Shown here one piece after another: positions 1-64,000 of a stretch of DNA of 64,000 nucleotides. Numbering within the stretch: the first letter of the stretch is position 1; each line of letters opens with the position of its first letter. The position numbers and the translations under genes are program-made. Source of the stretch: a virus. A model generated the notes under the pieces. The model was not told the DNA's origin. It made no database searches and saw only the letters and a program-made list of their open reading frames with translations. The stretch covers positions 1 through 64,000 of the IMG/VR virus record IMGVR_UViG_3300017750_000002. One strand, 5' to 3'.

Positions 1-768
1 CAACCACAACAAACTCAACAACAGCAACAAAGACAACCACAACAAAGACAACCACAACAAAGACAACCACAACAAAGACAACCACAACAAAATGTTAAAT
101 TACCCGATAGTCGATTAACTCCCCAAGAAAGAGCAGAACAAAATAAACAAAGAAATTTGAGAAATCAAACTCCTTTACCTAAAGTAGACACTCAACTAAG
201 TAGGGAAGAAATGCAAGAAAGAAACAGGCAAAGAAATTTGAGACAACAAGTATCACTACCAGAAAAAGAACAACCCCCTAAAGAAACAAAAACAGTTGCT
301 TTACCACAAAAACCACAAAAAACACAACAACAACAACTACTAGAACAAATGCGAGAATCAGTTCCTTTGCCCAAACAAACAAGCCAACAACCGACCCAAC
401 AACAAATATCAAGACCATTAGAACAAGAAACAGTACCTTTACCGAAAAATTTATCACCGAAAGTTAAACAAAAACTTCAAAGGAATGAAGTCAAACAAGT
501 TCCACTACCAAAGACACCAGAAAAAGAAGAACTATCACCGGAAGTTAGACAACAACTTCAAAGAAAAGTTGGTCAAGTAGCAAATCCACCTGTTGATGGT
601 TCTCCACTAAGTAGAACAGAACAATTTGGTTTGAGTCTCAGTGAAAAAGCAAGAAAAAGAAGAGAAGCCGAAATAGCAAGACTAAAAGGCGGAATAAACC
701 AAAGACAACAGCAAAGACAATCGAATATCCGAGAAAGACCAAGCAGAATAAGTTCGGGTGGTTTGTGA
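1..768 (+). CDS. Gln/Pro-rich repetitive protein, 5' end outside window
   Basis: The reading frame is open from base 1, so the gene starts upstream of the window; a TTG near 157 is only an internal codon. The protein is dominated by Gln, Arg, Lys and Pro and is almost certainly disordered. It contains several kinds of internal repeat: RQPQQ units at the left edge, recurring VPLPK/SLPEK-type hexamers, and two copies of an LSPxVxQxLQR block near residues 155-190 of the visible part. It lies directly upstream of tail genes and its stop overlaps the next start. I do not recognise the family. A virion-associated, linker or scaffolding-like role is inference from position only. Confidence 0.8.
   Translation, partial: QPQQTQQQQQRQPQQRQPQQRQPQQRQPQQNVKLPDSRLTPQERAEQNKQRNLRNQTPLPKVDTQLSREEMQERNRQRNLRQQVSLPEKEQPPKETKTVALPQKPQKTQQQQLLEQMRESVPLPKQTSQQPTQQQISRPLEQETVPLPKNLSPKVKQKLQRNEVKQVPLPKTPEKEELSPEVRQQLQRKVGQVANPPVDGSPLSRTEQFGLSLSEKARKRREAEIARLKGGINQRQQQRQSNIRERPSRISSGGL
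31..90 (+). repeat. Four perfect 15-bp tandem repeats
   Basis: The unit agacaaccacaacaa occurs four times head to tail without mismatch inside the Gln-rich gene and encodes RQPQQ. The 15-bp period keeps frame, so copy number can change without destroying the protein. Confidence 0.95.
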
Positions 769-992
769 TGGACAACTTAGTTACTTTAACTCAAATAAAA
801 GAATTTAAAAAGTTCTTAGAAATAGAAAAAGAAAGACAATTAGCAACGCAAGAACTTTCTGAAATTTTAGGAATAGATATATCTTTAAGCGATGCAGAAG
901 TTATGCAGAATGCAGAAGAAAGATTTTCAAAAGCATATTCTAAAGCAATAAGAGCGGAGGTTAATTCATGGATGAAGTCAGCCTTCTCATAG
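768..992 (+). CDS. Small helical protein in the head-tail region
   Basis: A 74-residue charged, mostly helical protein. ATG at 768 is preferred over the GTG at 765 because the GGGTGG upstream is better spaced. Its start overlaps the stop of the Gln-rich gene and its end overlaps the following gene by 25 nt, so translation is probably coupled. No recognisable domain. Position between virion genes suggests a head-tail connector or accessory role, but this is inference. Confidence 0.65.
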   Translation: MDNLVTLTQIKEFKKFLEIEKERQLATQELSEILGIDISLSDAEVMQNAEERFSKAYSKAIRAEVNSWMKSAFS

Positions 993-1477
993 ATTTAGTT
1001 AGCAGTAATTGGTCGTCTTCTGCGACTACTTTACAGCAAGCCGGAACAATTACAGCAGACCATGTTGCTATTCCTAACTTTGTAGATGTAAGAACACTAC
1101 AAAAGAATAAAGGTGTTAGATACGATTTAACTGCAAAAGATGTTATCATCTTCTTTGAAGATTCTCAAAACATAGAATACCCTACTACTAACTTTGATGT
1201 TAGAAATGAAACATATTCATTTACTATGCATATACGAACCATTCACGATGAAAGGGCTGGCACTGATGCCAACTTTGGTAGGGATAGGCTAAGGGCTTTA
1301 TACTTGGTCGCTCGTCATGCACTTGAGCGTAGCCGAACAGGATATACAGCGAGTGATGGTTCTAAATTCAATCAAATATTCGTAGGTTCAAGAAGTGAAA
1401 GTAATGACCGTAGTAAGCGTTTATTCGGCTATAAATTAACAGTAGAAACAAAAAGATTCGCATTAACACTCCCTTAG
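968..1477 (+). CDS. Probable tail completion/terminator-like protein
   Basis: A 169-residue protein with a good GGAGG site before the ATG. It reads as a mixed alpha/beta protein: a helical start, a central region of alternating strands, then a helix rich in Arg and Leu. It lies immediately upstream of the tail-tube candidate, the usual place for tail terminator or neck proteins in siphoviruses. Assignment rests on synteny and general fold character, not on a recognised motif. Confidence 0.5.
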   Translation: MDEVSLLIDLVSSNWSSSATTLQQAGTITADHVAIPNFVDVRTLQKNKGVRYDLTAKDVIIFFEDSQNIEYPTTNFDVRNETYSFTMHIRTIHDERAGTDANFGRDRLRALYLVARHALERSRTGYTASDGSKFNQIFVGSRSESNDRSKRLFGYKLTVETKRFALTLP

Positions 1478-1506
1478 TAAGTTTGTAAAGGAAAGGAGAG
1501 GATAAC

Positions 1507-3090
1507 ATGGCAGTAGAAAACAGCAGTATATTTTTAGGTAGCGGCGCAACGATGACTTTAGTTCCAGAATTGGACTTTTTCTTCAAAGCAGAAACAACGA
1601 GCACAACTCAAATACAACTCGTTCAAGCAGACTTAGCGCATGTCCAATTAGTTCCTAATCTTTATGTTGGTTGTACCTTAGATTGGTACGATAACGGTGT
1701 CTATACTTCTTCTCACACAATTACTGCGAATGACCATGATACCTTTACAATTACACCTGCTACGGGTGCGGCAGTTGTCACTGCTGATGATGAATTTGTT
1801 TTAAGAGCATATGGTTCACCTTGTCCTGCTCCCGATTCAGATAATGACGGAACAGGTAAAACAAGACTTCATGCTGACAATTGGTTAGGTTTGATTGAAA
1901 CTGCTTCATTCCCAAATATTGAAGTTGAAATGAAACAACTAAATCTTTCTCTTGGTGGTACTCGAAACTTTACCCACCAATACAAAGGTATTGAAACTGC
2001 ATCCGGTGGTAATCTTGCATTGGTTTGTAATCAAGTCACTTGGCTTTATTATGCTTTAGGCAAGTGTACCGAATTAAGTTTTGGTGGTGGAACTTCTGCT
2101 TCAAACCATCCAACCAATTATCACACAGGAACAGCCGCACATAAGTTGTATTTTCACGGAACCTCGAATACTTCTCATGTTGATGAAGGTCCGTTTATTT
2201 ATCGTGTTGGACAGGCAAGTTATGGAGAAAACCATATTATTCCTCCTTTGCTTTTTACTGTTGATGATACCGTTGCTGATTTAGATTCTGCTACTTATCC
2301 GGTTGCGGCAACAGGCCAATACATTACATACAAGTTTGAAGAAACAAATGGCGCACATTTGCCATCATTTGCTCTTGAGTATTCATTAACAAAAGATGTA
2401 GCAAATAACTTCCAAACAGACGAAGATGCCGATGCAGAAGACATTAACTTTGTTCGTATAGCAAGAGGAAATCGGGTCAATACTTTGACAATGACCGCTA
2501 ATGAAAATGAAGAAGTTAAAATGACTTTAGATTTGAATACAAGAGCAGTGACTCCTATTCCCCAAGCATTAGCAAGCCCAAGCACCGGCTATGAATCAAG
2601 AGGTGGACAAACTGCTAATTCTGGATTATTTAACTTTACAGCAGAACCAACACACTTAGAACCATTCTTCTTTTCGGATGGAACTATTAGCGTTTATGGA
2701 CAACAATTCTTAAAGATTACAAACTTTACTTTAACAATCAACAACAATCTAATGGATAAGAGATTCATTGGTGCTGGTAATAAAAGCATCAAAGAAGGTA
2801 TTCCTGCACAAAGAACTTATGAAATTGCTCTTACTGCTCTTGTGACAGATGATAAACTATTTACTGAATTACTAAACCAAGATGAAAATAACGATGCTAC
2901 CCAATCTATTGATTTAGTATTTACAAAAGACAGTGGAGAATCATTTACTTTAGCCTTTGATGATTACTTTACGAGTGCTAACACTTGGACTGTTCCCGAA
3001 GATAAATCAGCAATTACAGTCGAAGCAACTCTTATGCCAAGAACTTTAACAAATTGCACTACTACAACTCATTGGGTATTACAGGGATGA
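1507..3090 (+). CDS. Major tail (tube) protein candidate
   Basis: A 527-residue, beta-rich, mildly acidic protein with a strong AAGGAGAGG ribosome site. It has no transmembrane segment or signal peptide. It has the look of a tail-tube protein with extra domains, since simple tubes are 150-250 residues. It sits just before the tail assembly chaperone pair and the tape measure, the standard position of the tube gene. No sheath gene is visible, which fits a non-contractile tail. Confidence 0.6.
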   Translation: MAVENSSIFLGSGATMTLVPELDFFFKAETTSTTQIQLVQADLAHVQLVPNLYVGCTLDWYDNGVYTSSHTITANDHDTFTITPATGAAVVTADDEFVLRAYGSPCPAPDSDNDGTGKTRLHADNWLGLIETASFPNIEVEMKQLNLSLGGTRNFTHQYKGIETASGGNLALVCNQVTWLYYALGKCTELSFGGGTSASNHPTNYHTGTAAHKLYFHGTSNTSHVDEGPFIYRVGQASYGENHIIPPLLFTVDDTVADLDSATYPVAATGQYITYKFEETNGAHLPSFALEYSLTKDVANNFQTDEDADAEDINFVRIARGNRVNTLTMTANENEEVKMTLDLNTRAVTPIPQALASPSTGYESRGGQTANSGLFNFTAEPTHLEPFFFSDGTISVYGQQFLKITNFTLTINNNLMDKRFIGAGNKSIKEGIPAQRTYEIALTALVTDDKLFTELLNQDENNDATQSIDLVFTKDSGESFTLAFDDYFTSANTWTVPEDKSAITVEATLMPRTLTNCTTTTHWVLQG

Positions 3091-3095
3091 TTTAA

Positions 3096-3218
3096 ATGGT
3101 TTCATATCACGAAAAATATCTTGCTAAAATTGCTAAGAAAAAGGCGGCTTCTAAGAAGAAACCCGCTAAGAAAGATACTCCAAAGGTGACTCCAAAAACG
3201 GAATCTAAATTAGAGTAA
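3096..3218 (+). CDS. 40-residue lysine-rich peptide
   Basis: A short ORF with a start 6 nt after the tail-tube stop. After residue 10 it is almost entirely Lys, Ala, Ser, Pro and Thr, resembling histone H1-like or nucleic-acid-binding tails. It could be a small separate protein or a decayed C-terminal extension of the tube gene. No strong ribosome site is seen, so its reality is uncertain. Confidence 0.45.
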   Translation: MVSYHEKYLAKIAKKKAASKKKPAKKDTPKVTPKTESKLE

Positions 3219-3270
3219 TCATATTCCACCAACACCGTTTGTTTGTTTGTTGGTTTTGAAGGTGGATAAT

Positions 3271-3639
3271 ATGTTGAATAATAAAAAAATTATATCGGAT
3301 AAGAGTGCGCTATTTGCACTTACAGAAGCGACGGAACACTTTGTTAAAGTGGCTCCTAATACAGAAGAATACCTTAAGGTTTGGGTAAAGGAACCCACTT
3401 GGCTTGAAGCCGAGAAAGCCTTAAATTCAGTTATGAAGATTGACCAAAGAACTCAATCTTTTGATATTGATTTGCAAGCCATGTATAGATACATGGTGGA
3501 AAATTTTATTGAAAAGACTGAACCATCACTTTCCACACTCGATATGCTGCGATTAAGTCCGTATGTCGGGAATCAGTTAAAAGAAATCCTGCCTAATCCA
3601 ATGGCGATGATGCAGGAGGATGAAGAAAAAAACGAATAA
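3271..3639 (+). CDS. Tail assembly chaperone, zero-frame product (gpG-like)
   Basis: A 122-residue, mostly helical acidic protein. ATG at 3271 with GGTGG 5-8 nt upstream is preferred over the TTG at 3247. In siphoviruses a small chaperone gene lies between the tube and the tape measure and yields a second, longer product by frameshifting near its 3' end; lambda G/GT is the classical case. This gene has the same position, size and a canonical slippery heptamer six codons or fewer before its stop. It should bind the tape measure and recruit tube subunits during tail assembly. Confidence 0.75.
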   Translation: MLNNKKIISDKSALFALTEATEHFVKVAPNTEEYLKVWVKEPTWLEAEKALNSVMKIDQRTQSFDIDLQAMYRYMVENFIEKTEPSLSTLDMLRLSPYVGNQLKEILPNPMAMMQEDEEKNE

Positions 3640-3863
3640 TTAGAGATGCTGTAAAGGGTAAAGAAGCAGACCCTAAAACAATATCTTTAATTACCGTTTA
3701 TTCTTTATCTAAAGCCCTAGCCATAAGCCCTCTCGAAATATATAAAATGCCAGTATCATTAGTAAAAGACTTGTTATCGGTACACATTACTTTTGAAACA
3801 TTAAAAGCAGAAGAAATGGATAAGATGCAAAAAGATATGGAGAGGAAGAGTCGTGCCAGATGA
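3271..3863 (+). CDS. Tail assembly chaperone, -1 frameshift product (gpGT-like)
   Basis: After a -1 slip at the heptamer A AAA AAC (3627-3633) the reading frame continues from codon 3633-3635 to the TGA at 3861-3863. This adds 76 residues and gives a product of about 197. The extension has no convincing start codon or ribosome site of its own, yet the frame stays open for 228 nt and ends overlapping the tape-measure start at 3853. That is the classical GT arrangement. It is written as a single span; translation shifts frame once. Confidence 0.75.
3627..3633 (+). promoter_or_regulatory. -1 programmed frameshift heptamer A AAA AAC
   Basis: In the zero frame the codons read AAA AAC after a preceding A, matching the X XXY YYZ rule exactly. 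The zero-frame stop TAA follows after one codon (3637-3639). The -1 frame remains open into the tape-measure start. I did not identify a clear stimulatory hairpin just downstream. Confidence 0.75.
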
Positions 3864-6147
3864 ATTGACCGATGTTATTAATGACTTAAATTCTCTTCGT
3901 TCTGGTACAATAAAAGCAGGTATAGAGTTTAAAGGCTTTACTAAGAAAATTACAGAAGTAGCCGCCGGTACAGATGGCGCAAGTAAGGCTTGGACTACAT
4001 TTAGTCGTTTAGTTTCAGGTACTCCTTTATGGAAGGTACAGAATCAATTAAGAGCATATCTTTCTATTTTAGCAGGTTTTGAAAATCGTTCCAAAGCCAA
4101 CGCAAAGGCGATGGACAAAGAAGCACAGCAGACGATAGAAAAAATAAAAGGGTATAAAAAACTAAATAAAATTATGAGTGCTGTCACTAAAAATGAAAAA
4201 AATTTATTGACAATGCAAGGTGATAAAGCAGAACTAGAAGATAGATTATCCAAGCAACTCGACATTAATGCAAAGGCTAAAATAAAAACCATTGAATTAC
4301 AACAAGAATTATCGGATTTAGAAGACCTATATAGTCAAAACGCTTTAAGTGCTATGACCTTAGCCATAGAAACAAATAAAATCAATAAAGCGATGAAGGC
4401 GCAAATACAGATAGCAAACGAAAGTGCGAAAGTTCATGATAATTTAGCATCAGTTATTGATGATGTTGAAGAAGCAAATATAGAAGCGTTAAAAAGCACA
4501 GCAGCATATCAACAAGTATTGTTAGCGACAGGAAGCGAAGAAAAGGCTATGGCTCGTTCTATTGGTTTCTTTAAACAAAGAAATAAATTAGTTCTCAAAG
4601 AAGAACAAACCTTAATAAAACAAGCAAAGTTAGCATATGCTTATGATAAAAATAGGATTAAAGAGGCAAAGAAATTATCAAAACTACAAGGAAAAGGAAG
4701 AATCGGTCAATTTTTTGCTGGAAGAAGTGAAAGAAAAAGTATGCGAAAAGACCAATCTTCTGCGCTTAAAACAGCAAAAAGAGATGCAGGTTCGGCCATT
4801 TACGGTGGAGTAAAAGAAAATCTCAAGAATGCTAAAATGTTATTAGCACCATTATTAGTTGTCACCAAATCGGCAAAGGCTATTTATTCTGCCGTTAATC
4901 CAATGTCTTCAGGTGCTAAAAAATTTAGAACCAAAATGTATAAAATAATCGAAAAATTACAACCTATATTCTCTTTAGTATTTAAGTATTTGATTATGGG
5001 AATGTTAGCAATAGCAGGTTTCTTTGTTATACTAATGTTTATGAAAAGATACTATGCAATATTACAAGAATTTGGAGTTATAGATGAAATTAAAGAATTA
5101 GGAAAGTTAGCATTTGATTTCATAAAAACTGGATGGAAAGCAATAAGCGCATTCATATCAGGTGACTATCAAAAAGCCCTTGACCATTTGACTGTGTTTG
5201 TTGATAAAGGAATTGTTCTTTTAATTAAAACGGGTAAAGTCTTAGCAAAGATGGCTTTCCTAGCATTAGTCGCAGGTTTTGAACTATTAATGGATGCCGT
5301 GTATAAATTCTACAAAGACCCTGCATTTAGAAAACAGGTTATGGGAATATTAATGAAGGTTGCTTTGGTCGTGGTTGGTCTAATTGTCGTGCAATTCTTA
5401 ATTGGTGTTGCCTTATCTATTGCCGCCACATTTGCGTTGCCAATATTATTAGGTGTTGTTATTCTAGCCGCACTTTATACGGTGGCTAGATGGTTAGATA
5501 ATAAGTTTGGTGACTATTACCAAAACATAGAAGATACAATATATGACATATTTAATATGGTATATACAGTATTCAACGATGCTTATAATGCTATTATTTA
5601 TATCAAAGATGGAATTGTTGATAAAGTTATAGAAGCATATCAAATCCTCAAAGACTTTTATAGTTTCGGAGAAAAGAAAGAAAAAGCAAGGGCTTGGATG
5701 AAAACAACAGCCGAGAAAATAATAGATTTAGCCATGAAACTGTATAACTTCCTTACAGGAGAAAAAGTTAAAGAAAAAGTCCAAGCAGGAAGGGATAAGT
5801 ATAATGCTATCAAAAAGAGTTTTACAGAAAAAGGAATCGAACAAACAATTAGAGATTCATATAAAAGTGGAATGTTAAGTGCATTACCAAAGTTTGCTAA
5901 CGGCGGAACTTCGAGGGGAGGAATGGCATTAGTGGGAGAATTAGGGCCAGAACTAGTTAGATTAAATAGAGGCGATAAGGTATTCAGTAATGCTCAATCA
6001 AAAAACATGGTAGGAAATACTAACATACATATTACAATTAACGCCAAAGATACTTCCAAAGCAGAAATGCGTCGTATTGCTAATGAGTTAGGAAACATGA
6101 TTAACAATAAGATGAACCGAACTGGGGCCACAAGAACACTGAGATGA
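3853..6147 (+). CDS. Tail tape measure protein
   Basis: A 764-residue protein starting with GTG and overlapping the end of the frameshift product. Residues about 80-300 are long charged helices of coiled-coil type. Hydrophobic segments lie around residues 375-400, 445-480 and 495-550. The C-terminus carries a Gly-rich motif of the form GGMALVGELGPELVRL, which is common at tape-measure C-termini. Length sets tail length. At about 1.5 angstrom per residue it implies a tail near 115 nm, a rule-of-thumb estimate. Context between chaperone and tail-tip genes supports the call. Confidence 0.85.
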   Translation: MPDELTDVINDLNSLRSGTIKAGIEFKGFTKKITEVAAGTDGASKAWTTFSRLVSGTPLWKVQNQLRAYLSILAGFENRSKANAKAMDKEAQQTIEKIKGYKKLNKIMSAVTKNEKNLLTMQGDKAELEDRLSKQLDINAKAKIKTIELQQELSDLEDLYSQNALSAMTLAIETNKINKAMKAQIQIANESAKVHDNLASVIDDVEEANIEALKSTAAYQQVLLATGSEEKAMARSIGFFKQRNKLVLKEEQTLIKQAKLAYAYDKNRIKEAKKLSKLQGKGRIGQFFAGRSERKSMRKDQSSALKTAKRDAGSAIYGGVKENLKNAKMLLAPLLVVTKSAKAIYSAVNPMSSGAKKFRTKMYKIIEKLQPIFSLVFKYLIMGMLAIAGFFVILMFMKRYYAILQEFGVIDEIKELGKLAFDFIKTGWKAISAFISGDYQKALDHLTVFVDKGIVLLIKTGKVLAKMAFLALVAGFELLMDAVYKFYKDPAFRKQVMGILMKVALVVVGLIVVQFLIGVALSIAATFALPILLGVVILAALYTVARWLDNKFGDYYQNIEDTIYDIFNMVYTVFNDAYNAIIYIKDGIVDKVIEAYQILKDFYSFGEKKEKARAWMKTTAEKIIDLAMKLYNFLTGEKVKEKVQAGRDKYNAIKKSFTEKGIEQTIRDSYKSGMLSALPKFANGGTSRGGMALVGELGPELVRLNRGDKVFSNAQSKNMVGNTNIHITINAKDTSKAEMRRIANELGNMINNKMNRTGATRTLR

Positions 6148-6151
6148 TAAT

Positions 6152-6784
6152 ATGACTTATGTATATTTAAAAACTCAAGCATATAAAGGTACTAACTTAT
6201 CAGTTAATACTATTCCTTTAGATGTTTCAAGTGTTGGAATTAGTGTGACTAAAACAATTCCAGCATTCCCTGTTCCATTATCCGGTGTAGCGGCAGGTGA
6301 ATCAATTACTGCGGCTTTGGATTTAGGAATGGCAACGAAGGGTATTTCTTTAAGCGGTACAATTACTGATACTTCAATTACCAAAACAATTGGTGGAGTA
6401 AATACCACATTAACATTTACAGCGCACGAAGTTGCTCAAATGATAGCGGCGGGTGTTGATTCGACAGGTTTTGCTAAAAACCAAGCCTTTTCTGAATTAG
6501 TTATTTTAATGCCATCATTTGTTGATAGCAACTATGCGGCAAGAGCAGGAATAGATACAAATGATAGAAGTACGGGTGTTCTGATTCCACTGACATTTGG
6601 CTCAAGGGGTGGTGCAAATTCAAAAGATAATAAAGGTGTTCCCACTCCATTTTCAACATTTCCAGACACTTCAACTGATTTAGGACTCACAGGATTCGTT
6701 AGAAGTTTTACAACCAATTTTGAAGCAGAAGCATTTGATTTATCTTTTACTTTAGAATTTGAAGTTGCCAGCGTTGTTCCTTGA
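6152..6784 (+). CDS. Tail protein, probable distal-tail or tip component
   Basis: A 210-residue, Thr/Ser/Gly-rich, beta-type protein with few charges and no transmembrane helix. It follows the tape measure by 4 nt. In siphoviruses this position normally holds the distal tail protein. The primary sequence offers no specific motif, so the role is positional inference. Confidence 0.5.
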   Translation: MTYVYLKTQAYKGTNLSVNTIPLDVSSVGISVTKTIPAFPVPLSGVAAGESITAALDLGMATKGISLSGTITDTSITKTIGGVNTTLTFTAHEVAQMIAAGVDSTGFAKNQAFSELVILMPSFVDSNYAARAGIDTNDRSTGVLIPLTFGSRGGANSKDNKGVPTPFSTFPDTSTDLGLTGFVRSFTTNFEAEAFDLSFTLEFEVASVVP

Positions 6785-6793
6785 GGTGATTAA

Positions 6794-7933
6794 ATGTACG
6801 ATGTATTAACAGGAAAACAAAGAGCATTAGTGTTCCCTGTTATGTGCAACGGATTTGTTAAGATTGATTACTCAGATAATGTTCCAAATTCAGCAGATGA
6901 TATTGGTTATGGTGTTTGGTCACATAGCGGTGACTTTACTTTTGAGGCTATTGTGACTCCTTATGATATTAACGGGGCTTCCGATTTAGAATTGGACGGA
7001 AGAACATTAACTGCATCAAAGAAAATTATGCCTAATAATGTAAATGAAAGCACCTTGACCAACTACCAAAGTAATCTATATTTATCTGGCTCAAATAGAG
7101 TTTCGCACGAAATGAGAATTTTTTCCAGCACTAATTTCTATATTTCTTTAAAAAATGGAACAGTTCGTACTCACAATCAACCAGCAGAATATCATATTCT
7201 AGTTGGTATTAAATTGAGTAATGGGGCAGTTCAAGAATTTTTGACCACTGCTCCTGTTATTCTTCCAACTAATACAAGGTCTTGGGTTTATTCAAGTATA
7301 GGTGAATTAACGGCTACTGGATTAAATGAGGAAGGAAGAGTAGAATATGAATTATGCACTGCTATACGGGGAAGTGGCTTTTCTTCGGGTAGTAATGTCT
7401 TGCCAGTCACGACCTTTTCAACTGATGCCAACGCACCCGCACAAAGAGGTCAAGAACTCTTCGTCAGAAATGGCTTTACATACACCTCTATTGGCACTGT
7501 GGCTAGCGTCAGTGCCTCGGCTAATACCCTCACGCTGTTTGCTAATTATGAAGGGGATTTGCCAAATACAACTCAAATTTTTAAGCGCACTTATCTCGAC
7601 CCAACCTATGTTGAAAATTCATTTCATATCGCTTGCACCTATGATGAAACTGCTAAAGAATTAAATATCTACCTTAATGGTTTATTGGTTAAGACTGGAA
7701 CTCACGCACAGTCTGGCACATTTTCATTTGAGGATGAAGATTTATTTATTGGTGCAACGGGTGGTGGTGCAACAGGAGTAGATTCAGCATTTACAAATAA
7801 ACAATTTATGGGGGAAATGCATGAGATGTGTTTAACATCTGTTATTCGTAGAAGGTTCCCATCTATTAATTCTTTGCATCCTAATTACAACGATACATTA
7901 TTTTACTTTAGATTTGAAGAGGTGGACTTATGA
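6794..7933 (+). CDS. Tail protein with LamG/concanavalin-like domain
   Basis: A 379-residue protein with GAGGTG before the ATG. Residues about 280-375 show the LamG-type pattern: HIACTYD, then YLNGLLVKTG, then a LFIGATGGG turn and FMGEMHEM. This jelly-roll fold usually binds carbohydrate or protein. The N-terminal 250 residues are beta-rich and unassigned. Its stop overlaps the start of the giant tail gene, so the two are probably made and assembled together. A host-surface binding role is inference. Confidence 0.65.
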   Translation: MYDVLTGKQRALVFPVMCNGFVKIDYSDNVPNSADDIGYGVWSHSGDFTFEAIVTPYDINGASDLELDGRTLTASKKIMPNNVNESTLTNYQSNLYLSGSNRVSHEMRIFSSTNFYISLKNGTVRTHNQPAEYHILVGIKLSNGAVQEFLTTAPVILPTNTRSWVYSSIGELTATGLNEEGRVEYELCTAIRGSGFSSGSNVLPVTTFSTDANAPAQRGQELFVRNGFTYTSIGTVASVSASANTLTLFANYEGDLPNTTQIFKRTYLDPTYVENSFHIACTYDETAKELNIYLNGLLVKTGTHAQSGTFSFEDEDLFIGATGGGATGVDSAFTNKQFMGEMHEMCLTSVIRRRFPSINSLHPNYNDTLFYFRFEEVDL

Positions 7934-10900
7934 GTTTAGATTTATTCGCAACTGGCTCCACTAGCGCATATAATTTTGATGTGCCTACAAATCCCAAAAT
8001 GACTACACAATCAACATTTAGTGCAGGAACGGATGTATTATATTCCGCTATATACACAGATGATAGCGAAGAAACTGTCATAAATGAAATAGTGAGTAGT
8101 GCTACATTACAAGCAGAATATGAAAATCTATCAGTAACAAAAGGATTCAACATTCATTGTTTCGATACTGTTTCTTCAGTGGGAAAGGACTTATCATCCA
8201 TAGCATCTACAATAGATGATTACTACTACTTTGTTTTAGTTCATTCCGACAACCATCTTAAACACCACTTTGCTAGAATTACAGAAATTAAAACGAGCGA
8301 TGCATTAGGAGATTCTTTTGATTTTGAACCAAAGTTAGGAAACGAAATAGCACAAGGAACTAAGTTCAAGTTATTCAAAGGACCAGCAATTTCTTCTAAA
8401 GGGGTTGCTTTTTCAGCAGGTATTAAATTAGAATTGCAGAATACATTACAAGTGGCAAGACCCCACTTTTGGTTTGTTAATGATTCGTTAGATAAAAAGA
8501 ATCAATTAGACCACAATACAAAATACTTTGCTAGAATGGAAAAATTTGGTGATGGTTCTAGCGTCACGATGGATGGTGCAGAAAAAGTCACATTTGTGAC
8601 AGTTACAGATTATGCACAGAAAGTAATAGATTACAGTAAGTATTCTTTAAATGCTTCTATAACAGATGTTCTTAGAACTAAGGATGCAATAGCAACTTAT
8701 GTTAGCAACGAAGGTATTACATTAGCAACACAAAACGATGCTGATTATGATTTGTTTGCTCCTAATGCTGTAAGAGATACAGATGACAATGTGACTTCAA
8801 CAGGTGTTTATGTCACAAGAGGACCAAAAAGATATTTACATTATGATTATTCCCCGACCAAAAACAATTCTAATATTAATGTTATTGATTTAGAAGTTCA
8901 AGAATCTATTGGTGATAAAGCGAGTTATGTTGATTTACAAATCTCCGACCCTTATCGTATCCTATCAAAGAAAATAAACAACTATGATGCCTTGCGGATA
9001 AGGCAGATGATTCATAGAGGTGACTTTAATGATTGGGTTTCTTTCGGAGCAACGATAGATTCATTTACTTCTGAAAATGTTAGTAATCAATCTTTATACG
9101 CTATCAAAACTTCTGTTGATTTAAGAGATTATATTAATGCTGGGGATGAAGTTTTGATTAACTCAAGAGTTATGATTGCTCTTGATATTTTTGCATCCTC
9201 AATTAGATTTAGGAAATATAGTCGTTTGGAAACGGAAGCCTCTTTTTCCCATTCAACTTCTTTAACAAGTATTGCAGAAGACACAATAATTTACAGAAGA
9301 GCATGGAATACAACAGATGGTACTCTTTTGACAGGTATGAGAATGATTGATGGTAGGCAAGACAGTTTATCTGTTTCTTTAATCAGTAATGAGTTCTCCC
9401 AATTAGAAGCAACAGTCACTTCGTATGTTTCTCAAACTGGATTATTGACTATATCTCTATTTAATCAAGGTTATGATACTAAGACAGCATTAGACAAAAT
9501 GACTGGACAATATATGATTTACAATGAAAAACTGAATGGTAGGATTACAAACCTCAAACAAGAAAAGATTGATGGAGGGGCTACTGTTATGAGCATTAAT
9601 GGTGCTGATAAACTCAAAGAATTACTTGACCCAATTATAGAAAAAAATGCATTATTTTCAAAGGATATTGTATATTCAACGGACAGCCCATATAACAAAG
9701 TCACAGCATTAGGAACAAACGCAACAACTGTCTTTACAAATAATACTTTAACTTTAAGCGGTAGCACTACATTAGTCACTGGGGATAAAATATTTGCTAA
9801 GACAAATAGCGGTTCAATGGTATATCTCGGAGAAGTGTCATCCGGTGGAACAGGAACTTCCTTTTCATTTACTACTACCTGTAAAGGGGAAGTTAGTGCT
9901 AAAGCGGCGTATAAAACATCAACTAAATATACTGTATTCAATAAAGCACTATCTTCTAATGCATTTGTTTCTTCTGCTACTAGTCTTTATGGTACTGCAA
10001 ATAAAGGTCTTTTCTTTGAAAGTGGCACTACATTAGTTAATGGAGAAGAAATTGTTTCTCTTCCACCATCTTCTATAAATACTACCAATCCAAAATCAAG
10101 AGGATATTACTTAAGTGAAGCGAAGAACATAAAATCGGACAATCTTTTCCAAGCAAGGTTAGATGATAATGCTTCAAGTAAATCATATTCAACTTTCGAC
10201 ACAGTTAATACACTCATTGATTTTAACATTCTTTCCGTTCAAGAAGTCGAAGGAAACCAAGTTATTGAAATTGCTCCACACATTCCATTAACATTAGGAA
10301 GAGTTGATGTTAATTTTGCAAATACACAAGATACTACTTTAACTTCTTTGGGTACATTAACTGCGGCAGTTAGCGCAGGAGATAGATATGTTGTCACCCA
10401 AACTACTACTGTTTTATCTACTGCCGTAGCCGCAAGAAACTTTCATGGAAAGCCATTATACATAGGAACAGCCTTTGTTGGAAAAATAGTTCAAGCCAAT
10501 TATTTTGGAGGAAACACCAATATAAGAATTTATGTAGATAGGGACTTGTCTGCGGCTGATAATGGTTCAGCAATTTCTACTCTTGCTGGTGATTCTACCA
10601 CCAATGAAACAAATAAATTAACACATGAACTTTCTTTATTAAATGGCGCACACTTACATGGTGGTAAAGTTATAGCACCATTACACCCAAGCAGAAGCGC
10701 ATCTTCAAGTGATGATGGAGCCTACAATGTATTAGATTTTCCTACTTACTTTAATTCTGGAACCTTTGCCTTAACTTTATCAGATAGAGCAGGTAGCCAA
10801 TATTATAGAATAATTAATATGGAAAAAGGAATTGTTAGCCACAATACACCAAAGAAGACCAACTATGCTGCATTTGCCGACCTTAATTATTATGAAAGCA

Positions 10901-13900
10901 TAGTTGCAAAGATACCCTATTATGCTTCTACATATAAATTCAATCCAGCATTTTACATTGATAGTGGCATAGTCAATAACATAACCGGCGTAGATAAAAT
11001 GGATAATGTTGCAAGACCACATACCTTATTACAAACTAGAGGATATGTTCCGCCAAGTGGTTCTAAGTTCTTTGATACTTTAATTCATAAAGCATCGGGC
11101 TCTTATGAAATATATCTTCTACCACCAGACCCATATACAAGCACAAGTGAATTAAAATCCCCGTATGTCACTCAAGATATTTTAAAACAACCTGACCCAA
11201 AAGTCGCAAGAATGTTTTTGTTTGTTAATTCAGACCTAAGACCGTATTCTTCGACAAGAAAGGATAGCCTATTGTATTCTGGACAAACTAGAGATATTTC
11301 TAAATATAATATTTTAGCATTAACTGATGCTTCTGTGATTGAAAACTCGGATGCTAAGGACAATACAGGAGTAAATACAAAAACAATTTCCTTTAAAGAT
11401 GGAAATTATTCTTCTTCATCTATTCTCTCTAGCGAAAAAACACTGTCTAGTTTAACTAGATTTGGAATGATGCGACTAACAGAACTTTGTTTTGATTGGG
11501 CATTTAATCAATTTGACCCAGAAAATCCTCCCGATGGTAATAAAACCCTTCCTAGATTCTTTTATCCTCACTTGAATATAGATAACTTAGGAACAATAGC
11601 GAGTATAAGCGGAAGCACAATCACAATGAGCGGTACTATTACAATCGCTAATGGCGACTACATTTTAGATGATGAAGGTAGATATATTGGGACTGTTGGC
11701 TCAAGTGCAACAGTTGGTTCAGATACAGTAATAACCACATCAGATGCCGCATATAAAACAAAGGGAAATGCATACTTCTCTGGTGCTGGATTAAAAGTCA
11801 CTGTTGCTGATGATGAATTTAAATCACATCTTATGGGTCATGGTTCTACTGATACATTTGTTGCATTTGACAAAGAAATACATATGCTTAGAAGTGCAGT
11901 AATAAATCATGCAGAAAACGCTGGCGGTACGAGTGATGGATATGGTGGTAGTGGGGGTAGTGGTCATGCTAATACAGAAGAATTTAATACTAAATATGGC
12001 TCCACTTTAGGAAATGCTTCTAGTGATGCAACAAAACAACACAATACCTATGCACCTATTGATTTACACGCAGGTACTCCTTTAGGAAGTGTAAGCGATG
12101 TTGCTTCACATCATCCTTCTCATTTGCTAAAAATAATTGATGGTATTGGAACTTTTGGAGCAGGTGGAGCCGCCGCAAATAATCAACTTTATCTTAAATC
12201 TTGGCTGCCTGTATTCTTAGATAGATTTTCAATAGAAGATGGAAGTTCATTAGCGGCTTCGGGTATGGTAGGAGCACATATTACAGGCATTACAAAGTTT
12301 GAAGATAATACGGGAACAAAATTAAGTATTCTAGGCTACGCTCTAAATGAGAAATTTGCCAACAAAGAAACAAATGAATCTTCTTCTAACATTACTTACT
12401 CAAGAACTGCCGATGGTGTAATGCTTGCATTTAAACCTAAACTAAAAGTAGTCACAGGTGATAATTATATTTCCACAGATAAAGCCATTGGTGCATCGGA
12501 TATTTATAGATATGGTTTTGAAGAAACTGGACAATATACATGGTTAAAATTTGTTGATTTAACAGGTACTTATTTAGCATCAACTCAAGGAGTTTATAGT
12601 GAGGTTGATGGTACACAAGGAGATGTAGCCATGAATGCAACAAAGGGGCTAAACAATGTCAATCCTGCTATTTTGGCCTATGTTATTTCTCATGAAATAG
12701 ACCACGCATATAATAACAGTGGCACAGGAAGGCATATTATCGTCACCGATAGAGCATTAACTTCTGACCATTTCCGTATTCTTCAACCTAATCATACTTG
12801 CACATATGATTTTAGCCCCAATAAAATACAATTAAATACGCTCTCTTCTGCATATACTAAAATGCCATATGAAGATAAAATGTATTCTAATATAAACTCA
12901 TATCAATTACAGAATGCTAAAGGGGATAGAGATTTAGAAGGAGATAATGAAGGAATTCTTTCTATGTATGTAGCAGTTGATATTGAAAACTTATCTTCCG
13001 ATACCGAAACTATTGTGACTACTTCTTCCTTAGATACTTTATTAGAAAATAAAGATAGCAAATATTGTATTAGTGATGGTGATAGCGTATTTTCTAGTGA
13101 ATTGACTTACACTAATATTTCTACTTACCAGAAATTTATTACTTTGTCTTCAATTAAAGAAACAAAGGGAGTTATTTCCGTTTCAGAAATAACTTCAATT
13201 ACAGTTGGCGGAGAGTCACCGATTGATACTAATTCAAAAAGAGCCATGATTGGTTCTGTTGTTAGTATTTGTCAAGAAGCAGACGACCTCATAGAAGAAT
13301 TACTTGAAGAACAAGACACACCATTTACTATTACAAAAGAAACCTATCCTCTTTTCGTTGCTCCTAACTTTGACGGCATCAGTATCTTTGAAGCAATCAA
13401 CTTCTTGTTAAGAAAGAAAGAACAGACTTTAACGCAAAAGAATGAAACCCTTGAAATAAAACCAAAGGACTCGTCTGGATTCTACAATGATTTACTGATT
13501 AGTGATAATGGCGACATTAGAATATATGAATACGAAGTATTGGATAGTACCTTTGAAGAATACAATGAAATCATAGTCAATGGTAAATCCCACAAATCTA
13601 AGAAACAAGACCTAAGAAGCGTAAAAAAGGTAGGAAGAAAAACACTCAAGGTATTTGAAAGAAAACTAACGACTCAAGAAGAAGTTGATACGAGAGCAAA
13701 GGAACTTCTTATTCTACATAAAAGCGACAATAAAAAACTTAGAATTAAAGTAGGACATAATAATATAAGCCAAATAAAGGTTGGTGATGTTGTTAATGTT
13801 GAAGTTAAACAAGAAAATATTCCTAGAAACCAATATATTATTTTAGAAATTACTCACTTAATGACTGGCTTACTTGAATTAGAATTAGGAAAATACAGTA

Positions 13901-14169
13901 AGCAGTTAGAAGATAGATTTTCCGAACTTACTGTTGATGTTGATACTGCTCAGACATTACAGAATACTAAAAATAATGAGCAATCAACTGCGCTTGGTTT
14001 CTTAGAAACTGTTAAAATTAAACCAATTAGACTATTAGTTCGCAAACGAGCAACAACGGGTTCAATAACACTTGGATTCACGACAGCATTAAATACAGGA
14101 ACAGCACCACTTGGATTCACAGGTGGGGCCACAATCACCTATACAGACTTAGTGGAGGAAGAATTTTGA
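7930..14169 (+). CDS. Giant tail-tip protein with C-terminal hub-like domain
   Basis: At 2079 residues this is the largest gene of the window. Most of it is Ser/Thr/Asn-rich beta structure, with Gly-rich linkers near residues 1335-1355. Roughly residues 1770-2010 look like a tail hub or baseplate domain: acidic helix, strand-rich core, then an IKVGDVVNVEV strand and a closing helix, reminiscent of gp27/Gp37-like tail proteins. It probably forms the tail tip, linking tube to receptor-binding fibres. The order is inverted relative to many phages, where the hub domain is N-terminal. Domain borders are estimates by eye. Confidence 0.65.
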   Translation: MSLDLFATGSTSAYNFDVPTNPKMTTQSTFSAGTDVLYSAIYTDDSEETVINEIVSSATLQAEYENLSVTKGFNIHCFDTVSSVGKDLSSIASTIDDYYYFVLVHSDNHLKHHFARITEIKTSDALGDSFDFEPKLGNEIAQGTKFKLFKGPAISSKGVAFSAGIKLELQNTLQVARPHFWFVNDSLDKKNQLDHNTKYFARMEKFGDGSSVTMDGAEKVTFVTVTDYAQKVIDYSKYSLNASITDVLRTKDAIATYVSNEGITLATQNDADYDLFAPNAVRDTDDNVTSTGVYVTRGPKRYLHYDYSPTKNNSNINVIDLEVQESIGDKASYVDLQISDPYRILSKKINNYDALRIRQMIHRGDFNDWVSFGATIDSFTSENVSNQSLYAIKTSVDLRDYINAGDEVLINSRVMIALDIFASSIRFRKYSRLETEASFSHSTSLTSIAEDTIIYRRAWNTTDGTLLTGMRMIDGRQDSLSVSLISNEFSQLEATVTSYVSQTGLLTISLFNQGYDTKTALDKMTGQYMIYNEKLNGRITNLKQEKIDGGATVMSINGADKLKELLDPIIEKNALFSKDIVYSTDSPYNKVTALGTNATTVFTNNTLTLSGSTTLVTGDKIFAKTNSGSMVYLGEVSSGGTGTSFSFTTTCKGEVSAKAAYKTSTKYTVFNKALSSNAFVSSATSLYGTANKGLFFESGTTLVNGEEIVSLPPSSINTTNPKSRGYYLSEAKNIKSDNLFQARLDDNASSKSYSTFDTVNTLIDFNILSVQEVEGNQVIEIAPHIPLTLGRVDVNFANTQDTTLTSLGTLTAAVSAGDRYVVTQTTTVLSTAVAARNFHGKPLYIGTAFVGKIVQANYFGGNTNIRIYVDRDLSAADNGSAISTLAGDSTTNETNKLTHELSLLNGAHLHGGKVIAPLHPSRSASSSDDGAYNVLDFPTYFNSGTFALTLSDRAGSQYYRIINMEKGIVSHNTPKKTNYAAFADLNYYESIVAKIPYYASTYKFNPAFYIDSGIVNNITGVDKMDNVARPHTLLQTRGYVPPSGSKFFDTLIHKASGSYEIYLLPPDPYTSTSELKSPYVTQDILKQPDPKVARMFLFVNSDLRPYSSTRKDSLLYSGQTRDISKYNILALTDASVIENSDAKDNTGVNTKTISFKDGNYSSSSILSSEKTLSSLTRFGMMRLTELCFDWAFNQFDPENPPDGNKTLPRFFYPHLNIDNLGTIASISGSTITMSGTITIANGDYILDDEGRYIGTVGSSATVGSDTVITTSDAAYKTKGNAYFSGAGLKVTVADDEFKSHLMGHGSTDTFVAFDKEIHMLRSAVINHAENAGGTSDGYGGSGGSGHANTEEFNTKYGSTLGNASSDATKQHNTYAPIDLHAGTPLGSVSDVASHHPSHLLKIIDGIGTFGAGGAAANNQLYLKSWLPVFLDRFSIEDGSSLAASGMVGAHITGITKFEDNTGTKLSILGYALNEKFANKETNESSSNITYSRTADGVMLAFKPKLKVVTGDNYISTDKAIGASDIYRYGFEETGQYTWLKFVDLTGTYLASTQGVYSEVDGTQGDVAMNATKGLNNVNPAILAYVISHEIDHAYNNSGTGRHIIVTDRALTSDHFRILQPNHTCTYDFSPNKIQLNTLSSAYTKMPYEDKMYSNINSYQLQNAKGDRDLEGDNEGILSMYVAVDIENLSSDTETIVTTSSLDTLLENKDSKYCISDGDSVFSSELTYTNISTYQKFITLSSIKETKGVISVSEITSITVGGESPIDTNSKRAMIGSVVSICQEADDLIEELLEEQDTPFTITKETYPLFVAPNFDGISIFEAINFLLRKKEQTLTQKNETLEIKPKDSSGFYNDLLISDNGDIRIYEYEVLDSTFEEYNEIIVNGKSHKSKKQDLRSVKKVGRKTLKVFERKLTTQEEVDTRAKELLILHKSDNKKLRIKVGHNNISQIKVGDVVNVEVKQENIPRNQYIILEITHLMTGLLELELGKYSKQLEDRFSELTVDVDTAQTLQNTKNNEQSTALGFLETVKIKPIRLLVRKRATTGSITLGFTTALNTGTAPLGFTGGATITYTDLVEEEF

Positions 14170-14528
14170 TAACTGACCTATTACGAGATAAACTTGCGGC
14201 CTATATTTTAACTTTAGCAAATCACGCAAATGCAGAAGGTGATGTTGGATTAGGTGGTAATTCAACAAGTCCAGCCGCAACCACATTAGATGTTCCTTTA
14301 GGTGTCACTACTTCACAATATGTCGCAACACGCTCCGGCGACAATGTAGTTGAAATTAAAATAATGGTTGAAGGTGCAAACATTACAGGTAAAGTTATTC
14401 GTGAAGCAAGTTTCGGAGGAAACGATGGTTCAACTGATGAAATGTTATCAAGAGTAGCATTTGAAGGCGTTGGCCCCTTTGCGTCAAACGAACAATTAGA
14501 AATATTTTTAATGTTAGAGGTGGAGTAA
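14166..14528 (+). CDS. Small tail-tip/fibre-associated protein
   Basis: A 120-residue beta-type protein starting with TTG that overlaps the stop of the giant gene (TTGA). GGAGG at about 14154 is well placed, which supports the unusual start. N-terminal helix, then Gly/Thr/Val-rich strands and an acidic C-terminus ending just before the next ribosome site. Resembles small tail accessory proteins of phages by size and place only. Confidence 0.6.
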   Translation: MITDLLRDKLAAYILTLANHANAEGDVGLGGNSTSPAATTLDVPLGVTTSQYVATRSGDNVVEIKIMVEGANITGKVIREASFGGNDGSTDEMLSRVAFEGVGPFASNEQLEIFLMLEVE

Positions 14529-14529
14529 G

Positions 14530-15936
14530 ATGGTAGATACAGAAAACATACATAAAATTTCTCAAATGGGAACAGGTGGCTCTTTAGCAGTAATAACAGA
14601 TGAAGCGGACTTTCCGCACACAGGTTTAATTAAAGCATTAAATCAAATGTCTTCTGGAAACATTGTTGTTAAAACCGGTGCAGATTTTGACATTAATCAA
14701 ACTGGTGGTAATATAATAGTTGATGCAGGTAAAATATTAAGAAATGGAATGTATCATTCAGTAAATACCAAAACCTTTGCAGACACAGACCTTAGCACTT
14801 TAGATAAAGGCTATCATTTGCTAGTTGTTGCCGATGGAAGAGAAGTCGGTGAAACTGTAAATAATTTATATCTTAGAACACCAACAGCACCAAATGTCGT
14901 GGCTGATTTTAAACTTGGCGATACTATCGTTGCTATGATTGAATATTCATCGGCTACTTCTGCGGGTAGTAGGTTAATTCAGTTCTTTACTACAAATAAA
15001 GAAGAAAATGGTTTGAGCATCGCTTATGCTAGTTCTAATGTTTATACTGAGGTTGGTAGTATTACAGGAGATGCAGATAGTATTGATATTGTTTCTACTA
15101 TTACAAATGCTGATATTAACATTACCCCAAATGGAAATGGTAAGATTGTTCTTGACGGTCTTAACTGGCCTATTGCTGATGGTGCGGCCAATACTCTTTT
15201 GAAAACGGATGGTGGTGCTGGATTATCCTTTATTGCTGGAGGAACAGGAATTACAATTGGTTCGGATATTGCAGTAGATGTATCTGATTTTATGTCTAAC
15301 GGTGTTAATAATTATATATTAACTGCTACTGGTACTGACGGTTTTCAAGGAGAAACAGGTCTTCAATATGATAATAGTGATTTAAAAGTTGTTGGTGGAT
15401 TACAAGTTGGCCCTGCTTTACAGTTCACAATTACTGAACATAATAGCGGCGATATTTATTTATCTAATACTGGGAATGATAAAACTATTGAAATAGCCGT
15501 AAAAAATGGTGGCGGAGCAAGTAAAAGAGCCGTCTTTACTGCTGATACTCATTCGGATGAAGTAATTCTTCTAGGTGTTGAAGAAATAATTATTGTTTCT
15601 TTATCCGATGAATCAACAGATTTGGCTACTGGAACAGGAAAGGCTTCATTTCATATGCCTTATGCTATGACATTATCTAAAGTTAAAGCAAGTGTAAATA
15701 CTGCCCCCGTAGGAGCAACTATCATTGTTGATATAAATGAAAATGGAACAACTATTCTTTCTACTAAATTATCAATTGATGCTTCTGAAAACACTTCGGA
15801 AACTGCTGCAAGTGCGGCTGTAATAAGCGACACTAATTTAGCCGATAATTCTTTAATTACCTTTGATATAGACCAAGTAGGCGGTTCAACAAAAGGCAAA
15901 GGATTAAAAGTAACTTTATACGGAAAGAGGGTTTGA
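14530..15936 (+). CDS. Tail fibre protein with conserved C-terminal receptor-type domain
   Basis: A 468-residue protein preceded by GAGGTGG. The first 150 residues look like an attachment and shoulder domain. The middle is repetitive Gly/Asn/Asp/Ile-rich beta structure typical of trimeric fibres. The last about 110 residues show a pattern I know from many marine phage fibres: FHMPYAMTLSKVKAS, TIIVDINENG, TILSTKLSID, then TFDIDQVGG and a final LKVTLYGKR. Likely a receptor-binding fibre. Host range cannot be read from it. Confidence 0.7.
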   Translation: MVDTENIHKISQMGTGGSLAVITDEADFPHTGLIKALNQMSSGNIVVKTGADFDINQTGGNIIVDAGKILRNGMYHSVNTKTFADTDLSTLDKGYHLLVVADGREVGETVNNLYLRTPTAPNVVADFKLGDTIVAMIEYSSATSAGSRLIQFFTTNKEENGLSIAYASSNVYTEVGSITGDADSIDIVSTITNADINITPNGNGKIVLDGLNWPIADGAANTLLKTDGGAGLSFIAGGTGITIGSDIAVDVSDFMSNGVNNYILTATGTDGFQGETGLQYDNSDLKVVGGLQVGPALQFTITEHNSGDIYLSNTGNDKTIEIAVKNGGGASKRAVFTADTHSDEVILLGVEEIIIVSLSDESTDLATGTGKASFHMPYAMTLSKVKASVNTAPVGATIIVDINENGTTILSTKLSIDASENTSETAASAAVISDTNLADNSLITFDIDQVGGSTKGKGLKVTLYGKRV

Positions 15937-15937
15937 T

Positions 15938-16399
15938 ATGGGAGTAATTATAATTAACCCTTATTCTCAAATAAGTGGAGCCAGCCCTAGCCCTCCTTCG
16001 GGTCTTTATAGTGAAGATAATGTAGGTAATGGTACGAGTAATTTTGGGGACAGTAAAGTTACCTTAACTGATTCTATTTATGGTGTTCAGCATGATAGGG
16101 CGTTGGATGGGAAACCAATTGAAGTCCGAGCAGGTTTCACATCCACATTTGAGTTTAATGGACAAATGACAGGAACAGCCACTTCTATTTCTTGGACAGT
16201 AAATACAATAGATAATTTTGCTGGATTAGTTACTGGGATAACCCCTAATACTGGAACAGCAATTAATTTTGCTCCTGTTTTTAGCATTAATCCTTCTGGA
16301 AATCCGGGAGATATGGCAATATTTGAAGTAGATTTTACAGCAGTAAATAGTGCCGGAAGTGGCAATGTTGTTTTTGATGTTGTTTTGATTTTGCCTTGA
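15938..16399 (+). CDS. Small beta-rich tail/fibre protein
   Basis: A 153-residue protein that begins 1 nt after the fibre stop and has its own AGAGGG site. Composition is Gly, Ser, Thr, Asn and aromatic-poor beta strands, like an Ig-like or fibre tip module. It is the last sizeable gene of the + strand tail operon. Function not recognised beyond probable virion surface. Confidence 0.55.
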   Translation: MGVIIINPYSQISGASPSPPSGLYSEDNVGNGTSNFGDSKVTLTDSIYGVQHDRALDGKPIEVRAGFTSTFEFNGQMTGTATSISWTVNTIDNFAGLVTGITPNTGTAINFAPVFSINPSGNPGDMAIFEVDFTAVNSAGSGNVVFDVVLILP

Positions 16400-16413
16400 T
16401 TTATTAGAGTACA

Positions 16414-16524
16414 ATGATAACTAAAGAAAGATTATTAGATGTTGCAGTGATTCTTATTGGTGTTATTTATTTGATAGGGCTTTGGTGGGTTCCTGAATTG
16501 GTAGGTAATAGGTATAACTATTAA
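16414..16524 (+). CDS. 36-residue single-membrane-span peptide
   Basis: One predicted membrane helix covers residues about 9-26 (DVAVILIGVIYLIGLWWV) with a charged N-terminus and a short polar tail. It is the final ORF before the terminator. Such single-span peptides at the end of late operons can be holin-like, but nothing proves it here. The ribosome site is weak. Confidence 0.45.
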   Translation: MITKERLLDVAVILIGVIYLIGLWWVPELVGNRYNY

Positions 16525-16548
16525 GCAAAAAAATTCAAAAATTTTTGC
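16525..16548 (+). terminator. Terminator of the + strand tail operon
   Basis: A near-perfect inverted repeat, GCAAAAAAATT with AAATTTTTGC, immediately after the last + strand stop. The T-rich right arm fits archaeal-type termination. It meets the oppositely oriented terminator at 16551-16582, separating convergent units. Confidence 0.6.
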
Positions 16549-16550
16549 AT

Positions 16551-16582
16551 AAAAAAAGACGAGCCGACCCGTTAGGGCCGAC
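16551..16582 (-). terminator. Terminator of the long - strand replication block
   Basis: On the - strand an 8-bp stem (GTCGGCCC with GGGTCGGC, one G-T pairs allowed) closes a TAAC loop and is followed by TCG and a run of seven T. The stop codon of the 52-residue protein (16572-16574) lies inside the stem. Confidence 0.7.
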
Positions 16583-16730
16583 CCGCTATTTTAGTTTCTA
16601 CACTCCAAATACCATTACACTCTCTACATTCCCAAAGTTTTGTTTGGTCACTTGAACCAACATAAAAACCCAAGATACGCTTCGCAAGCGTACTCTCTCC
16701 GCAATACTTACAAGTTTGTTTTAAACTCAT
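16572..16730 (-). CDS. 52-residue zinc-ribbon-like protein
   Basis: Two Cys pairs, CKYC near residue 7 and CREC near residue 35, make a four-Cys zinc site. The start overlaps the upstream stop as ATGA. Last gene of the - strand block, ending inside its terminator. Function unknown; small zinc ribbons of this size can be nucleic-acid or protein adaptors. Confidence 0.65.
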   Translation of the reverse strand: MSLKQTCKYCGESTLAKRILGFYVGSSDQTKLWECRECNGIWSVETKIAGRP

Positions 16731-16882
16731 TTTTGCTCGCCTTGATTATCTTCACCAAGTAGTCGAGCGATGTATTCTTCAACGCTTTTTTCAGTGATAT
16801 TAGAACCACCAAATGCTGCAAAGAATAGCAACGATACTACAATTAAGAAAATAAACAGGCCAAACCATTCTGCGGTGGACAT
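16727..16882 (-). CDS. 51-residue membrane protein
   Basis: A single membrane helix at residues about 7-26 (FGLFIFLIVVSLLFFAAFGG) is followed by a polar acidic cytoplasmic-type tail of 25 residues. It is coupled at both ends by overlapping stop/start codons to the exonuclease gene and the zinc peptide. No family recognised. Confidence 0.65.
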   Translation of the reverse strand: MSTAEWFGLFIFLIVVSLLFFAAFGGSNITEKSVEEYIARLLGEDNQGEQK

Positions 16883-17475
16883 TACCAATCAACTCCCAAA
16901 TCTATAAATTCTTCCTTTTCAATTGAGAAGGCTTTTACAATGCCATTCTCTTTACCATATCCCCAAAGGTCATAGACCAATTGAGTATCTTTCATACAAT
17001 ATTCTACTACTTCGTCATATCTTCCCATTTTCCATAACTTAGGTGCATCTGCACTATCCATAAGTTTTGCATCATCCATAGTACATTTAACTAAGTTCTT
17101 TAGTTGGAATCTTTCTCCGTGTCCTTTGAGTAAATCCTTACTTGTGTCAATGTATTGTTTGTCATTCAAATACTTATGAATGCAATATATATCCATTGAA
17201 TCTCTCAAGATAGGTAAATCAAACGCTACAATATTATGTCCGAGTAATTGTCCACCCTTTTGAAAGTGTTCGTCTAAATCATACTTTAATTGTTGTAGTG
17301 ATTTTACAATGTGTCCACTCTTTGCGAAAGAATCAACTGGCTCATCAACATAAACAGTTCCAGTATTTCCATCCCAAGTTGCAACTGTTGATACTTGAAA
17401 CATGTGGGTATTACCAAAGCCGCCAATCTCATGTGACATGTTTTTTGTTTCAATATCCAGTGCTAAAACAGACAT
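16882..17475 (-). CDS. DEDDy-type 3'-5' exonuclease (RNase H fold)
   Basis: A 197-residue protein. ATG at 17475 is favoured over the upstream GTG. Exo I is LALDIET near the N-terminus, Exo II is GHNIVAFDLPIL near residue 80, and Exo III is EYCMKD near residue 160, giving the Tyr-containing DEDDy form. These acidic residues would bind two metal ions for 3'-5' DNA hydrolysis. It is the size of stand-alone DnaQ-like enzymes. A repair or proofreading role is likely; the split polymerase has its own exonuclease domain, so this is an additional one. Confidence 0.8.
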   Translation of the reverse strand: MSVLALDIETKNMSHEIGGFGNTHMFQVSTVATWDGNTGTVYVDEPVDSFAKSGHIVKSLQQLKYDLDEHFQKGGQLLGHNIVAFDLPILRDSMDIYCIHKYLNDKQYIDTSKDLLKGHGERFQLKNLVKCTMDDAKLMDSADAPKLWKMGRYDEVVEYCMKDTQLVYDLWGYGKENGIVKAFSIEKEEFIDLGVDW

Positions 17476-17480
17476 AGAAA

Positions 17481-17702
17481 TCACGAACCGTTAGACCAAA
17501 GTTTTGAAATCTTTGCGCTTTCTTCATCGACAGGTTCTTCTCCGCCAATTCTACGCTTAAGGAATGCTACAATGTTTGTGTTTGCTACGGATAGCATACT
17601 GCAACATTCCCAACCTTCATCACCATAAGTATCTAATGTTTCAATTATTACCTTCGGGCCTTTCGTTATGTCAAAAACGACATATGTATTTTCGTACTTC
17701 AT
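17481..17702 (-). CDS. Small DUF4177-like protein
   Basis: A 73-residue protein with a strand-helix-strand pattern and a GDEGWECCSML segment like the GWELVSV signature of small DUF4177-type proteins, then AFLKRR. The function of that family is unknown to me. Overlaps both neighbours by a few bases within the replication operon. Confidence 0.55.
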   Translation of the reverse strand: MKYENTYVVFDITKGPKVIIETLDTYGDEGWECCSMLSVANTNIVAFLKRRIGGEEPVDEESAKISKLWSNGS

Positions 17703-19273
17703 TTATTCACTTCCTTTAGTTTAATGTAATTTGATTTTCCAATCTTCTTTATTTCAAAGTTCATTTGTACCTTATCTTTAAAGATTAAATTTGTCTGTGA
17801 GTTAGACTTCTGTATTACTTTACACATTTCAGCAATATACAGTTTTCTATTAACCCAGTTGTCTTCTGTCTTTTTAGCCATCTCTTCGTATTTATCTTTA
17901 AATGGCTTTGCATTGAACAATGGCGAAGCCATTCGACGCTCCTTTAGGCTACGCTCAAGCCATTCTACCAATGACATATAACATTGTCGGGTAATGGCCC
18001 CTGCTTGCCTAACATTTTGACCCGAAACTACAAACCTAGCCTCTTTGTTTTTAATATAAGGTGCTTGAGCAACTGCACACAATACTGCTAACTTTGATGT
18101 TGTAATATACAAACGGTTAATAAAGAGGTTTGCTACCTCTCTTACAAACAACCCACAATCGTTAATATAACCAACCATGTTTTCATATTCCAAATCTAAC
18201 AAATCACTAGCGGCATCAGTATATTCCATCATAGTACACTTGGTTTCAATCTCAGACTTTCCTTCCTTTAACATTTCTTCATATCTTTCTTGAACCAAGT
18301 CATACATTTTAATAAACTCTTTTGAGAACTTATCCATTGGGCCTTGTCTATCCTTAAACTTACCAAACTTTTTGATTTTCTTCTTTCGTATGTTGTGTTG
18401 AACTGCTTCAGGAACTTCTCGAATATAACAAAGCATTCTTTGAAGCAATCCAGTTTCAGTCATAATCCTGTTCAATTCAGTAGGTGGATAAGTCATAGCC
18501 AAAACAGAACGCTCTCCATAGGTTTCCACAATATCCCCTTCTTTCAATTGTTTCTTCATTACCCAAGATTCTCCATGTAATGTGTTCAACATAGTATTCA
18601 AAAATACAACCATGTCTACTTGATGTGAATTAGGGCTAAAGATACCGGAACGCTCGAATTCATCCCAGTGAGCCAATCCACTACCTTCTAAAGCACCAGT
18701 CATTTTAACTGAAACCTTCTTTCCTGTAAGGCGAGAGTTTCCATTATCATCTGTCTCCATTTCATCTTGAAGTGCATAATGCCCAACAAGTGCGGCTGAT
18801 GTTGCTACTTGAACAGAAAACACATCAAACTTCTTTCTTTCGTAATGAGTGAGAGGATTACCATCAGCATCCTTTTGCACATTTCCATTCTCATCAAGTA
18901 GCGGAACTTCCGTATTCATATTATATGGGTGTTTATTCTTTTCATTTATCTTTTCAAAAACTGCTCTTGCTATCGGTTGTACGAAGTTAGATAAAGTCGT
19001 TTTACCTGTACCTGAAGTTTGAATATGCAAGAAGTGAATTCTTGAATCTTCGTATTCCTCTTCAAAGGGAACAGCAATAAAGTCTTTACATAATTGTCCT
19101 AGAATAGTAAAGAAACTAATTACAGCAGGTGTTTCATTAAAGTGCGAAATATCCATCGCTGACTTTTGAAACTGCCGAACAACCGCCGGTAAGTTTTGTT
19201 GGAAGACAGCACTTGCTTGTTGATAGTCTTCAAAGATTTCATTTTCATATTCTTCATCATATTCATTATTCAT
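17699..19273 (-). CDS. P-loop ATPase, candidate replicative helicase
   Basis: A 524-residue protein. Walker A is TSGTGKTT near residues 86-93, and a Walker B-like LAHWDEFE lies near residue 205. A later MTYPPTE segment could be sensor 1. N-terminal helices and a C-terminal helix-rich part suggest DUF3987 or plasmid/virus primase-helicase relatives rather than MCM. Neighbours are ERCC4 nuclease and primase, so DNA unwinding at the fork is a reasonable guess. It could instead be a packaging or recombination ATPase. Confidence 0.6.
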   Translation of the reverse strand: MNNEYDEEYENEIFEDYQQASAVFQQNLPAVVRQFQKSAMDISHFNETPAVISFFTILGQLCKDFIAVPFEEEYEDSRIHFLHIQTSGTGKTTLSNFVQPIARAVFEKINEKNKHPYNMNTEVPLLDENGNVQKDADGNPLTHYERKKFDVFSVQVATSAALVGHYALQDEMETDDNGNSRLTGKKVSVKMTGALEGSGLAHWDEFERSGIFSPNSHQVDMVVFLNTMLNTLHGESWVMKKQLKEGDIVETYGERSVLAMTYPPTELNRIMTETGLLQRMLCYIREVPEAVQHNIRKKKIKKFGKFKDRQGPMDKFSKEFIKMYDLVQERYEEMLKEGKSEIETKCTMMEYTDAASDLLDLEYENMVGYINDCGLFVREVANLFINRLYITTSKLAVLCAVAQAPYIKNKEARFVVSGQNVRQAGAITRQCYMSLVEWLERSLKERRMASPLFNAKPFKDKYEEMAKKTEDNWVNRKLYIAEMCKVIQKSNSQTNLIFKDKVQMNFEIKKIGKSNYIKLKEVNK

Positions 19274-19965
19274 ATTTTCACCTTCTTTTCAGAATTTAGA
19301 GTATTTAAAATTCGTGAAGCCAATACTTGACCCACTCCATCGAGGTACTGCAATTCCTCTTCTGTTTGTTCTCCTATTTCCATAATGGAACCATATTCTT
19401 TAATTAAGAGTTTGGCTTTTTTAATTGATACTCCTTTAATACTTGTGAGAACATCAAGTCTTAAATCATCAGTAGTTACTCTTTTAAATACTTCTGGCCG
19501 TATAACATCTCTTTGTATTGGTTTCATTTTGCATATTGCAGTAATGATTAAGGATGCTTCTTCTTCTGTTGGAACCCAAAAAGCCTTTACATCTGTATCT
19601 AATGTAATTCTTCCCACTGCTCCTAAGAATTTATTATTTAACATTATGCTTCTTGCAGGTTCTTGTATATTTGACTTTGAGTATTTCTTTACATTAAAGA
19701 TAGCCTCTTCAATTGTACCGTAAATAATAACTACATTTGTTTTGTAGTGTCTATCCATGTTGTCTATCTGTGTCCAAAGTCTTTTACTGATTACTGAACC
19801 CAAGAAATCAGTCGTTGATTTTGCTTCAAAACAAACATCATCAAAAACATAATCGCCTATTTCAAGCCACTTCTTTTCACATTGGATATTAAGGGCTTTC
19901 GCTTTGCTCTCAACTAGTTTAACTAGCCTAGAGCCTTCTTTTTCTCTACTGTCTATAATTAACAT
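19270..19965 (-). CDS. ERCC4/XPF-family structure-specific nuclease
   Basis: A 231-residue protein with a strong AGGAGG site. The N-terminus carries the ERCC4 signature: IDSREKEGSRL, then LEIGDYVF and FEAKSTTDFLGS, which supply the metal-binding GD-x(n)-E-x-K residues. Residues about 165-225 form tandem helix-hairpin-helix motifs (LTSIKGVSIKKAKLL and LQYLDGVGQVLAS). This is the archaeal XPF/Mus81 layout without the helicase. Likely cleaves branched or flap DNA in replication or recombination. Confidence 0.85.
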   Translation of the reverse strand: MLIIDSREKEGSRLVKLVESKAKALNIQCEKKWLEIGDYVFDDVCFEAKSTTDFLGSVISKRLWTQIDNMDRHYKTNVVIIYGTIEEAIFNVKKYSKSNIQEPARSIMLNNKFLGAVGRITLDTDVKAFWVPTEEEASLIITAICKMKPIQRDVIRPEVFKRVTTDDLRLDVLTSIKGVSIKKAKLLIKEYGSIMEIGEQTEEELQYLDGVGQVLASRILNTLNSEKKVKI

Positions 19966-19966
19966 A

Positions 19967-21019
19967 TTAGTCCTCCTTGTCTAAAAAGGTCGGGTATCGC
20001 CAACACTTCCCCACGCAATACCCATCGGGGATTAGCACAGTTTTACAGAATGGTGTTTTATAATTACCAAATACTGTAAATCGTGCATGTTTTCTTGTTT
20101 CATGTTCATTCCAGTCTAACCAAATTTCTTCATTGTTTTCTACTAACTCTTTAATTTCATTTACAATTATATTCAATACTTTTTGTTTTTCTTCTGTTGT
20201 TATTAATTTTCTTCTTTGTGTCAATAAGTCTCTATACCAAGAAACAAGGTATGCTCTTGCCATATGCGAGGGATTCTCTACCATGATAGCACTATGCAAA
20301 CAAGGTAGTATTGGTAATTTACCACTGTATTCGGGTACAGAAATCTCACCTGCAACCGCTTCAATAGGGGGTGCGATGGGAAACTTGACCCTGTTTTTGC
20401 CACCCTTTTGGAAAGGGATAAGGCGCATACTTGATGCTAAAGAAAGAATATGGCTTACATCATTTGATAGGTCTTCTTCAAGCAAAGGTATGCAATAATA
20501 AGGATTACCGTTCTCATCTGATGAAGACATATTTACAGTATTAGGTACTCTTCTCAATCTTGTTGATTGTCCTACCCTATCATCAAGAGTAATGTCTTTA
20601 CCAACTTTAGAAATTAAATAGTTTTTTATTTCCCTAAAAAAGAATTGAATACTTCTCATATCTTCTGCGGGTTCTCCGAAAATAAACATATGAAAACCAC
20701 GACCTGAGAAAAATAATGTATATTCAAATTCTTGTTCTAGTACCATTTCCATAACTACTTTAACATCTCGATATGCTTTCTCAATCTTTTCGCCATGAGC
20801 ATCAAAATCTAAAAAGATTCTATCTAATATTACAGACGAATCAATTTTAGCCCTTTCCGAAAAGTGCTCAAAATCATAGACTGTTGTATATACATTTGTT
20901 CTATTGTTTTGAGCATTAACGAACTCGGCATAATCATTCCTCGATAAGACTACTTTTCTTTTCATTTGCGGTGCGTTCTTTATGTGGCTCCCCGCCCATA
21001 CTTCCCTCGGATATTTCAT
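19967..21019 (-). CDS. Archaeo-eukaryotic primase, PriS-PriL fusion
   Basis: A 350-residue protein. The ATG at 21019 has GGAGG 8 nt upstream and is preferred over the TTG at 21040. The N-terminal half has the PriS catalytic core: FLDFDAH metal-binding Asp pair near residue 70 and the SGRGFHMFIF strand near residue 100. The C-terminal third has LPCLHS followed by the cluster FCKTVLIPDGYCVGKC, matching the four-Cys iron-sulfur domain of PriL. It would make primers for the viral polymerase. Fused PriSL forms are known in archaeal mobile elements. The start region overlaps the neighbouring gene by 86 nt. Confidence 0.8.
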   Translation of the reverse strand: MKYPREVWAGSHIKNAPQMKRKVVLSRNDYAEFVNAQNNRTNVYTTVYDFEHFSERAKIDSSVILDRIFLDFDAHGEKIEKAYRDVKVVMEMVLEQEFEYTLFFSGRGFHMFIFGEPAEDMRSIQFFFREIKNYLISKVGKDITLDDRVGQSTRLRRVPNTVNMSSSDENGNPYYCIPLLEEDLSNDVSHILSLASSMRLIPFQKGGKNRVKFPIAPPIEAVAGEISVPEYSGKLPILPCLHSAIMVENPSHMARAYLVSWYRDLLTQRRKLITTEEKQKVLNIIVNEIKELVENNEEIWLDWNEHETRKHARFTVFGNYKTPFCKTVLIPDGYCVGKCWRYPTFLDKED

Positions 21020-21308
21020 TTTCATTACCTCCAAAATCAACTGTTGCTGTGTTCAGCATTATTCTAATTACTCCGGCAATTTCACCGGAGAGTTTTGTTT
21101 TTATTGCATTTCGCATAACATCTTCAAATGTATGCCCAACGAAACCTTCGTTTATTTTTATTTCTCGGATTAAGTCAAATCTCTCACTGAGTTTCGACTC
21201 GCTATAAATTTCATTAGCGAGCGAGTCTATGGTTTGTTTGAGATTAGATATTTCTGAGAATGTCCAAGACCTTGCTAATACTTTTAATTTGATTATCTCA
21301 CTGTTCAT
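20934..21308 (-). CDS. Unknown helical protein overlapping primase
   Basis: A 124-residue protein, helical in its first 85 residues and polar, probably disordered, in its last 40. The C-terminal part overlaps the primase start by 86 nt in another frame, which may explain its unusual composition. No domain recognised. Coupled upstream to a 44-residue ORF. Confidence 0.55.
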   Translation of the reverse strand: MNSEIIKLKVLARSWTFSEISNLKQTIDSLANEIYSESKLSERFDLIREIKINEGFVGHTFEDVMRNAIKTKLSGEIAGVIRIMLNTATVDFGGNENEISEGSMGGEPHKERTANEKKSSLIEE

Positions 21309-21432
21309 ATTTAATCGCCTCGAATCTATTTAGAAGGGCTTCTGCATATCCCTTTACATCATCGTCATATCTACCAAGATGTAATAGAATAGTTATAGCG
21401 TCTTCTGCAATTTTATACATATTGTCAGACAT
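21298..21432 (-). CDS. 44-residue helical peptide
   Basis: A short acidic, likely two-helix peptide between the Cas4-like nuclease and the 124-residue gene. It overlaps the latter by 11 nt, and its start lies 5 nt after the nuclease stop. Intact frame and dense operon packing support it. Function unknown. Confidence 0.55.
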   Translation of the reverse strand: MSDNMYKIAEDAITILLHLGRYDDDVKGYAEALLNRFEAIKYEQ

Positions 21433-21436
21433 AATA

Positions 21437-22366
21437 TCAAACCCATGTGTCTTCTTGTGCCGCATCACAAATCCCAAAGAAACTACAAAAAGAACAAGTC
21501 TTATAATAGAATTTAGTAGGAAATTGCTTCATTTCATAAGCCCTTAGTAATTTTGCTATGCTATACATAACAGAAGTCATTGACCTCTTTTTAACTTCCT
21601 GTGCAAAGACATAGTTTGATACAGGATAATACCAACCCCAATGAGTTACAGGTATGTTCGGGTCAAGACCATTCTTAATCAAGACTTCGGGTTCTGCGTT
21701 TTCGATAAGCAATTGATAAAAAGCCATCTCTTTACGCATCATTCCTGCTTTATAATCTTTCCACGGACCTGTTTTAAATTCAAAAGGAACATAGCCACCG
21801 TTTTCTAGGAAGATTCTATCAATGATTCCTTGAATATGAATCTTATAATCCCTTTGCAAAGTAAAAGGTTCATACCCAAGTGAAGCATCACCCTTGTATG
21901 GGCCTTGAGGAATGGTTATTTCCGCATCAAATTTACCTTCATTACAGACAGGTAGATATTCTTCTGTCTTATTTTCTGTTCGGGCTTCCAAATACCTGTT
22001 TGTTTCAAACGATGCTATGTTTAGTGAAATATCATAGTATTCATCAACGGGTGTTAAAGCAACTACATACTCTTCAATTTCACTAGCACTCATACTTTCT
22101 GCCTTCTTAATATCAAACTCATTGAAAAAGTCTTCTCTATGGTTGTGTAAAACTGTACCTTTACGCATAGCCTCGCTTTGGTCTTGAGGCAAACGCTGGA
22201 TATAAGAAAAGTCATACTTTTTATTGCACCAATCAAAAGAGCCAAGAGAAGACTTGGTTATTTTCAAGATAGGCTTAGACGGGTCATCATAATTCTCCGG
22301 CTTCCAATCATAGGTAAATTCGCTCATAGCGGAAATCACCGCTTCATATTTTTCATCGTCATTCAT
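21437..22366 (-). CDS. Cas4/RecB-like PD-(D/E)XK nuclease with Fe-S cysteines
   Basis: A 309-residue protein. KSSLGSFDWCNKKY near residue 35 gives the first Cys and the RecB-type entry motif. GTVLHNHRE supplies the conserved His. VPFEFKTGPWKDYK near residue 205 is the E-x-K catalytic motif, and the C-terminal CSFCSFFGIC gives three more Cys. This is the Cas4/AddB/Dna2 pattern of an iron-sulfur nuclease. No CRISPR genes are near, so a role in viral end-processing or recombination is likelier than adaptation. Confidence 0.8.
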   Translation of the reverse strand: MNDDEKYEAVISAMSEFTYDWKPENYDDPSKPILKITKSSLGSFDWCNKKYDFSYIQRLPQDQSEAMRKGTVLHNHREDFFNEFDIKKAESMSASEIEEYVVALTPVDEYYDISLNIASFETNRYLEARTENKTEEYLPVCNEGKFDAEITIPQGPYKGDASLGYEPFTLQRDYKIHIQGIIDRIFLENGGYVPFEFKTGPWKDYKAGMMRKEMAFYQLLIENAEPEVLIKNGLDPNIPVTHWGWYYPVSNYVFAQEVKKRSMTSVMYSIAKLLRAYEMKQFPTKFYYKTCSFCSFFGICDAAQEDTWV

Positions 22367-23251
22367 TTAAAACCACTCATCCAATTTTTTCTGTATTTTT
22401 CCTGTTCTTATGCTTGATAAGTCCCAATTCATCGCTCGATAAATCGGTTCAGCCTTTTTCAAGACCTGTTGTGCGTAGTGTTCCCAATCCGGTTCATAAT
22501 TATTGAAGTCTTCATAGGTTGTGCCGGAAATGTATTCCACCGACTTTTGTTCCTTCGTTAGTGGGTTGATAAAGGTATCGTTATGATTAACTTTGAGAAA
22601 TAAATATGAATCGTCAAATGTCATATTTAATTTTTGATGAGCGTATAAAACGCCAGCAATTCCCGAACCCACACTTGGTCGTTTTCCTTGTAAAGTCACA
22701 AACTTACTTGTTTCAGTGCCGCACCTTGAACACCATTTAATATCCAAGCATTCATACAATCCATACTTTGAATTGCATTCATTACACTTAACAGTAAATC
22801 TTTCACTTTTCAATCTACTTCTCTTTACTAAAGAAGAAATTGGTATTTCTTTTTTCAACACTGATGAATAGATAGCAAACAAAGAAGCGTTTATCTTTTC
22901 TATGGATTCTTGATTAACCCACTTCTTCAATACTCCTGTTTGTATCTCTTTAGCAAAAGGAGTTTCGCTCACTCTTTTGGCAGTAAAGCCAGTCATTGTG
23001 AACTTAGGTTTATCTAACCATTCTCCATCATCCCAAGTAATCATACCTGCGTTTCTGTTTTTTGTTGTTCCTACACCTAATGCGGAGTAATACTTTTCAA
23101 ATTCCAGCACTACGGGGTGTTGCTCTAAACCCATCACATTAGGGAAGTGTTCTCTAACAGAAGACTCTATTTCTTTAATAGCCTTCTGTGCTGTTTCAAC
23201 AGAATCTATTTGAACATAGATTGAATCTGTATGCCCATAAACTACCTTCAT
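22367..23251 (-). CDS. Family B DNA polymerase, C-terminal part (motif C onward)
   Basis: A 294-residue protein. The ATG at 23251 overlaps the upstream stop (ATGA), so the product begins almost exactly at motif C, here VVYGHTDSIY. The usual first Asp of YGDTDS is His, while the second, catalytic Asp is kept. A KNRNAGMITW-like KKRY region and TGFTAKRV follow, then a CNECxxKYG...CSRCG zinc ribbon not usual at this place, and the thumb. The partner with exonuclease and motifs A and B is at 24458-26140. The two chains must assemble to give an active enzyme. Confidence 0.85.
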   Translation of the reverse strand: MKVVYGHTDSIYVQIDSVETAQKAIKEIESSVREHFPNVMGLEQHPVVLEFEKYYSALGVGTTKNRNAGMITWDDGEWLDKPKFTMTGFTAKRVSETPFAKEIQTGVLKKWVNQESIEKINASLFAIYSSVLKKEIPISSLVKRSRLKSERFTVKCNECNSKYGLYECLDIKWCSRCGTETSKFVTLQGKRPSVGSGIAGVLYAHQKLNMTFDDSYLFLKVNHNDTFINPLTKEQKSVEYISGTTYEDFNNYEPDWEHYAQQVLKKAEPIYRAMNWDLSSIRTGKIQKKLDEWF

Positions 23252-23493
23252 CCACTTCTCTCCCAAACTGATTGCTCTTTTTCTTTTAGCAACTTTTCTT
23301 GATGTTCATTATATGCGTCTATTCTCCACTGCATATATTTCATATTTTTACTGGGTAGTTTTGGTAGTTTTGTTAAATCGGGTCGCTTAATTTCAGGTAG
23401 TAGGAAACAACTTACTATCCATTTTTTGATTTTAATCCATGCTCCACTGTGTCGAAGACCGTGTTCTGTTAAATCTAATATATATTTATTCAT
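23248..23493 (-). CDS. Unknown basic protein inside the split polymerase locus
   Basis: An 81-residue protein. The ATG at 23493 follows the preceding stop by 4 nt and is chosen over upstream in-frame codons. It has a short hydrophobic stretch (WIVSCFLLPE) and a basic, helical C-terminus. Ends overlapping the polymerase C-terminal start. Function unknown. Confidence 0.55.
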   Translation of the reverse strand: MNKYILDLTEHGLRHSGAWIKIKKWIVSCFLLPEIKRPDLTKLPKLPSKNMKYMQWRIDAYNEHQEKLLKEKEQSVWERSG

Positions 23494-23497
23494 ATTA

Positions 23498-23668
23498 TCA
23501 ACCCAAGTAATAAGTGAACTTAGAAGCCGGAGCGTCATGTTGTTCTTGTAATTCTTGGATTGCTTTATACATCTTAACAAGATGTTCATTCTCCTTATAC
23601 AAGGATTCAATCTCCGCTTCTAGCATCTTAATTTTCTTTTCCATTTGTTTCATTCCTATTTCTTTCAT
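23498..23668 (-). CDS. 56-residue coiled-coil peptide
   Basis: A clear heptad-like helix rich in Lys, Glu, Met and Leu covers residues 6-43. It overlaps the preceding ORF as ATGA. One of the small genes separating the two polymerase parts. Function unknown; an oligomerising adaptor is possible. Confidence 0.6.
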   Translation of the reverse strand: MKEIGMKQMEKKIKMLEAEIESLYKENEHLVKMYKAIQELQEQHDAPASKFTYYLG

Positions 23669-23796
23669 AGTATCACCGTCACTATTGTTATAATGGTTGC
23701 TATGTTCACGATATTTACCATCATTAATATCTTGTTTGATTTTGCTATCATAGCCAGCAATTCTTCTAGCAGTTCATTCGTTTTGTCCATCATCAT
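23665..23796 (-). CDS. 43-residue peptide with C-terminal membrane helix
   Basis: Begins with three in-frame ATG codons. A short amphipathic helix is followed by about 20 hydrophobic residues (MMVNIVNIATIITIVTVIL) that end at the C-terminus, a tail-anchor arrangement. Coupled to the next gene by ATGA. Function unknown. Confidence 0.5.
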   Translation of the reverse strand: MMMDKTNELLEELLAMIAKSNKILMMVNIVNIATIITIVTVIL

Positions 23797-23944
23797 TATT
23801 AACACCTTGTTCAATTTCAACAATGATAGCATTACGCTTTAAATTGTTCATCATCTGGAGAATTTCCTTTACTTCTTGTATAGTCAATTCCCAAGTCTCT
23901 TCGGTATCATAAGATACCTTTACAGTCACAAATTTAGTTCTCAT
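23774..23944 (-). CDS. 56-residue small acidic protein
   Basis: ATG at 23944 lies within the end of the upstream gene. Predicted strand (FVTVKVSYDT), helix (TIQEVKEILQMMNNLK) and acidic tail. No family recognised. Part of the ATGA-coupled cassette in the polymerase locus. Confidence 0.5.
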   Translation of the reverse strand: MRTKFVTVKVSYDTEETWELTIQEVKEILQMMNNLKRNAIIVEIEQGVNNDDGQNE

Positions 23945-24161
23945 CTTTCTTCCTCCAGTATTTGTTTTCTTTTCCAATCCTTTCGGTATTACAAATTTGA
24001 TTTAGATAGAACCCAACAGACCAAGCGTTAGTAATGAAATGACTGTTCTTTGTTCTCATGTCTATTACTTTTTGGTGGATTACCTTTGCCGTAAATGGCT
24101 CCGGCTCATTAACAATTGCTTGTTCAATCCACCTTTTCATATTACTATTTAATCGTGTCAT
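23934..24161 (-). CDS. Winged-helix-like protein A, polymerase locus
   Basis: A 75-residue protein. ATG at 24161 has an ideal AGGAGG site and is preferred over upstream starts. The layout helix-helix-turn-helix-strand (RWIEQAIVNEP, FTAKVIHQKVID, then AWSVGFYLNQI) suggests a small winged-helix fold. It aligns by eye with the next gene upstream, so the two look like tandem paralogues. DNA or replication-protein binding is a guess. Confidence 0.55.
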   Translation of the reverse strand: MTRLNSNMKRWIEQAIVNEPEPFTAKVIHQKVIDMRTKNSHFITNAWSVGFYLNQICNTERIGKENKYWRKKDEN

Positions 24162-24162
24162 T

Positions 24163-24354
24163 TTATTTCCTCCTGTAAGTTCCATCGGAAACCCTTCTAG
24201 CATGTCTTTTACAATAGTGTGCAAACTGCGTTCGATTTCCAATGTAAAGGCTATTTCCTTTCTTTGCGACTATTGCACCTCTAATTTCATCGAGAGTAAA
24301 TTCTCCTTTGAAAGTTGCCATCGCTTCTAATATCCATCTTTCAATTAATTTCAT
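24163..24354 (-). CDS. Winged-helix-like protein B, paralogue of A
   Basis: A 63-residue basic protein with the same RWI-x(9)-FTL-x(6)-helix spacing as its neighbour and a strongly basic C-terminus (KRHARRVSDGTYRRK). Overlaps upstream ORF as ATGA. Likely a duplicated small HTH protein; function unknown. Confidence 0.55.
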   Translation of the reverse strand: MKLIERWILEAMATFKGEFTLDEIRGAIVAKKGNSLYIGNRTQFAHYCKRHARRVSDGTYRRK

Positions 24355-24461
24355 TCTTCTTCACCTGTTATTTCTTTTATTATTCTTTCGGCTTCACACA
24401 ATTTACAGTGAATCCTCGCCTCAAATTGAGGGTTATGTTTTATTGGTTTTATACATTTCAT
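24351..24461 (-). CDS. 36-residue Cys-containing peptide
   Basis: Cys at residue 3 and a CKLC pair at 19-22 suggest a small zinc site. Ends in GEEE, the stretch that also encodes the GAAGAAGAATGA junction to the next gene. Starts overlapping the stop of the polymerase N-terminal gene as ATGA. Confidence 0.5.
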   Translation of the reverse strand: MKCIKPIKHNPQFEARIHCKLCEAERIIKEITGEEE

Positions 24462-26140
24462 ATTTTCATCTCCTTTGCTTTGAATGCCGCTAATCTAATT
24501 GCTTCTCTTGCGCTTGCTGTAATGCTTGCGGCCAAATTAACATCAGCCCAACCAAATCCTTGAAAGGCAACAATGCCATAAAAAGATGCCATTAAACGCT
24601 TTACAGCCATTTGATTGTTATGCCACTTAACTGCTTCTAAATCATCTCCGGCTTCCCTTGCATCTCGCATAAGTCGCTTATATTCATTTCGCAACTCTTT
24701 CAATTCAAGAACTGCTCTTGGCAACAAGCCTAATTTATCTGTTTTGTAGTAAAGCATATGAGTTCTTGTCGCTTCGCTAAAGTCTCTTGGTGTAGCAATA
24801 TCACAACCAAATTCAGTAGGTTCTTCACTTTTAGTTTCCCATGAAATATTGCGAGCAATCATCATTGATGGGTACAATCCAGCAAAATCAAAAGCGGCTA
24901 CTTTAAGATGTAGTCCGTTTGTTCCTTCACTAAGCGGGTCGTAAATCATAGCACCTTCGTATTCTTCTCTTTTATCCACTTTACTTCCAGTCTTACAAAT
25001 CCAATCTGCATGACGCATAAAGTAAATAGAACCCATATGACTTGCATAAAAACACGCTTCAAAGGGTGCTTTAAGTAATCTTTGTAATGCAATAATAGCC
25101 TCACTACAAAAGTTTGTTTCATCTATTCTTACAAGCAATTCAACATCTATTAAAGCATATTTCAAATACGCTTCTGTGTCTTCAAGCCAACCCCTGCGAT
25201 AAAATTCATTCGGGTCTTCAAACTTAGTTTCTTTTGATTTACCTTCACCGAATAAAGTCTGTGAAACATATTCAAGACTCATTGAGGGTAATGTTCCTCT
25301 TTGTGAATCATTCCACTGACGCTCAAAAGCAAGGTCTAAATTGAGGGTTATGCGGCCCCCTAACGGCTGTTGTATGGGAGAGAACCCGATTTCACCCTTA
25401 GAGAAAACAAAGCCATTACCAGCCTTCTTTACGCCTTCTATGCGGTTAATTGGTGACATGAGCATGGGATTAATCCCCAACGCACAACACCTTTCAAGTA
25501 GTTTAGGTAAATCGAATTTAAGGCCAAACCATGCAATTAACATATCTGGGTCTTTGTCTACCATAACTCGAATAAATGATTCAATCATTTCTTTTTCAGT
25601 ATTAAACCACTTAGTTTGAAACTCATGTATAGTTTTACCCGAAACCTGATGGTCAGTAATATTAGGTTCTAATCCTTTAGGAAACCATACCCATTGATAA
25701 TATTTTTTATCATAATTATCATAAACAACTATGACAGTAATTTCATCATGGTGTTCTCCACCTTGTTGCCATTCCATATCCCAATACCACTTTCGCAGTT
25801 TAAATTCGGGTAGTTCGTCTAACTTATCAATAGCATATCTAAAACCAAAAGGTACATCTGCTTCGTAAGTTTTACCAAACATTTTACGAGCCTTGTAAAT
25901 ATCATTGGCTTGTTCAACAATAACTTTCTTCAATGGTTTCCCTTTCAAAGAAACCCAATCGCCCTTTTCATATTTGAATGGTCGCTTTATATGCCTACTT
26001 GCGGAATACTGATTAAATTCAAATTCATCATCTTCAATAAAGAAGTATGGTTCAAATGCTTCCAGTTTGAATTTGCGTTCTCCGTTTTCTCTCCATGCTG
26101 TGTATATGTGTTTTTCATCTATGCATTTACTAATTATCAT
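24458..26140 (-). CDS. Family B DNA polymerase, N-terminal part (exonuclease, motifs A and B)
   Basis: A 560-residue protein. The ATG at 26140 with GGTGGT upstream is preferred over GTG at 26152. Exo I is WYWDMEW near residue 120, Exo II is WFGLKFDLPKLL, and Exo III is YALID, so proofreading appears intact. Motif A is FDFAGLYPS and motif B is KRLMASFYG, where the usual Asn before Ser is Ala. The chain stops about 35 residues after motif B. Motif C is in a separate gene about 1.2 kb downstream. Together they would form the viral replicase with the clamp encoded next door. Confidence 0.9.
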   Translation of the reverse strand: MIISKCIDEKHIYTAWRENGERKFKLEAFEPYFFIEDDEFEFNQYSASRHIKRPFKYEKGDWVSLKGKPLKKVIVEQANDIYKARKMFGKTYEADVPFGFRYAIDKLDELPEFKLRKWYWDMEWQQGGEHHDEITVIVVYDNYDKKYYQWVWFPKGLEPNITDHQVSGKTIHEFQTKWFNTEKEMIESFIRVMVDKDPDMLIAWFGLKFDLPKLLERCCALGINPMLMSPINRIEGVKKAGNGFVFSKGEIGFSPIQQPLGGRITLNLDLAFERQWNDSQRGTLPSMSLEYVSQTLFGEGKSKETKFEDPNEFYRRGWLEDTEAYLKYALIDVELLVRIDETNFCSEAIIALQRLLKAPFEACFYASHMGSIYFMRHADWICKTGSKVDKREEYEGAMIYDPLSEGTNGLHLKVAAFDFAGLYPSMMIARNISWETKSEEPTEFGCDIATPRDFSEATRTHMLYYKTDKLGLLPRAVLELKELRNEYKRLMRDAREAGDDLEAVKWHNNQMAVKRLMASFYGIVAFQGFGWADVNLAASITASAREAIRLAAFKAKEMKI

Positions 26141-26141
26141 T

Positions 26142-26909
26142 TTAATTACCACCAGTATATGGTGCTTTCAATATTTTTCTGTCGTTGGCTACAATGAGCA
26201 AAGGGAACTCATCTTTAACATAAAAGTTAAGTTCTTGTCCTTTCTCAAAGAATCTGTGTAATGGGCCGGAGTATTCTAATGTCGCCGCTTCACCGATATG
26301 TGATTCCACTTCAATCTTCTCTTCATATTTGTTAGAAACATTTGCTGTGCTTGAGAAGGTTAGTTCACCTTCTTCAAAGTTCAACTTGAATACTCCACTC
26401 TTAACTAATTCACAAAGACTGATTGCTTCATCAAAAACATCGCTACTTAATTTAAACGCCCCTTCAAACTTAGAAGAACCAAAAGACCATAGTTTATCTA
26501 ATTCCTCTTCATAAGAAATGTGCTTAACCATTTCACTAATGCGGGTGATTGCCGTCATGTTTGGATGATTTACAATCATAGGCAAAGAAGCAACTTTACT
26601 TCCCGACGAAAGTTTCAGAAAGTCACCAATCTCAAAACTAACATCATCTCCGAACTTTTTGAGGTATGGGATTATTAGTCCAGCATCACCAATAAAAGCA
26701 CCGTTTGTAATGCCAACGACCTCTAATGTAATGTTCATACTAAAGGTCAAATCACCATTCCAAATTTCAAGAGTATTGCCTTGAAGACTCATGTAAAAGT
26801 AAGTTCCCATCTTTGATGAACCAAGTCCACCATTTCCGATATACTTTCCTTTACCTTGAATGTCTGTCAATGCTTTCTCCATGCTTTTGTTATTTACTAC
26901 GAATTTCAA
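26142..26909 (-). CDS. Sliding clamp (PCNA/beta-clamp-like)
   Basis: A 255-residue protein of typical PCNA length, with alternating strands and helices in a two-domain pattern. The C-terminus reads GPLHRFFEKGQELNFYV, then EFPLLIVA, resembling the last strands of clamps. It lies directly upstream of the polymerase and near the RFC-like loader. It would encircle DNA and tether polymerase and ligase. Sequence is divergent, so part of the confidence comes from context. Confidence 0.75.
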   Translation of the reverse strand: MKFVVNNKSMEKALTDIQGKGKYIGNGGLGSSKMGTYFYMSLQGNTLEIWNGDLTFSMNITLEVVGITNGAFIGDAGLIIPYLKKFGDDVSFEIGDFLKLSSGSKVASLPMIVNHPNMTAITRISEMVKHISYEEELDKLWSFGSSKFEGAFKLSSDVFDEAISLCELVKSGVFKLNFEEGELTFSSTANVSNKYEEKIEVESHIGEAATLEYSGPLHRFFEKGQELNFYVKDEFPLLIVANDRKILKAPYTGGN

Positions 26910-27679
26910 ATCTTACCCTCCCTTAATTCAGGAACACCGTTCCATTGAATATTAGGGGGAGTTCCTTCTCGCACAGTCCATTTATTTCCTACCAAATTAC
27001 CGTTGGTTCGTGAACCAATCAATTCAGCAGTAAAATGCAACTCGTTCTTTACCTTCTTCTTTGAGCAGTAAATCTCTTGTTCAAGTTTTCCGCCCCAATC
27101 TTTCCAAGCAGGTTGAACACCAACAGGGGTATTATCAACATACTTTTCTGTTTCGTGAGTAATGTAAATTACATCACAATTCAATTGGTAAATTGCTTCC
27201 AATAGGAAATAGAAAGTCTTGTTTCTATTACCATACTGAAACGGCATAATCTTTGTCACAACTCTTGGGTTAGGATTAACCTTTAGAATACAACTATCAA
27301 GCCAAGTATCAACACCATCCATAACGAATACAATGTCTTCACCTGCTTCCATTTGTTCTTTAGCAAAGTTAATGAAGTCAAGAGAGTTTTGTTCGCTCTT
27401 GTCAATATCCATAATGTTATCCTTTCGCATTACAATAGGACAATATACATTGATTCGTTCTGTTGCATCATGGTGTTCAAACCAAGTTGATTCAACACCT
27501 CTATCCCAATCAAGAACATAAATATTCTTATCGGGGAAGTCCAATGCAATTCCGGTTTTTCCGGTCTTGGGTTCTCCCCAAATACCTAATACCATTCGTG
27601 CTTTTCGTTGCGCTCTTTTTTGAGCCATCAATTCTTTAAAATTCGTTTTTTCTTTCTTAGTCCCTAGCAAGCCAATCAC
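26906..27679 (-). CDS. Sak4/RadA-like RecA-fold ATPase
   Basis: A 257-residue protein. Walker A is WGEPKTGKTGIA near residue 35, followed by VLDWDRGVE. Walker B is IVFVMDGVDTW near residue 115. This is the AAA_24/Sak4 type of single-domain RecA-like protein common in phages, where it acts as single-strand annealing or recombination partner of SSB. Clamp and SSB candidates are adjacent. The GTG at 27679 overlaps the upstream gene; an internal ATG at 27628 is an alternative start. Confidence 0.75.
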   Translation of the reverse strand: MIGLLGTKKEKTNFKELMAQKRAQRKARMVLGIWGEPKTGKTGIALDFPDKNIYVLDWDRGVESTWFEHHDATERINVYCPIVMRKDNIMDIDKSEQNSLDFINFAKEQMEAGEDIVFVMDGVDTWLDSCILKVNPNPRVVTKIMPFQYGNRNKTFYFLLEAIYQLNCDVIYITHETEKYVDNTPVGVQPAWKDWGGKLEQEIYCSKKKVKNELHFTAELIGSRTNGNLVGNKWTVREGTPPNIQWNGVPELREGKI

Positions 27680-27923
27680 CTATATCATTTTCATTTATAT
27701 CTACATTTTTACCATTTGCTTGACACCATGCTTTAATGATGCCGAGTAATTCTTTCTTTGATGAACAGACAAACCTCGTTTCTTTTGTTCCAATGTGGAA
27801 CTTAACAAAATAAGTTTCTGCTATCTTATCGTTCTCATTCCAAGTGAGAAAATCAACCTTTTGCAAATCTGCAATATAACTTTCTCCTTTTAGAATGAAC
27901 TTATTTTCAATTATATCATTCAT
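27657..27923 (-). CDS. Unknown 88-residue protein in replication operon
   Basis: ATG at 27923 follows GGAGGAAAAAAA, a clear ribosome site. Alternating strands in the middle and a helix (KELLGIIKAWCQA) near residue 65 suggest a compact alpha/beta fold. The upstream leader contains a small hairpin at 27941-27961. Function unknown. Confidence 0.6.
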   Translation of the reverse strand: MNDIIENKFILKGESYIADLQKVDFLTWNENDKIAETYFVKFHIGTKETRFVCSSKKELLGIIKAWCQANGKNVDINENDIGDWLARD

Positions 27924-28010
27924 TTTTTTTCCTCCTTTTAGGATGGGCTTCGCACCCATTCGACCTACATTCATTGGAATTAGATTACACACGCACAAAG
28001 TATTTTACTT

Positions 28011-29231
28011 TCAGAACCAATCAAATGATTCTTCAACAGGGGCATCCACTTCAACGGGAGAACCACGCTTTTCAGTCACAAGAACCGAAGAAACATTGAT
28101 AGTCACTGGGTCAGCAACGCCATCAACCAATCGTTGAGAAGTTCGACCAATTACAACAATAGTTGAACCAATACCGAAGTCAATATTTAGATGTTCGGGA
28201 ATCCAACAAGTAGTCATATTTGACTCATTATCATAATCAAATTCAGCATTCAAATCAGTAATGTTTAGAATACGATTGCCGTTTGAAGTAGGCATCATAT
28301 TCATATTACAAACAGTACCACTTGTAATTACAAACCTATCCTTTGCAGGTAGAGTTTGTCGAGTAATATGCGCTCGGTCAATTTCAACCAATTCAACCAT
28401 ATGACTTTCAAAGTTTTCATTAAGAATACTAACCCAATCAACATCACCCATATCTCGATAGTCTGAGTTTTCTGGGTCTAAATCAGCATTACGGATAAGG
28501 CTGTTCTTTGTTGTCATAGTCATTCCATAAAGACTGTTTCCATCTTCTGAAGGAATACCAACAAAGTGAACAAAGTCATAGCAATCGGGAATAAATTCTA
28601 CTCCACCTTGATTCTTGTAAGAAAATTGATAAGGCTTCATATCAGCACCATCAACACTTCCATAGAAAACACCACTTCGTCGCATTTGTTCCAAAGGCAA
28701 AGGCTTACCATAATTACGGTTTTCTCCACCATTCATGTATGCTTTAGTATTATCCAAAGGAATAACCATTACACCATCTGGCATTTCTTCCGCACCTGTT
28801 GGCAAATCGGAAACCATTCGTTCTTGATATTCACCATTATGATAACGGCTAATCATCCACTTACCCAAAGCATTTTGAGTAGCAATTGCTACATGGCCCT
28901 CATTCAAAGCATTATCCGAATCACGGTTGTATTCTTCTTTTGCTCGATTACGATTCCAACTCATCATATCTCTTGGTGCTTCTAAAGCAATAAAGAAACC
29001 AAAGCACTTCTTAACTAAAGAATTGCTTCCACTGCTTGCTGTTTCGCCTTGCTTTTCTCTACGCTTTGCTTGTGCCGCAAAGTTTCGCCAAAGACCGATT
29101 CCTAAATCGTCATTCAGTTCAACATTGTTTTCGGAACAAATCTCCGTATATTTCGCTGTTGCTTCCTCTACCGTCATACTCAGGTATTGTGCGCTCTTTT
29201 CCAATTCGTTTTGCATTTTTTCGCTTAACAT
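28011..29231 (-). CDS. Candidate single-stranded DNA-binding protein (RPA/SSB-like)
   Basis: A 406-residue protein with no enzyme motif. The C-terminal third reads as an OB-fold (ESHMVELVEIDRAHI, then RFVITSGTVCNM, then STIVVIGRTS). The extreme C-terminus is acidic and ends EESFDWF, like the acidic aromatic tails with which SSBs recruit partners. It sits between the clamp loader and the Sak4-like ATPase. The N-terminal 250 residues are unassigned. The call is inference from tail, fold impression and context. Confidence 0.55.
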   Translation of the reverse strand: MLSEKMQNELEKSAQYLSMTVEEATAKYTEICSENNVELNDDLGIGLWRNFAAQAKRREKQGETASSGSNSLVKKCFGFFIALEAPRDMMSWNRNRAKEEYNRDSDNALNEGHVAIATQNALGKWMISRYHNGEYQERMVSDLPTGAEEMPDGVMVIPLDNTKAYMNGGENRNYGKPLPLEQMRRSGVFYGSVDGADMKPYQFSYKNQGGVEFIPDCYDFVHFVGIPSEDGNSLYGMTMTTKNSLIRNADLDPENSDYRDMGDVDWVSILNENFESHMVELVEIDRAHITRQTLPAKDRFVITSGTVCNMNMMPTSNGNRILNITDLNAEFDYDNESNMTTCWIPEHLNIDFGIGSTIVVIGRTSQRLVDGVADPVTINVSSVLVTEKRGSPVEVDAPVEESFDWF

Positions 29232-29247
29232 ATTTTCACTTCCTTTT

Positions 29248-30168
29248 TTATATTAGATGTCCAACCATCCATGATATTAACACTTTAGGGGTCATGGTAG
29301 TCGAACGGTATTCGCTTTCCCCTACTGTTCTTAACAGTTTATACTTGGTTGTGTTATCCAAGCCAGCCGAAGCAATAATAGCATTGTGCAAACCTAAACA
29401 GATTTGTTTTACGCTACGACCCTCATAAACAAGTTTATGTAGGTCTGTTAATGCTTTGTTTGGATTTTTATTAAGTATTTCAATTAGTATTTCATTGTAT
29501 TCTTTGTGAGATGATTCTATTTGTTTCGATAATGAGAAACCGGAAGACTTAGCCGCCTGTATCTCGGTAATCGCCCTGCGTAAGTCACCATCCACCTCGT
29601 ATATGAAGGTTGCCAATTCATCATCAGCAAAGACATTTACTTGCTCTTTTTGAAGTATTGATTTGATTACTTCTAAAATTACTTCATTGTTCAGTGGCTT
29701 AAAATGATAGTTAGCGCACCGACTTTGAAGTGGATGAATAATCTTGCTTCTATCATTACAAGTAATAATGAAACGAACATTATTAGCGTATCTTTCTGCC
29801 ATTCGTTTCAATGCACTTTGAGCATCAATTGTCATGCCGCCTAATTCATCCAGCAGGATAATTCTAAATGGTGCATCGCCAATTGTGCCACTTTGAGCAA
29901 TAGTCTTGATTGTAGTTCTAACAACTTCAAGTCTCCTATCATCCGAAGCATTTACTTCAACAAAGTTATCTTTGAAACTATCACCAAGAATACCTTTTGC
30001 TAAAGCGATACCTGCGGCTGTTTTACCTGTACCAGCATTACCAAAAAATAGAACATTTGGCATATTTCCTTCTTCAATCCAAGTAGTTGCATCCATTACA
30101 AAGTGTTCTTGTCCTACAATTTCACCAATCTTATTGGGCCGGTATTTTTCTGTCCATAACATTTTCAT
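29248..30168 (-). CDS. Clamp loader small subunit (RFC-S-like)
   Basis: A 306-residue AAA+ protein. It has WTEKYRP at the N-terminus, Walker A GNAGTGKTAA, Walker B ILLDELGG (DELG instead of the usual DExx), sensor 1 FIITCNDRSK and the SRC motif HPLQSRCANY that contacts the ATP of the neighbouring subunit. Slightly shorter than archaeal RFC-S. It loads the clamp in an ATP-dependent way, probably with the larger protein at 30430-31281. Strong GGAGG precedes the ATG. Confidence 0.9.
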   Translation of the reverse strand: MKMLWTEKYRPNKIGEIVGQEHFVMDATTWIEEGNMPNVLFFGNAGTGKTAAGIALAKGILGDSFKDNFVEVNASDDRRLEVVRTTIKTIAQSGTIGDAPFRIILLDELGGMTIDAQSALKRMAERYANNVRFIITCNDRSKIIHPLQSRCANYHFKPLNNEVILEVIKSILQKEQVNVFADDELATFIYEVDGDLRRAITEIQAAKSSGFSLSKQIESSHKEYNEILIEILNKNPNKALTDLHKLVYEGRSVKQICLGLHNAIIASAGLDNTTKYKLLRTVGESEYRSTTMTPKVLISWMVGHLI

Positions 30169-30433
30169 ATTCCTCCTTTAATTTCCATATTGTTTGTCTT
30201 GTTTCTTCACAAAAGCCATGTTTTTCTGCAATTGGGCGCATAATCATTCCTAGTTGTGTTGTTGTTGGAACATCCCACCTTGTGTTTCTTTTGTATTTTA
30301 CCTTACCACTACGCCTTCTTCCCGAAATGGAAGGAGATTCCTTCAACAAGGTTAGTATTTCAGAAGTGGTCATAGGTTTTGCATATTCATTCATTAGTTT
30401 TTTAATTCTTTCTTTATTCTTTTTATTCTTCAT
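30131..30433 (-). CDS. Basic helix-turn-helix-like protein
   Basis: A 100-residue, strongly basic protein. Residues 20-32 (MTTSEILTLLKES) followed by an RRRSGK loop and RWDVPTTTQLGMIM look like a winged-helix with a basic wing. Overlaps the clamp-loader start by 38 nt. Function unknown. Confidence 0.55.
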   Translation of the reverse strand: MKNKKNKERIKKLMNEYAKPMTTSEILTLLKESPSISGRRRSGKVKYKRNTRWDVPTTTQLGMIMRPIAEKHGFCEETRQTIWKLKEEYENVMDRKIPAQ

Positions 30434-31281
30434 AGGTAATCCCCCAGTGTTTTTTGCTGAACCTTAACAGGGTCAGTCTTCTTTCTTCGCCTTTTCTCAC
30501 CAAGACCAAGAATACGGCATTCTCCGTTATTCAGTTTTGTCTTAGCATATTCGACAAATTCTTCGTCTTTTAAATACTGTCGAAGTAGGCGTTCTTCTCC
30601 GGTTTTTATTCCTACCCTTTTAATAAGTTTTGGCTTCTGTGAATACTTTCCACGCTTAGGCATTTTAACTTGACCAAATTGTTTTCCAGCATGTGCATAT
30701 GCCAACATTTCATAAAAGTAATTCTGTGACCATCTTCGCTTAACAACTCCATCAACGAACAATATCTTATTTGGGTGTAGGTTTTCTACCAACCAAGAAA
30801 GTATTTGAGTATCTGCTGGTTTGTTGTGTTTCAGTATCTTTGCTATCAAATCTCTATCAGTTTCTCTAAGATACATTGACACTAAACTGTAAGTATCTTG
30901 TTCAATTGATAGTGGTTCTAAAGAACGAGGGGCCATTTCCATAATGTTCTCTAACAAGTATTTGTTAGAACCTGCTCTCTTTATTTGGCACATAGCCTTA
31001 ATGTCTTTAGGTACGCTTTTTTCGTTGATAGAAGTAATAATAACTTGTCCTCTATACTTTCTAAGGACATTTAAAATTTCATCCTTCTTAGGTTTAAGAT
31101 GAATATCTTCTATGATTATTCCATCATCTTTTGACATTGAACCCAAATCTTTGATTCCCATTTCATTTGCATAGAAAATTGGAGCATTAGGTAATAGTTC
31201 CCTTGCCTTAAAGGATTTACCTGTTCCAGTTTTTCCAGTTAAAAGAAACGGCCTTTTTGTTTCCATTGTTGTAAAACCCAT
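30430..31281 (-). CDS. AAA+ ATPase with C-terminal PIP-box, RFC large subunit-like
   Basis: A 283-residue protein. Walker A is LTGKTGTGKSF near residue 15 and a Walker B-like IIIEDIH lies near residue 55. An IITS sensor follows. Helical regions complete the AAA lid. The extreme C-terminus is QKTLGDYL, a good match to the PCNA-binding PIP consensus Q-x-x-[LIM]-x-x-[FY]-x. Together with the adjacent RFC-S this suggests a reduced large subunit of the clamp loader. No BRCT or long collar domain is present. Confidence 0.6.
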   Translation of the reverse strand: MGFTTMETKRPFLLTGKTGTGKSFKARELLPNAPIFYANEMGIKDLGSMSKDDGIIIEDIHLKPKKDEILNVLRKYRGQVIITSINEKSVPKDIKAMCQIKRAGSNKYLLENIMEMAPRSLEPLSIEQDTYSLVSMYLRETDRDLIAKILKHNKPADTQILSWLVENLHPNKILFVDGVVKRRWSQNYFYEMLAYAHAGKQFGQVKMPKRGKYSQKPKLIKRVGIKTGEERLLRQYLKDEEFVEYAKTKLNNGECRILGLGEKRRRKKTDPVKVQQKTLGDYL

Positions 31282-31679
31282 TACTCAACACCTTTGAGTT
31301 CAAAGAGTCTTTCAAGTCCTTCTAATTGAAGGTGTCTGTCATTAGCAACAATGTCAACTGCTTCTCTAAATACAAGCCATTCTTTCTTTGCATCCGGTAG
31401 ATTATCTGGAATAAGTTCACAAAGTCTATACAAGTTCTTAATACCACCAATCCTAAGAATTGGTTTAAGGCGACTACTATGTTCTTTATCACGATAAGTT
31501 GTTGTTATTTGGTGTTGAAGTAAAGCCCTTTCAACTGCTTTTAGAAATGCTTCTGTTGCTCTAAGATTAACTCTTAGCCTGACTCGATAGCCAATTTGTG
31601 ACTTATCACTTCTATCTAAATGAATTTCAACTTTTGACAGTCCTAACATTATTCCAATTAACATATCTTTACTAAACAT
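31281..31679 (-). CDS. LAGLIDADG-fold protein, probably without nuclease activity
   Basis: A 132-residue protein. LIGIMLGLSKVEI near the N-terminus has the spacing of a LAGLIDADG helix, but the catalytic acidic residue after the second Gly is Leu-Ser. RIGGIKNLYRLCELI and LVFREAVDIV, then LQLEGLERLFELK match the second half of such domains. A single motif implies a homodimer. The lost acidic residue and the place inside a replication operon suggest a domesticated DNA-binding protein rather than an active homing nuclease. Medium confidence. Confidence 0.55.
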   Translation of the reverse strand: MFSKDMLIGIMLGLSKVEIHLDRSDKSQIGYRVRLRVNLRATEAFLKAVERALLQHQITTTYRDKEHSSRLKPILRIGGIKNLYRLCELIPDNLPDAKKEWLVFREAVDIVANDRHLQLEGLERLFELKGVE

Positions 31680-31681
31680 AA

Positions 31682-32131
31682 TTATTCCTCCTTCTTTGCG
31701 TATTCATTGTTGTCCGGCCAATATCCATCAACTTGCATATTAGTTTCCAACCAAAAGAAATGCGCCGCTTCAATAGTTTCTTTGCCACGAATTATGGCAT
31801 TCCTTTCAGCATTAGCAACCATATTTCTTATTGCTGTATCTGCCCATTCTTTCAATAGTCGGATTGCACCATGACTGATTGATAAATCAGTTTCACTGTT
31901 AGCAATCTTACGAAGGCTGAAAGTAGTATTCATCTTGTATTTTTCAACAGGTTCAGGTTCGGGTGTAATAAACTCTCCATCCTTAAAATAAGGAACCCTC
32001 TTAGCCAGCATTTTAGTTGGTCTTCCTTGAGTAGTGGTAATATCTTTCAAATGTGCATATCCTTGTGAATCAATCTTAACACAAGAATATGTCTTAAAAT
32101 CAATTACTGTTAATTTTCCTACTTCTATCAT
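31682..32131 (-). CDS. Histone-fold protein with N-terminal extension
   Basis: A 149-residue protein. Residues about 72-128 follow the archaeal histone pattern: SLRKIANSETDLSIS (helix 1 and loop), then GAIRLLKEWADTAIRNMVA (long helix 2) and RGKETIEAAHFFW (helix 3), where RGKETI parallels the AGRKTI of archaeal histones. The first 65 residues are an extra, partly beta segment, and an acidic tail follows. Could package viral DNA, alter host chromatin, or act as a TAF-like transcription factor. Histone identity is by eye alignment only. Confidence 0.65.
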   Translation of the reverse strand: MIEVGKLTVIDFKTYSCVKIDSQGYAHLKDITTTQGRPTKMLAKRVPYFKDGEFITPEPEPVEKYKMNTTFSLRKIANSETDLSISHGAIRLLKEWADTAIRNMVANAERNAIIRGKETIEAAHFFWLETNMQVDGYWPDNNEYAKKEE

Positions 32132-33657
32132 ATTAATCTCTCCACATCTTCAATCGTGTTTATGTCTGCTACGAACTTATCGTCACGGATTCTATTCATC
32201 CGAGGGAATCGCAAACCAATATTACCCTTTGCATCGGTGCTAACTAAATCAGCCTTAACTTCTAAAACAATTCTTGGTAAGAACTCGTATCTTCCGTTCG
32301 AGAAGTTCTCAACAATCTTTCTCAATTGTCCTGTCAAGCGAATTAAATCTAAATCTGAAAAGCCAGTACCAATAGAACCAATGTTAGTAAAGCCATTGTC
32401 GGACTTTACGCCGATTTCAAATGTACCGAATACATTTGACCTACGACCTTCACCATAAGAAGCCGCAAGAATAACCACATCTAATTCAATTTGTGGGGGT
32501 TTGTATTTAGCCCAACCCGTACTTCTTTTACCTGCTTCATAAGGCATAGATGCATCTTTGACAATAATACCTTCAAAGCCATCATTAATTGCTTGATGAT
32601 AAAAAGCCATTACATCTCCATCTTTATCCATTCGGTGCGCTTGGTCTGGATTTGATTTAAAAATCTCTAATCTGTCAGAATAAGATAAGTCCATAATCGT
32701 GCGCTCTCCCCACTTCAAACAGTCGAAGATAACCCACCGTACCGGCACTCTATTCATGGCCTCCGTATGGTCCTTAGAATGCACTCTCGTACCCATTTTC
32801 TTATGCTCATCGGGCGTTCCGTCGTCTTTGACTGGATAAATTTCACCGTCTAAAATCACCTGCATAACCTCATATTTACTTACCAGTTCTGCAACATCAG
32901 CAAATTGAGGTGTGACTATTTTACCCTTTCGATTAAAAATAATCACATCATTTCCATTCTTATGGATTTGATACCTATTACCATCATACTTGTAATCAAC
33001 AATTCTATTTGTCGGCCACTTAGCCATAGGTACTTCTTTCGCAAGCATTGGTTTAATGAACTTACCATGTGTTAAATTACAAGGTGGAATTTCTTCTCGC
33101 TCATAATAAGAAACAACATCTCTAATTGAATTGAAGTTACAGTGCTTCTTAACTACACCAAGTTTTTTATTGAAATGCTTTGCAATAATCTTCTTTACTA
33201 CTCCATCTCGCAAACCATTCCTCGTTGTCTTTAACCAATGACGAATAAACCATTTTGCTTCTAAAGCAGATAAGTCTGCTAAGAAAGCATCAATTGTTCT
33301 ATATGCTTCCGAATCAACCCCACCACAATCTAATGAAATGATTCTGTAAAATGTAGCAAGACTGTGTTCTGTTTGTGTCACCGCCGATGGGTCGAGATAA
33401 TAAATAGCATCTCCCAAATCATCATGGGCGTTGTATTCTTGTTCAATCTCATCATCAAAACAGTTATACATCTTAGTAAGCCATTTCTTCGCCTTTGCCA
33501 AACCAATATTGTTTGATTCGTATTCCTGTGAAAGAATAGCAAAGAAAGTTGCCTTGTCTTCAAAATTCTCCAGTTCCTTCGAAATTACTATTACTTGTCG
33601 TGTTGGTGTCAATAATTCTGTCGCTTCCATTAATCTCGCCATTTTTGTCATCGTCAT
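32128..33657 (-). CDS. ATP-dependent DNA ligase
   Basis: A 509-residue protein of archaeal ligase I size. Motif I is DYKYDGNR with the nucleotidyl-accepting Lys. Motif III is VILDGEIYP, motif IV is FEGIIVKD, and motif V is WAKYKP. An N-terminal helical DNA-binding domain and C-terminal OB-fold are present by length. Seals nicks using ATP; it would join Okazaki fragments with the neighbouring clamp. First ATG has GGAG about 14 nt upstream; two more ATG codons follow within ten residues. Confidence 0.93.
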   Translation of the reverse strand: MTMTKMARLMEATELLTPTRQVIVISKELENFEDKATFFAILSQEYESNNIGLAKAKKWLTKMYNCFDDEIEQEYNAHDDLGDAIYYLDPSAVTQTEHSLATFYRIISLDCGGVDSEAYRTIDAFLADLSALEAKWFIRHWLKTTRNGLRDGVVKKIIAKHFNKKLGVVKKHCNFNSIRDVVSYYEREEIPPCNLTHGKFIKPMLAKEVPMAKWPTNRIVDYKYDGNRYQIHKNGNDVIIFNRKGKIVTPQFADVAELVSKYEVMQVILDGEIYPVKDDGTPDEHKKMGTRVHSKDHTEAMNRVPVRWVIFDCLKWGERTIMDLSYSDRLEIFKSNPDQAHRMDKDGDVMAFYHQAINDGFEGIIVKDASMPYEAGKRSTGWAKYKPPQIELDVVILAASYGEGRRSNVFGTFEIGVKSDNGFTNIGSIGTGFSDLDLIRLTGQLRKIVENFSNGRYEFLPRIVLEVKADLVSTDAKGNIGLRFPRMNRIRDDKFVADINTIEDVERLI

Positions 33658-33784
33658 CTATAATCACTTCTCCTTTGTTTATTTTTATAATTAATTCTTT
33701 TAGAAGGTTGCTTATCTTTCCTTCGTTCTTTTCTGAATAAGACCACATAGCATTTGCTAAGTATGTCCAATCATTCTTCTTCAT
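33560..33784 (-). CDS. 74-residue protein overlapping the ligase start
   Basis: Starts at ATG 33784 within the end of the preceding gene. First 45 residues form helices (WTYLANAMWSYSEK, KISNLLKELIIKI). The rest is acidic and polar and overlaps the ligase gene by about 98 nt in another frame. The overlap lowers confidence in its C-terminal half. Function unknown. Confidence 0.5.
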   Translation of the reverse strand: MKKNDWTYLANAMWSYSEKNEGKISNLLKELIIKINKGEVIIDDDDKNGEINGSDRIIDTNTTSNSNFEGTGEF

Positions 33785-34106
33785 CAAGACCACCTATTAA
33801 TCTAGCAAAATTTACATTCATCATGTGAACAGTATTTGCTTCTTGGGTCTTATTAATTGCCAAGAACTTATCAGTCATGGTTAGTAGTGTTGCTTGAGTG
33901 GTAAAGATAGCATACTTGGATAACTCATCATCTGTTTGAATTTCCCAATACATTACATAAGTAGCCTTAGTATATTGATTGGCTTTACTCATTGTTGCGA
34001 ATTGCTGATTAAAAGCATCCAGCCATCGGCCTTCTAGTTTCTTTCTAATTCCTTTAGCCCATACATTCATAGACTTATCTGTTTGCCAATGTTTTTCATA
34101 ATTCAT
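33771..34106 (-). CDS. Unknown 111-residue helical protein
   Basis: Helical, aromatic-rich first half and a conserved-looking MMNVNFARLIGG segment near the C-terminus. Ends in DEEE within the GAAGAAGAATGA junction to the next gene. No family recognised. Confidence 0.6.
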   Translation of the reverse strand: MNYEKHWQTDKSMNVWAKGIRKKLEGRWLDAFNQQFATMSKANQYTKATYVMYWEIQTDDELSKYAIFTTQATLLTMTDKFLAINKTQEANTVHMMNVNFARLIGGLDEEE

Positions 34107-34438
34107 TCTTCTTCACCACTTGCTCTTTTTAGTTCTGCCTTAACAGTGGACATTCTGTTTCTCTCTTCTTCCATAAACTTATCAATTAAGTTCTCAAACT
34201 TTGAGTAAGCCATTTCAACATGATATGTTTGAACACGGCATCCTTGTCCTGTATTTGGTTCTTGTAGCATTTGTTCTTCAATAAATAATGCAAACCTATC
34301 AACTAATGCGCTTGCTTTGTATTGGAATCTTGCAACAGAATTACCATTTGAACTTCCATGTTGTCTTCTTGGATTTGCCTTCTTTAAAGACTTTCTCGCT
34401 TGTGCTTCCGCAATTCTTTTTTCTTGATAATCACTCAT
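34103..34438 (-). CDS. Unknown 111-residue basic/helical protein
   Basis: Basic, probably disordered first 35 residues (KSLKKANPRRQHGSS) followed by two helices and a charged C-terminus ending GEEE. A nucleic-acid-binding adaptor is possible. Coupled to neighbours on both sides through overlapping codons. Confidence 0.6.
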   Translation of the reverse strand: MSDYQEKRIAEAQARKSLKKANPRRQHGSSNGNSVARFQYKASALVDRFALFIEEQMLQEPNTGQGCRVQTYHVEMAYSKFENLIDKFMEEERNRMSTVKAELKRASGEEE

Positions 34439-34634
34439 CTAAAACCCTCTTTAATATATTCAATAATATTTTTGCTTCTTCCATATTCAAACGAATACCT
34501 TTTCTTGTTGGCTTATTGTTTGAGTGCCAACGAATATCCAAGACTTTGATATTGTAATACTCGCCTGTTTTAACAAGAATCTCATCTGTTGAGTTTCTTG
34601 CTATTGTTCCTTTAGTTTCAAAATCATCACTCAT
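34431..34634 (-). CDS. PC4-like single-stranded DNA-binding/coactivator protein
   Basis: A 67-residue protein matching the PC4/p15 domain: ARNSTDEILVKTGEYYN, then VLDIRWH, then KPTRKGIRLNMEEAKILL. The KPTxKGIxL motif is characteristic. PC4-type domains dimerise, bind single-stranded DNA and act in transcription or repair. It stands in a block with histone-fold, ligase and chaperonin genes. It might help viral late transcription with the TFB protein; that link is inference. Confidence 0.7.
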   Translation of the reverse strand: MSDDFETKGTIARNSTDEILVKTGEYYNIKVLDIRWHSNNKPTRKGIRLNMEEAKILLNILKRVLDE

Positions 34635-35028
34635 TGAACCACCCCTGTTTGAATTTATCCAATTCTTTTCTTGAAGTGAAGTATCTCGGTGTATCTAATT
34701 CATCTAGCCGATTAACAATCCAACAGGAACCACCAATGCTTGATACTTGAACTACTTCATACTGACCATCATTAACATTAACTACTTCAATAGTATTCAT
34801 TTCTGGAACTAATCCATAGGTCTTCGTGATTTCATTTGCTACTTCATGGATATTATCAACAACATATTTAATAATGTGCGCTCGTTGAATGGGTATCTTC
34901 GGTGCAACTTTGATTGATAACTTACCTTTCATTCCACAAACCTTACATTTGTTTCCTTCACAAATAGGGCAGGGTATTTCAGCATTATGTGGTGCTGGTA
35001 ATGTCACTGTCACTGCTCTCTTTTTCAT
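34627..35028 (-). CDS. Zinc-binding protein, unknown
   Basis: A 133-residue protein. CPICEGNKCKVCGMKGK near residue 20 makes a four-Cys zinc site with DnaJ-like spacing. The remainder has a helix (RAHIIKYVVDNIHEVANEI) and a beta-rich end containing VVQVSSIGGSCWIVNR. Not a DnaJ; only one repeat is present. Function unknown. Confidence 0.65.
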   Translation of the reverse strand: MKKRAVTVTLPAPHNAEIPCPICEGNKCKVCGMKGKLSIKVAPKIPIQRAHIIKYVVDNIHEVANEITKTYGLVPEMNTIEVVNVNDGQYEVVQVSSIGGSCWIVNRLDELDTPRYFTSRKELDKFKQGWFNE

Positions 35029-35029
35029 T

Positions 35030-35131
35030 TTATCGCCTCACTTTTAAATCATAAAGACAATCAACACACATACCATGATTTTTTATGTAGTGGGCATTTG
35101 TTTCTTCACCGCACTTTGGACACTTAATCAT
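35030..35131 (-). CDS. 33-residue zinc-finger peptide
   Basis: CPKC near the N-terminus and CVDC near residue 22 form a four-Cys zinc knuckle. It lies 2 nt after the chaperonin stop and 1 nt before the next start. Function unknown. Confidence 0.6.
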   Translation of the reverse strand: MIKCPKCGEETNAHYIKNHGMCVDCLYDLKVRR

Positions 35132-35133
35132 AT

Positions 35134-36645
35134 TTATTCCTCCAATAACACAGCAACTTCAGTAGTCAAGAATAATGATGCAATTGACATAGCCGCATTA
35201 AAACTTCCCTTAGTCACCTTTACGGGGTCAATAACCCCTGCTTCAAACAAATCTTCATACTTTTCAGTAAGAGCATTATAACCATAGTGCGGGTTTCCAT
35301 TTTGGAATACAGGGAAAGGTTCATCACTATGACCACCATTTCGCAGTAAAACAACTGCAGGTTCAGATAAAGCGTCATAAACAATCTTATGTCCGGTCTT
35401 TTCAATTGCTAGGTTCTTTCTAGCATTTAGCAAACCATATCCACCACCAACAATAATACCTTCAGCAAGAGCGGCCTTAGTTGCATTTAGAGCATCATCT
35501 AATCGTTCTTTCTTTTCACGCATTTCAAGAGATGAAGATGCACCAATTTGAATTGTAGCAATACCTCCACTCAACCGAGAGATGCGCTTCTTCAAACGCT
35601 TCTTATCGAAATCATCATCAATTGTATCAAATACTGACTTAAGAGTATTGATTCGTTCATCGGCAGATTTACCTCCAATAATAGTAGTAGATTCCTTTGT
35701 AATGATAATCTTCTCACAACTACCAAGTTCATCAAGAGTCACCAATTCGGGGTCGTCTTTACTTTCATCTGTATGGAGCCTACCACCAACAATAGAAACA
35801 ATATCACCAAGTTCATCTAATTGAGCATCACCAAAATTAGGTGCGGTGACAACAGCAACTTCAATTGTCTTTTGTAGAATATTCATAATGATATTGTTTA
35901 ATGCAGTACCATCCATTCCTTTGACGAATAGAACCATTGGTCGCTTTTCTACTGCGGCCATTTCCAACATTGGCAATACTTCTGAAAAGTTCTTCATAGC
36001 CAAATTAGAAGTAAAGATTAGAGGATTAGTGAAGGTTGTTTTCCCATCTTCACCATTAGCCATTAGGTGACTTAAGTACCCTTCATCAATCTCCAAACCT
36101 TTACGAATAACCATATTCGTTCTATGGCTATTTGACTCTTCAACAGTAATAATTCCATCACGACCAACTCCTTCCAAAGCAGTGCTAATTAGACCACCAA
36201 GATAACTATCATTGTTTGCCGCAATAGTAGCAACATTTAGAATATCAGCATCGCCAATATCACAAGCCATCATTTCAAGATGTTCAATAACAATATCTTG
36301 TGCTTCCTTCAATTCCTTAGAAAGAGTGTGAAGGTTAGCAACATCAGCGTTATTGATTTGTTCACACAATGCTCTTGCAATAACACAAGCAGTTGTTGTT
36401 CCGTCACCGGAATTATCTTGTGCTTTACTTGCCAAGTTTTGAACCATTTGAACACCCATTTGAACATAAGGGTCTTCATGTGAAACATACTTCGTAATAG
36501 TCACACCGTCGTTAATAATAACAGGTGGATTACCTTGAAGAATTACTGTCTTTGCTTGTGGCCCAAGTGTAGGCAATACAGTATCAGCAACCAAATTAAT
36601 TCCTTGTAATAGTTTTTCTTTTACTTCTTTTCCATGTATAATCAT
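35134..36645 (-). CDS. Group I chaperonin (GroEL/HSP60-like)
   Basis: A 503-residue protein. Group I signatures are clear: LGPQAKTVIL, NDGVTITKYV, SGDGTTTACVIARAL, RDGIITVEES, then APNFGDAQLDELGDI, RISRLSGGIATIQIG, EKKERLDDALNATKAALAEGI and GGGYGLL, ending with VIDPVKVTKGSFNAAM. The ATP-binding DGTTT is intact. It is shorter than E. coli GroEL (548) and lacks the Gly-Met tail. Group II thermosomes are the usual archaeal chaperonins, so a GroEL type is notable. Probably folds virion proteins with the GroES-like protein at 37745-37981. Confidence 0.92.
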   Translation of the reverse strand: MIIHGKEVKEKLLQGINLVADTVLPTLGPQAKTVILQGNPPVIINDGVTITKYVSHEDPYVQMGVQMVQNLASKAQDNSGDGTTTACVIARALCEQINNADVANLHTLSKELKEAQDIVIEHLEMMACDIGDADILNVATIAANNDSYLGGLISTALEGVGRDGIITVEESNSHRTNMVIRKGLEIDEGYLSHLMANGEDGKTTFTNPLIFTSNLAMKNFSEVLPMLEMAAVEKRPMVLFVKGMDGTALNNIIMNILQKTIEVAVVTAPNFGDAQLDELGDIVSIVGGRLHTDESKDDPELVTLDELGSCEKIIITKESTTIIGGKSADERINTLKSVFDTIDDDFDKKRLKKRISRLSGGIATIQIGASSSLEMREKKERLDDALNATKAALAEGIIVGGGYGLLNARKNLAIEKTGHKIVYDALSEPAVVLLRNGGHSDEPFPVFQNGNPHYGYNALTEKYEDLFEAGVIDPVKVTKGSFNAAMSIASLFLTTEVAVLLEE

Positions 36646-36658
36646 ATCTTATTCCTCC

Positions 36659-37408
36659 TTAAAATAGGTAGTTCCATATCAGTATCGCACCCATGATGCT
36701 TCCAAATAGTGCTGCTTGTTTCATGCTGTCTAGTGCTTTAATATCCAAAAACATAGCACTCACTTTATTATCCAGCCAAAAACTACTATCATCAATAGTA
36801 ATGCTTGTCCACTCTAATGCACTATCAATGGTAGGAAGGCAGAAATGATACCAATAACCATCCGTTACAATAAAACGATACTCATTAACATTAGGAACGG
36901 AAGCCAAAAAGTCCTCCACTTGTTCAATGCCTTTATGAGTTTGGTTGGGGGCTTCTGCTTCAATTAGCCACTTGATAGGTGCTTTGTGTCCCTTAAAAGA
37001 AACAGTGAGTAAATAATCCAAATACTTGTTTTTGTTATCAACTGTTTTAAAATGAGGTTCTCTACTAAATTCAATCTTGCGTTTTTCACTTTTGGCTCTT
37101 GTGGAAATAGTTTGAATCATTGGCTCAATCAATAATTCTTGAATCGCAGTTTCTGGTTTTGTTTGAACCAAAAAATGTGCGCTACGCATAAACCCATTAT
37201 TTAATAATGCAGTTTTTCCTTCTTCTGTTAATTTCTCAAGAAGAGGTGCAAGGCTTTTAGATTCGGAATAGTAATATTTCTTAGCCTGTTTTCTTTTAGC
37301 CTTTCTTTCTTCCTTAACTGCTTGTATTTTCTTTTCTTTACATGTTCTAGCGGTATGGCCGGTAGCCCCGCAGAATCCACATTTCATATCTTTTACTGTT
37401 TTATTCAT
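36659..37408 (-). CDS. Zinc-knuckle protein with C-terminal membrane segment
   Basis: A 249-residue protein with AAGGAGG before the ATG. CGFCGATGHTARTC near residue 10 is a CCHC zinc knuckle of retroviral type. A basic helix follows. The central part (residues 120-200) has DYLLTV, IKWLIEAEAP and IVTDGYWYHF, faintly like a PD-(D/E)XK nuclease core. The last 25 residues are hydrophobic (AALFGSIMGAILIWNYLF). A membrane-attached RNA- or DNA-binding protein is suggested; nuclease activity is speculative. Confidence 0.65.
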   Translation of the reverse strand: MNKTVKDMKCGFCGATGHTARTCKEKKIQAVKEERKAKRKQAKKYYYSESKSLAPLLEKLTEEGKTALLNNGFMRSAHFLVQTKPETAIQELLIEPMIQTISTRAKSEKRKIEFSREPHFKTVDNKNKYLDYLLTVSFKGHKAPIKWLIEAEAPNQTHKGIEQVEDFLASVPNVNEYRFIVTDGYWYHFCLPTIDSALEWTSITIDDSSFWLDNKVSAMFLDIKALDSMKQAALFGSIMGAILIWNYLF

Positions 37409-37421
37409 ATTCTATTCCTCC

Positions 37422-37748
37422 TTAAAACGATTTGCCATGCATATATTCACGGCTTTGATTGTATTCAATCTTAGCGATAATCGCACCCGCTACATCTAAA
37501 TCTTTACCAAACGAATAATCCATAATACGAATTACAGCGTCGGCTAATTCTTCTTCGAGAGAAGAAAACTCCATAATCTTACTTGATGAAGGATTTCCAT
37601 CTCTAAGGGCTTCAAGTGCTTCACTGATTTCAGCATGGATTAAAGCCATGCGTTCACCGTCATTTGGGTCTTCTTTCCAGAAACCATGATTTACTGCGTT
37701 CTTGTAAATCTTCTTAGCAATTCTTTCCCATTCCTTTTCAAACTTCAT
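37422..37748 (-). CDS. MazG-like nucleotide pyrophosphohydrolase
   Basis: A 108-residue helical protein with the MazG pattern: ALIHAEISEALEALR near residue 35 and EEELADAVIRIMDY near residue 70, giving the E-x-x-E and E-x-x-D metal-binding residues. Members hydrolyse NTPs, dNTPs or ppGpp-like nucleotides. Viruses use them to adjust nucleotide pools, in line with the ribonucleotide reductase encoded nearby. Confidence 0.8.
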   Translation of the reverse strand: MKFEKEWERIAKKIYKNAVNHGFWKEDPNDGERMALIHAEISEALEALRDGNPSSSKIMEFSSLEEELADAVIRIMDYSFGKDLDVAGAIIAKIEYNQSREYMHGKSF

Positions 37749-37981
37749 TCTTCCACCTCGTAAGCATATATCTTAGAAAATGGAACTACTGTTAGAGTTC
37801 CAATCATTTGATACTTAGTACCTGTATTATCAAAATAAACCGTATTACCTACCAAGTATTCGTATTCCTTACTGGCACTTAGGCACTTGCCTTTATTATC
37901 GGATTTACTAATAATACCACTACTTCGACTTGTTTGTTCTGTTTCAACAAGAATCCATTCTCCACAACCTCTTAGAATCAT
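37745..37981 (-). CDS. GroES-like co-chaperonin
   Basis: A 78-residue beta protein. GEWILVETEQTSRSSGIIS parallels the first strand and mobile loop of GroES, and LVGNTVYFDN plus VVPFSKIYAYEVEE parallel the closing strands. It is shorter than GroES (97), like some viral forms. A group I chaperonin lies two genes downstream on the same strand, which makes the pairing plausible. The sequence is divergent and the assignment needs a profile search. Confidence 0.55.
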   Translation of the reverse strand: MILRGCGEWILVETEQTSRSSGIISKSDNKGKCLSASKEYEYLVGNTVYFDNTGTKYQMIGTLTVVPFSKIYAYEVEE

Positions 37982-38227
37982 TCAATCCATCCCCCGTCGA
38001 TGAGGCCAAGAAGATGCGAAGTTTCTTTTAGCGATTAATCGAAGTGATGCAAATAACTTTAGACGCTTATCTTCTGCTTCTTCGGAATCATCTAACAAAG
38101 TGCTTTCTAATTCAACTAGAATCCTACGAATAATTGTCACCTCTTCTTCATTGTCCTCCATAAATTCATCGTCTAGGGTATTAGACCAATCATATATCTG
38201 TGCAATTCTTTCTTCCCAATTAATCAT
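37982..38227 (-). CDS. Unknown 81-residue acidic helical protein
   Basis: ATG at 38227 has GGAGGAAGA directly upstream and overlaps the preceding stop. Acidic helical first 55 residues and a basic C-terminus. No domain recognised. Confidence 0.6.
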   Translation of the reverse strand: MINWEERIAQIYDWSNTLDDEFMEDNEEEVTIIRRILVELESTLLDDSEEAEDKRLKLFASLRLIAKRNFASSWPHRRGMD

Positions 38228-38502
38228 TCTTCTTCCTCCTTTCCAGCAATTCGGACCCAAGCCTTGTTCATGTCTTTATCAACAAATGTATATACATGTG
38301 TCTTATAGAACTCTTTCAACTTCTTTGCGCTTTTGCCCTCTTTATTCCATGTTACACCCCGTCTGTTTGTTGGACGGTTTGAATCGGAGGGGTGTCGGTT
38401 TGAATGTGCGGTAGCCCTGTCGGTTAGCGTAATAGATTCATAAGAAACCATTGGCCTATCTTGATATTTATGCATCGTACTTATTCCTTCTTTAATAGTC
38501 AT
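38224..38502 (-). CDS. Unknown 92-residue protein
   Basis: Polar, Arg/Ser/Asn-rich first half, probably disordered, then a basic helical segment and an HVYTFVDKDMNKAWVRIAG strand region; ends KEEEE. Directly downstream of, and coupled to, the JAMM protease gene. An internal ATG at 38475 is an alternative start. Confidence 0.55.
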   Translation of the reverse strand: MTIKEGISTMHKYQDRPMVSYESITLTDRATAHSNRHPSDSNRPTNRRGVTWNKEGKSAKKLKEFYKTHVYTFVDKDMNKAWVRIAGKEEEE

Positions 38503-39026
38503 TCTTCTTCACTTCCATTTTTGTATTGTATTGTATATAATCCATCTTTATGAATACATAATTCATTTGGGGTAGATTGTTCCCAATGCCCGAAATGGTC
38601 GGGACCACCTAAAACATAAGCAGTTTCCATTAGCGGTTGCCAAACAGAAACAGTTCGCCAATCAGTGCCACTAAAATATGCGGCTCCAAAAGGATGAGTA
38701 TGAATCCAACATTTAACAGGTAAAGTCATACCAACAGGGTCAATCTTAAAATCAACAAAACCTGCTGTTCCGTAAGAGATATGTAGTTTATCATCACCAT
38801 CAACCACTACTTGAACTTCAAGCCCATTTAGAATAATAGTAGAGGCATTCCAAATAGAAAAGTGGAATGCTTCACTACTGAAATCTTTCTTTTCTTTTAG
38901 GTATTCATCAGTAATGAGTTTTACAATGGCATCTTGAAAGAAAGTCCTTTCTTCCACCATATCCTCAAATGCTTGAATGCTTTGCCTATCCATCTCGTCT
39001 AAATAATCTGGGTCATAACTGCTCAT
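38499..39026 (-). CDS. JAMM/MPN (JAB) domain metalloprotease
   Basis: A 175-residue protein. ATG at 39026 with GAGGTG upstream is preferred over GTG at 39035. CWIHTHPFGAAYFSGTDW near residue 108 has the JAMM zinc ligands HxHP-x(n)-SxxD, and an upstream Glu in the helix-strand region (SSEAFHFS) could complete the site. JAMM enzymes cut isopeptide or peptide bonds after ubiquitin-like proteins. An E1-like enzyme lies two genes upstream in the same coupled operon, and a Gly-Gly-ending Ubl candidate is at 46100-46300. Confidence 0.8.
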   Translation of the reverse strand: MSSYDPDYLDEMDRQSIQAFEDMVEERTFFQDAIVKLITDEYLKEKKDFSSEAFHFSIWNASTIILNGLEVQVVVDGDDKLHISYGTAGFVDFKIDPVGMTLPVKCWIHTHPFGAAYFSGTDWRTVSVWQPLMETAYVLGGPDHFGHWEQSTPNELCIHKDGLYTIQYKNGSEEE

Positions 39027-39027
39027 C

Positions 39028-40194
39028 TCAAACACCTCGCAACTTGTTCAACTTCTTCTCCAACTTGGCCGCCTTCTTAGCCTTTCGTGCTATTCTACGA
39101 CGCTTCCAACGGCTCATATTGGCATTCTTAGCCTCTTCCTTCTTCCGCTTTGAAATAACCTTAGTTGCCTCCTTAAGCATAGCAATATGCTCAGGTTGTT
39201 CACTATCAACAATCATTTCTAACCTTTGAGCAAGTGAGGCATAACTTCGACCAAATTTATTTCTTGCTTCATCAATTGACAATTCATAGAAATTACACAG
39301 TAGTTCGAATTCCTCTTCGTGTTTCCAATGCTTTTGACTTCTTTCATGCTTTCGTTCTGGAAGTGTTTCTAATACTTCCTTTACTTCACTAAGCATTTCC
39401 TTCTCATCGTTTGAAAGATGGCGAGTTGTTGGATTACCATGCTTTTCAACAAATACATCAATCTTCTCAGGTAGATTCTCTACCTTTGTTTCAATTGGCT
39501 TAGGTGGCTTCCCGTCACCACGATGAGTTCCAGTCATGTCTAAAATATCTATCATCTTTTGACGCTTAAAAGCAGTGTATCTTGAAGAAACCCCACCTTT
39601 CTTAAGTATAGACCACTGTTGCTCAATAGAACGAATAGTTCGGTTATCGAATCTTTCACTAGCAATCTTTCGAATTACCTGTCCTTTACTGCTTTTTTTA
39701 ACCTCACATTCATACATACAATGGAGAAGAATAAGTTTTTCATCTTCCGTCCATCGAACCTTTGAACCTGTTCCACGACCTTTTGCCTTGATAACTGACT
39801 TTTCAGAAATTTCCGCTTTAACAAGAAGTTCAGCAATTGCTTTTTGCAGGAAAGACTTACTTAGTTTTCCTTTCAGTGCATTACCATACAGGAGTTCAGT
39901 AGTGCGCTTAAGTTCTTTCTTAGAAATATTATCATCAGTTGTTAGGTTAGCGTAAAACCTACATTGTTTCTTTGTTGCTGGCTCATAATTTTCTGGTATT
40001 TTCATTTTATTTTCCTCCTTATTTTCTTTTGTTTTTCCTGCCAATGCTGACATTCTAGTATTAATATTCTTTCCTGTTCTCTTAACAGAATAAACTTGTT
40101 CTAACCTTCGTGAAATGACATTCCAAGTTAATCCTTCTTCTCTCAATTTCAAAACAAACTCAATTTGTTCTTCTGTCCATTTATTGTACTTCAT
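39028..40194 (-). CDS. Protein with three Myb/SANT-like repeats
   Basis: A 388-residue basic protein. Tryptophan-led helical repeats begin at residue 6 (KWTEEQIEFVLKLREEG), near 150 (RWTEDEKLILLHCMYE) and near 295 (HWKHEEEFELLCNFYE), each followed by helices like Myb/SANT or SANT-related HTH domains. The C-terminal 45 residues are extremely basic (WKRRRIARKAKKAAKLEKKL). It starts within the end of the E1-like gene and ends just before the JAMM gene, so it is the middle member of a coupled trio. DNA binding is likely; the target is unknown. Confidence 0.65.
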   Translation of the reverse strand: MKYNKWTEEQIEFVLKLREEGLTWNVISRRLEQVYSVKRTGKNINTRMSALAGKTKENKEENKMKIPENYEPATKKQCRFYANLTTDDNISKKELKRTTELLYGNALKGKLSKSFLQKAIAELLVKAEISEKSVIKAKGRGTGSKVRWTEDEKLILLHCMYECEVKKSSKGQVIRKIASERFDNRTIRSIEQQWSILKKGGVSSRYTAFKRQKMIDILDMTGTHRGDGKPPKPIETKVENLPEKIDVFVEKHGNPTTRHLSNDEKEMLSEVKEVLETLPERKHERSQKHWKHEEEFELLCNFYELSIDEARNKFGRSYASLAQRLEMIVDSEQPEHIAMLKEATKVISKRKKEEAKNANMSRWKRRRIARKAKKAAKLEKKLNKLRGV

Positions 40195-40748
40195 ACATTC
40201 ACAACCTTAAAGTCACATACTTCTTCATTATTAAAGAATCTTTGAGTCCACTGTGCGCCCATTCCTGCGATAGCAATTTGCATAAAGTGAACATTTTTAT
40301 TTGTTCCATCCCAACTATCTCCTTGACAACTAAATGAACCATCTTTACCTGCTAAAAGCGTATCGTACATTTTGGGGTCGGCTTGATGGCTAACAAGGGC
40401 GGCGTTCCTACCTTGTGCCCGTAAGTCCAACCACTTAATACTTGTGTTGTAAAGGGTTCGCCTAACTGACAAATTATCAACACAACAGATAACCAAGTCA
40501 AATCCGTTCATTTGTTTCTCAGTTAGAATTGGGAACTTAGAAAAGTGATTAACTGATTCATATTCATTCATCATTACACTTGCCTTATTTTGCCCAACAT
40601 GCCCTTTCATAAAGTTTTGATAGGTTAAGTTCTTTGTTTCAACTGAATCGGGGTCTGCAACAGTAATGTTGTATAGTCCGACTTTATCTAAGAACTGAGT
40701 CAAAAATGACCCAATTCCGCCTGTTCCAATTATTAGTATTTTTCTCAT
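40191..40748 (-). CDS. E1-like/ThiF-family adenylyltransferase
   Basis: A 185-residue protein. Nucleotide-binding IIGTGGIGSFLTQFL opens a Rossmann fold. DPDSVETKNLTYQNF, then HVGQNKASVM and DLVICCVDNLSVRRTLYN match ThiF/MoeB/E1 enzymes that adenylate the C-terminal Gly of ubiquitin-like proteins. FSCQGDSW contains a possible acceptor Cys. It lacks the extra Cys and zinc domains of MoeB or eukaryotic E1. Likely activates the Ubl candidate at 46100-46300; that partnership is inference from co-occurrence. Confidence 0.82.
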   Translation of the reverse strand: MRKILIIGTGGIGSFLTQFLDKVGLYNITVADPDSVETKNLTYQNFMKGHVGQNKASVMMNEYESVNHFSKFPILTEKQMNGFDLVICCVDNLSVRRTLYNTSIKWLDLRAQGRNAALVSHQADPKMYDTLLAGKDGSFSCQGDSWDGTNKNVHFMQIAIAGMGAQWTQRFFNNEEVCDFKVVNV

Positions 40749-40761
40749 ATTTATTCTCTCC

Positions 40762-41244
40762 TTATTTTTGCATTCGTTGTTCTCTCATTTTTCTGTCGTA
40801 GTCTTCTTCCCACTTCAAATAGTCTTCTTCATTCAATATGTGCATATGCCAATCATAAGAATGTTCTTTCATTTTTTCCCAATCAATTTTGATTGAACAG
40901 TATTCGCATTTTTTATCATCACATAGTTCACTGCTTCTTTCTTCTGTATCAAAACAAAGATAAGAATCATAGTGAAAGTTATAATCAATAAAATATCCTT
41001 TTCCTCTCCTTTCTTTAAGCCATTTACCTTCAGGTGTAAGAGGCAAAACATCAAACCTAGCGACTATATGAGTTTCACATATAGGACAATCCCATTCAGT
41101 TTCTGCCAAATGCCATTCTTCCATAGCCATAGTGCGGGTTCTTAGAAGAACTTCTGCCTTTTCACGACAATACGGGCAATCGCTTTGTAGGTTTTTCATA
41201 GTCTCAACTATGTTGTTTTCTTTTTCAATCTCGAATTCATTCAT
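40762..41244 (-). CDS. Multi-zinc-finger protein
   Basis: A 160-residue protein. ATG at 41244 has AGGAGAG upstream. Three Cys pairs (CPYC, CPIC, and CEYC after CDDKK) plus HMH near the C-terminus indicate two or three zinc sites. The second CPICETH looks like a C2H2-type start. Could be a DNA-binding regulator; adjacent to TFB and E1-like genes. Confidence 0.6.
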   Translation of the reverse strand: MNEFEIEKENNIVETMKNLQSDCPYCREKAEVLLRTRTMAMEEWHLAETEWDCPICETHIVARFDVLPLTPEGKWLKERRGKGYFIDYNFHYDSYLCFDTEERSSELCDDKKCEYCSIKIDWEKMKEHSYDWHMHILNEEDYLKWEEDYDRKMREQRMQK

Positions 41245-41246
41245 TT

Positions 41247-42101
41247 TTATTCTCTCCTTAATTCGCTTAGTTGTTTGCCTTTTACTTGGGCACAAGTTTC
41301 CAAACCAATTAAAACCAATAAGTCCTTAGTTTGTTTTTTAATTGCAGACCTAGAATAATCACTTCTTTCTGCGATGAGTTTCAATGTTATGTTTGGATGA
41401 ACAAACACATTCTTTGCAATCCAGCATATACTTTCGTAGTATGCACCACGCTTATTATATTCTGACCTTTCTACAATAGGCTCAAAGAACTCTAAGGTTT
41501 CCATACATCTAGAAATGAAAAGTATATCGTCAGTAATCTTATTTGCTGCTTTTTTGAGCAAGAAAGGTGGGTCTGCTTGTATGTGTCGCAAACGACTACC
41601 ATAATAGGTAGTTATCTTTCTCATCAACCTATTCAGTGTTTTACCATTACAAGCAAATTCAGTACAGGCTTCCTTAATAGTAATTGGTGTTTTATTTTCC
41701 TTTAAAACATACCATACTACTGCTGTTGCTCTAATCTCAAGAGAGTGAGCATTAGAAAATACACTCTTAGAGTGTAATTCTCTATAAACAGAATCTACTC
41801 TATCTTTAAGGGTTTCAGTAGAATTGAAATTCGACAATACCATATGAGAAAAGACTATCGCCTTTCTAAGATGATTATCCCTTGTTGAATACCTATTATG
41901 CGTTTTCTTTAATTTACCAGAAGTAATTACACTACCAAGACCAATTCTCTCTTTAGTATGAGTTTCTACACTGTTAGAGACAGCCCTCACTGTTTCCTCA
42001 AACATTTCAGTAGCGACAATCAAACCACACTCTTTACAAGCGGTTTCTCCCATCACTTCGTCATATTCAAATTCATTGGTTTGACATTCTATGCATTTCA
42101 T
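41247..42101 (-). CDS. Transcription factor B (TFB/TFIIB-like)
   Basis: A 284-residue protein. ATG at 42101 follows GGAAGGATT and precedes the zinc ribbon MKCIEC...CKECG, with Cys at 3, 6, 22 and 25. A B-finger/linker region follows, then two cyclin-like helical repeats around residues 85-180 and 190-275, the second ending with an HTH (LKLIAERSDYSRSAIKKQ). TFB recruits archaeal RNA polymerase to TATA-TBP. A viral copy may redirect host polymerase to viral promoters such as those at 46.3, 52.7 and 53.4 kb. Confidence 0.85.
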   Translation of the reverse strand: MKCIECQTNEFEYDEVMGETACKECGLIVATEMFEETVRAVSNSVETHTKERIGLGSVITSGKLKKTHNRYSTRDNHLRKAIVFSHMVLSNFNSTETLKDRVDSVYRELHSKSVFSNAHSLEIRATAVVWYVLKENKTPITIKEACTEFACNGKTLNRLMRKITTYYGSRLRHIQADPPFLLKKAANKITDDILFISRCMETLEFFEPIVERSEYNKRGAYYESICWIAKNVFVHPNITLKLIAERSDYSRSAIKKQTKDLLVLIGLETCAQVKGKQLSELRRE

Positions 42102-43260
42102 TAAAATCCTTCCTATTTGCATTTGCAGGTGCTACCAAATATCTTTTGATAGTATTCACTATTTCTATTGTGTGAGTATCATTTATAAGAGCCAGTGCTC
42201 TTGTTGCGAATTGGTCGCCAAGCGAAGAACCTTTACTCATATTGTCAATACAAATTGGCCCTTTCCATTCCCATTGGCAATCTTCATAGGCCTTTGGAAC
42301 TCCTTCTTCGTCTGTTTCCAAAACAGGTTGTAAAACATAAGTTGATACCATTTGAATATCTGACTTAAATTCAGTGTTTGATAACTTCCAATCATATCCA
42401 TTACCTTTGATTAACAAAGTTTGTGGTTGCTTACCATCCATAGTTAATTCAAGACGCTCCGGTTGTTGTGTAACCATTTCGTGAAGAAGTTGAATTGCTC
42501 GGTCTTCAACAATATCTTGTTGTCGGTTTTGTCTTAGGAACTGGCGCATCAATTCTAATTGCGAATCAGTTGGTTCTTTGCCCATCAAGTAGGTATATAA
42601 CCGCTTGATTCCCATATACTTGAACTTTCCAACTTTCTTACCATGTAAGAAGAAAGAACAAAAACTCTTTAGTTCAGTGTTCTTAATTGGTGCCCAAACA
42701 CCGTCACTGATTTCAATTGCACATTCCTTTTCAGAAATTTGCTGAACCTTCAATCTAACCTCAACCTTTTTAAAATCAATAAAGTAGTGGAATGGAACAC
42801 GATTTTCCAATACATACTTTACATCTTCGGATAGGCTAAGAACCTTCATTAGTGAAGTCATTAATTTAGTCGGGCTATTTTCCCGCATGGCTGTCACAGT
42901 CACTCTTGCTAAGGCATTAGCAATTGTATTCGCACTTTCAGTTTTACCATTCAATTGAAACCTGCTACCAGTTTTAGTGATAGCAATAGGTAGTTCGCCA
43001 ATGTATAGCAAAAAAGGCACACCATCAGTAAATCCTAGTCTTGGGGTATTTCCTGCCCTTCGTGCTTTTCTTGAAGAAAGAACTCCACTCCACCAACTAG
43101 TCAAACTAAAATGAATAGGGTCTTTTGCTCTTCTATTAAAATCAATATCATACGAAGTAATACTACTCCATGCGTCAAACTTTTCCATTTTTATGGTGAC
43201 GGGTGGATAGTAATCTCTCGAATCATCAGGTTTTCTTACTTTTAATTTTATTTCATGCAT
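42073..43260 (-). CDS. Unknown 395-residue protein
   Basis: A soluble alpha/beta protein without membrane segments or recognisable catalytic motif. It contains a long strand-rich N-terminal half and a Gln/Arg-rich helical stretch (QLELMRQFLRQNRQQD) near residue 235. Overlaps the TFB start by 29 nt. It is one of the largest unassigned proteins of the block and a good target for structure prediction. Confidence 0.7.
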   Translation of the reverse strand: MHEIKLKVRKPDDSRDYYPPVTIKMEKFDAWSSITSYDIDFNRRAKDPIHFSLTSWWSGVLSSRKARRAGNTPRLGFTDGVPFLLYIGELPIAITKTGSRFQLNGKTESANTIANALARVTVTAMRENSPTKLMTSLMKVLSLSEDVKYVLENRVPFHYFIDFKKVEVRLKVQQISEKECAIEISDGVWAPIKNTELKSFCSFFLHGKKVGKFKYMGIKRLYTYLMGKEPTDSQLELMRQFLRQNRQQDIVEDRAIQLLHEMVTQQPERLELTMDGKQPQTLLIKGNGYDWKLSNTEFKSDIQMVSTYVLQPVLETDEEGVPKAYEDCQWEWKGPICIDNMSKGSSLGDQFATRALALINDTHTIEIVNTIKRYLVAPANANRKDFNEMHRMSNQ

Positions 43261-43264
43261 ATAA

Positions 43265-43432
43265 TCACATCATATATATATTATCACTTTTATTTTTAGC
43301 ACAGTCAAGGTGCATTTCTTTTTTAATTTCTTCCGGTAATAGCAACTGTTGGCCGCAAATACGGCAAGAGGTTGCAATTCTCTTTTTGTAGGCTCTATGA
43401 CTACTTGTATATTTTGGGTCTTTTTCTTTCAT
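43265..43432 (-). CDS. 55-residue Cys-containing peptide
   Basis: CRIC at residues 23-26 and a later HLDC give a possible three-Cys/His zinc site. Basic N-terminus. The start overlaps nothing but the previous stop is 1 nt away. Function unknown. Confidence 0.55.
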   Translation of the reverse strand: MKEKDPKYTSSHRAYKKRIATSCRICGQQLLLPEEIKKEMHLDCAKNKSDNIYMM

Positions 43433-43433
43433 A

Positions 43434-43757
43434 TTACCACCCAAATGCTATTTTACAGACCTTACAGTTGTCGTCACATTCATCACTATTTTCTTCGTGA
43501 TATTTAATCGCTTCGCTTCGCAAAACTAAATGTTTATTCTTCCAAGAAGCAAAGCCTATTTCTACTGCTTCGTCTTTTTCCCATAAACAATAGTCAATGC
43601 TTTGTTCTAGTCTATACTTTCTATCTGCGGGTTCTAAATCATCACAAACTTCAAATGCTAGAATTAATTTGTTTCTTGATTCATCACTAAAGGTATGTAA
43701 TAATGATAATATTGCCTTCTTATAATCCTCAAACTTAAGAGAACGATAATCCGGCAT
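43434..43757 (-). CDS. Unknown 107-residue acidic protein
   Basis: Helical protein with a C-terminal CDDNCKVC cluster that may bind zinc. GGTG site precedes the ATG. Immediately downstream of ribonucleotide reductase. No family recognised. Confidence 0.6.
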   Translation of the reverse strand: MPDYRSLKFEDYKKAILSLLHTFSDESRNKLILAFEVCDDLEPADRKYRLEQSIDYCLWEKDEAVEIGFASWKNKHLVLRSEAIKYHEENSDECDDNCKVCKIAFGW

Positions 43758-43768
43758 TGATTATCACC

Positions 43769-45634
43769 TTAGATTTCGCAAAGTCCACCTGCACAGGCTA
43801 ATTCACCGGAAAGGTCAGTATTATCCTCCGATTCAATAACCTTAGTTAAATCAATAGAACCTAACAAACTATACATTTCATCGTATTGTTTCTTGGTGAT
43901 TGTTTCAAAGGGTGCTTGTTTGTAAGTTCCACCATCATAAGGAAGAACAGCAAGGCCGTTGTAGTAATGTCGATTAAACCACATCCATTCCGCAACATCA
44001 TCCCATTCGTCTTCTTTGATTGAAATAGTAGCGGAAACATTGTGAGTATTCATACCATCAACATGACCATTACGAACCCAACGAATGCTAAACTGCTTTA
44101 CTCTTTCAAGTAAATCAAATACAGATTCATCACGAGTTGTTGCTCCTTCTGGTGCTTTTTGTGGAATACTAATAACTGCTTGTTCATCAGGATTAAAGTA
44201 TTCGTCTTCAACCAATTCTGGATGATTTGCTAATAGGTATTGATAAATCGCTTCATTCTTTCCTACACGAACACGGCGAATATAATACTCATCATGCCAT
44301 GCGTGAATACCGCTACTTGTTCCAAGAACGAGAGAGGTAGTCCCTGCTGGTTTTACACAAGTAATTCTACTTGCCTGATTGATTCCAATCAATTTGGCAA
44401 CCCGATGATTCTCAAGTTTTGCTTGAAGAGAAGCAGATTCAATATCTAACATATCAACAACATTAGAAGCAATACCTGTCATAGAAACACCAAGCAAAGA
44501 ATCTTTTTCGGTAGTCTTTCGCCAAATGTCACGAAGGTAATGGAAGTCTGTATATCCAGCCTGTAATGTCCCTAAGAAAGCGGCGGCTTTTACACGGTCT
44601 TCTAAATCCTTTTGTCCTTCAACAGTAGAAGCATTTACTTCTGTTAGATTACAGAATTGGAAAGGTCTTAGTGCAATTTCACAACAAGGATTAGTTCCCC
44701 AATCTTTGTCATTACTGAAATAAATTCCGGGTTCTCCCGAACCACTTAATTGAATTCTTTCCCAAACCTGCATAAAGAACTCTTTATTGATTCTATGCCG
44801 TAGTAATACTGCTGAATTGTTTGCTCTTCCCCGTTGTGGATTATTAACATACCATTCACCTGCTTTACAAGCAAGCATTTTAGAATCATCTGCACTAAAC
44901 AAACTAATCATAGCGGCACGACGAATACCTCCTGCAAGGACAGCATCAGCCAAATGGCACATAATATCATGTGCTTGAATAGGTTCAAGTTTAGAACCAT
45001 TAGGCATATTTTGTAGGATACCTTCAACCTTTACTAAACATTCACGCAAAGGTTGAGGTCCGGGGGCTTTTCCTCCAGAAGTCTTCAATAAAGAACCTTT
45101 AGGTCTAATATCAGAATAGTCAAACTTAGGACTATCCTTCTTAACTCCCATATAACATTCCATTAGAACTTTAACTGCGTCAGCCCAACCTTCAATAGAA
45201 TCATTAATTAAATAACGGCGTTGTCTTGAATCATTAGGTTGTCTTATTTCTGGTAATTGTTCAATATGGTGGCGTTGGACAGAATACCCAACCCCCGTTC
45301 CACCGAGAAGAAGAAACATAGATTCACTAAAAGCAACATAGGAGTCAATAGGCATATAAGCGCAGTTATAAACCCTATTCGGGCTAATTTCCACAGGCTT
45401 TCCACCAAACTGCATAGAACGCATTGACGGTAAGACCTTTCTTGTTCTAACATAATTTGTGTAAATCTCATTTATCTCATCTCTTAATTGAGGATATGTT
45501 TTAATGTGCATATCCTGATTTCGGGTGACTATCTCATCCCATGTTTCTCTTCGTTCTAGTTCTGGCAAAAATCTTGCATATTTCATATGCACTGTTATGT
45601 CAGAAAGTATCTGTATCGCTTTGTTTGGTTCCAT
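43769..45634 (-). CDS. nrdJ: Adenosylcobalamin-dependent (class II) ribonucleotide reductase
   Basis: A 621-residue protein, the size of monomeric class II enzymes. ATG at 45634 with GGTG upstream is preferred over GTG at 45643. Signatures include VYNCAYMPI (first redox Cys), GGTGVGYSVQ, TNPCCEIALRPFQFCNLTEVN (active-site Cys and Glu), and the C-terminal CAGGLCEI with the redox Cys pair. It reduces ribonucleotides to deoxyribonucleotides using vitamin B12 cofactor, feeding viral DNA synthesis without oxygen dependence. No small subunit is present, consistent with class II. Confidence 0.9.
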   Translation of the reverse strand: MEPNKAIQILSDITVHMKYARFLPELERRETWDEIVTRNQDMHIKTYPQLRDEINEIYTNYVRTRKVLPSMRSMQFGGKPVEISPNRVYNCAYMPIDSYVAFSESMFLLLGGTGVGYSVQRHHIEQLPEIRQPNDSRQRRYLINDSIEGWADAVKVLMECYMGVKKDSPKFDYSDIRPKGSLLKTSGGKAPGPQPLRECLVKVEGILQNMPNGSKLEPIQAHDIMCHLADAVLAGGIRRAAMISLFSADDSKMLACKAGEWYVNNPQRGRANNSAVLLRHRINKEFFMQVWERIQLSGSGEPGIYFSNDKDWGTNPCCEIALRPFQFCNLTEVNASTVEGQKDLEDRVKAAAFLGTLQAGYTDFHYLRDIWRKTTEKDSLLGVSMTGIASNVVDMLDIESASLQAKLENHRVAKLIGINQASRITCVKPAGTTSLVLGTSSGIHAWHDEYYIRRVRVGKNEAIYQYLLANHPELVEDEYFNPDEQAVISIPQKAPEGATTRDESVFDLLERVKQFSIRWVRNGHVDGMNTHNVSATISIKEDEWDDVAEWMWFNRHYYNGLAVLPYDGGTYKQAPFETITKKQYDEMYSLLGSIDLTKVIESEDNTDLSGELACAGGLCEI

Positions 45635-45636
45635 AT

Positions 45637-46011
45637 TTAACACCTAAATTTACTTGCTTTTGGTAATTCTAGAATAGAAGTAAAGGAATGGAGCCATTCA
45701 CCATTTTTGTAAATGACCCATTCTTTTTCTTCAATAAACTTCCAGTTATCAAAATCTCCGATTGCTGAATTACCATGCTTAGAGATAAGCATTTCAACAC
45801 TATCGAAGGTATCACCCCGATAATTTATTTTTGATTGGCCCTTAGCGCAAATTTTCCCGTGTTTGCCTTGCGCTATCATATACATCTCTTCATAGAAGTC
45901 TGGCTTAAATAAAGCCAATTCTTTGTATATAATTGGTTTGAGCATCTTCCACCCTTTTGTTTCCAAAAAGAGTTTCAATGCGTCTGCTGATACATTAGTG
46001 CATAAGTTCAT
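45637..46011 (-). CDS. Unknown 124-residue protein upstream of RNR
   Basis: ATG at 46011 is the likely start; an upstream in-frame codon at 46026 falls in the preceding terminator T-run. Alpha/beta protein with Trp-rich strands (WKFIEEKEWVIYKNGEW) near the C-terminus. First gene after the Ubl terminator, so it may lie in the RNR leader transcript. Function unknown. Confidence 0.6.
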   Translation of the reverse strand: MNLCTNVSADALKLFLETKGWKMLKPIIYKELALFKPDFYEEMYMIAQGKHGKICAKGQSKINYRGDTFDSVEMLISKHGNSAIGDFDNWKFIEEKEWVIYKNGEWLHSFTSILELPKASKFRC

Positions 46012-46024
46012 AGGAGCCACACCC

Positions 46025-46064
46025 AAAAAAGGGTAGGGTACAGCCTAACGGCCATACCCCACCC
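46025..46064 (-). terminator. Terminator of the ubiquitin-like gene unit
   Basis: On the - strand a 10-bp stem with one mismatch continues into a GGC/GCC pair capped by GTTA, followed by a run of six T. It lies 36 nt after the Ubl stop and isolates that gene from the RNR operon. Confidence 0.7.
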
Positions 46065-46099
46065 AAATTTGTCAACTTGTGACCGGCTTATGAACCTAT

Positions 46100-46300
46100 T
46101 TATCCGCCAACGATAGCAGGTGTCAAATCGACAGAAGTAACTTCATCCCAATTGATTTGGGCGATGTTTTCTCTTGTCACCATGACGCTATCAACGAACA
46201 CCCAATGAGTCGGGTGTGTGTCAATTTGCTCAAGAATGCCTTCGCTTTCCATCACAAGGTCAGTATGTCCTGTTTCGTTCAAAATTCGTAGTTTAATCAT
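46100..46300 (-). CDS. Ubiquitin-like (beta-grasp) protein ending in Gly-Gly
   Basis: A 66-residue protein of alternating strands and one helix: MIKLRILNETGHTDLVM (beta hairpin), SEGILEQIDTHP (helix), WVFVDSVMVT, then VTSVDLTPAIVGG. It ends exactly in Gly-Gly before the stop, as needed for activation by an E1 and needing no processing. Size, strand order and tail resemble small prokaryotic Ubls found with E1 and JAMM genes. It has a private promoter (46320-46353) and terminator, suggesting strong expression. Identity as a Ubl is by eye; conjugation is unproven. Confidence 0.7.
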   Translation of the reverse strand: MIKLRILNETGHTDLVMESEGILEQIDTHPTHWVFVDSVMVTRENIAQINWDEVTSVDLTPAIVGG

Positions 46301-46398
46301 TCATATTCCTCCGTTGTGTTCTTGCTACCATCTACTCCCATATAAAGGGAGCCGTTTGGGGCTGTCTTTTCATTTTCGTTCATTTCTCGTTTATTCAT
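46297..46398 (-). CDS. 33-residue ORF spanning the Ubl promoter (doubtful)
   Basis: An ORF from ATG 46398 with GGAAG upstream, overlapping the Ubl start. Its interior is the conserved promoter element at 46320-46353, so the peptide may be accidental. It is polar and has no recognisable feature. Confidence 0.3.
   Translation of the reverse strand: MNKREMNENEKTAPNGSLYMGVDGSKNTTEEYE
46320..46353 (-). promoter_or_regulatory. TATA promoter of the Ubl gene
   Basis: On the - strand: GGCTCCC-TTTATAT-GGGAG, then TAGATGGTAGCAAGA. TATA is about 44 nt before the Ubl ATG, predicting a leader of about 20 nt with GGAGG. Nearly the same 34-nt block lies before the gene at 52925-53401. Confidence 0.65.
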
Positions 46399-46414
46399 TT
46401 TTTCACTTCCTTTT

Positions 46415-46705
46415 TCAGTATTGGCTTTCATAAGCCCTATCTTCTTTCTCGAAATTTCTTTGTTCCAAAAGGTATGCATCTAAGATGGAATCCATCTTTA
46501 CTTGCATATTATCGAGAATACCTGCAATTACCTTACGATTATAACTAATCCAAATACGATGATAAGTATTCACTATAACCTTCGGTTCATCTCGTTCATT
46601 CATTGTAATTACAATTGGTGGCAACTCATTGTCGTCAACAATCCTAAATTCAACTTTCTTTTCTTTTTCCATTACTTGCATTCCATCTCTATTTCTAGTA
46701 TTCAT
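46415..46705 (-). CDS. Unknown 96-residue protein
   Basis: GGAGG precedes ATG 46705. Beta-rich first half (VEFRIVDDNELPPIVITM) and helical second half. No family recognised. The reading frame ends shortly before the Ubl promoter. Confidence 0.6.
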   Translation of the reverse strand: MNTRNRDGMQVMEKEKKVEFRIVDDNELPPIVITMNERDEPKVIVNTYHRIWISYNRKVIAGILDNMQVKMDSILDAYLLEQRNFEKEDRAYESQY

Positions 46706-47070
46706 ATATATTCCTCCATATCAAAATCTGGTAGAACTTTGGCAACTACCTCTCCTTCTTCGTCGTACTCTTCTTGCATAATTTGGTCAAATACCCACTT
46801 AGCATCTTCACTGATAACCAGTCGAGTTTTATCAGACCTCAATGAAAATAATGCACACTCTACATTTTCAAGAAATCGCTTTTGCAAAAAAATTACACAA
46901 TTCTCACTGTATTTAACAATGCTCTCTTCGTCCAAATCTAAATCACTTTCCTTCACAACTTCAATAACTTGGTCAAAGGTAATATAACCTTGATTATAAA
47001 GAAGGTTTAGCAAATGCCTATCTATCAATCCCATCATGTCATATTCCTCACTTGTAATTTTGATGGTCAT
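46702..47070 (-). CDS. Unknown 122-residue acidic helical protein
   Basis: Mostly helical, rich in Asp and Glu, with an HTH-like spacing near residues 20-45 (LLNLLYNQGYITFDQVIEVV). Coupled to both neighbours by short overlaps. Function unknown. Confidence 0.6.
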   Translation of the reverse strand: MTIKITSEEYDMMGLIDRHLLNLLYNQGYITFDQVIEVVKESDLDLDEESIVKYSENCVIFLQKRFLENVECALFSLRSDKTRLVISEDAKWVFDQIMQEEYDEEGEVVAKVLPDFDMEEYI

Positions 47071-47366
47071 GCCATCACCTGCAACAGTGATATGAGCGAC
47101 TCTTTATTCTTTGTGGCTACAAGTGCATGAAGTCGGTCAAAATCGGGTGAATCATCTTGGTCAATAAGACCAATAAGTGTATCTGATAATAGTTTAGCCA
47201 TTCTACTTGGATTGGTGTTGATTAACACCTTTGCCATATCCATACTTAGACTTGCTTTCATTACTTCATGTGCCATACAATCTAAGCATTGAACTCGCAT
47301 CATTACATCATGCTGATAGTCCGGCTTTAGTGTATATCCTTCGTTATTACATTCTTTACAATTCAT
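47067..47366 (-). CDS. Zinc-binding helical protein
   Basis: A 99-residue protein. CKEC at residues 3-6 and CLDC near 27-30 give a four-Cys zinc ribbon; the remainder is helical. Overlaps neighbours. Function unknown. Confidence 0.6.
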   Translation of the reverse strand: MNCKECNNEGYTLKPDYQHDVMMRVQCLDCMAHEVMKASLSMDMAKVLINTNPSRMAKLLSDTLIGLIDQDDSPDFDRLHALVATKNKESLISLLQVMA

Positions 47367-47623
47367 TTTGATTCCTCATTATATTCTTTAATTCTTGCGG
47401 GTATTACAACCTCCGCATTACATTTGTCACAACACCTGCCATTGACAACAGGTTGTGCATTGTGTCCGTGTACCCAAAAAGCATTACCATTTGTATCATA
47501 GTGAATATCAACTGGATTTCCACAAATATCACAAATTCTATCTGATTCCATACCCCATTCATTCAATTCCCTTTCATATTCTACATCTTCATCAGCATTG
47601 TAGGCATCTCCTGTCCAAGTCAT
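47363..47623 (-). CDS. Zinc-ribbon protein
   Basis: An 86-residue protein. CDIC near residue 31 and CCDKC near residue 64 with HYDTNGNAFWVHGH between them form a zinc-ribbon-like module of a kind frequent in phages. Acidic N-terminus. Function unknown. Confidence 0.65.
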   Translation of the reverse strand: MTWTGDAYNADEDVEYERELNEWGMESDRICDICGNPVDIHYDTNGNAFWVHGHNAQPVVNGRCCDKCNAEVVIPARIKEYNEESK

Positions 47624-47712
47624 TCTTCTTCACCTACCCCAAGATGCTTGTTTAGTTTTCTTAGTTCTTCTAAGATTAGATACATCGTTAGTTCATTAAT
47701 ATCCATATTCAT
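47620..47712 (-). CDS. 30-residue helical peptide
   Basis: One amphipathic helix (ELTMYLILEELRKLNKHL) ending GVGEEE. Fits exactly between overlapping neighbours (TAATG upstream, ATGA downstream), which supports it despite its size. Confidence 0.5.
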   Translation of the reverse strand: MNMDINELTMYLILEELRKLNKHLGVGEEE

Positions 47713-48347
47713 TATTCTTCCTCCAGTTTGGCATTATATGTTTGGTTGAATGCCTCAACCTTTTTTGCCATCATAGTATCATAATGGCCTTTAGGCCACC
47801 AATTAGGTGGCTGTGTTTTCCAAGTGGCAAATTCCCACTTTCCTTCAAGATAGTAATGTTGATAAGACCGAATAACAAAATCCCAAGTGTGTTCTTCTTG
47901 GGGTAATCGGTATTTATCAAACATAGCAATAGTCACAGGAGTTAATCCATTGACAGGGTAATCGTGATTTTCAATCAATTTACGGTATGAACCGCAATCA
48001 ACAATTCTTTTTTCTGTTCCGTGTTTTTTCTCATAACGATGAGTGTATTCAGAACAAAGGAACACACCGTGATATAAAAGCCAGTCAAAATTATCAAGAG
48101 ATTGCCTCGCCCAAATGGTTGAGGGGTGATTTAGCATGGCTGGCTTCATCAATCCCGAACCAATATTTAGATGAAAAGCCTTTAAGTCTTTCAATTGAGG
48201 CTTTTCACCATAAACATGAACATATTGCATGTAAAGAATGTTGGTATGCAACATTTGACATGTTTCAGTAGGCATCTTGACGATATGTTTGTCAAGCATT
48301 TCTTTTGCTGATTGACTCGGACTTTTTGATAGTGCAAATATATTCAT
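47712..48347 (-). CDS. Phage-type protein often annotated pyrimidine-dimer DNA glycosylase
   Basis: A 211-residue protein. It follows a pattern I know from many phages: an N-terminal FALSKSPSQSAKEMLDKHIVKM, a CQML segment, then NHPSTIWARQSLDNFDWLL, SEYTHRYEKKHG and GLTPV...YRLP, with an aromatic-rich KWEFATWKTQPPNWW end. Such proteins are commonly labelled DNA glycosylase, but the biochemical support is weak as far as I know. A DNA repair or modification role is possible. Confidence 0.6.
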   Translation of the reverse strand: MNIFALSKSPSQSAKEMLDKHIVKMPTETCQMLHTNILYMQYVHVYGEKPQLKDLKAFHLNIGSGLMKPAMLNHPSTIWARQSLDNFDWLLYHGVFLCSEYTHRYEKKHGTEKRIVDCGSYRKLIENHDYPVNGLTPVTIAMFDKYRLPQEEHTWDFVIRSYQHYYLEGKWEFATWKTQPPNWWPKGHYDTMMAKKVEAFNQTYNAKLEEE

Positions 48348-48511
48348 TCGGATTCCTCCACAGCACAGTAAGCATCTAGCAGAATGTTAATTACATCTAC
48401 AATCGCATCATTCACTTCATAGTCCATACCATTTACTCGTTGCCTTGCTACTTCTTTAATGTAGCAAAGTAAGTCAAATTCAGTATCTTTTATTTGTATT
48501 AGTTCTTTCAT
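48344..48511 (-). CDS. 55-residue acidic helical peptide
   Basis: Two predicted helices, acidic, with ATGA-type overlap to the downstream gene. No domain recognised. Confidence 0.55.
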   Translation of the reverse strand: MKELIQIKDTEFDLLCYIKEVARQRVNGMDYEVNDAIVDVINILLDAYCAVEESE

Positions 48512-48699
48512 AATTTTAACATCCTTATTGATTTTTGGTATGCTTCAAAGTGGCGCATACCATTCGCCACATATTCTTTGAACAGTATTACTCGCTGTTC
48601 TTCGAGGGCTACCGGCCTATTCAAGAATTTCGGCTTGAACAGGCGGTGGGAGCCAATTGGGATTATATCTTTCATATATTTCGTCATAACAACCATCAC
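48508..48699 (-). CDS. Possible 63-residue protein overlapping a zinc protein gene
   Basis: The second half is a plausible basic two-helix domain (EEQRVILFKEYVANGM, then EAYQKSIRMLKL). The first 27 codons overlap the upstream gene in another frame and lack a ribosome site; an internal ATG at 48675 may be used. Real but uncertain start. Confidence 0.45.
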   Translation of the reverse strand: MMVVMTKYMKDIIPIGSHRLFKPKFLNRPVALEEQRVILFKEYVANGMRHFEAYQKSIRMLKL

Positions 48700-48859
48700 A
48701 TATTTTTATCATTATTTTTTCTTCTATTTCTATTAGTTCAAGAGTTTGAAACTCTATTAACATATATTTGGTAGCACCGAGGCCACATGCCCCACATTTG
48801 GGGCGTTTGTTTGTTTCTTTATCTTCGCTTACGAAGAATTTCTTTATCCAATCTATCAT
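48617..48859 (-). CDS. Zinc-binding 80-residue protein
   Basis: CGAC near residue 22 and CDGC near residue 54 flank a strand-rich core, a zinc-ribbon-like arrangement. The tail NPNWLPPPVQAEILE is Pro-rich. Function unknown. Confidence 0.6.
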   Translation of the reverse strand: MIDWIKKFFVSEDKETNKRPKCGACGLGATKYMLIEFQTLELIEIEEKIMIKICDGCYDEIYERYNPNWLPPPVQAEILE

Positions 48860-48985
48860 AATAAAACCTCAAGTATTTTGGGGGAAGGCAAGAGGCCAAA
48901 AACCAAACCCCTAACCGGAACGCAATTTCTTGCGGGTGAAACCTTAATCCTTCATTACTCCATAAAACCCAAATACCTGCCAGAA

Positions 48986-50137
48986 TTAACCGGCTGGATT
49001 ACTCTTGTTAAATATTCGCCTAAGCGCAGTTAGATGAGATTGTTCTAATGCATGTCCTAGTGCTAACATATCTTTAATAGTTGCTAGACTTGTAATCTCA
49101 TGACTTTGCAGTTTATTAATATCATAGTCAGGAAATCCATAATAGTCTTTCATTTCCTCAAATGTTTCATCAGCCCTTTCTAAGATAGCCAATGCTTGCT
49201 TTCTCTTCTTGATTGCACGAATACGACGCTGTTTTTCTTCTTCTATTCGTGCTTGTTCAGCAAGTCTTTCTCTTTCTTCACGACCTGCTTCCCAAGCGAG
49301 ATTTTGCAAACGACGCTTTTCACGGTATTCTTCTGCTTGCTTTGCCTTAAAACGATTTTGTTCAACAAGTCTTTCTGTATATTTAGCAAGTTGTTCATCC
49401 TCTTTATCAACAGTTGCTTGGTGAACATGACGAAGAGCATAGAATAAATTCAAATCAGCCCAAAGTCGGTCATTAGGATAACCATACTTTGTCACTTGAT
49501 TCTTTGGATTATCTGCATGATTCCAACGCCAAACAATAGAGGCCATTTGATAACCATAGTCGCCAAATTTGCCTTTTGCTCTTGTCATTAAGTTTGAATG
49601 CATGTAATATTCTACGCTAAGACCTCCACCTCTAGTCGTATAATGCTTATCTTTAACATTGATTCGTGCGTCAAGTTGTTGAATTGCTTCAAACATCTCA
49701 TTAAAGTGTTCACCATTTTCTTCCCACCAAGCATCGCTTTTCATTGTTTGAATGCGAGTCTTGAGCCAATCCTCAACCATAGCATCAGTAATATCTTCTT
49801 GTCTTAGATTAGTATTTTTCATAATTTGACGGATGATAAGATAAGAACCAATATGGTCGGAACCAACGACTTCTTTAACACCCGTTACAGTATTCTCAAC
49901 TTGGAAATGATATGCGATATTACGACCACATAGACAATATCCCAAATGTCCTGTTTCTTCAACCCAATCAGGTTGTTGACCATAATGAGTGTGTTTATAC
50001 ACTTTACCAGTAGTTTCCCATTCATCCTTTGCTTCTTCGTAGTTATCTGCGAATGACAGTTCAACCATCTTTCGTTTTAGGATTTTATCCCAACGACCAT
50101 TTCCTAGACTTCTCTTTGCTTCAATAATTTCTTCCAT
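48986..50137 (-). CDS. 383-residue protein with N-terminal Cys/His domain and long coiled coil
   Basis: GGAGGAATC precedes the ATG. Residues about 60-100 hold CLCGRNIAYHFQVEN and KEVVGSDHIGSYL, a module seen in other viral proteins near replication genes. Residues about 255-330 are a highly charged helix with many Arg, Glu and Gln, typical of a coiled coil. The end is a small helical domain. I know of no function. Downstream 48860-48985 is non-coding and unremarkable. Confidence 0.65.
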   Translation of the reverse strand: MEEIIEAKRSLGNGRWDKILKRKMVELSFADNYEEAKDEWETTGKVYKHTHYGQQPDWVEETGHLGYCLCGRNIAYHFQVENTVTGVKEVVGSDHIGSYLIIRQIMKNTNLRQEDITDAMVEDWLKTRIQTMKSDAWWEENGEHFNEMFEAIQQLDARINVKDKHYTTRGGGLSVEYYMHSNLMTRAKGKFGDYGYQMASIVWRWNHADNPKNQVTKYGYPNDRLWADLNLFYALRHVHQATVDKEDEQLAKYTERLVEQNRFKAKQAEEYREKRRLQNLAWEAGREERERLAEQARIEEEKQRRIRAIKKRKQALAILERADETFEEMKDYYGFPDYDINKLQSHEITSLATIKDMLALGHALEQSHLTALRRIFNKSNPAG

Positions 50138-50432
50138 TTTGATTCCTCCAATATCTTTCTCTTTGTTGTTCGTTTCTAATATCTGTATTTACCTTACTTC
50201 GGTATTCGTCAATCACCTTGAAAAACACTTGGTACTTAATATCACCTAACTCAAATTCATCTTTGACTATATTACAAAGCACATTAAACTGTTCTTCAGT
50301 GATTCTCTCCCAAAGACTATAACTTGTTACTTTTCGCCTAGTACGGAAATGTTTCGATTTCCTTGTGTCCTTTAGAGGGACACCAAATACTTCACAAAGA
50401 AATATTTTACTTTCAGTTATATTGCTTCCCAT
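50121..50432 (-). CDS. Unknown 103-residue basic protein
   Basis: Contains a basic stretch (TRKSKHFRTRRKVTSYSLWE) and helices. Overlaps the start of the next gene by 17 nt. No family recognised. Confidence 0.55.
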   Translation of the reverse strand: MGSNITESKIFLCEVFGVPLKDTRKSKHFRTRRKVTSYSLWERITEEQFNVLCNIVKDEFELGDIKYQVFFKVIDEYRSKVNTDIRNEQQRERYWRNQNGRNY

Positions 50433-50441
50433 TTTAATTCC

Positions 50442-51893
50442 TCAGTTCTTTGGTCGTGGGCCGACATAGTACAAATTCTTTTTTGCCCTTGTAATTGCAA
50501 CATAAATAATATTGCGTTCTTCTCTCGGATTAGTTGCCTTCGGGTGTGGCATTCTCTCCGGTGTTAAGATATAAACATTATCTGCTTCAAGACCCTTTGC
50601 TTTGTGAACTGTTGAGAGCATAATGTCTCCCTTTTGATTAGAGTTGAAAACACGCTTAATTTCAGCAAGTATTCCACCAACAGTATCAGCACGACCAGCG
50701 AAAACAGTGATACACTTATGCTTGTCTTCTAATGCATTTGCTTGATTTTGCTTATTAGCATTAACAAGGCGAAGGTATTTAGTATTGAAATCAGTCCTTG
50801 CAAGTTGAACAAATTCTTTTGCTGACATATTTTCCTTGTTAGTAATGTTCTTAACTTCATTAATGAGGCCTTTGTGCATGTCTCTTCCGAGAACATATGC
50901 TGATTTACCTTGAGAAAGCAAATCATAAAAAGCACTCACCAACGGAGCATTGTATCTACAAAGAACAATATCATTCTTCTGTGGATTGAAGTGCGAATCA
51001 ACATGAACCGCTCCTTCTTCAGCAGTATCAAGGCAATTAAATTCCTTGACATATCGGTTTGCTTCTTTAACAACCGACTTTGGACAACGCCATGTGAGTG
51101 TCATTGGGAAATACTTGACAGTTTTTCCCATCTTCTCCAAACGCTCGGAAAAAATAGCAATTGAATTCGAGTCTGCGCCTCGGAATCCGTAAATTGCTTG
51201 GTTTTTATCACCGACAATAATACATCGGCCATTTGTCGTACATCGAACAATCAACTCTCTTTGCATTTCATTGAAGTCTTGTGCTTCATCAACGAATAGA
51301 ATGTCAAATTGAGGCCAAGCCCAATCAAGAACAAGCGGTAGCCAAATCATATCATCAAAATCAATTTGGTTTGTATTTTCAATACATTCATCAATGACAC
51401 TACATACATTTTCAATTGACAACTTTTCTTCAAGGGCTGATGCAAACTGGATATTATAATAATCAATAATTTTAAGAACTGCGTCTTCGTCAGTACAATC
51501 GGTCATTGACCCTTTGATAAGACTAACCAATTTAACCAATTGATTTGCGCTTTGGAAATCTCTACCAAATACTGGCATACTGTCGATAATGTTCTTTACC
51601 TTGAACTTATTAACTTTAGGCTTGATTCCTTGCTTAAAGAAAGCACCAAATCCTAATGCGTGGAAAGTCTTTGCTTCAACTCCTTCCGGTAGTCTTTCTT
51701 GTAGTTCAGTTTGAATAGACTTGTTAAAGCAAAGAAACCCTCGCTTTAGATAAGTTGGTAGTCTTCCAGATGCTTCAACAATAGTAAATGTTTTACCAGT
51801 TCCAGCACCAGCACCAACAACAATATCATCATTAGTGTTTTGAATTGCATTCCAAATTGCTTGTTGTTCGGGTGTTCCTGTGATATTACTCAT
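50442..51893 (-). CDS. UvrD/Rep-like SF1A helicase
   Basis: A 483-residue protein. Motif I is GAGAGTGKTFT, motif II is ILFVDEAQD, motif III is GDKNQAIYGFRGA, motif IV region is LTWRCP, motif V is STVHKAKGLEADNVYIL and motif VI is YVAITRAKKNLYYV. It is compact compared with UvrD (about 720), lacking large insertions. ATP-driven 3'-5' unwinding in repair, recombination or replication restart is expected. Confidence 0.9.
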   Translation of the reverse strand: MSNITGTPEQQAIWNAIQNTNDDIVVGAGAGTGKTFTIVEASGRLPTYLKRGFLCFNKSIQTELQERLPEGVEAKTFHALGFGAFFKQGIKPKVNKFKVKNIIDSMPVFGRDFQSANQLVKLVSLIKGSMTDCTDEDAVLKIIDYYNIQFASALEEKLSIENVCSVIDECIENTNQIDFDDMIWLPLVLDWAWPQFDILFVDEAQDFNEMQRELIVRCTTNGRCIIVGDKNQAIYGFRGADSNSIAIFSERLEKMGKTVKYFPMTLTWRCPKSVVKEANRYVKEFNCLDTAEEGAVHVDSHFNPQKNDIVLCRYNAPLVSAFYDLLSQGKSAYVLGRDMHKGLINEVKNITNKENMSAKEFVQLARTDFNTKYLRLVNANKQNQANALEDKHKCITVFAGRADTVGGILAEIKRVFNSNQKGDIMLSTVHKAKGLEADNVYILTPERMPHPKATNPREERNIIYVAITRAKKNLYYVGPRPKN

Positions 51894-52249
51894 TCTTCTT
51901 CCCCCTGTGAAAATTCTGGGAATAGATATAATTGACCAATCATTTGTCCCATTTCGTCGTATTGTGGTTCGGCATAGTTAAATCCGATATGCTTAATTGC
52001 TTCTTCTGTAATTGCATAGTCTGTTCCTGCTGGACCACCAATGTTAATTGTGTAAAGAACAAAACCCAATTCTTTGCACTTTCGTTGCAAAGCAATCATA
52101 TTCATTCTAACTGTGTTCTTTACAGGTAGTGGGTCAATTCCACAATGTCCATTAGCAATTAGCGCATCGGCTAACATTTGCTTAGTCACAGACTGTTTGT
52201 TCATCAATTCATTTATCAGTATTCGCTGTTCTATTTGGTGTATATTCAT
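51890..52249 (-). CDS. Unknown 119-residue winged-helix-like protein
   Basis: GAGGAATAA precedes the ATG. Helices MNKQSVTKQMLADALIANG and TVRMNMIALQRKCKELG followed by FVLYTI strand suggest a winged-helix fold; later residues ADYAITEEAIKHIG could be a second module. Ends GEEE at the coupled start of the helicase gene. DNA binding is a guess. Confidence 0.55.
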   Translation of the reverse strand: MNIHQIEQRILINELMNKQSVTKQMLADALIANGHCGIDPLPVKNTVRMNMIALQRKCKELGFVLYTINIGGPAGTDYAITEEAIKHIGFNYAEPQYDEMGQMIGQLYLFPEFSQGEEE

Positions 52250-52251
52250 AT

Positions 52252-52374
52252 TTATTCCTCTTGGTTAACAGTTTGTTTCTTTATATGCTTAGGAACTGTT
52301 AGTCCTAATGTGAAAAGGTGGGCGAAGGAGATACGAATTAAATTGTTTAAGAAACGACAAAGAAACTTAAACAA
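52252..52374 (-). CDS. Possible 40-residue amphipathic/membrane peptide
   Basis: A TTG-started ORF whose stop lies 2 nt before the next gene and whose last codons contain that gene's GAGGAA site. It has hydrophobic FKFLCRFLNNLIRISFAHLF then LGLTVP. It coincides with the hairpin-rich segment at 52266-52423, so it may instead be an RNA. No clear ribosome site. Confidence 0.35.
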   Translation of the reverse strand: MFKFLCRFLNNLIRISFAHLFTLGLTVPKHIKKQTVNQEE

Positions 52375-52423
52375 TCTACTACTTCTTGTTGCACCCGTTT
52401 CGATATTACTCTCAACTTCGCCC
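52266..52423 (-). ncRNA. Candidate structured RNA next to the tRNAs
   Basis: Nested inverted repeats occur here. GGGCGAAG (52320-52327) pairs with CTTCGCCC (52416-52423), and GAG-ATA-CGAA (52328-52337) pairs with segments in 52399-52413. ATTGTTTAAG (52342-52351) pairs with CTTAAACAAT (52366-52375). A separate 8-bp hairpin is TAACAGTT/AACTGTTA (52266-52301). Strand is assumed from the flanking tRNAs. An overlapping small ORF is the competing explanation. Confidence 0.4.
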
Positions 52424-52431
52424 TTGAATGA

Positions 52432-52506
52432 TGGAACTTATCGGATTTGAACCGATGGTCGCTCGGTTATGAGCCGAGTGCATTAACCATACTATGCTAA
52501 AGTTCC
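52432..52506 (-). tRNA. tRNA with CAU anticodon (Met or Ile2)
   Basis: Acceptor GGAACTT pairs with AAGTTCC. Anticodon stem CTCGG/CCGAG encloses CTCATAA, giving anticodon CAT. The T arm ATCGG-TTCAAAT-CCGAT is perfect. CCA is not encoded. The archaeal initiator usually begins AGCGGG, so this is elongator Met or an Ile tRNA whose C34 would be modified. Confidence 0.85.
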
Positions 52507-52511
52507 TTAAT

Positions 52512-52597
52512 TGGTGTCGAAGGCAGGATTTGAACCTGCGAACCTTTTAGGACAGGAATTTAAGCCCTGCGTGTTTGACCTACTCCACCACTTCGAC
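52512..52597 (-). tRNA. tRNA-Leu (UAA), CCA encoded
   Basis: Acceptor GTCGAAG pairs with CTTCGAC, followed by A and an encoded CCA (52512-52514). The anticodon loop CTTAAAT gives TAA. A class II variable arm is present (TCCTAAAAGGTTC), as in Leu tRNAs. T arm GCAGG-TTCAAAT-CCTGC is perfect. Shares the promoter at 52678-52690 with the Met-type tRNA. Confidence 0.85.
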
Positions 52598-52677
52598 AAT
52601 TGTTTGAAAATGACTTTTATTCACAGATATTGTGAATGTGAGTTTATTAGCACATCTTCAACAGTAGGGGTCGCCTA

Positions 52678-52690
52678 AGTATATAAAAGG
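52678..52690 (-). promoter_or_regulatory. TATA promoter upstream of the tRNAs
   Basis: On the - strand CCTTTTATATACT, with CCC upstream as in the other promoters, about 80 nt before the tRNA-Leu 5' end. Confidence 0.55.
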
Positions 52691-52736
52691 GTTGTCCGTC
52701 GGTGCGACCTATTGAATAGAATCAATTAAAACAAAA

Positions 52737-52836
52737 CAATAGCCCTTATTGTTGAATAGATGCACTACTGGCGGGGAGAAAACTTTCACCGGAGATGCGT
52801 TGAGTTTTTTTAAACAAGAACAAACTCCCCATGTAG
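52737..52836 (-). other. Non-coding segment with hairpins between two terminators
   Basis: Contains a perfect 7-bp hairpin AACAATA/TATTGTT (52737-52755), followed on the - strand by TTTTGTTTTAATT, and paired arms GGGGAG/CTCCCC and GAGTTT/AAACTC across 52776-52830. A 28-codon ORF (start about 52832) ends at the first hairpin. It could be a small RNA with its own terminator or a short peptide gene. I cannot decide. Confidence 0.35.
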
Positions 52837-52837
52837 C

Positions 52838-52868
52838 AAAAAAAGAAACAAAGGGGGGCGAACCCCCC
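52838..52868 (-). terminator. Terminator of the 52925-53401 gene
   Basis: On the - strand a perfect GGGGGG/CCCCCC stem with a four-base loop, then a T-rich stretch including seven T in a row. Confidence 0.8.
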
Positions 52869-52924
52869 AATGTTTCGGCTCTCTTAATCCTCAGATTAAG
52901 TGATAACTTCAAAGTGAATTAAAT

Positions 52925-53401
52925 TCACTCTTCGGTTGTTTCCGAAGAAAGGAGCGAATTAACGCTTCCGTCCCATGAACCATCACGGTACATAGCCGAA
53001 AGTTTGTTTCGCATTTTCTTGGTTTGTGCAGATGCAAATTCATCAGCATCTTCGTAAAGGCCGCCACCGGACTTTGTGTGCTTAAACGACAATGCGGAGA
53101 TAATTCCGTCATGGTTGTAATAAGCCAAGTTTGCTTCGTTGACAACACCGCAAATTCGGTCAATTGCGACACGAACGCTTGCTGGCACACTGCTCTTTTG
53201 TCCTCGGCGGAACGGAGTTCCGTCACGACCCTTAAGGAGAGCCTTTAGAGCGTTTTGCGCCGCTTCTCTCTCGGTTGGGTTTTCCTGTCCTACTTGGAGG
53301 TGCAATTCAACAACTTGTCGAAGTGCGGCATCCAATGTTTCATCTGCTTCTAAATAATCGTTAATCTCTATGCATAGAGAATCCCACTTTACTTGTTCCA
53401 T
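52925..53401 (-). CDS. Unknown protein, paralogue of 55123-55638
   Basis: A 158-residue soluble, mostly helical protein with an acidic end. The segment EDADEFASAQTKKMRNKLSA...WDGSVN aligns by eye with SIEEFAADMAQSVQRKLKV...WNGAYN of the gene at 55123-55638, and both have an RRG turn (PFRRGQKSS and PIRRGIQSN) in the middle. It is a single-gene unit with strong TATA promoter, leader hairpin and terminator, suggesting high expression. Base composition looks more GC-rich than the replication block. Function unknown. Confidence 0.75.
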   Translation of the reverse strand: MEQVKWDSLCIEINDYLEADETLDAALRQVVELHLQVGQENPTEREAAQNALKALLKGRDGTPFRRGQKSSVPASVRVAIDRICGVVNEANLAYYNHDGIISALSFKHTKSGGGLYEDADEFASAQTKKMRNKLSAMYRDGSWDGSVNSLLSSETTEE

Positions 53402-53427
53402 ATTTTTTATCCTGCCCTGTTGGGCAA

Positions 53428-53461
53428 TCTTGCTACTTTCTACCCATATATAAAGGGAGCC
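53428..53461 (-). promoter_or_regulatory. TATA promoter of the 52925-53401 gene
   Basis: On the - strand GGCTCCCTTTATATATGGGT, then AGAAAGTAGCAAGA, nearly identical to the Ubl promoter at 46320-46353. A TGCCC-AACA-GGGCA hairpin (53412-53425) lies in the leader just before the AGGA ribosome site. Confidence 0.65.
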
Positions 53462-53539
53462 AATTTGAGCAATAGGTGTGAATCTCCATCATTGAGATTG
53501 GCAAACTCAACTTTATCATCAGTGAAAATCGAAGTCTCA

Positions 53540-53558
53540 GAAAAACGGCCCGTTTTTC
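53540..53558. terminator. 19-bp perfect palindrome, possible bidirectional terminator
   Basis: GAAAAACGG-C-CCGTTTTTC with 9-bp arms. T-rich on both strands. It stands in the non-coding space between the 53.4-kb promoter and the hexamer array. Confidence 0.5.
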
Positions 53559-53638
53559 CCTTGCCGTACTTTAAGAAATTCATTTTGAATCAATTATTAG
53601 ATTTGAGCCATTTTCAACATCTGAAAAATCCTCGTTCC

Positions 53639-53930
53639 ATCCTATTCTCAATCCTACCCCTTTAGGATTGAAAAACGCCGTACTGCGGCCATGCGTCCTA
53701 TTCATCCTATTATCCTATGGGGGGGTGTGTGTTTCTCAAGAGAGAGAGGTTCTCATAAGTACCATAATAAAAATAGGTTATAGTGTCCCTGTGGTGAGAG
53801 TAAGGGGGGTATAGGATGATAGGATGGATAGGATAGATAATAAAAACTATATAAAAATCAATACTTATTATCATAACCTTGCTTTTATTTAGAGGTTAAC
53901 CATCCTACAAAATAGGATGAATGGTAGGAT
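53639..53930. repeat. Array of TAGGAT hexamers in both orientations (candidate origin)
   Basis: Eleven perfect TAGGAT/ATCCTA hexamers start at 53639, 53651, 53663, 53704, 53712, 53812, 53820, 53829, 53902, 53913 and 53925. The extended form is ATAGGATGR. The left group is mostly ATCCTA, the right group mostly TAGGAT, giving partial dyad symmetry. AT-rich sequence fills 53836-53900 and continues to 54000. No gene is convincing here. The layout resembles iterons of replication origins or partition sites. Confidence 0.65.
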
Positions 53931-54103
53931 GGAATCTTTTTGTCATTATAGTATAATATAGTTATACGATATATGATATAAAGGCAATAGGAATTAACTG
54001 AATGAAATGATATACAAATGTGGTATAAATATATTCTACCCATTTGATGGTCACAAAGGACTACTATGTTTGGTTGCGCTTTGGTTAGTCAACCTCGATA
54101 TAG
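53931..54103. other. Non-coding AT-rich stretch
   Basis: Contains TATA-like stretches (tatagtataatatag near 53948) and no supported gene. A + strand ORF beginning at 54007 runs through the terminator and antisense to the next gene, so it is not accepted. Confidence 0.5.
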
Positions 54104-54142
54104 AAAAAAAAAGAGAACGGAGGGCCGAAGCCCCCCATTCTC
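54104..54142 (-). terminator. Terminator of the four-gene unit 54174-54941
   Basis: On the - strand GAGAA...TTCTC closes a stem GGGGGGC/GCCCTCC with a TTCG-type loop, followed by nine T. Confidence 0.8.
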
Positions 54143-54173
54143 GCCCAATCGAACAAACCACACCCAAAACCAC

Positions 54174-54395
54174 TCAATACTCTAACTCAATCAATTCCCT
54201 CGCAACCCACTTTGTGAAGAATTTTCGACCCATTGTTTTAGAGAGGACGACTTCAAGCAAAAGGTCGCCGTCGTCTTCTTGAAATGAAATCATTACATCA
54301 TTAAACAGATGCGAGCCATGCCATGCTTTTTCAAAGCGGTATTGTCCCTCAGCCAAATTGACTCGTTGCCATGTTTTCGTTGTCTTAAATTCCAT
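54174..54395 (-). CDS. Unknown 73-residue beta-type protein
   Basis: ATG at 54395 has GAGGTGGG upstream and overlaps the previous stop (TAATG). Alternating strands and charged turns, ending in a helix (KFFTKWVARELIELEY). Last gene of a short operator-controlled operon. Function unknown. Confidence 0.6.
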   Translation of the reverse strand: MEFKTTKTWQRVNLAEGQYRFEKAWHGSHLFNDVMISFQEDDGDLLLEVVLSKTMGRKFFTKWVARELIELEY

Positions 54396-54529
54396 TAGTC
54401 CCACCTCGAAGCCAATTGGTCGGCTTTCAACGACTCCAACTCTCGATAGCAATCATCACAAATGAATTGGTCCGAATCGTGATAATCCTCCAAAATGCAA
54501 ATGGCGCATAAGTCAAAATCATTATTCAT
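54395..54529 (-). CDS. 44-residue zinc-finger peptide
   Basis: CAIC at 8-11 and CDDC at 24-27 form a four-Cys zinc site followed by a helix. Overlaps both neighbours by one to four bases. Function unknown. Confidence 0.6.
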   Translation of the reverse strand: MNNDFDLCAICILEDYHDSDQFICDDCYRELESLKADQLASRWD

Positions 54530-54678
54530 CCAATCACCCCACAGTCACAATTGAGTGCAAGGAAACGGTACGCATCGACCATAGCAACAGCATTGTCCTT
54601 TTCGTACCAAGTCTTCTTTTTCTTACAATGGCATCGCATTGTCGCTTTTTTCCACTTCTTGTCTTTCTTGTCTTTCAT
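54526..54678 (-). CDS. 50-residue Lys/Cys-rich peptide
   Basis: Very basic N-terminus (KDKKDKKWKKATMRCHCKKK) with CHC and a C-terminal CDCG, a possible zinc site. Coupled by ATGA at both ends. Could bind nucleic acid. Function unknown. Confidence 0.55.
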   Translation of the reverse strand: MKDKKDKKWKKATMRCHCKKKKTWYEKDNAVAMVDAYRFLALNCDCGVIG

Positions 54679-54941
54679 TCTTCTTCCCCCGTCTTGACTG
54701 TTGGTTCAGCATCGGTTTGTTTGTACCAAAGGTGGCAAGCATTGTGATGCAAGAACCAATTTTCAGTAAAGGTGGTCAAATTGGTTTCATCGCCATTTTC
54801 GACTTTGAATACGACTGTTGTTTTGGTAATTCCCTTGTATTGTCCGGTAGGGTTTGCCTCAATCAATCGTTCAAATATCGCCAATGGAACCCAATGGTGG
54901 GCTATTGTCATTTCAGTGTGTATTGCATAGTTTTCAAACAT
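54675..54941 (-). CDS. Unknown protein, paralogue of 55884-56093
   Basis: An 88-residue protein whose core VPLAIFERLIEANPTGQYKG...TVVFK...ENWFLHH aligns by eye with VDLGTFLRLIKMYPKGEYRD...TIVFK...ETWFLEH of 55884-56093. Both end in GEEE. First gene of an operator-controlled unit. The leader contains ACTAATGGAGTGAA, also found before the gene at 56392-56574. Function unknown. Confidence 0.7.
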   Translation of the reverse strand: MFENYAIHTEMTIAHHWVPLAIFERLIEANPTGQYKGITKTTVVFKVENGDETNLTTFTENWFLHHNACHLWYKQTDAEPTVKTGEEE

Positions 54942-54973
54942 CTTTGTTCACTCCATTAGTAATCTATTATTAT

Positions 54974-55020
54974 GTATATAACTCAGGGTATCGCCAAAGC
55001 AACCATATGGTACTGCTTTG
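54974..55020 (-). promoter_or_regulatory. Promoter with CCATATGG operator, unit 54174-54941
   Basis: TATA-like GTTATATAC (54974-54982 on the + strand as gtatataac) lies about 20 bp downstream of the palindrome CCATATGG (55003-55010). The operator is flanked by CAAAGC and GCTTTG arms (54995-55000 and 55015-55020). Confidence 0.6.
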
Positions 55021-55049
55021 TTGCCGTAGGCGTACCTCGATTTTGAAAT

Positions 55050-55088
55050 AAAAAAAATCCCCTCCGACCCTCGAAAGGGCCGGAAGGG
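55050..55088 (-). terminator. Terminator of the 55123-55638 gene
   Basis: On the - strand stem CCCT/AGGG around a TTCG-type loop, extended by TCCG/CGGA and CCC/GGG pairs, then a run of eight T. Confidence 0.8.
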
Positions 55089-55122
55089 TGCAACATGAGG
55101 CGAGGCGAATCAATCACTCAAT

Positions 55123-55638
55123 TCACTCGGAGTCGGAAACCTCCGAATTGTCGGCCTTTGGAGCAGGTAGGTCCATACCTGTGAGGTCTGCGGCGTTATA
55201 CGCCCCGTTCCATCGCTTTTCGTTGATAGCCACCTTCAACTTTCGTTGAACGGATTGGGCCATGTCTGCGGCAAACTCTTCAATTGAAGAGTATCGGCCA
55301 CTTCGCTTGTTGGTCTGTCGTGGTAGCATTACATCAAGAATGAGGTCTGCTTCACCAATTGAAGCAAATGCATTTTCGATACGACTCGTGACAGAATCCA
55401 CAGTTGCCATTTGCTCCGCCGTGAGGTTGGATTGAATACCTCGGCGGATAGGGGATTTTGGGAGAGTACCACACAATGAACGAACTGAAGCCCAAAATTT
55501 ATCTCGGTCCTCGTCGGAGTCTGCGGTCAATCCTGCTTGAAGTGTTGCTTCAATGACCGGACCCAATGCACCTGCGTCATTGTGTTCAAGCCATGTTAAA
55601 ATCTCGTTTGCCTTTGTTTCATATTTTTGTTGTTCCAT
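55123..55638 (-). CDS. Unknown protein, paralogue of 52925-53401
   Basis: A 171-residue helical protein with an acidic Ser/Asp tail (NSEVSDSE). ATG at 55638 with AGGTG is preferred over GTG at 55647. Shares with its paralogue the RRG turn, the EEFAAD-helix and the W-x-G-x-x-N motif. It is a monocistronic unit with two CCATATGG operators upstream and a strong terminator. GC-rich compared with the centre of the window. Function unknown; expression is likely high and regulated. Confidence 0.75.
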   Translation of the reverse strand: MEQQKYETKANEILTWLEHNDAGALGPVIEATLQAGLTADSDEDRDKFWASVRSLCGTLPKSPIRRGIQSNLTAEQMATVDSVTSRIENAFASIGEADLILDVMLPRQTNKRSGRYSSIEEFAADMAQSVQRKLKVAINEKRWNGAYNAADLTGMDLPAPKADNSEVSDSE

Positions 55639-55717
55639 AATTTTCACCTGTCCTATTCGTTTGTGAACGAATGATTGGATTGCCTCGCCTCACGAAGCAA
55701 TAGTAACATGTCTGTAA

Positions 55718-55789
55718 GTATATAGTTAGGCCGCCAAAGCACACCATATGGTTGTATTTATTTTATTTACAACCATATGGTTCTTCTTT
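55718..55789 (-). promoter_or_regulatory. Promoter with two CCATATGG operators
   Basis: TATA-like CTATATAC (55718-55725) is followed about 19 bp upstream by CCATATGG (55744-55751) and a second copy at 55773-55780, 29 bp centre to centre. The pair is flanked by CAAAGC on one side and CTTTG (55785-55789) on the other. Confidence 0.65.
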
Positions 55790-55813
55790 GTGGCTTGCGA
55801 ACCCCAAAATGAC

Positions 55814-55855
55814 AAAAAAAATAGGAGGAAACCGGCCCGAAAGCCGATTTCCCCC
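55814..55855 (-). terminator. Terminator of the 55884-56574 unit
   Basis: Stem GCCG/CGGC and GGAAA/TTTCC arms with a short loop, then eight T on the - strand. Confidence 0.75.
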
Positions 55856-55883
55856 TTTATCCACGCTTTTCGAGGGTTAATCT

Positions 55884-56093
55884 CTATTCTTCTTCGCCTC
55901 GGTATTCGTCAATGTCTTCATGTTCCAAAAACCATGTTTCTTGAAAGTTTCTTTCTTGCCAAGACTGTTTGAACACAATGGTATTCCCCCCCAAATCCCG
56001 ATATTCGCCTTTGGGATACATTTTAATCAATCGAAGGAATGTGCCCAAATCAACGCCAAAGTGATTTATTGAATAGGTTGTTCTTTGATTCAT
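55884..56093 (-). CDS. Unknown protein, paralogue of 54675-54941
   Basis: A 69-residue protein sharing the LxRLI-x(4)-P-x-G-x-Y and TWFLEH segments with its paralogue and also ending in GEEE, here before a TAG stop with no coupled gene downstream. Third gene of its unit. Function unknown. Confidence 0.7.
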   Translation of the reverse strand: MNQRTTYSINHFGVDLGTFLRLIKMYPKGEYRDLGGNTIVFKQSWQERNFQETWFLEHEDIDEYRGEEE

Positions 56094-56096
56094 GCT

Positions 56097-56390
56097 TCAC
56101 CACTCCACCTTAATCAATGAGCCATCCCACAATTCGCCGTTCAAATACCACTCGAAGTCTTTTTGAACAATGTTCACCATATTGAAACCGTTCAAGCGTT
56201 CCTTTGTTGTCACGGTTTGCCATCCAGCGTCACAAATCCATAATTCGCCGTGTTGTGACATTTCAGCAATAACATTACCATGCAAATGAAGGAACCTTCG
56301 CCCGTGAACACATTGAACCCATGTATTACCTCGCTTGAAATCTTGATTGTTCCTAAATGCTCGAATTGCGTCTTCTGTTATCTTTCTCAT
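56097..56390 (-). CDS. Conserved phage-type protein of unknown function
   Basis: A 97-residue protein. ATG at 56390 starts 1 nt after the preceding stop. The pattern AFRNNQDFKRGNTWV, then FLHLHGNVIAEM and DAGWQTVTTKERLNGF is one I recognise from many phage genomes as a short uncharacterised family. Role unknown. Confidence 0.7.
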   Translation of the reverse strand: MRKITEDAIRAFRNNQDFKRGNTWVQCVHGRRFLHLHGNVIAEMSQHGELWICDAGWQTVTTKERLNGFNMVNIVQKDFEWYLNGELWDGSLIKVEW

Positions 56391-56391
56391 A

Positions 56392-56574
56392 TCATTCAAC
56401 TCCTGTATCTGCGACCAAATCCCAAGCAACTTGGAAAAAGGTGAGGGTTCGGTCATTGTCTCCGTAATAAACGGGTTCATCCATTGGAAAGTCTTCATCT
56501 TCATCAATTGTCACTTTCATCAATTGTAGGGCTACAATGGATTCGGTCAGTCGGTTTAGTAATGCTTCAATCAT
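56392..56574 (-). CDS. 60-residue acidic protein
   Basis: ATG at 56574 follows GGAGTGAAACC, preferred over a GTG nine bases upstream. Helical first half, acidic middle (TIDEDEDFPMDEP) and an aromatic strand end. First gene of its operator-controlled unit. Function unknown. Confidence 0.6.
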   Translation of the reverse strand: MIEALLNRLTESIVALQLMKVTIDEDEDFPMDEPVYYGDNDRTLTFFQVAWDLVADTGVE

Positions 56575-56606
56575 TGGTTTCACTCCATTAGTAAGATAGT
56601 TGTAAG

Positions 56607-56656
56607 ATTATGAATCAAGGTCACAAAGCAACCATATGGTTGTATAGGCTTCTTTG
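56607..56656 (-). promoter_or_regulatory. Promoter with CCATATGG operator, unit 55884-56574
   Basis: TATA-like TTCATAATC (56607-56615) lies about 17 bp from CCATATGG (56632-56639). CAAAGC adjoins on one side and CTTTG (56652-56656) on the other. Confidence 0.6.
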
Positions 56657-56688
56657 TTATCATTCCTATTGAAACCTCAAATTTTGAC

Positions 56689-56751
56689 AAAAAAAAAGAC
56701 CCACACCCCGCCGAAGCAGGGTGCAGGTCGGCTCTCGACCCCGCAGGGTCG
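56689..56751 (-). terminator. Double-hairpin terminator of the 56779-57033 gene
   Basis: On the - strand a first hairpin CGACCC/GGGTCG (56736-56751), then a second with CACCC/GGGTG arms and a TTCG-type loop (56699-56730), then nine T. Confidence 0.75.
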
Positions 56752-56778
56752 TGTTTGTCGTCAATTCATCGAATTGAT

Positions 56779-57033
56779 TCACCAATCGGTGTTGATGCGA
56801 ATCGCCTTGATGTAGTATCGAGGTGTTGCGACGGATTCGATGGCGTTGTTGAATTCTTGCACATTCTTGCCTCGAACGGTTCCGGTCATTTTCACGACTT
56901 TCGTCATGATTGAACGGACATGTCGCTTCATCATTCGATTGAGTGCCTTTTCAGCACCACCACGATGCTTGTAGTGGGTTTCCGAGCAGTATGCGTTTTC
57001 GTCTTCTTTGTCAATAATCTTGTAAATTTCCAT
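56779..57033 (-). CDS. Unknown 84-residue basic protein
   Basis: Begins MEIYKIIDKEDENAYC, with a basic helix (KALNRMMKRHVRSIM) in the middle and strands at the end. GGAGGCAACCC precedes the ATG. Monocistronic with operator upstream and double terminator. Resembles small phage proteins in layout only. Confidence 0.65.
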   Translation of the reverse strand: MEIYKIIDKEDENAYCSETHYKHRGGAEKALNRMMKRHVRSIMTKVVKMTGTVRGKNVQEFNNAIESVATPRYYIKAIRINTDW

Positions 57034-57065
57034 TTGGGTTGCCTCCGGTAGTAAGGTAGTCCTAT

Positions 57066-57099
57066 CTTAATAAATGTGGGCATACAAAGAAGCATATGG
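57066..57099 (-). promoter_or_regulatory. Promoter and operator of the 56779-57033 gene
   Basis: TATA-like CATTTATTAAG (57066-57076) with the operator half-match CCATATGC (57092-57099) about 16 bp upstream and CTTTG between them. Confidence 0.5.
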
Positions 57100-57308
57100 T
57101 TGTGCTTATTAATGTCTATATAGGTCTATGATATGGCTGATATTACCATATGGTTTGATTAGTAATTCAGTAAATCAATTAGGTTTAACTTGCTTCATTG
57201 CTATTGTTTTAGTCTTATTTGACTCTATTGCTATTGTTTCACTTAATATATATAGTATCTATATATCTCTACGATGTTGACTCTATTAGCATTTATGCAG
57301 TTATACAA

Positions 57309-57340
57309 CCATATGGCTTTGTCTAAATTTTTTATTTAAT
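57309..57340 (+). promoter_or_regulatory. Operator and possible + strand promoter
   Basis: CCATATGG (57309-57316) followed by CTTTG and, about 18 bp on, TTTATTTAAT. This is the same order as the - strand operator-promoters, now pointing to the + strand genes. The next gene starts at 57498, so the leader would be long. Confidence 0.4.
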
Positions 57341-57497
57341 TAATTTGTTTATTTAATAACTAATTTAATGCTTATTTAATGATAATAACTAATAATAAGG
57401 TATTATTAAGCAAATAATCGGCACACAGAACAACATATTAACCCTAAAAACGATACGCTTAATACCACATACCGATACCGAAATACAGGGGAGTCTT

Positions 57498-57722
57498 ATG
57501 GCTGATGATAATGAAGTATTAGAACAGTTATCTGCCATTATAGAATCTATTAATCCTATACTCGAAGATATACGAGCAAACTCGACAAAGGACAATATAC
57601 AGACCTCTAAGGCTAATAGGCTTATATTAAAGGAAATAGCATACAAACTACGGTTATTAAAGAATGATGTTATTACTATAATGCACCCTAATAAAACAAG
57701 ACAAACTAAACTATTCAATTAA
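57498..57722 (+). CDS. 74-residue helical protein, first gene of right arm
   Basis: GGGGAG precedes the ATG. Two long helices with Leu/Ile heptads (LEQLSAIIESINPILEDI and ILKEIAYKLRLLKNDV) suggest a coiled-coil dimer. Its place at the head of the + strand arm, next to the operator region, makes a regulator possible but unproven. The 57723-57854 gap is AT-rich and may hold a further promoter. Confidence 0.6.
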   Translation: MADDNEVLEQLSAIIESINPILEDIRANSTKDNIQTSKANRLILKEIAYKLRLLKNDVITIMHPNKTRQTKLFN

Positions 57723-57854
57723 ATATTATATTAATAACTATTTTTAAACTGGGAATACATTAAAAAACAATTAAAATAGAACGCTAGTGCCACAAAAATT
57801 CCGCCACATTTTTTTCAAAAACGACTTTTCATTAAATTTAATAGGGGATATAGC

Positions 57855-58064
57855 ATGACTTGGACAGATAAACTTCAAAAAGGAAGTGTGAACGAAGACA
57901 AAGCAACTAAACTAATTAGGTATGCTAGAAATGAACTGAACATTAAAGGGAGAAACCTAGAAAATGTTCTTAGGATTGCATTACAGGAATTAGAATTAAT
58001 GCGTGGCGAAAGTGAAGAAGAAGGCCGAGTTGATTCAGTAGCCGGTTCTAGATTTGAAAGGTGA
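57855..58064 (+). CDS. 69-residue helical protein with variant N-terminal tag
   Basis: Begins MTWTDKLQK, a looser form of the shared M-x-W-x-x-I-[LI]-K start. Helical, with an acidic linker (GESEEEGRVD). AGGGGAT upstream. Function unknown. Confidence 0.65.
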   Translation: MTWTDKLQKGSVNEDKATKLIRYARNELNIKGRNLENVLRIALQELELMRGESEEEGRVDSVAGSRFER

Positions 58065-58069
58065 TTATT

Positions 58070-58987
58070 ATGAATTGGTGGGCTATAATTAAAAGACCCG
58101 ATATTTCCATGCCTGAAATTGATAAGTATTTTGAGTGGAATCCAGATTTTTTGGAAAAGACAGTGAAGGATTGGGATAAGGATAATCCTGCTAAGGTTCT
58201 TAGTATTGAACCACCACAAAGTCCTGACCCTGCCGAAAGAATGGAAGACGGTAGTATTCGATTTGCACCAAAAGGCTCAAAGAAGTTTATTCAAGATTCA
58301 TTTAAATTTATCACAGATAGGGCAATTGACAATCAATCTGGCCTTTTGAACATTTTAAGAGAAAAAGGATATAAAGTCACTGTCAAAGATTCTAGTTGGA
58401 TTAAGTCACATTACGGTAATAAATTAAACAGAATCTCAGTCCCAGAAGAAGCAAAAGCATATCTTATCACAGTCGGTTCAAAAATAGCGGAGTCAATGAG
58501 AAAGAAGAACCCCAAAAGAAGTGCTAGATTTCCAGATAAGAAAAGAAGTGCTAAAAATGTTGAACTATGGAATAAAGAACATAAGAAATTTAAATTAGAT
58601 ACATTAGAAGGTTTTCAAGATAGAATCCTACGAATAATTGGGAGAACGGAGGGTGATGTTATGAGATATATACAAGAAAATCCTAGTTTTATTAAAAATA
58701 AACACGACCTATATCTAACACAACGGGCCTTCCTCAATGCTCTTTGGGTTTGGCAAAACATAGAAAGGCCGATTTACAAGAAAATCGCAAGGGAAGACGA
58801 TGAGCGAAAGAGAATCGACGACGAAAAAAGAGCCGAACTATACGGAAGGATGGAACAAACTGACGACAGACAAAGAGAATTTTCTCGGCGTGGAATACCC
58901 CGAAACACTAAAAGAAATAAGGACCTACAACCTAGAGGAAAAATAGATGTTAATCAATTTAGGCAAAATAGGAGGAAAAAACAATGA
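58070..58987 (+). CDS. 305-residue basic protein with N-terminal tag
   Basis: ATG at 58070 with AGGTG upstream gives MNWWAIIK at the N-terminus. The protein is strongly charged, with a helical middle and a long Arg/Lys/Glu-rich C-terminus (about residues 235-305) likely to be a coiled coil and disordered tail. Ends overlapping the next start. No family recognised; could be a head or DNA-associated protein given the terminase-like gene downstream. Confidence 0.65.
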   Translation: MNWWAIIKRPDISMPEIDKYFEWNPDFLEKTVKDWDKDNPAKVLSIEPPQSPDPAERMEDGSIRFAPKGSKKFIQDSFKFITDRAIDNQSGLLNILREKGYKVTVKDSSWIKSHYGNKLNRISVPEEAKAYLITVGSKIAESMRKKNPKRSARFPDKKRSAKNVELWNKEHKKFKLDTLEGFQDRILRIIGRTEGDVMRYIQENPSFIKNKHDLYLTQRAFLNALWVWQNIERPIYKKIAREDDERKRIDDEKRAELYGRMEQTDDRQREFSRRGIPRNTKRNKDLQPRGKIDVNQFRQNRRKKQ

Positions 58988-59250
58988 ATTGGGAAAATAT
59001 ATTAAAGGTTAAAACATTAAGCGATGCTGACGGAAATTACAAGGTTAGTGATGTTTATACTCCTTCCCAGTTTAGTGACATTGTTCATAGTGATTTAGAT
59101 GAATACCACAATCAGCGTCGTTATTTTGATATAACTTATGACGGTGGGCATCCTCATGTCGGTGGCGCACATCAGTATTTTAAACCAACTAATCAGTATA
59201 TTAGAGATGCCGTTTGTATGCGATGTATGGTAAGGATAAACGCTCAATAA
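58984..59250 (+). CDS. 88-residue protein with N-terminal tag and Cys pair
   Basis: Begins MNWENILK. Middle part rich in Tyr, Asp and His (HVGGAHQYFKP); ends with CMRC, a possible half zinc site. Function unknown. Confidence 0.6.
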   Translation: MNWENILKVKTLSDADGNYKVSDVYTPSQFSDIVHSDLDEYHNQRRYFDITYDGGHPHVGGAHQYFKPTNQYIRDAVCMRCMVRINAQ

Positions 59251-59264
59251 AGGAGGAAACAAAA

Positions 59265-59525
59265 ATGACTTGGCAAAATATACTAAAGGAACTTTCTCCT
59301 AAACAGAAGAAATTAGACCGTAATAAAAACGGTGAAATTGATGGTGAAGATTTTGCCATGCTTAGAGAAGAAAAGGTTTCAAAGGAAATTAAGACATTCG
59401 AGAAGGATAAGAACGAGGCTGCATCAGCAGCAAGTTTGTCCGATTTAAAGGAGCAATTAAAAGATGCTCCTAAATACATTAAGACAGCATTAAACGAAAT
59501 CGAAAGATACTTACAAGGTGAATGA
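59265..59525 (+). CDS. 86-residue tagged protein with EF-hand-like loop
   Basis: ATG at 59265 has GGAGG upstream. Begins MTWQNILK, followed at once by KQKKLDRNKNGEIDGEDFAM. The loop D-x-N-x-N-G-x-I-D-x-x-D fits EF-hand or dockerin-type calcium binding, with Asp instead of Glu at position 12. The remainder is helical. A calcium-binding structural role is plausible. Confidence 0.65.
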   Translation: MTWQNILKELSPKQKKLDRNKNGEIDGEDFAMLREEKVSKEIKTFEKDKNEAASAASLSDLKEQLKDAPKYIKTALNEIERYLQGE

Positions 59526-59526
59526 T

Positions 59527-59766
59527 ATGACTTGGAAAAAAATAATTAAAGAAGAAAGAGAAATAACGCCAGACGACGAAAAACTTGAGGATTTGAAGGA
59601 AGAAGTTAAAGAGTTAGTTGAAGCAATTGTAGAACTTCATGAAAAAAGAGACGATGTTAAGTACTTTTTAGATGTTAAAACTTTAGATGAAATGTATCGA
59701 GAAGAAGACATTAAACAAGCATTTAAGGGATTAAATCTCATTTTCCGTGCATTAGATTTATACTGA
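59527..59766 (+). CDS. 79-residue acidic helical protein with N-terminal tag
   Basis: Begins MTWKKIIK at ATG 59527 (GGTG upstream). Then a long acidic helix (LKEEVKELVEAIVELHEK) and a second helical segment. Function unknown. Confidence 0.6.
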   Translation: MTWKKIIKEEREITPDDEKLEDLKEEVKELVEAIVELHEKRDDVKYFLDVKTLDEMYREEDIKQAFKGLNLIFRALDLY

Positions 59767-59775
59767 GTGATTATT

Positions 59776-60210
59776 ATGAGATGGGAAGACATATTAAAAG
59801 TTAAAGACATGAAAACCGGCGAAATGCTAAAGGTTGATATTGCAGAATTTATTGCTGAATTAAAATCTAATTTGGAAGATGCCGCATTAGGATTTGAAGG
59901 ATTAGTTGAATCTGGTAGAAAAGCCAGACTTGAAGTTTCAAGGGTTGATGGTAGATTAACAAGACCACGACTTGACAATGATGTTGGTTGTGGTGTTAAA
60001 GTTATTGCAAGAAATCTTGGTGAGGAAAAGGTTAGATATGATATTCAAATTCGATTTGACCCTAGAGATGATACTAAAGGTACTGTTGGGTTAGTCAATG
60101 GTAATGAACTTAAGTTGGGTATGAACGACGAAGTTAATGGAATTGGTGGTTTAACAAACAGAATTAAACAAGCCATTAAGGATTCAATAAATAAAAGCAG
60201 GAGGCTTTGA
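59776..60210 (+). CDS. 144-residue protein with N-terminal tag
   Basis: Begins MRWEDILK at ATG 59776. A helical part is followed by a beta-rich core (VKVIARNLGEEKVRYDIQI) and a basic C-terminal helix. No family recognised. Confidence 0.6.
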   Translation: MRWEDILKVKDMKTGEMLKVDIAEFIAELKSNLEDAALGFEGLVESGRKARLEVSRVDGRLTRPRLDNDVGCGVKVIARNLGEEKVRYDIQIRFDPRDDTKGTVGLVNGNELKLGMNDEVNGIGGLTNRIKQAIKDSINKSRRL

Positions 60211-60211
60211 T

Positions 60212-60904
60212 ATGTCTTGGGAAAGCATTCTAAAAGCAGACTTCTCATTTAGAGATGTTATTAAAAATTCAAGAGGCGTATATGCTGGTATCTTTGACCG
60301 TATTCAAATTACACCCGACCTTAGTAAATTAGGCGGTGCAGTTTTAGGAGATGCTCTTAAAGTAGTTGAAGGTATTGATGGTATGACTGTTGCTGATAAA
60401 AGAAAAGCGGCTGAAGTTGTTTTAATGGAACCTATGCTCATAGGTCTTGATATGATGAATGACCCTTCTATGGAAAAAGACCTTGATAATTTAATGGAAA
60501 TGAGAGTGACTACTATTTCTCAAGAAAAAGATAATAAAGGCGAAGAATCTTTATCTCCTGAACAAATTAATACTATTGAAGAAATTGCTAATAAAGCAGC
60601 ACAGAAAGTTCACGATGAAATGAAACAAACAATCAAGGAAACACTTCAAGATAAATTCGGTGAAGAGTTGCTTGGAGCCGAGAAACAAGAAGTAATGGAA
60701 GGACTTCTTGAAGTTGTTTCAAGTCAAGAATTTGTTGGATATACAGCAGTAGTATTAAATGCTCTAATTATCAAAGTCGCTAAAGAATCTGAAGAAAAAG
60801 CAACAGAATCGGATTTTGAAGTTGAAGTAAATCCAGACCAAGCCTTTTCGGAAGACTTCATGGAAGCAAACAAAATGGATTGGTTCTCACAGATTAAGCG
60901 GTGA
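60212..60904 (+). CDS. 230-residue acidic helical protein with N-terminal tag
   Basis: AGGAGG precedes ATG 60212. Begins MSWESILK. The rest is helical and strongly acidic, with a long predicted coiled region around residues 110-170. Composition resembles scaffolding-like proteins. No family recognised. Confidence 0.6.
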   Translation: MSWESILKADFSFRDVIKNSRGVYAGIFDRIQITPDLSKLGGAVLGDALKVVEGIDGMTVADKRKAAEVVLMEPMLIGLDMMNDPSMEKDLDNLMEMRVTTISQEKDNKGEESLSPEQINTIEEIANKAAQKVHDEMKQTIKETLQDKFGEELLGAEKQEVMEGLLEVVSSQEFVGYTAVVLNALIIKVAKESEEKATESDFEVEVNPDQAFSEDFMEANKMDWFSQIKR

Positions 60905-60909
60905 TTTCC

Positions 60910-61440
60910 GTGTGGTGGGAGATTCTTAAGAATGCTAAAGTTAGTGGCAAAGCCACTGGCAAGGGTTCTAGTTTTGATGCATCTAAAATTAAGATTAATA
61001 TTGATGAACCAGACGACTGTTGCGATGAAGTCTATAATAAACTTGTTAAATTTATAAATCGTAATGATGTTGTTGCTTATGCTTTTCCTAATGTGTATAT
61101 GGTAAGTGATTTTACTAGAGAATCTTTAGATGGATTAGGTCACAAGTTTTATTTAAAATACCAACCTCTTCCGCCACTTAACAGGAAAGCAACCTGTAAA
61201 GATGGTGTTTTTTTATACATCCAACTCCGAAGAATTCACCACGATTGTTCGGACACGCTAAAGTCTGACGCTTATCCTTTTTCTTCTGAACAATATCGTA
61301 ATGCCAAAAAATCATTTGAAGAATCAATTAAAGAATGGAAAATGCTTAAAAATACTTTCTCAAGAGAGTTTAACACATTATGGGATGATATTATGAAGTG
61401 TGATGATTTTAAGCGAGAACTTTACCGTACTCCAATTTGA
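60910..61440 (+). CDS. Tagged protein, tandem paralogue of 61451-62020
   Basis: GTG at 60910 with GGTGAT upstream gives MWWEILKNAK. Residues 1-45 are almost the same as in the next gene, including GKGSSFDASKIKINID and a DDCC motif; the rest has diverged. A 176-residue protein with several Cys and His. Function unknown. Confidence 0.65.
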   Translation: MWWEILKNAKVSGKATGKGSSFDASKIKINIDEPDDCCDEVYNKLVKFINRNDVVAYAFPNVYMVSDFTRESLDGLGHKFYLKYQPLPPLNRKATCKDGVFLYIQLRRIHHDCSDTLKSDAYPFSSEQYRNAKKSFEESIKEWKMLKNTFSREFNTLWDDIMKCDDFKRELYRTPI

Positions 61441-61450
61441 AGGTGTTGAT

Positions 61451-62020
61451 ATGAGGTGGTGGAAAATTCTTAAGAATGCCAAAATTAGTGGCAAAGCAAA
61501 AGGTAAAGGTTCTTCCTTCGATGCCTCCAAGATTAAGATTAACATTGATGATAAAGACGATTGCTGTGAAGAATTTTGGAAAACTATTCAAGAATTTAAG
61601 AATGAACATATAATTGTTTTTAAGGTGATGGGAGATGAGATGTTCGACACTGAAAATTTTAAAAATACTACTTTTGATGGTATAGGCCATATGTATTATG
61701 AAGGAGATACCTTAGTTATGCCCATGTCTTCAAATAAACCTTGTTCGGATTCACGCTCGCTGTTTAGTCTTATAGAAGATATTTACTTTGATATTATCGA
61801 ATCCGGCTACAAAGAGAGCGATTTTGTATCGGTAGTGGACAAGGAATGGAAAAAATTTGGACATTATGTAAAAGGTAATATGTATCCTTTTTTACCGAAA
61901 CATTATGGACAAGCCACTCTTATACAAGTTAATGAGTGGCCCAAACTTGTAGGTAAATTTCTTGAAGAGTATAATGATTTGTGGCGGAAGTACGAAGCCT
62001 GTGAAGAATTAAAGGGATGA
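61451..62020 (+). CDS. Tagged protein, tandem paralogue of 60910-61440
   Basis: ATG at 61451 follows AGGTGTTGAT and gives MRWWKILKNAK. Shares the first about 45 residues and the LDGxGH/FDGIGH turn with its neighbour. 189 residues, acidic. A recent duplication with fast change in the C-terminal part. Confidence 0.65.
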   Translation: MRWWKILKNAKISGKAKGKGSSFDASKIKINIDDKDDCCEEFWKTIQEFKNEHIIVFKVMGDEMFDTENFKNTTFDGIGHMYYEGDTLVMPMSSNKPCSDSRSLFSLIEDIYFDIIESGYKESDFVSVVDKEWKKFGHYVKGNMYPFLPKHYGQATLIQVNEWPKLVGKFLEEYNDLWRKYEACEELKG

Positions 62021-62024
62021 TACT

Positions 62025-62192
62025 ATGAAATGGTGGAATATAATTAAAGGCTCATGTTGCGATGCTTGCGGCAACTTGAATAAGGAGTCCGGCGGTGTAG
62101 CGTTTGGGGGTCATGGCAACGACCCATCTAAATTCAACATAAAATACGGAGGTGACAAGAATGACGAAAAAGACGAGGAAATCAACAGTTGA
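62025..62192 (+). CDS. 55-residue Cys-rich peptide with N-terminal tag
   Basis: Begins MKWWNIIKGSCCDACG, then a Gly/Asn-rich and acidic tail. The KFNIKYGGD segment recalls KIKINID of the two preceding paralogues, so it may be a shortened third copy. Its end overlaps the next gene. Confidence 0.55.
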   Translation: MKWWNIIKGSCCDACGNLNKESGGVAFGGHGNDPSKFNIKYGGDKNDEKDEEINS

Positions 62193-63279
62193 AGTAAATG
62201 GCAACACTATTGAAGCACCGCAATATAAATTTAAAGCGGAATATGCAGCATGGAGAAGAAAGGTTGATAGTATTTCTTCTGAGAAAATTGCCAGCACAGG
62301 AAGTAAATTTGCAGATGCAAATAGAGCAAAATACCCTGCAACATTATACGGGCAATTAAGTCACCATGTCAATAAGTATCTTCGGGATAATTCTAGCAAT
62401 ACTGGTGACGATGGTATATTTGAAGTGTTGGATGCAATCAATGAATTACTCAAAGATAAAGAAATTTTCTTTACTCCCGAATTAAAAATATTAATAAAGT
62501 TTAGAGATAACATTAAGGGTATAGAAGATGATGAAAAATTAAATCCTAGAAATACTCTTTTTACTCGCCCTACTCGGTGGAAAAGAGGCGAGAAATTAAA
62601 GAATAGTAAAACAAGGGCCAAATATAAAATTGATGTTTTGAATGATAAGCCTCAAAGTATTTATGGACATTATCGAGATAATTACTTTGAAGATAAGTAT
62701 GGTGAGCCGGAAAAGAAAGGTTGGTGGAGTACCGAGAAGAATACTGCAAATCCACCATTAGCACAAGCCATTTATGGTAAAGGTGATTTAGGAATTACTA
62801 AGGGGCTATTAACCATTCTTGAAGAGGCTATTAAAGAAATATCGGAAAAGCCAATACCAAATATAGGATTAAGAGTTCAAAGAAATGCTGGTTCTTTAGC
62901 GGCAATACCATCTGTTAGAAAGCAAGTTTTTGCACTACTAAAAAGGAATGATTTATTTGTAGGTGGAAAACCTAAACTAAGACAAATGAGTTCTATATTA
63001 CAAAATATGGAATTTGTTGTTGGTGAAAAATCATTTGGTGGTCGAGCATCGCCTAAAAAGATTATTACTTTCGTTGGTAAATTAGATAACATTCCAAGTC
63101 CCATTGAAACATTTACATTGAAGACTTTCGGCCCTACTGCTATGGCTTCTTTAATCATGGCAGTTATTGGAAAGAAGACCTATAAACTTAAGAACGGTAA
63201 TTACTTAGATATTAAAGGTAGGACAGAAGTTCCTAAAGAAGAAGTAAAGAAGTCTTGGATGGAACACCTTTGGAGGTAA
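62161..63279 (+). CDS. Unknown 372-residue basic protein
   Basis: ATG at 62161 has GGAGGTG upstream. It lacks the N-terminal tag but ends with KKSWMEHLWR. Basic, mixed alpha/beta, with a hydrophobic MASLIMAVIGKK stretch near the C-terminus. Immediately upstream of the terminase-like gene. Function unknown. Confidence 0.65.
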   Translation: MTKKTRKSTVEVNGNTIEAPQYKFKAEYAAWRRKVDSISSEKIASTGSKFADANRAKYPATLYGQLSHHVNKYLRDNSSNTGDDGIFEVLDAINELLKDKEIFFTPELKILIKFRDNIKGIEDDEKLNPRNTLFTRPTRWKRGEKLKNSKTRAKYKIDVLNDKPQSIYGHYRDNYFEDKYGEPEKKGWWSTEKNTANPPLAQAIYGKGDLGITKGLLTILEEAIKEISEKPIPNIGLRVQRNAGSLAAIPSVRKQVFALLKRNDLFVGGKPKLRQMSSILQNMEFVVGEKSFGGRASPKKIITFVGKLDNIPSPIETFTLKTFGPTAMASLIMAVIGKKTYKLKNGNYLDIKGRTEVPKEEVKKSWMEHLWR

Positions 63280-63283
63280 GAAT

Positions 63284-63943
63284 ATGACTATAACCCGTAA
63301 GCGATGTGCCTTTTGTCAGCACGAACAAAGAGAAGAACTTGAAGCCTCTATCGAACAAGGTATGTCAAGTTGTGATGATTTAGATTCAAGAAACAATTGG
63401 AGAAGTGGCACTGCGGCCCAACATCAAAGAAATCATATGGGAGAATACACAAACAGTAGTAATCCAAAATGCAAGTTATGTGTGGACCCAATGCGAAAAC
63501 ATTACGAGGAAGCCCTTTCTAACGGTTCTATCACAAGTGACGCTATTTCTCAGGTGTTAGACATCTCGAAACAGCAGGTGCAACGCCACATGAAGCACCA
63601 CTTGGCCCCATTGGTACAGCAATCTGCGGCCACTATGATAGCGAAAAAGGAAGTAAATGAGATTGATTTGCTGAGTGCGAATGTTCAGCGATTAGATACC
63701 AAACTCAACGAACTATTCCTTAATACAGAATTAGAACCAAGAGAGATTGATAGTCTAACTAAACTCGCAAAAGAAGTTCGAGAGTCATTAAAGTATCTAC
63801 TTGAGTTCAAAGGCAAACTTGTTCACAAGAGACAAGATACAATTATTGTCGCACAAATGCAGGTTGTTCAAGAAGTGTTAGCACAGAACAATCCTGAGAT
63901 TTGGCTTGACATTAAGAAAAAGATGCAGGAGAGATTACAATGA
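63284..63943 (+). CDS. Terminase small subunit-like DNA-binding protein
   Basis: A 219-residue protein. Two repeats follow the pattern C-x-x-C-x(n)-helix-G-x(n)-H-x-x-x-H: CAFCQHEQREELEASIEQG...HQRNH and CKLCVDPMRKHYEEALSNG...RHMKHH, the second containing an HTH (ISQVLDISKQQVQRH). The C-terminal 100 residues are helical, suited to oligomerisation. This fits small terminase-type proteins that recognise packaging sites. The large subunit is expected just outside the window. Confidence 0.6.
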   Translation: MTITRKRCAFCQHEQREELEASIEQGMSSCDDLDSRNNWRSGTAAQHQRNHMGEYTNSSNPKCKLCVDPMRKHYEEALSNGSITSDAISQVLDISKQQVQRHMKHHLAPLVQQSAATMIAKKEVNEIDLLSANVQRLDTKLNELFLNTELEPREIDSLTKLAKEVRESLKYLLEFKGKLVHKRQDTIIVAQMQVVQEVLAQNNPEIWLDIKKKMQERLQ

Positions 63944-64000
63944 GTTGGAAAGATATAATTAAAGAAGAAATGCCTAGACCGCCAAAAAGCAGACTAAATA
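63940..64000 (+). CDS. Start of a tagged protein, cut by the window edge
   Basis: ATG at 63940 overlaps the previous stop (ATGA). The visible N-terminus is MSWKDIIKEEMPRPPKS, another copy of the shared tag. The remainder is outside the window; it might be the terminase large subunit or another structural protein. Confidence 0.7.
   Translation, partial: MSWKDIIKEEMPRPPKSRLN

Follow-up and report, generated by a model that had tools for sequence, protein, structure and literature searches.

A short portable peptide marks most of the late head genes of the viral record IMGVR_UViG_3300017750_000002 (70,395 bases, G000; the window analysed here is the stretch from position 1 to 64,000), and it probably docks soluble accessory proteins to one partner in the head, by which they would be loaded into the procapsid. 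One strand of this virus encodes a PolB-type replisome, with PolB, RFC and ligase all within the window, and the other the head-tail module. The capsid protein of a relative is Druskaviridae-like, being 24% identical to Druskaviridae capsid proteins. Judged against the published description of the order (PMC12999244), the virus shows the traits of the Magrovirales, tailed viruses of Poseidoniales. The genes for the terminase large subunit, portal, protease and capsid are absent from the record itself and were read in relatives, located by using as anchor an untagged terminase-small-subunit-like gene (63284-63943, on the plus strand like all the window genes given below). Its product, which has an HTH region, is probably TerS, judging from weak HTH matches and its position.

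The tag in the late head arm

An N-terminal tag of the form W-x-x-[ILV]-[LI]-K was found in 12 of the 19 ORFs called in the late head arm of the record, and one further ORF of this arm carries the tag at its C-terminus (13 of 19 in total). None of the 87 ORFs of the replication and tail arms is tagged (Fisher p = 1.7e-12), as an earlier note on this DNA had stated for tail and replication proteins. From the internal rate of the motif only 0.13 N-terminal matches would be expected in the record, against the 12 seen. The series of eleven neighbouring proteins sharing an octapeptide, which the same note had described, is real, and M-x-W-x-x-I-[LI]-K is exact at nine of the eleven starts. These are 58070-58987 (MNWWAIIK, 305 aa; the N-terminus of the relative L008:3865 is alike, MNWWAILK), 58984-59250 (MNWENILK, 88 aa), 59265-59525 (MTWQNILK, 86 aa), 59527-59766 (MTWKKIIK, 79 aa), 59776-60210 (MRWEDILK, 144 aa, with the relative L003:5108 also tagged), 60212-60904 (MSWESILK, 230 aa), 61451-62020 (the paralogue MRWWKILK, 189 aa), 62025-62192 (MKWWNIIK, 55 aa, with a relative at L003:8709) and 63940-64000 (MSWKDIIK), this last gene running on to G000:64134 to give a complete protein of 64 aa with zinc-ribbon-like cysteines at its C-terminus. 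The copy at 60910-61440 is indeed one residue shorter and reads M-W-W-E-I-L-K from a GTG start, which is supported because relatives have ATG there and read MWWNILK or MWWDILK. The first gene of the arm (57855-58064) has the looser copy that had been pointed out, MTWTDKLQK, which lacks a hydrophobic residue at W+3, does not match the motif pattern and is marginal. Beyond the end of the window the record has three further copies, at G000:64148 (MNWMSILK), 69793 (MTEIWFEVLK) and 70194 (MNWEDILK). At the start of the record there is a 5'-truncated ORF (1-768), missing from the close relative L067, whose complete relative L065:8144-9262 starts with MSWFDIIK.

Two proteins of the arm are tagged at the other end. 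The 60212-60904 product has a second, C-terminal tag, DWFSQIKR (60878-60901, C-terminus ...MDWFSQIKR), and both tagged ends are conserved in 6/6 aligned orthologues. The protein encoded next to the terminase gene (62161-63279, 372 aa) ends in ...KKSWMEHLWR, with the tag SWMEHLWR at 63253-63276; this C-terminal tag is present in 17/17 aligned members of the family, with an invariant Trp, and in the paralogue L008:18133 the tag is N-terminal instead. A confident AlphaFold2 model of the 62161-63279 product places the tag as a lone helix past a low-confidence linker. The fold search with this model gave no PDB match and three matches in all, to viral proteins without names.

Shape and conservation of the tag

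The logo of the tag is [STND]-W-x-[DNE]-[IV]-[LI]-K and conservation stops at the Lys. The pattern is probably that of a capped short helix of one to two turns, in which Ser, Thr, Asn or Asp would be the N-cap and W, I and L would share one face. Because synonymous codons vary between copies, the tag must be conserved at the protein level, as had been proposed; the Ile/Val position uses ATA, ATT and ATC 217, 141 and 28 times, and all six codons occur at the Leu position. The tags adjoin start codons, and a Shine-Dalgarno-like element precedes 267 of 463 of them, versus 126 after shuffling, which could suggest a repeated ribosome site, recently copied DNA or some effect on translation start. 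This explanation is refuted by the codon variation and the C-terminal copies, with internal copies and the retention of the tag on otherwise unrelated proteins also against it, and its probability is negligible.

Recognition by the maturation protease, one of the roles offered in the earlier note, finds no support as the main one: nothing is conserved past the Lys. An S78 protease is present in relatives, but the logo has no conserved cleavage site downstream of the tag, and Glu directly follows the Lys in just 16% of the tags. Membrane attachment was also offered there. The W, I and L on the same side of a short helix would suit an amphipathic membrane anchor, but the tag is a single short turn with an acidic residue at +2, copies are found at C-termini and in the middle of proteins, and none of the 471 carriers has a membrane-like segment, compared with 172 of 2,018 untagged ORFs; an anchor is thus extremely improbable. 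What stands of that interpretation is a short docking or packaging signal, well supported because the tag has sharp limits, is found on proteins unrelated to one another, keeps to the late head arm across related genomes and is mobile among N-termini, C-termini and domain junctions.

Spread among relatives and nature of the carriers

This mobility and restriction were found on related contigs with about 2,700 ORFs. The motif begins at residue 3 in 285 proteins, against 0.66 expected and 2 for the reversed motif. C-terminal copies number 33 (2 expected), and there are 29 internal copies between domains (2 with the reversed pattern), 27 of them in loci of the late arm. On these sequence statistics the peptide behaves as a position-independent docking motif. 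The search of related genomes that had been suggested confirmed that the tags are limited to the late head arm, with a ratio of 137:3 between the late and the other strand in 16 relatives. The haloarchaeal virus HCTV-1 has a capsid homologue, but its head module has no shared N-terminal tag.

The rest of the tagged proteins is mostly unrelated, as had been observed, the 471 carriers being spread over 258 clusters, 183 of them singletons. Most have no known domain, and Pfam and PHROG searches with the tagged proteins of the window gave no match above the cut-off (a weak EF-hand-like match of the 59265-59525 product, E 0.012, falls below it). One carrier, which like the C-tagged 372-aa family is widely shared, is a soluble PhoN-like acid phosphatase with intact PAP2 motifs. 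By eye, two candidate families resemble ADP-ribosyltransferases, A2 (YHGT) and A3 ([FY]QG[ST]..YWTP), but such a cargo, comparable to Alt of T4, was rejected, PDB profile searches being empty and the AlphaFold2 model of A2 reaching a pLDDT of 37.

Tagged genes accompany the late genes near the terminase (TerS and TerL), portal and prohead protease, and a conserved untagged protein of 790-997 aa is found among them in 56 loci. The carriers might for this reason be parts of the connector or core, with the tag docking to portal, terminase or neck, or to a protein of the internal core, for which the conserved 842-aa family would be a candidate. We consider this unlikely, since 258 clusters are far too diverse for such parts, tagged genes are gained and lost between close relatives, unlike connector components, and some are also found on the far side of the portal and capsid genes. 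Diverse carriers would fit any motif that docks to a single partner, including a signal for sorting to a virus factory or host complex in the producing cell. However, the replication proteins, which would be the obvious clients, are untagged (0/75 ORFs in the record), the carriers are encoded on the late strand, and the tag is similar to the protease/scaffold tail described below, all of which makes intracellular sorting quite unlikely. Chaperonins bind amphipathic peptides, and 14 of 17 records, this one included, have a gene for a Cpn60/TCP1 chaperonin, so the tag could mark clients of a virus-encoded chaperonin. Against this, G007 (90 kb) and G008 (98 kb) are tagged yet have no chaperonin match, and the motif is more specific than a chaperonin client usually needs; we regard the idea as very improbable.

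Proposed docking partner and comparison with known systems

Docking within the assembling head remains the preferred reading, with a single common partner binding the tag helix. In relatives the gene of the S78 prohead protease/scaffold adjoins that of an SU10-type capsid protein, and a related [DS]-W-x-[DE]-I-[HN] is the C-terminal sequence both of the protease/scaffold fusion and of a companion protein of 80 aa. The dock would likely be the capsid shell or the scaffold layer because these two carry the related C-terminus. All complete protease/scaffold tails analysed contain [DSE]W.[DEG][IL], for which about 0.06 chance matches are expected at the ends of head proteins; since the +4 residue is His, Asn or Asp there and Leu or Ile in the tags, the likeness suggests rather than establishes a shared dock. 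In the G007/G008 clade +3 is not Ile in 28 of 58 tags (versus 90 of 463), but co-variation of tag and scaffold tail was not clean in this case and may be clade drift.

The capsid-targeting sequence (CTS) of T4 is found on the internal proteins IPI, IPII and IPIII and on Alt, and its residues 4 and 7 are required for targeting (PMC9026906). In the N-terminus of IPII and IPIII (MKTYQEFIAE) these residues align by eye with the W and I of the tag, within a common pattern [ST]-aromatic-x-[DE]-hydrophobic-[IL] (T-Y-Q-E-F-I and S-W-K-D-I-L), a degenerate resemblance seen by eye that does not demonstrate homology with MKT[YF]xEF. Both are short peptides, N-terminal in T4, on soluble, unrelated and poorly conserved accessory proteins of viruses with a prohead protease and a scaffold. 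However, the consensus differs, and T4 has few CTS proteins, whereas there are up to about 20 tags per genome here, with C-terminal and internal copies and without the conserved [LI]-x-E cleavage site of the CTS type. On the best reading the tag would work like the T4 CTS.

In phage P1 the N-terminal signal of DarB directs proteins, a reporter included, into the head, from where delivered proteins guard the DNA against restriction, and a separate scaffold is apparently absent (PMC9024508). That signal is longer than 9 and shorter than 30 residues, occurs on few proteins and has no such consensus; the tag is shorter. For the giant phage SPN3US, targeting into the prohead has been proposed for a C-terminal tail of the protease, and targeting by N-terminal propeptides for the ejected proteins (PMC7411985), but these propeptides have roughly 60-130 residues and a known cleavage motif, unlike the octapeptide. 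In P22 capsid assembly requires the coat-binding helix-turn-helix at the C-terminus of the scaffold, and fusions to the scaffold load enzymes into the capsid (PMC9962691). There the domain has 36 residues, is unrelated in sequence and loads artificial fusions, while here a natural short tag that resembles the protease/scaffold tail would do the loading. Encapsulin cargo-loading peptides are short and terminal too and dock diverse enzymes within an HK97-fold shell, but they are C-terminal, have another consensus and belong to compartments of cells that take up one cargo or a few.

The capsid is the most likely destination, considering gene context, cargo properties, the likeness of the tag to the tail of the protease/scaffold and the parallel with T4. 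A soluble late protein that acquired the tag at either end or at a domain junction would enter the procapsid, and this variable cargo would probably be released with the DNA into the next host cell, as in T4. More tentatively, this order of archaeal tailed viruses may possess an eight-residue position-independent code that mimics its own capsid-docking scaffold/protease tail and loads a large, fast-changing accessory set into the head for the next host, with about 5-20 such proteins in each genome and families in the hundreds overall.

If docking into the procapsid is true, the tag would be a key, readable from sequence, to the particle-carried proteins, for the most part without a known domain, of uncultured and abundant marine archaeal viruses. 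Head-packaged cargo, as in T4, P1 and giant phages, would extend to archaeal viruses through a targeting code functional at either protein end, and a very short tag would become usable for loading proteins into virus-like shells. The cargo delivered by these viruses at infection would then be directly testable.

A short protein motif shared by late genes across the virus family

The octapeptide M-x-W-x-x-I-[LI]-K that an earlier note had described at the N-termini of eleven neighbouring proteins (57855-64000) was matched exactly at nine of these starts, while the one at 60910 is a genuine short-offset form and the one at 57855 is only marginal. Three further tagged proteins lie directly beyond the end of the window, which covers bases 1-64000 of the 70,395-base record. 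Within the late-head part of the record 13 of 19 ORFs carry the tag vs none of the 87 located elsewhere, as had been claimed for the tail and replication proteins.

Relatives were gathered through the terminase-adjacent protein (62 loci) and the tail tube (80 loci), and the core W-x-x-[ILV]-[ILVM]-[KR] was counted in 2,722 de-duplicated ORFs. It started at the third residue in 285 ORFs, where the internal rate predicts 0.66; the reversed pattern gave 2. The terminase loci were rich in tags and the tail loci almost without them. A strict DNA version of the tag, searched for in 16 long relatives, fell 137 times on the late strand and 3 times on the other (1 match for the reversed control). An exact DNA search of IMG/VR with the commonest tag form gave matches in at least 120 stretches, and 134 of the 143 matches listed open an ORF. 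Judging from these sequences, the tag is a feature common to the whole virus family, beyond one record.

Stripped of the tag, the 471 tagged proteins fall into 258 clusters (183 of them singletons), confirming that the rest of the carriers is mostly unrelated. MxWxxILK is the consensus of the alignment of 148 cluster representatives, with zero conserved columns behind it, and the information of the logo, [STN]-W-[KEFQ]-[DNE]-[IV]-[LI]-K, drops almost to background immediately past the Lys. Synonymous codons of the tag are mixed, which upholds the view that the similarity is kept at protein level, and the tag can be regarded as a bounded, protein-level motif. An N-cap residue, an acid three positions on and W/I/L at i, i+3 and i+4 would be typical of a short capped helix.

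Copies at the C-terminus and within proteins

In 33 proteins (2 expected) the core lies 1-3 residues short of the C-terminus. Internal copies number 29 vs 2 with the pattern reversed, and most of their carriers have no N-terminal tag. The clearest C-terminal case is the protein at 62161-63279, encoded immediately ahead of the terminase small-subunit-like gene. The 17 aligned members of its family share 19 invariant columns, which include the C-terminal Trp, and a variable linker precedes this residue; two members (L025 and L026) have additional sequence beyond the tag and a paralogue (L008:18133) bears it N-terminally. AlphaFold2 predicted a well folded body (pLDDT 87) for this protein, with the tag as a detached short helix ending a low-confidence tail. 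In the 60212 family both ends are tagged in 6/6 aligned members. A mobile tag found at either end and internally fits a linear docking motif, and this distribution rules out a translation-start effect as its cause. That the tag is a docking motif of some kind seems, from its sequence pattern, almost certain.

The tagged proteins

The tagged genes are grouped on the late strand near the genes for terminase, portal and protease, and both replication and major structural genes are free of tags. A membrane-like segment was found in 0 of 471 carriers vs 172 of 2,018 untagged ORFs (a set that includes some spurious ORFs), so the carriers are soluble and the membrane attachment once suggested for the tag is unlikely. 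A tagged gene precedes the tail module in locus L065 and is missing from L067, despite tail tubes that are each 96-97% identical to that of the record, which indicates that carriers are accessory proteins. One shared carrier is a soluble PhoN-like acid phosphatase in which the PAP2 motifs are intact.

L030:3606-8413 holds a tandem array of eight tagged paralogues (MxWxDILK..(T/I)TQxRVKEIEDIDIDI) whose C-terminal parts diverge, and a similar tag-linker-IDIDD block is present in the pair 60910/61451 of the window. In L167, L145, L036, L046 and L018, tiny domains (YxWGSKGPFxxRKKAxxxxxAAYASGY; DACYHKVRSRYKKWPSAYASGALVRCRKVGAKNWG) are repeatedly fused to the tag in varying order. Two tagged families, with YHGT (L059:3859, L060:408, L061:9571) and [FY]QG[ST]..YWTP (L020:5850, L029:11133, L102:3786, L159:1014), are ADP-ribosyltransferase-like candidates by eye only. 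Beside the tagged genes, 56 loci encode an untagged conserved protein of 790-997 aa (e.g. L002:9085-11613) with an HTH-like C-terminal end (...YGIxxEHVYxIKANFR) and no relative found in PDB. In a different, myovirus-like contig, the gene at L263:9825-10562 (minus strand) begins MRKKYISEKKLQSIVRKVLLEEMSWEDILK.

Gene layout and affiliation

The minus strand of the record encodes PolB, the clamp loader (RFC), an ATP-dependent DNA ligase as a separate gene (32131-33657) and a Cpn60/TCP1 chaperonin (35137-36645, E 4e-46); a chaperonin is encoded in 14 of 17 related records, with no match in the two long relatives G007 and G008. The same strand carries a ThiF/E1-like protein in the replication arm (40194-40748, E 3e-18) and adjoining tRNA-Met and tRNA-Leu genes (52432-52597). 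The tail tube gene is on the plus strand, as is the arm that runs from 57.8 kb to the record end. Its counterpart in relatives extends further, over the genes for terminase large subunit, portal, S78 prohead protease and an SU10-type capsid protein, the last being 24% identical to haloarchaeal Druskaviridae capsid proteins; the portion that joins the terminase region to the tail genes is missing from the 70,395-base record. Relatives also encode a protein of 829 aa that contains an ATP-dependent DNA ligase domain, its gene lying between those for portal and prohead protease (L145:8669-11155, minus strand). The layout fits Magrovirales, relatives of Druskaviridae with modules transcribed in opposite directions (PMC12999244).

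Possible role of the tag

The C-terminus of the protease/scaffold protein, whose gene immediately precedes that of the capsid protein, reads [DSE]-W-x-[DEG]-[IL]-[HND] in all complete cases, and a separate 79-85-aa protein has a tail of the same kind. This tail resembles the first half of the tag, the Leu/Ile at +4 being unmatched, and about 0.06 such matches are expected by chance at head-protein ends. The likeness is suggestive; that the tag uses the dock of the scaffold is conceivable, if rather doubtful.

The N-termini of the T4 internal proteins read MKTYQEFIAE or MKTFKEF. The first ten residues of IPIII are sufficient for packaging, with residues 4 and 7 weighing most in targeting and residues 8 and 10 in cleavage (PMC9026906). 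Aligned by eye, Tyr4 corresponds to the invariant Trp of the tag and Phe7 to its Ile. An N-terminal signal has been proven for P1 DarB (PMC9024508), and a C-terminal propeptide was proposed to target the SPN3US protease (PMC7411985). The tag may work like these signals by analogy, with homology to none demonstrated; it differs from them in occurring at both protein ends, and also in scale. No prior description of it was found in the literature searched, one main Poseidoniales-virus paper lying outside that search.

The late-strand genes around terminase, portal and protease, the soluble accessory carriers and the likeness to the protease/scaffold tail point to the head as destination. The tag would dock on a receptor there, and it is reasonably probable that it loads its carriers into the virus head; the packaged proteins would then be ejected into the next host, to which we give an even chance.
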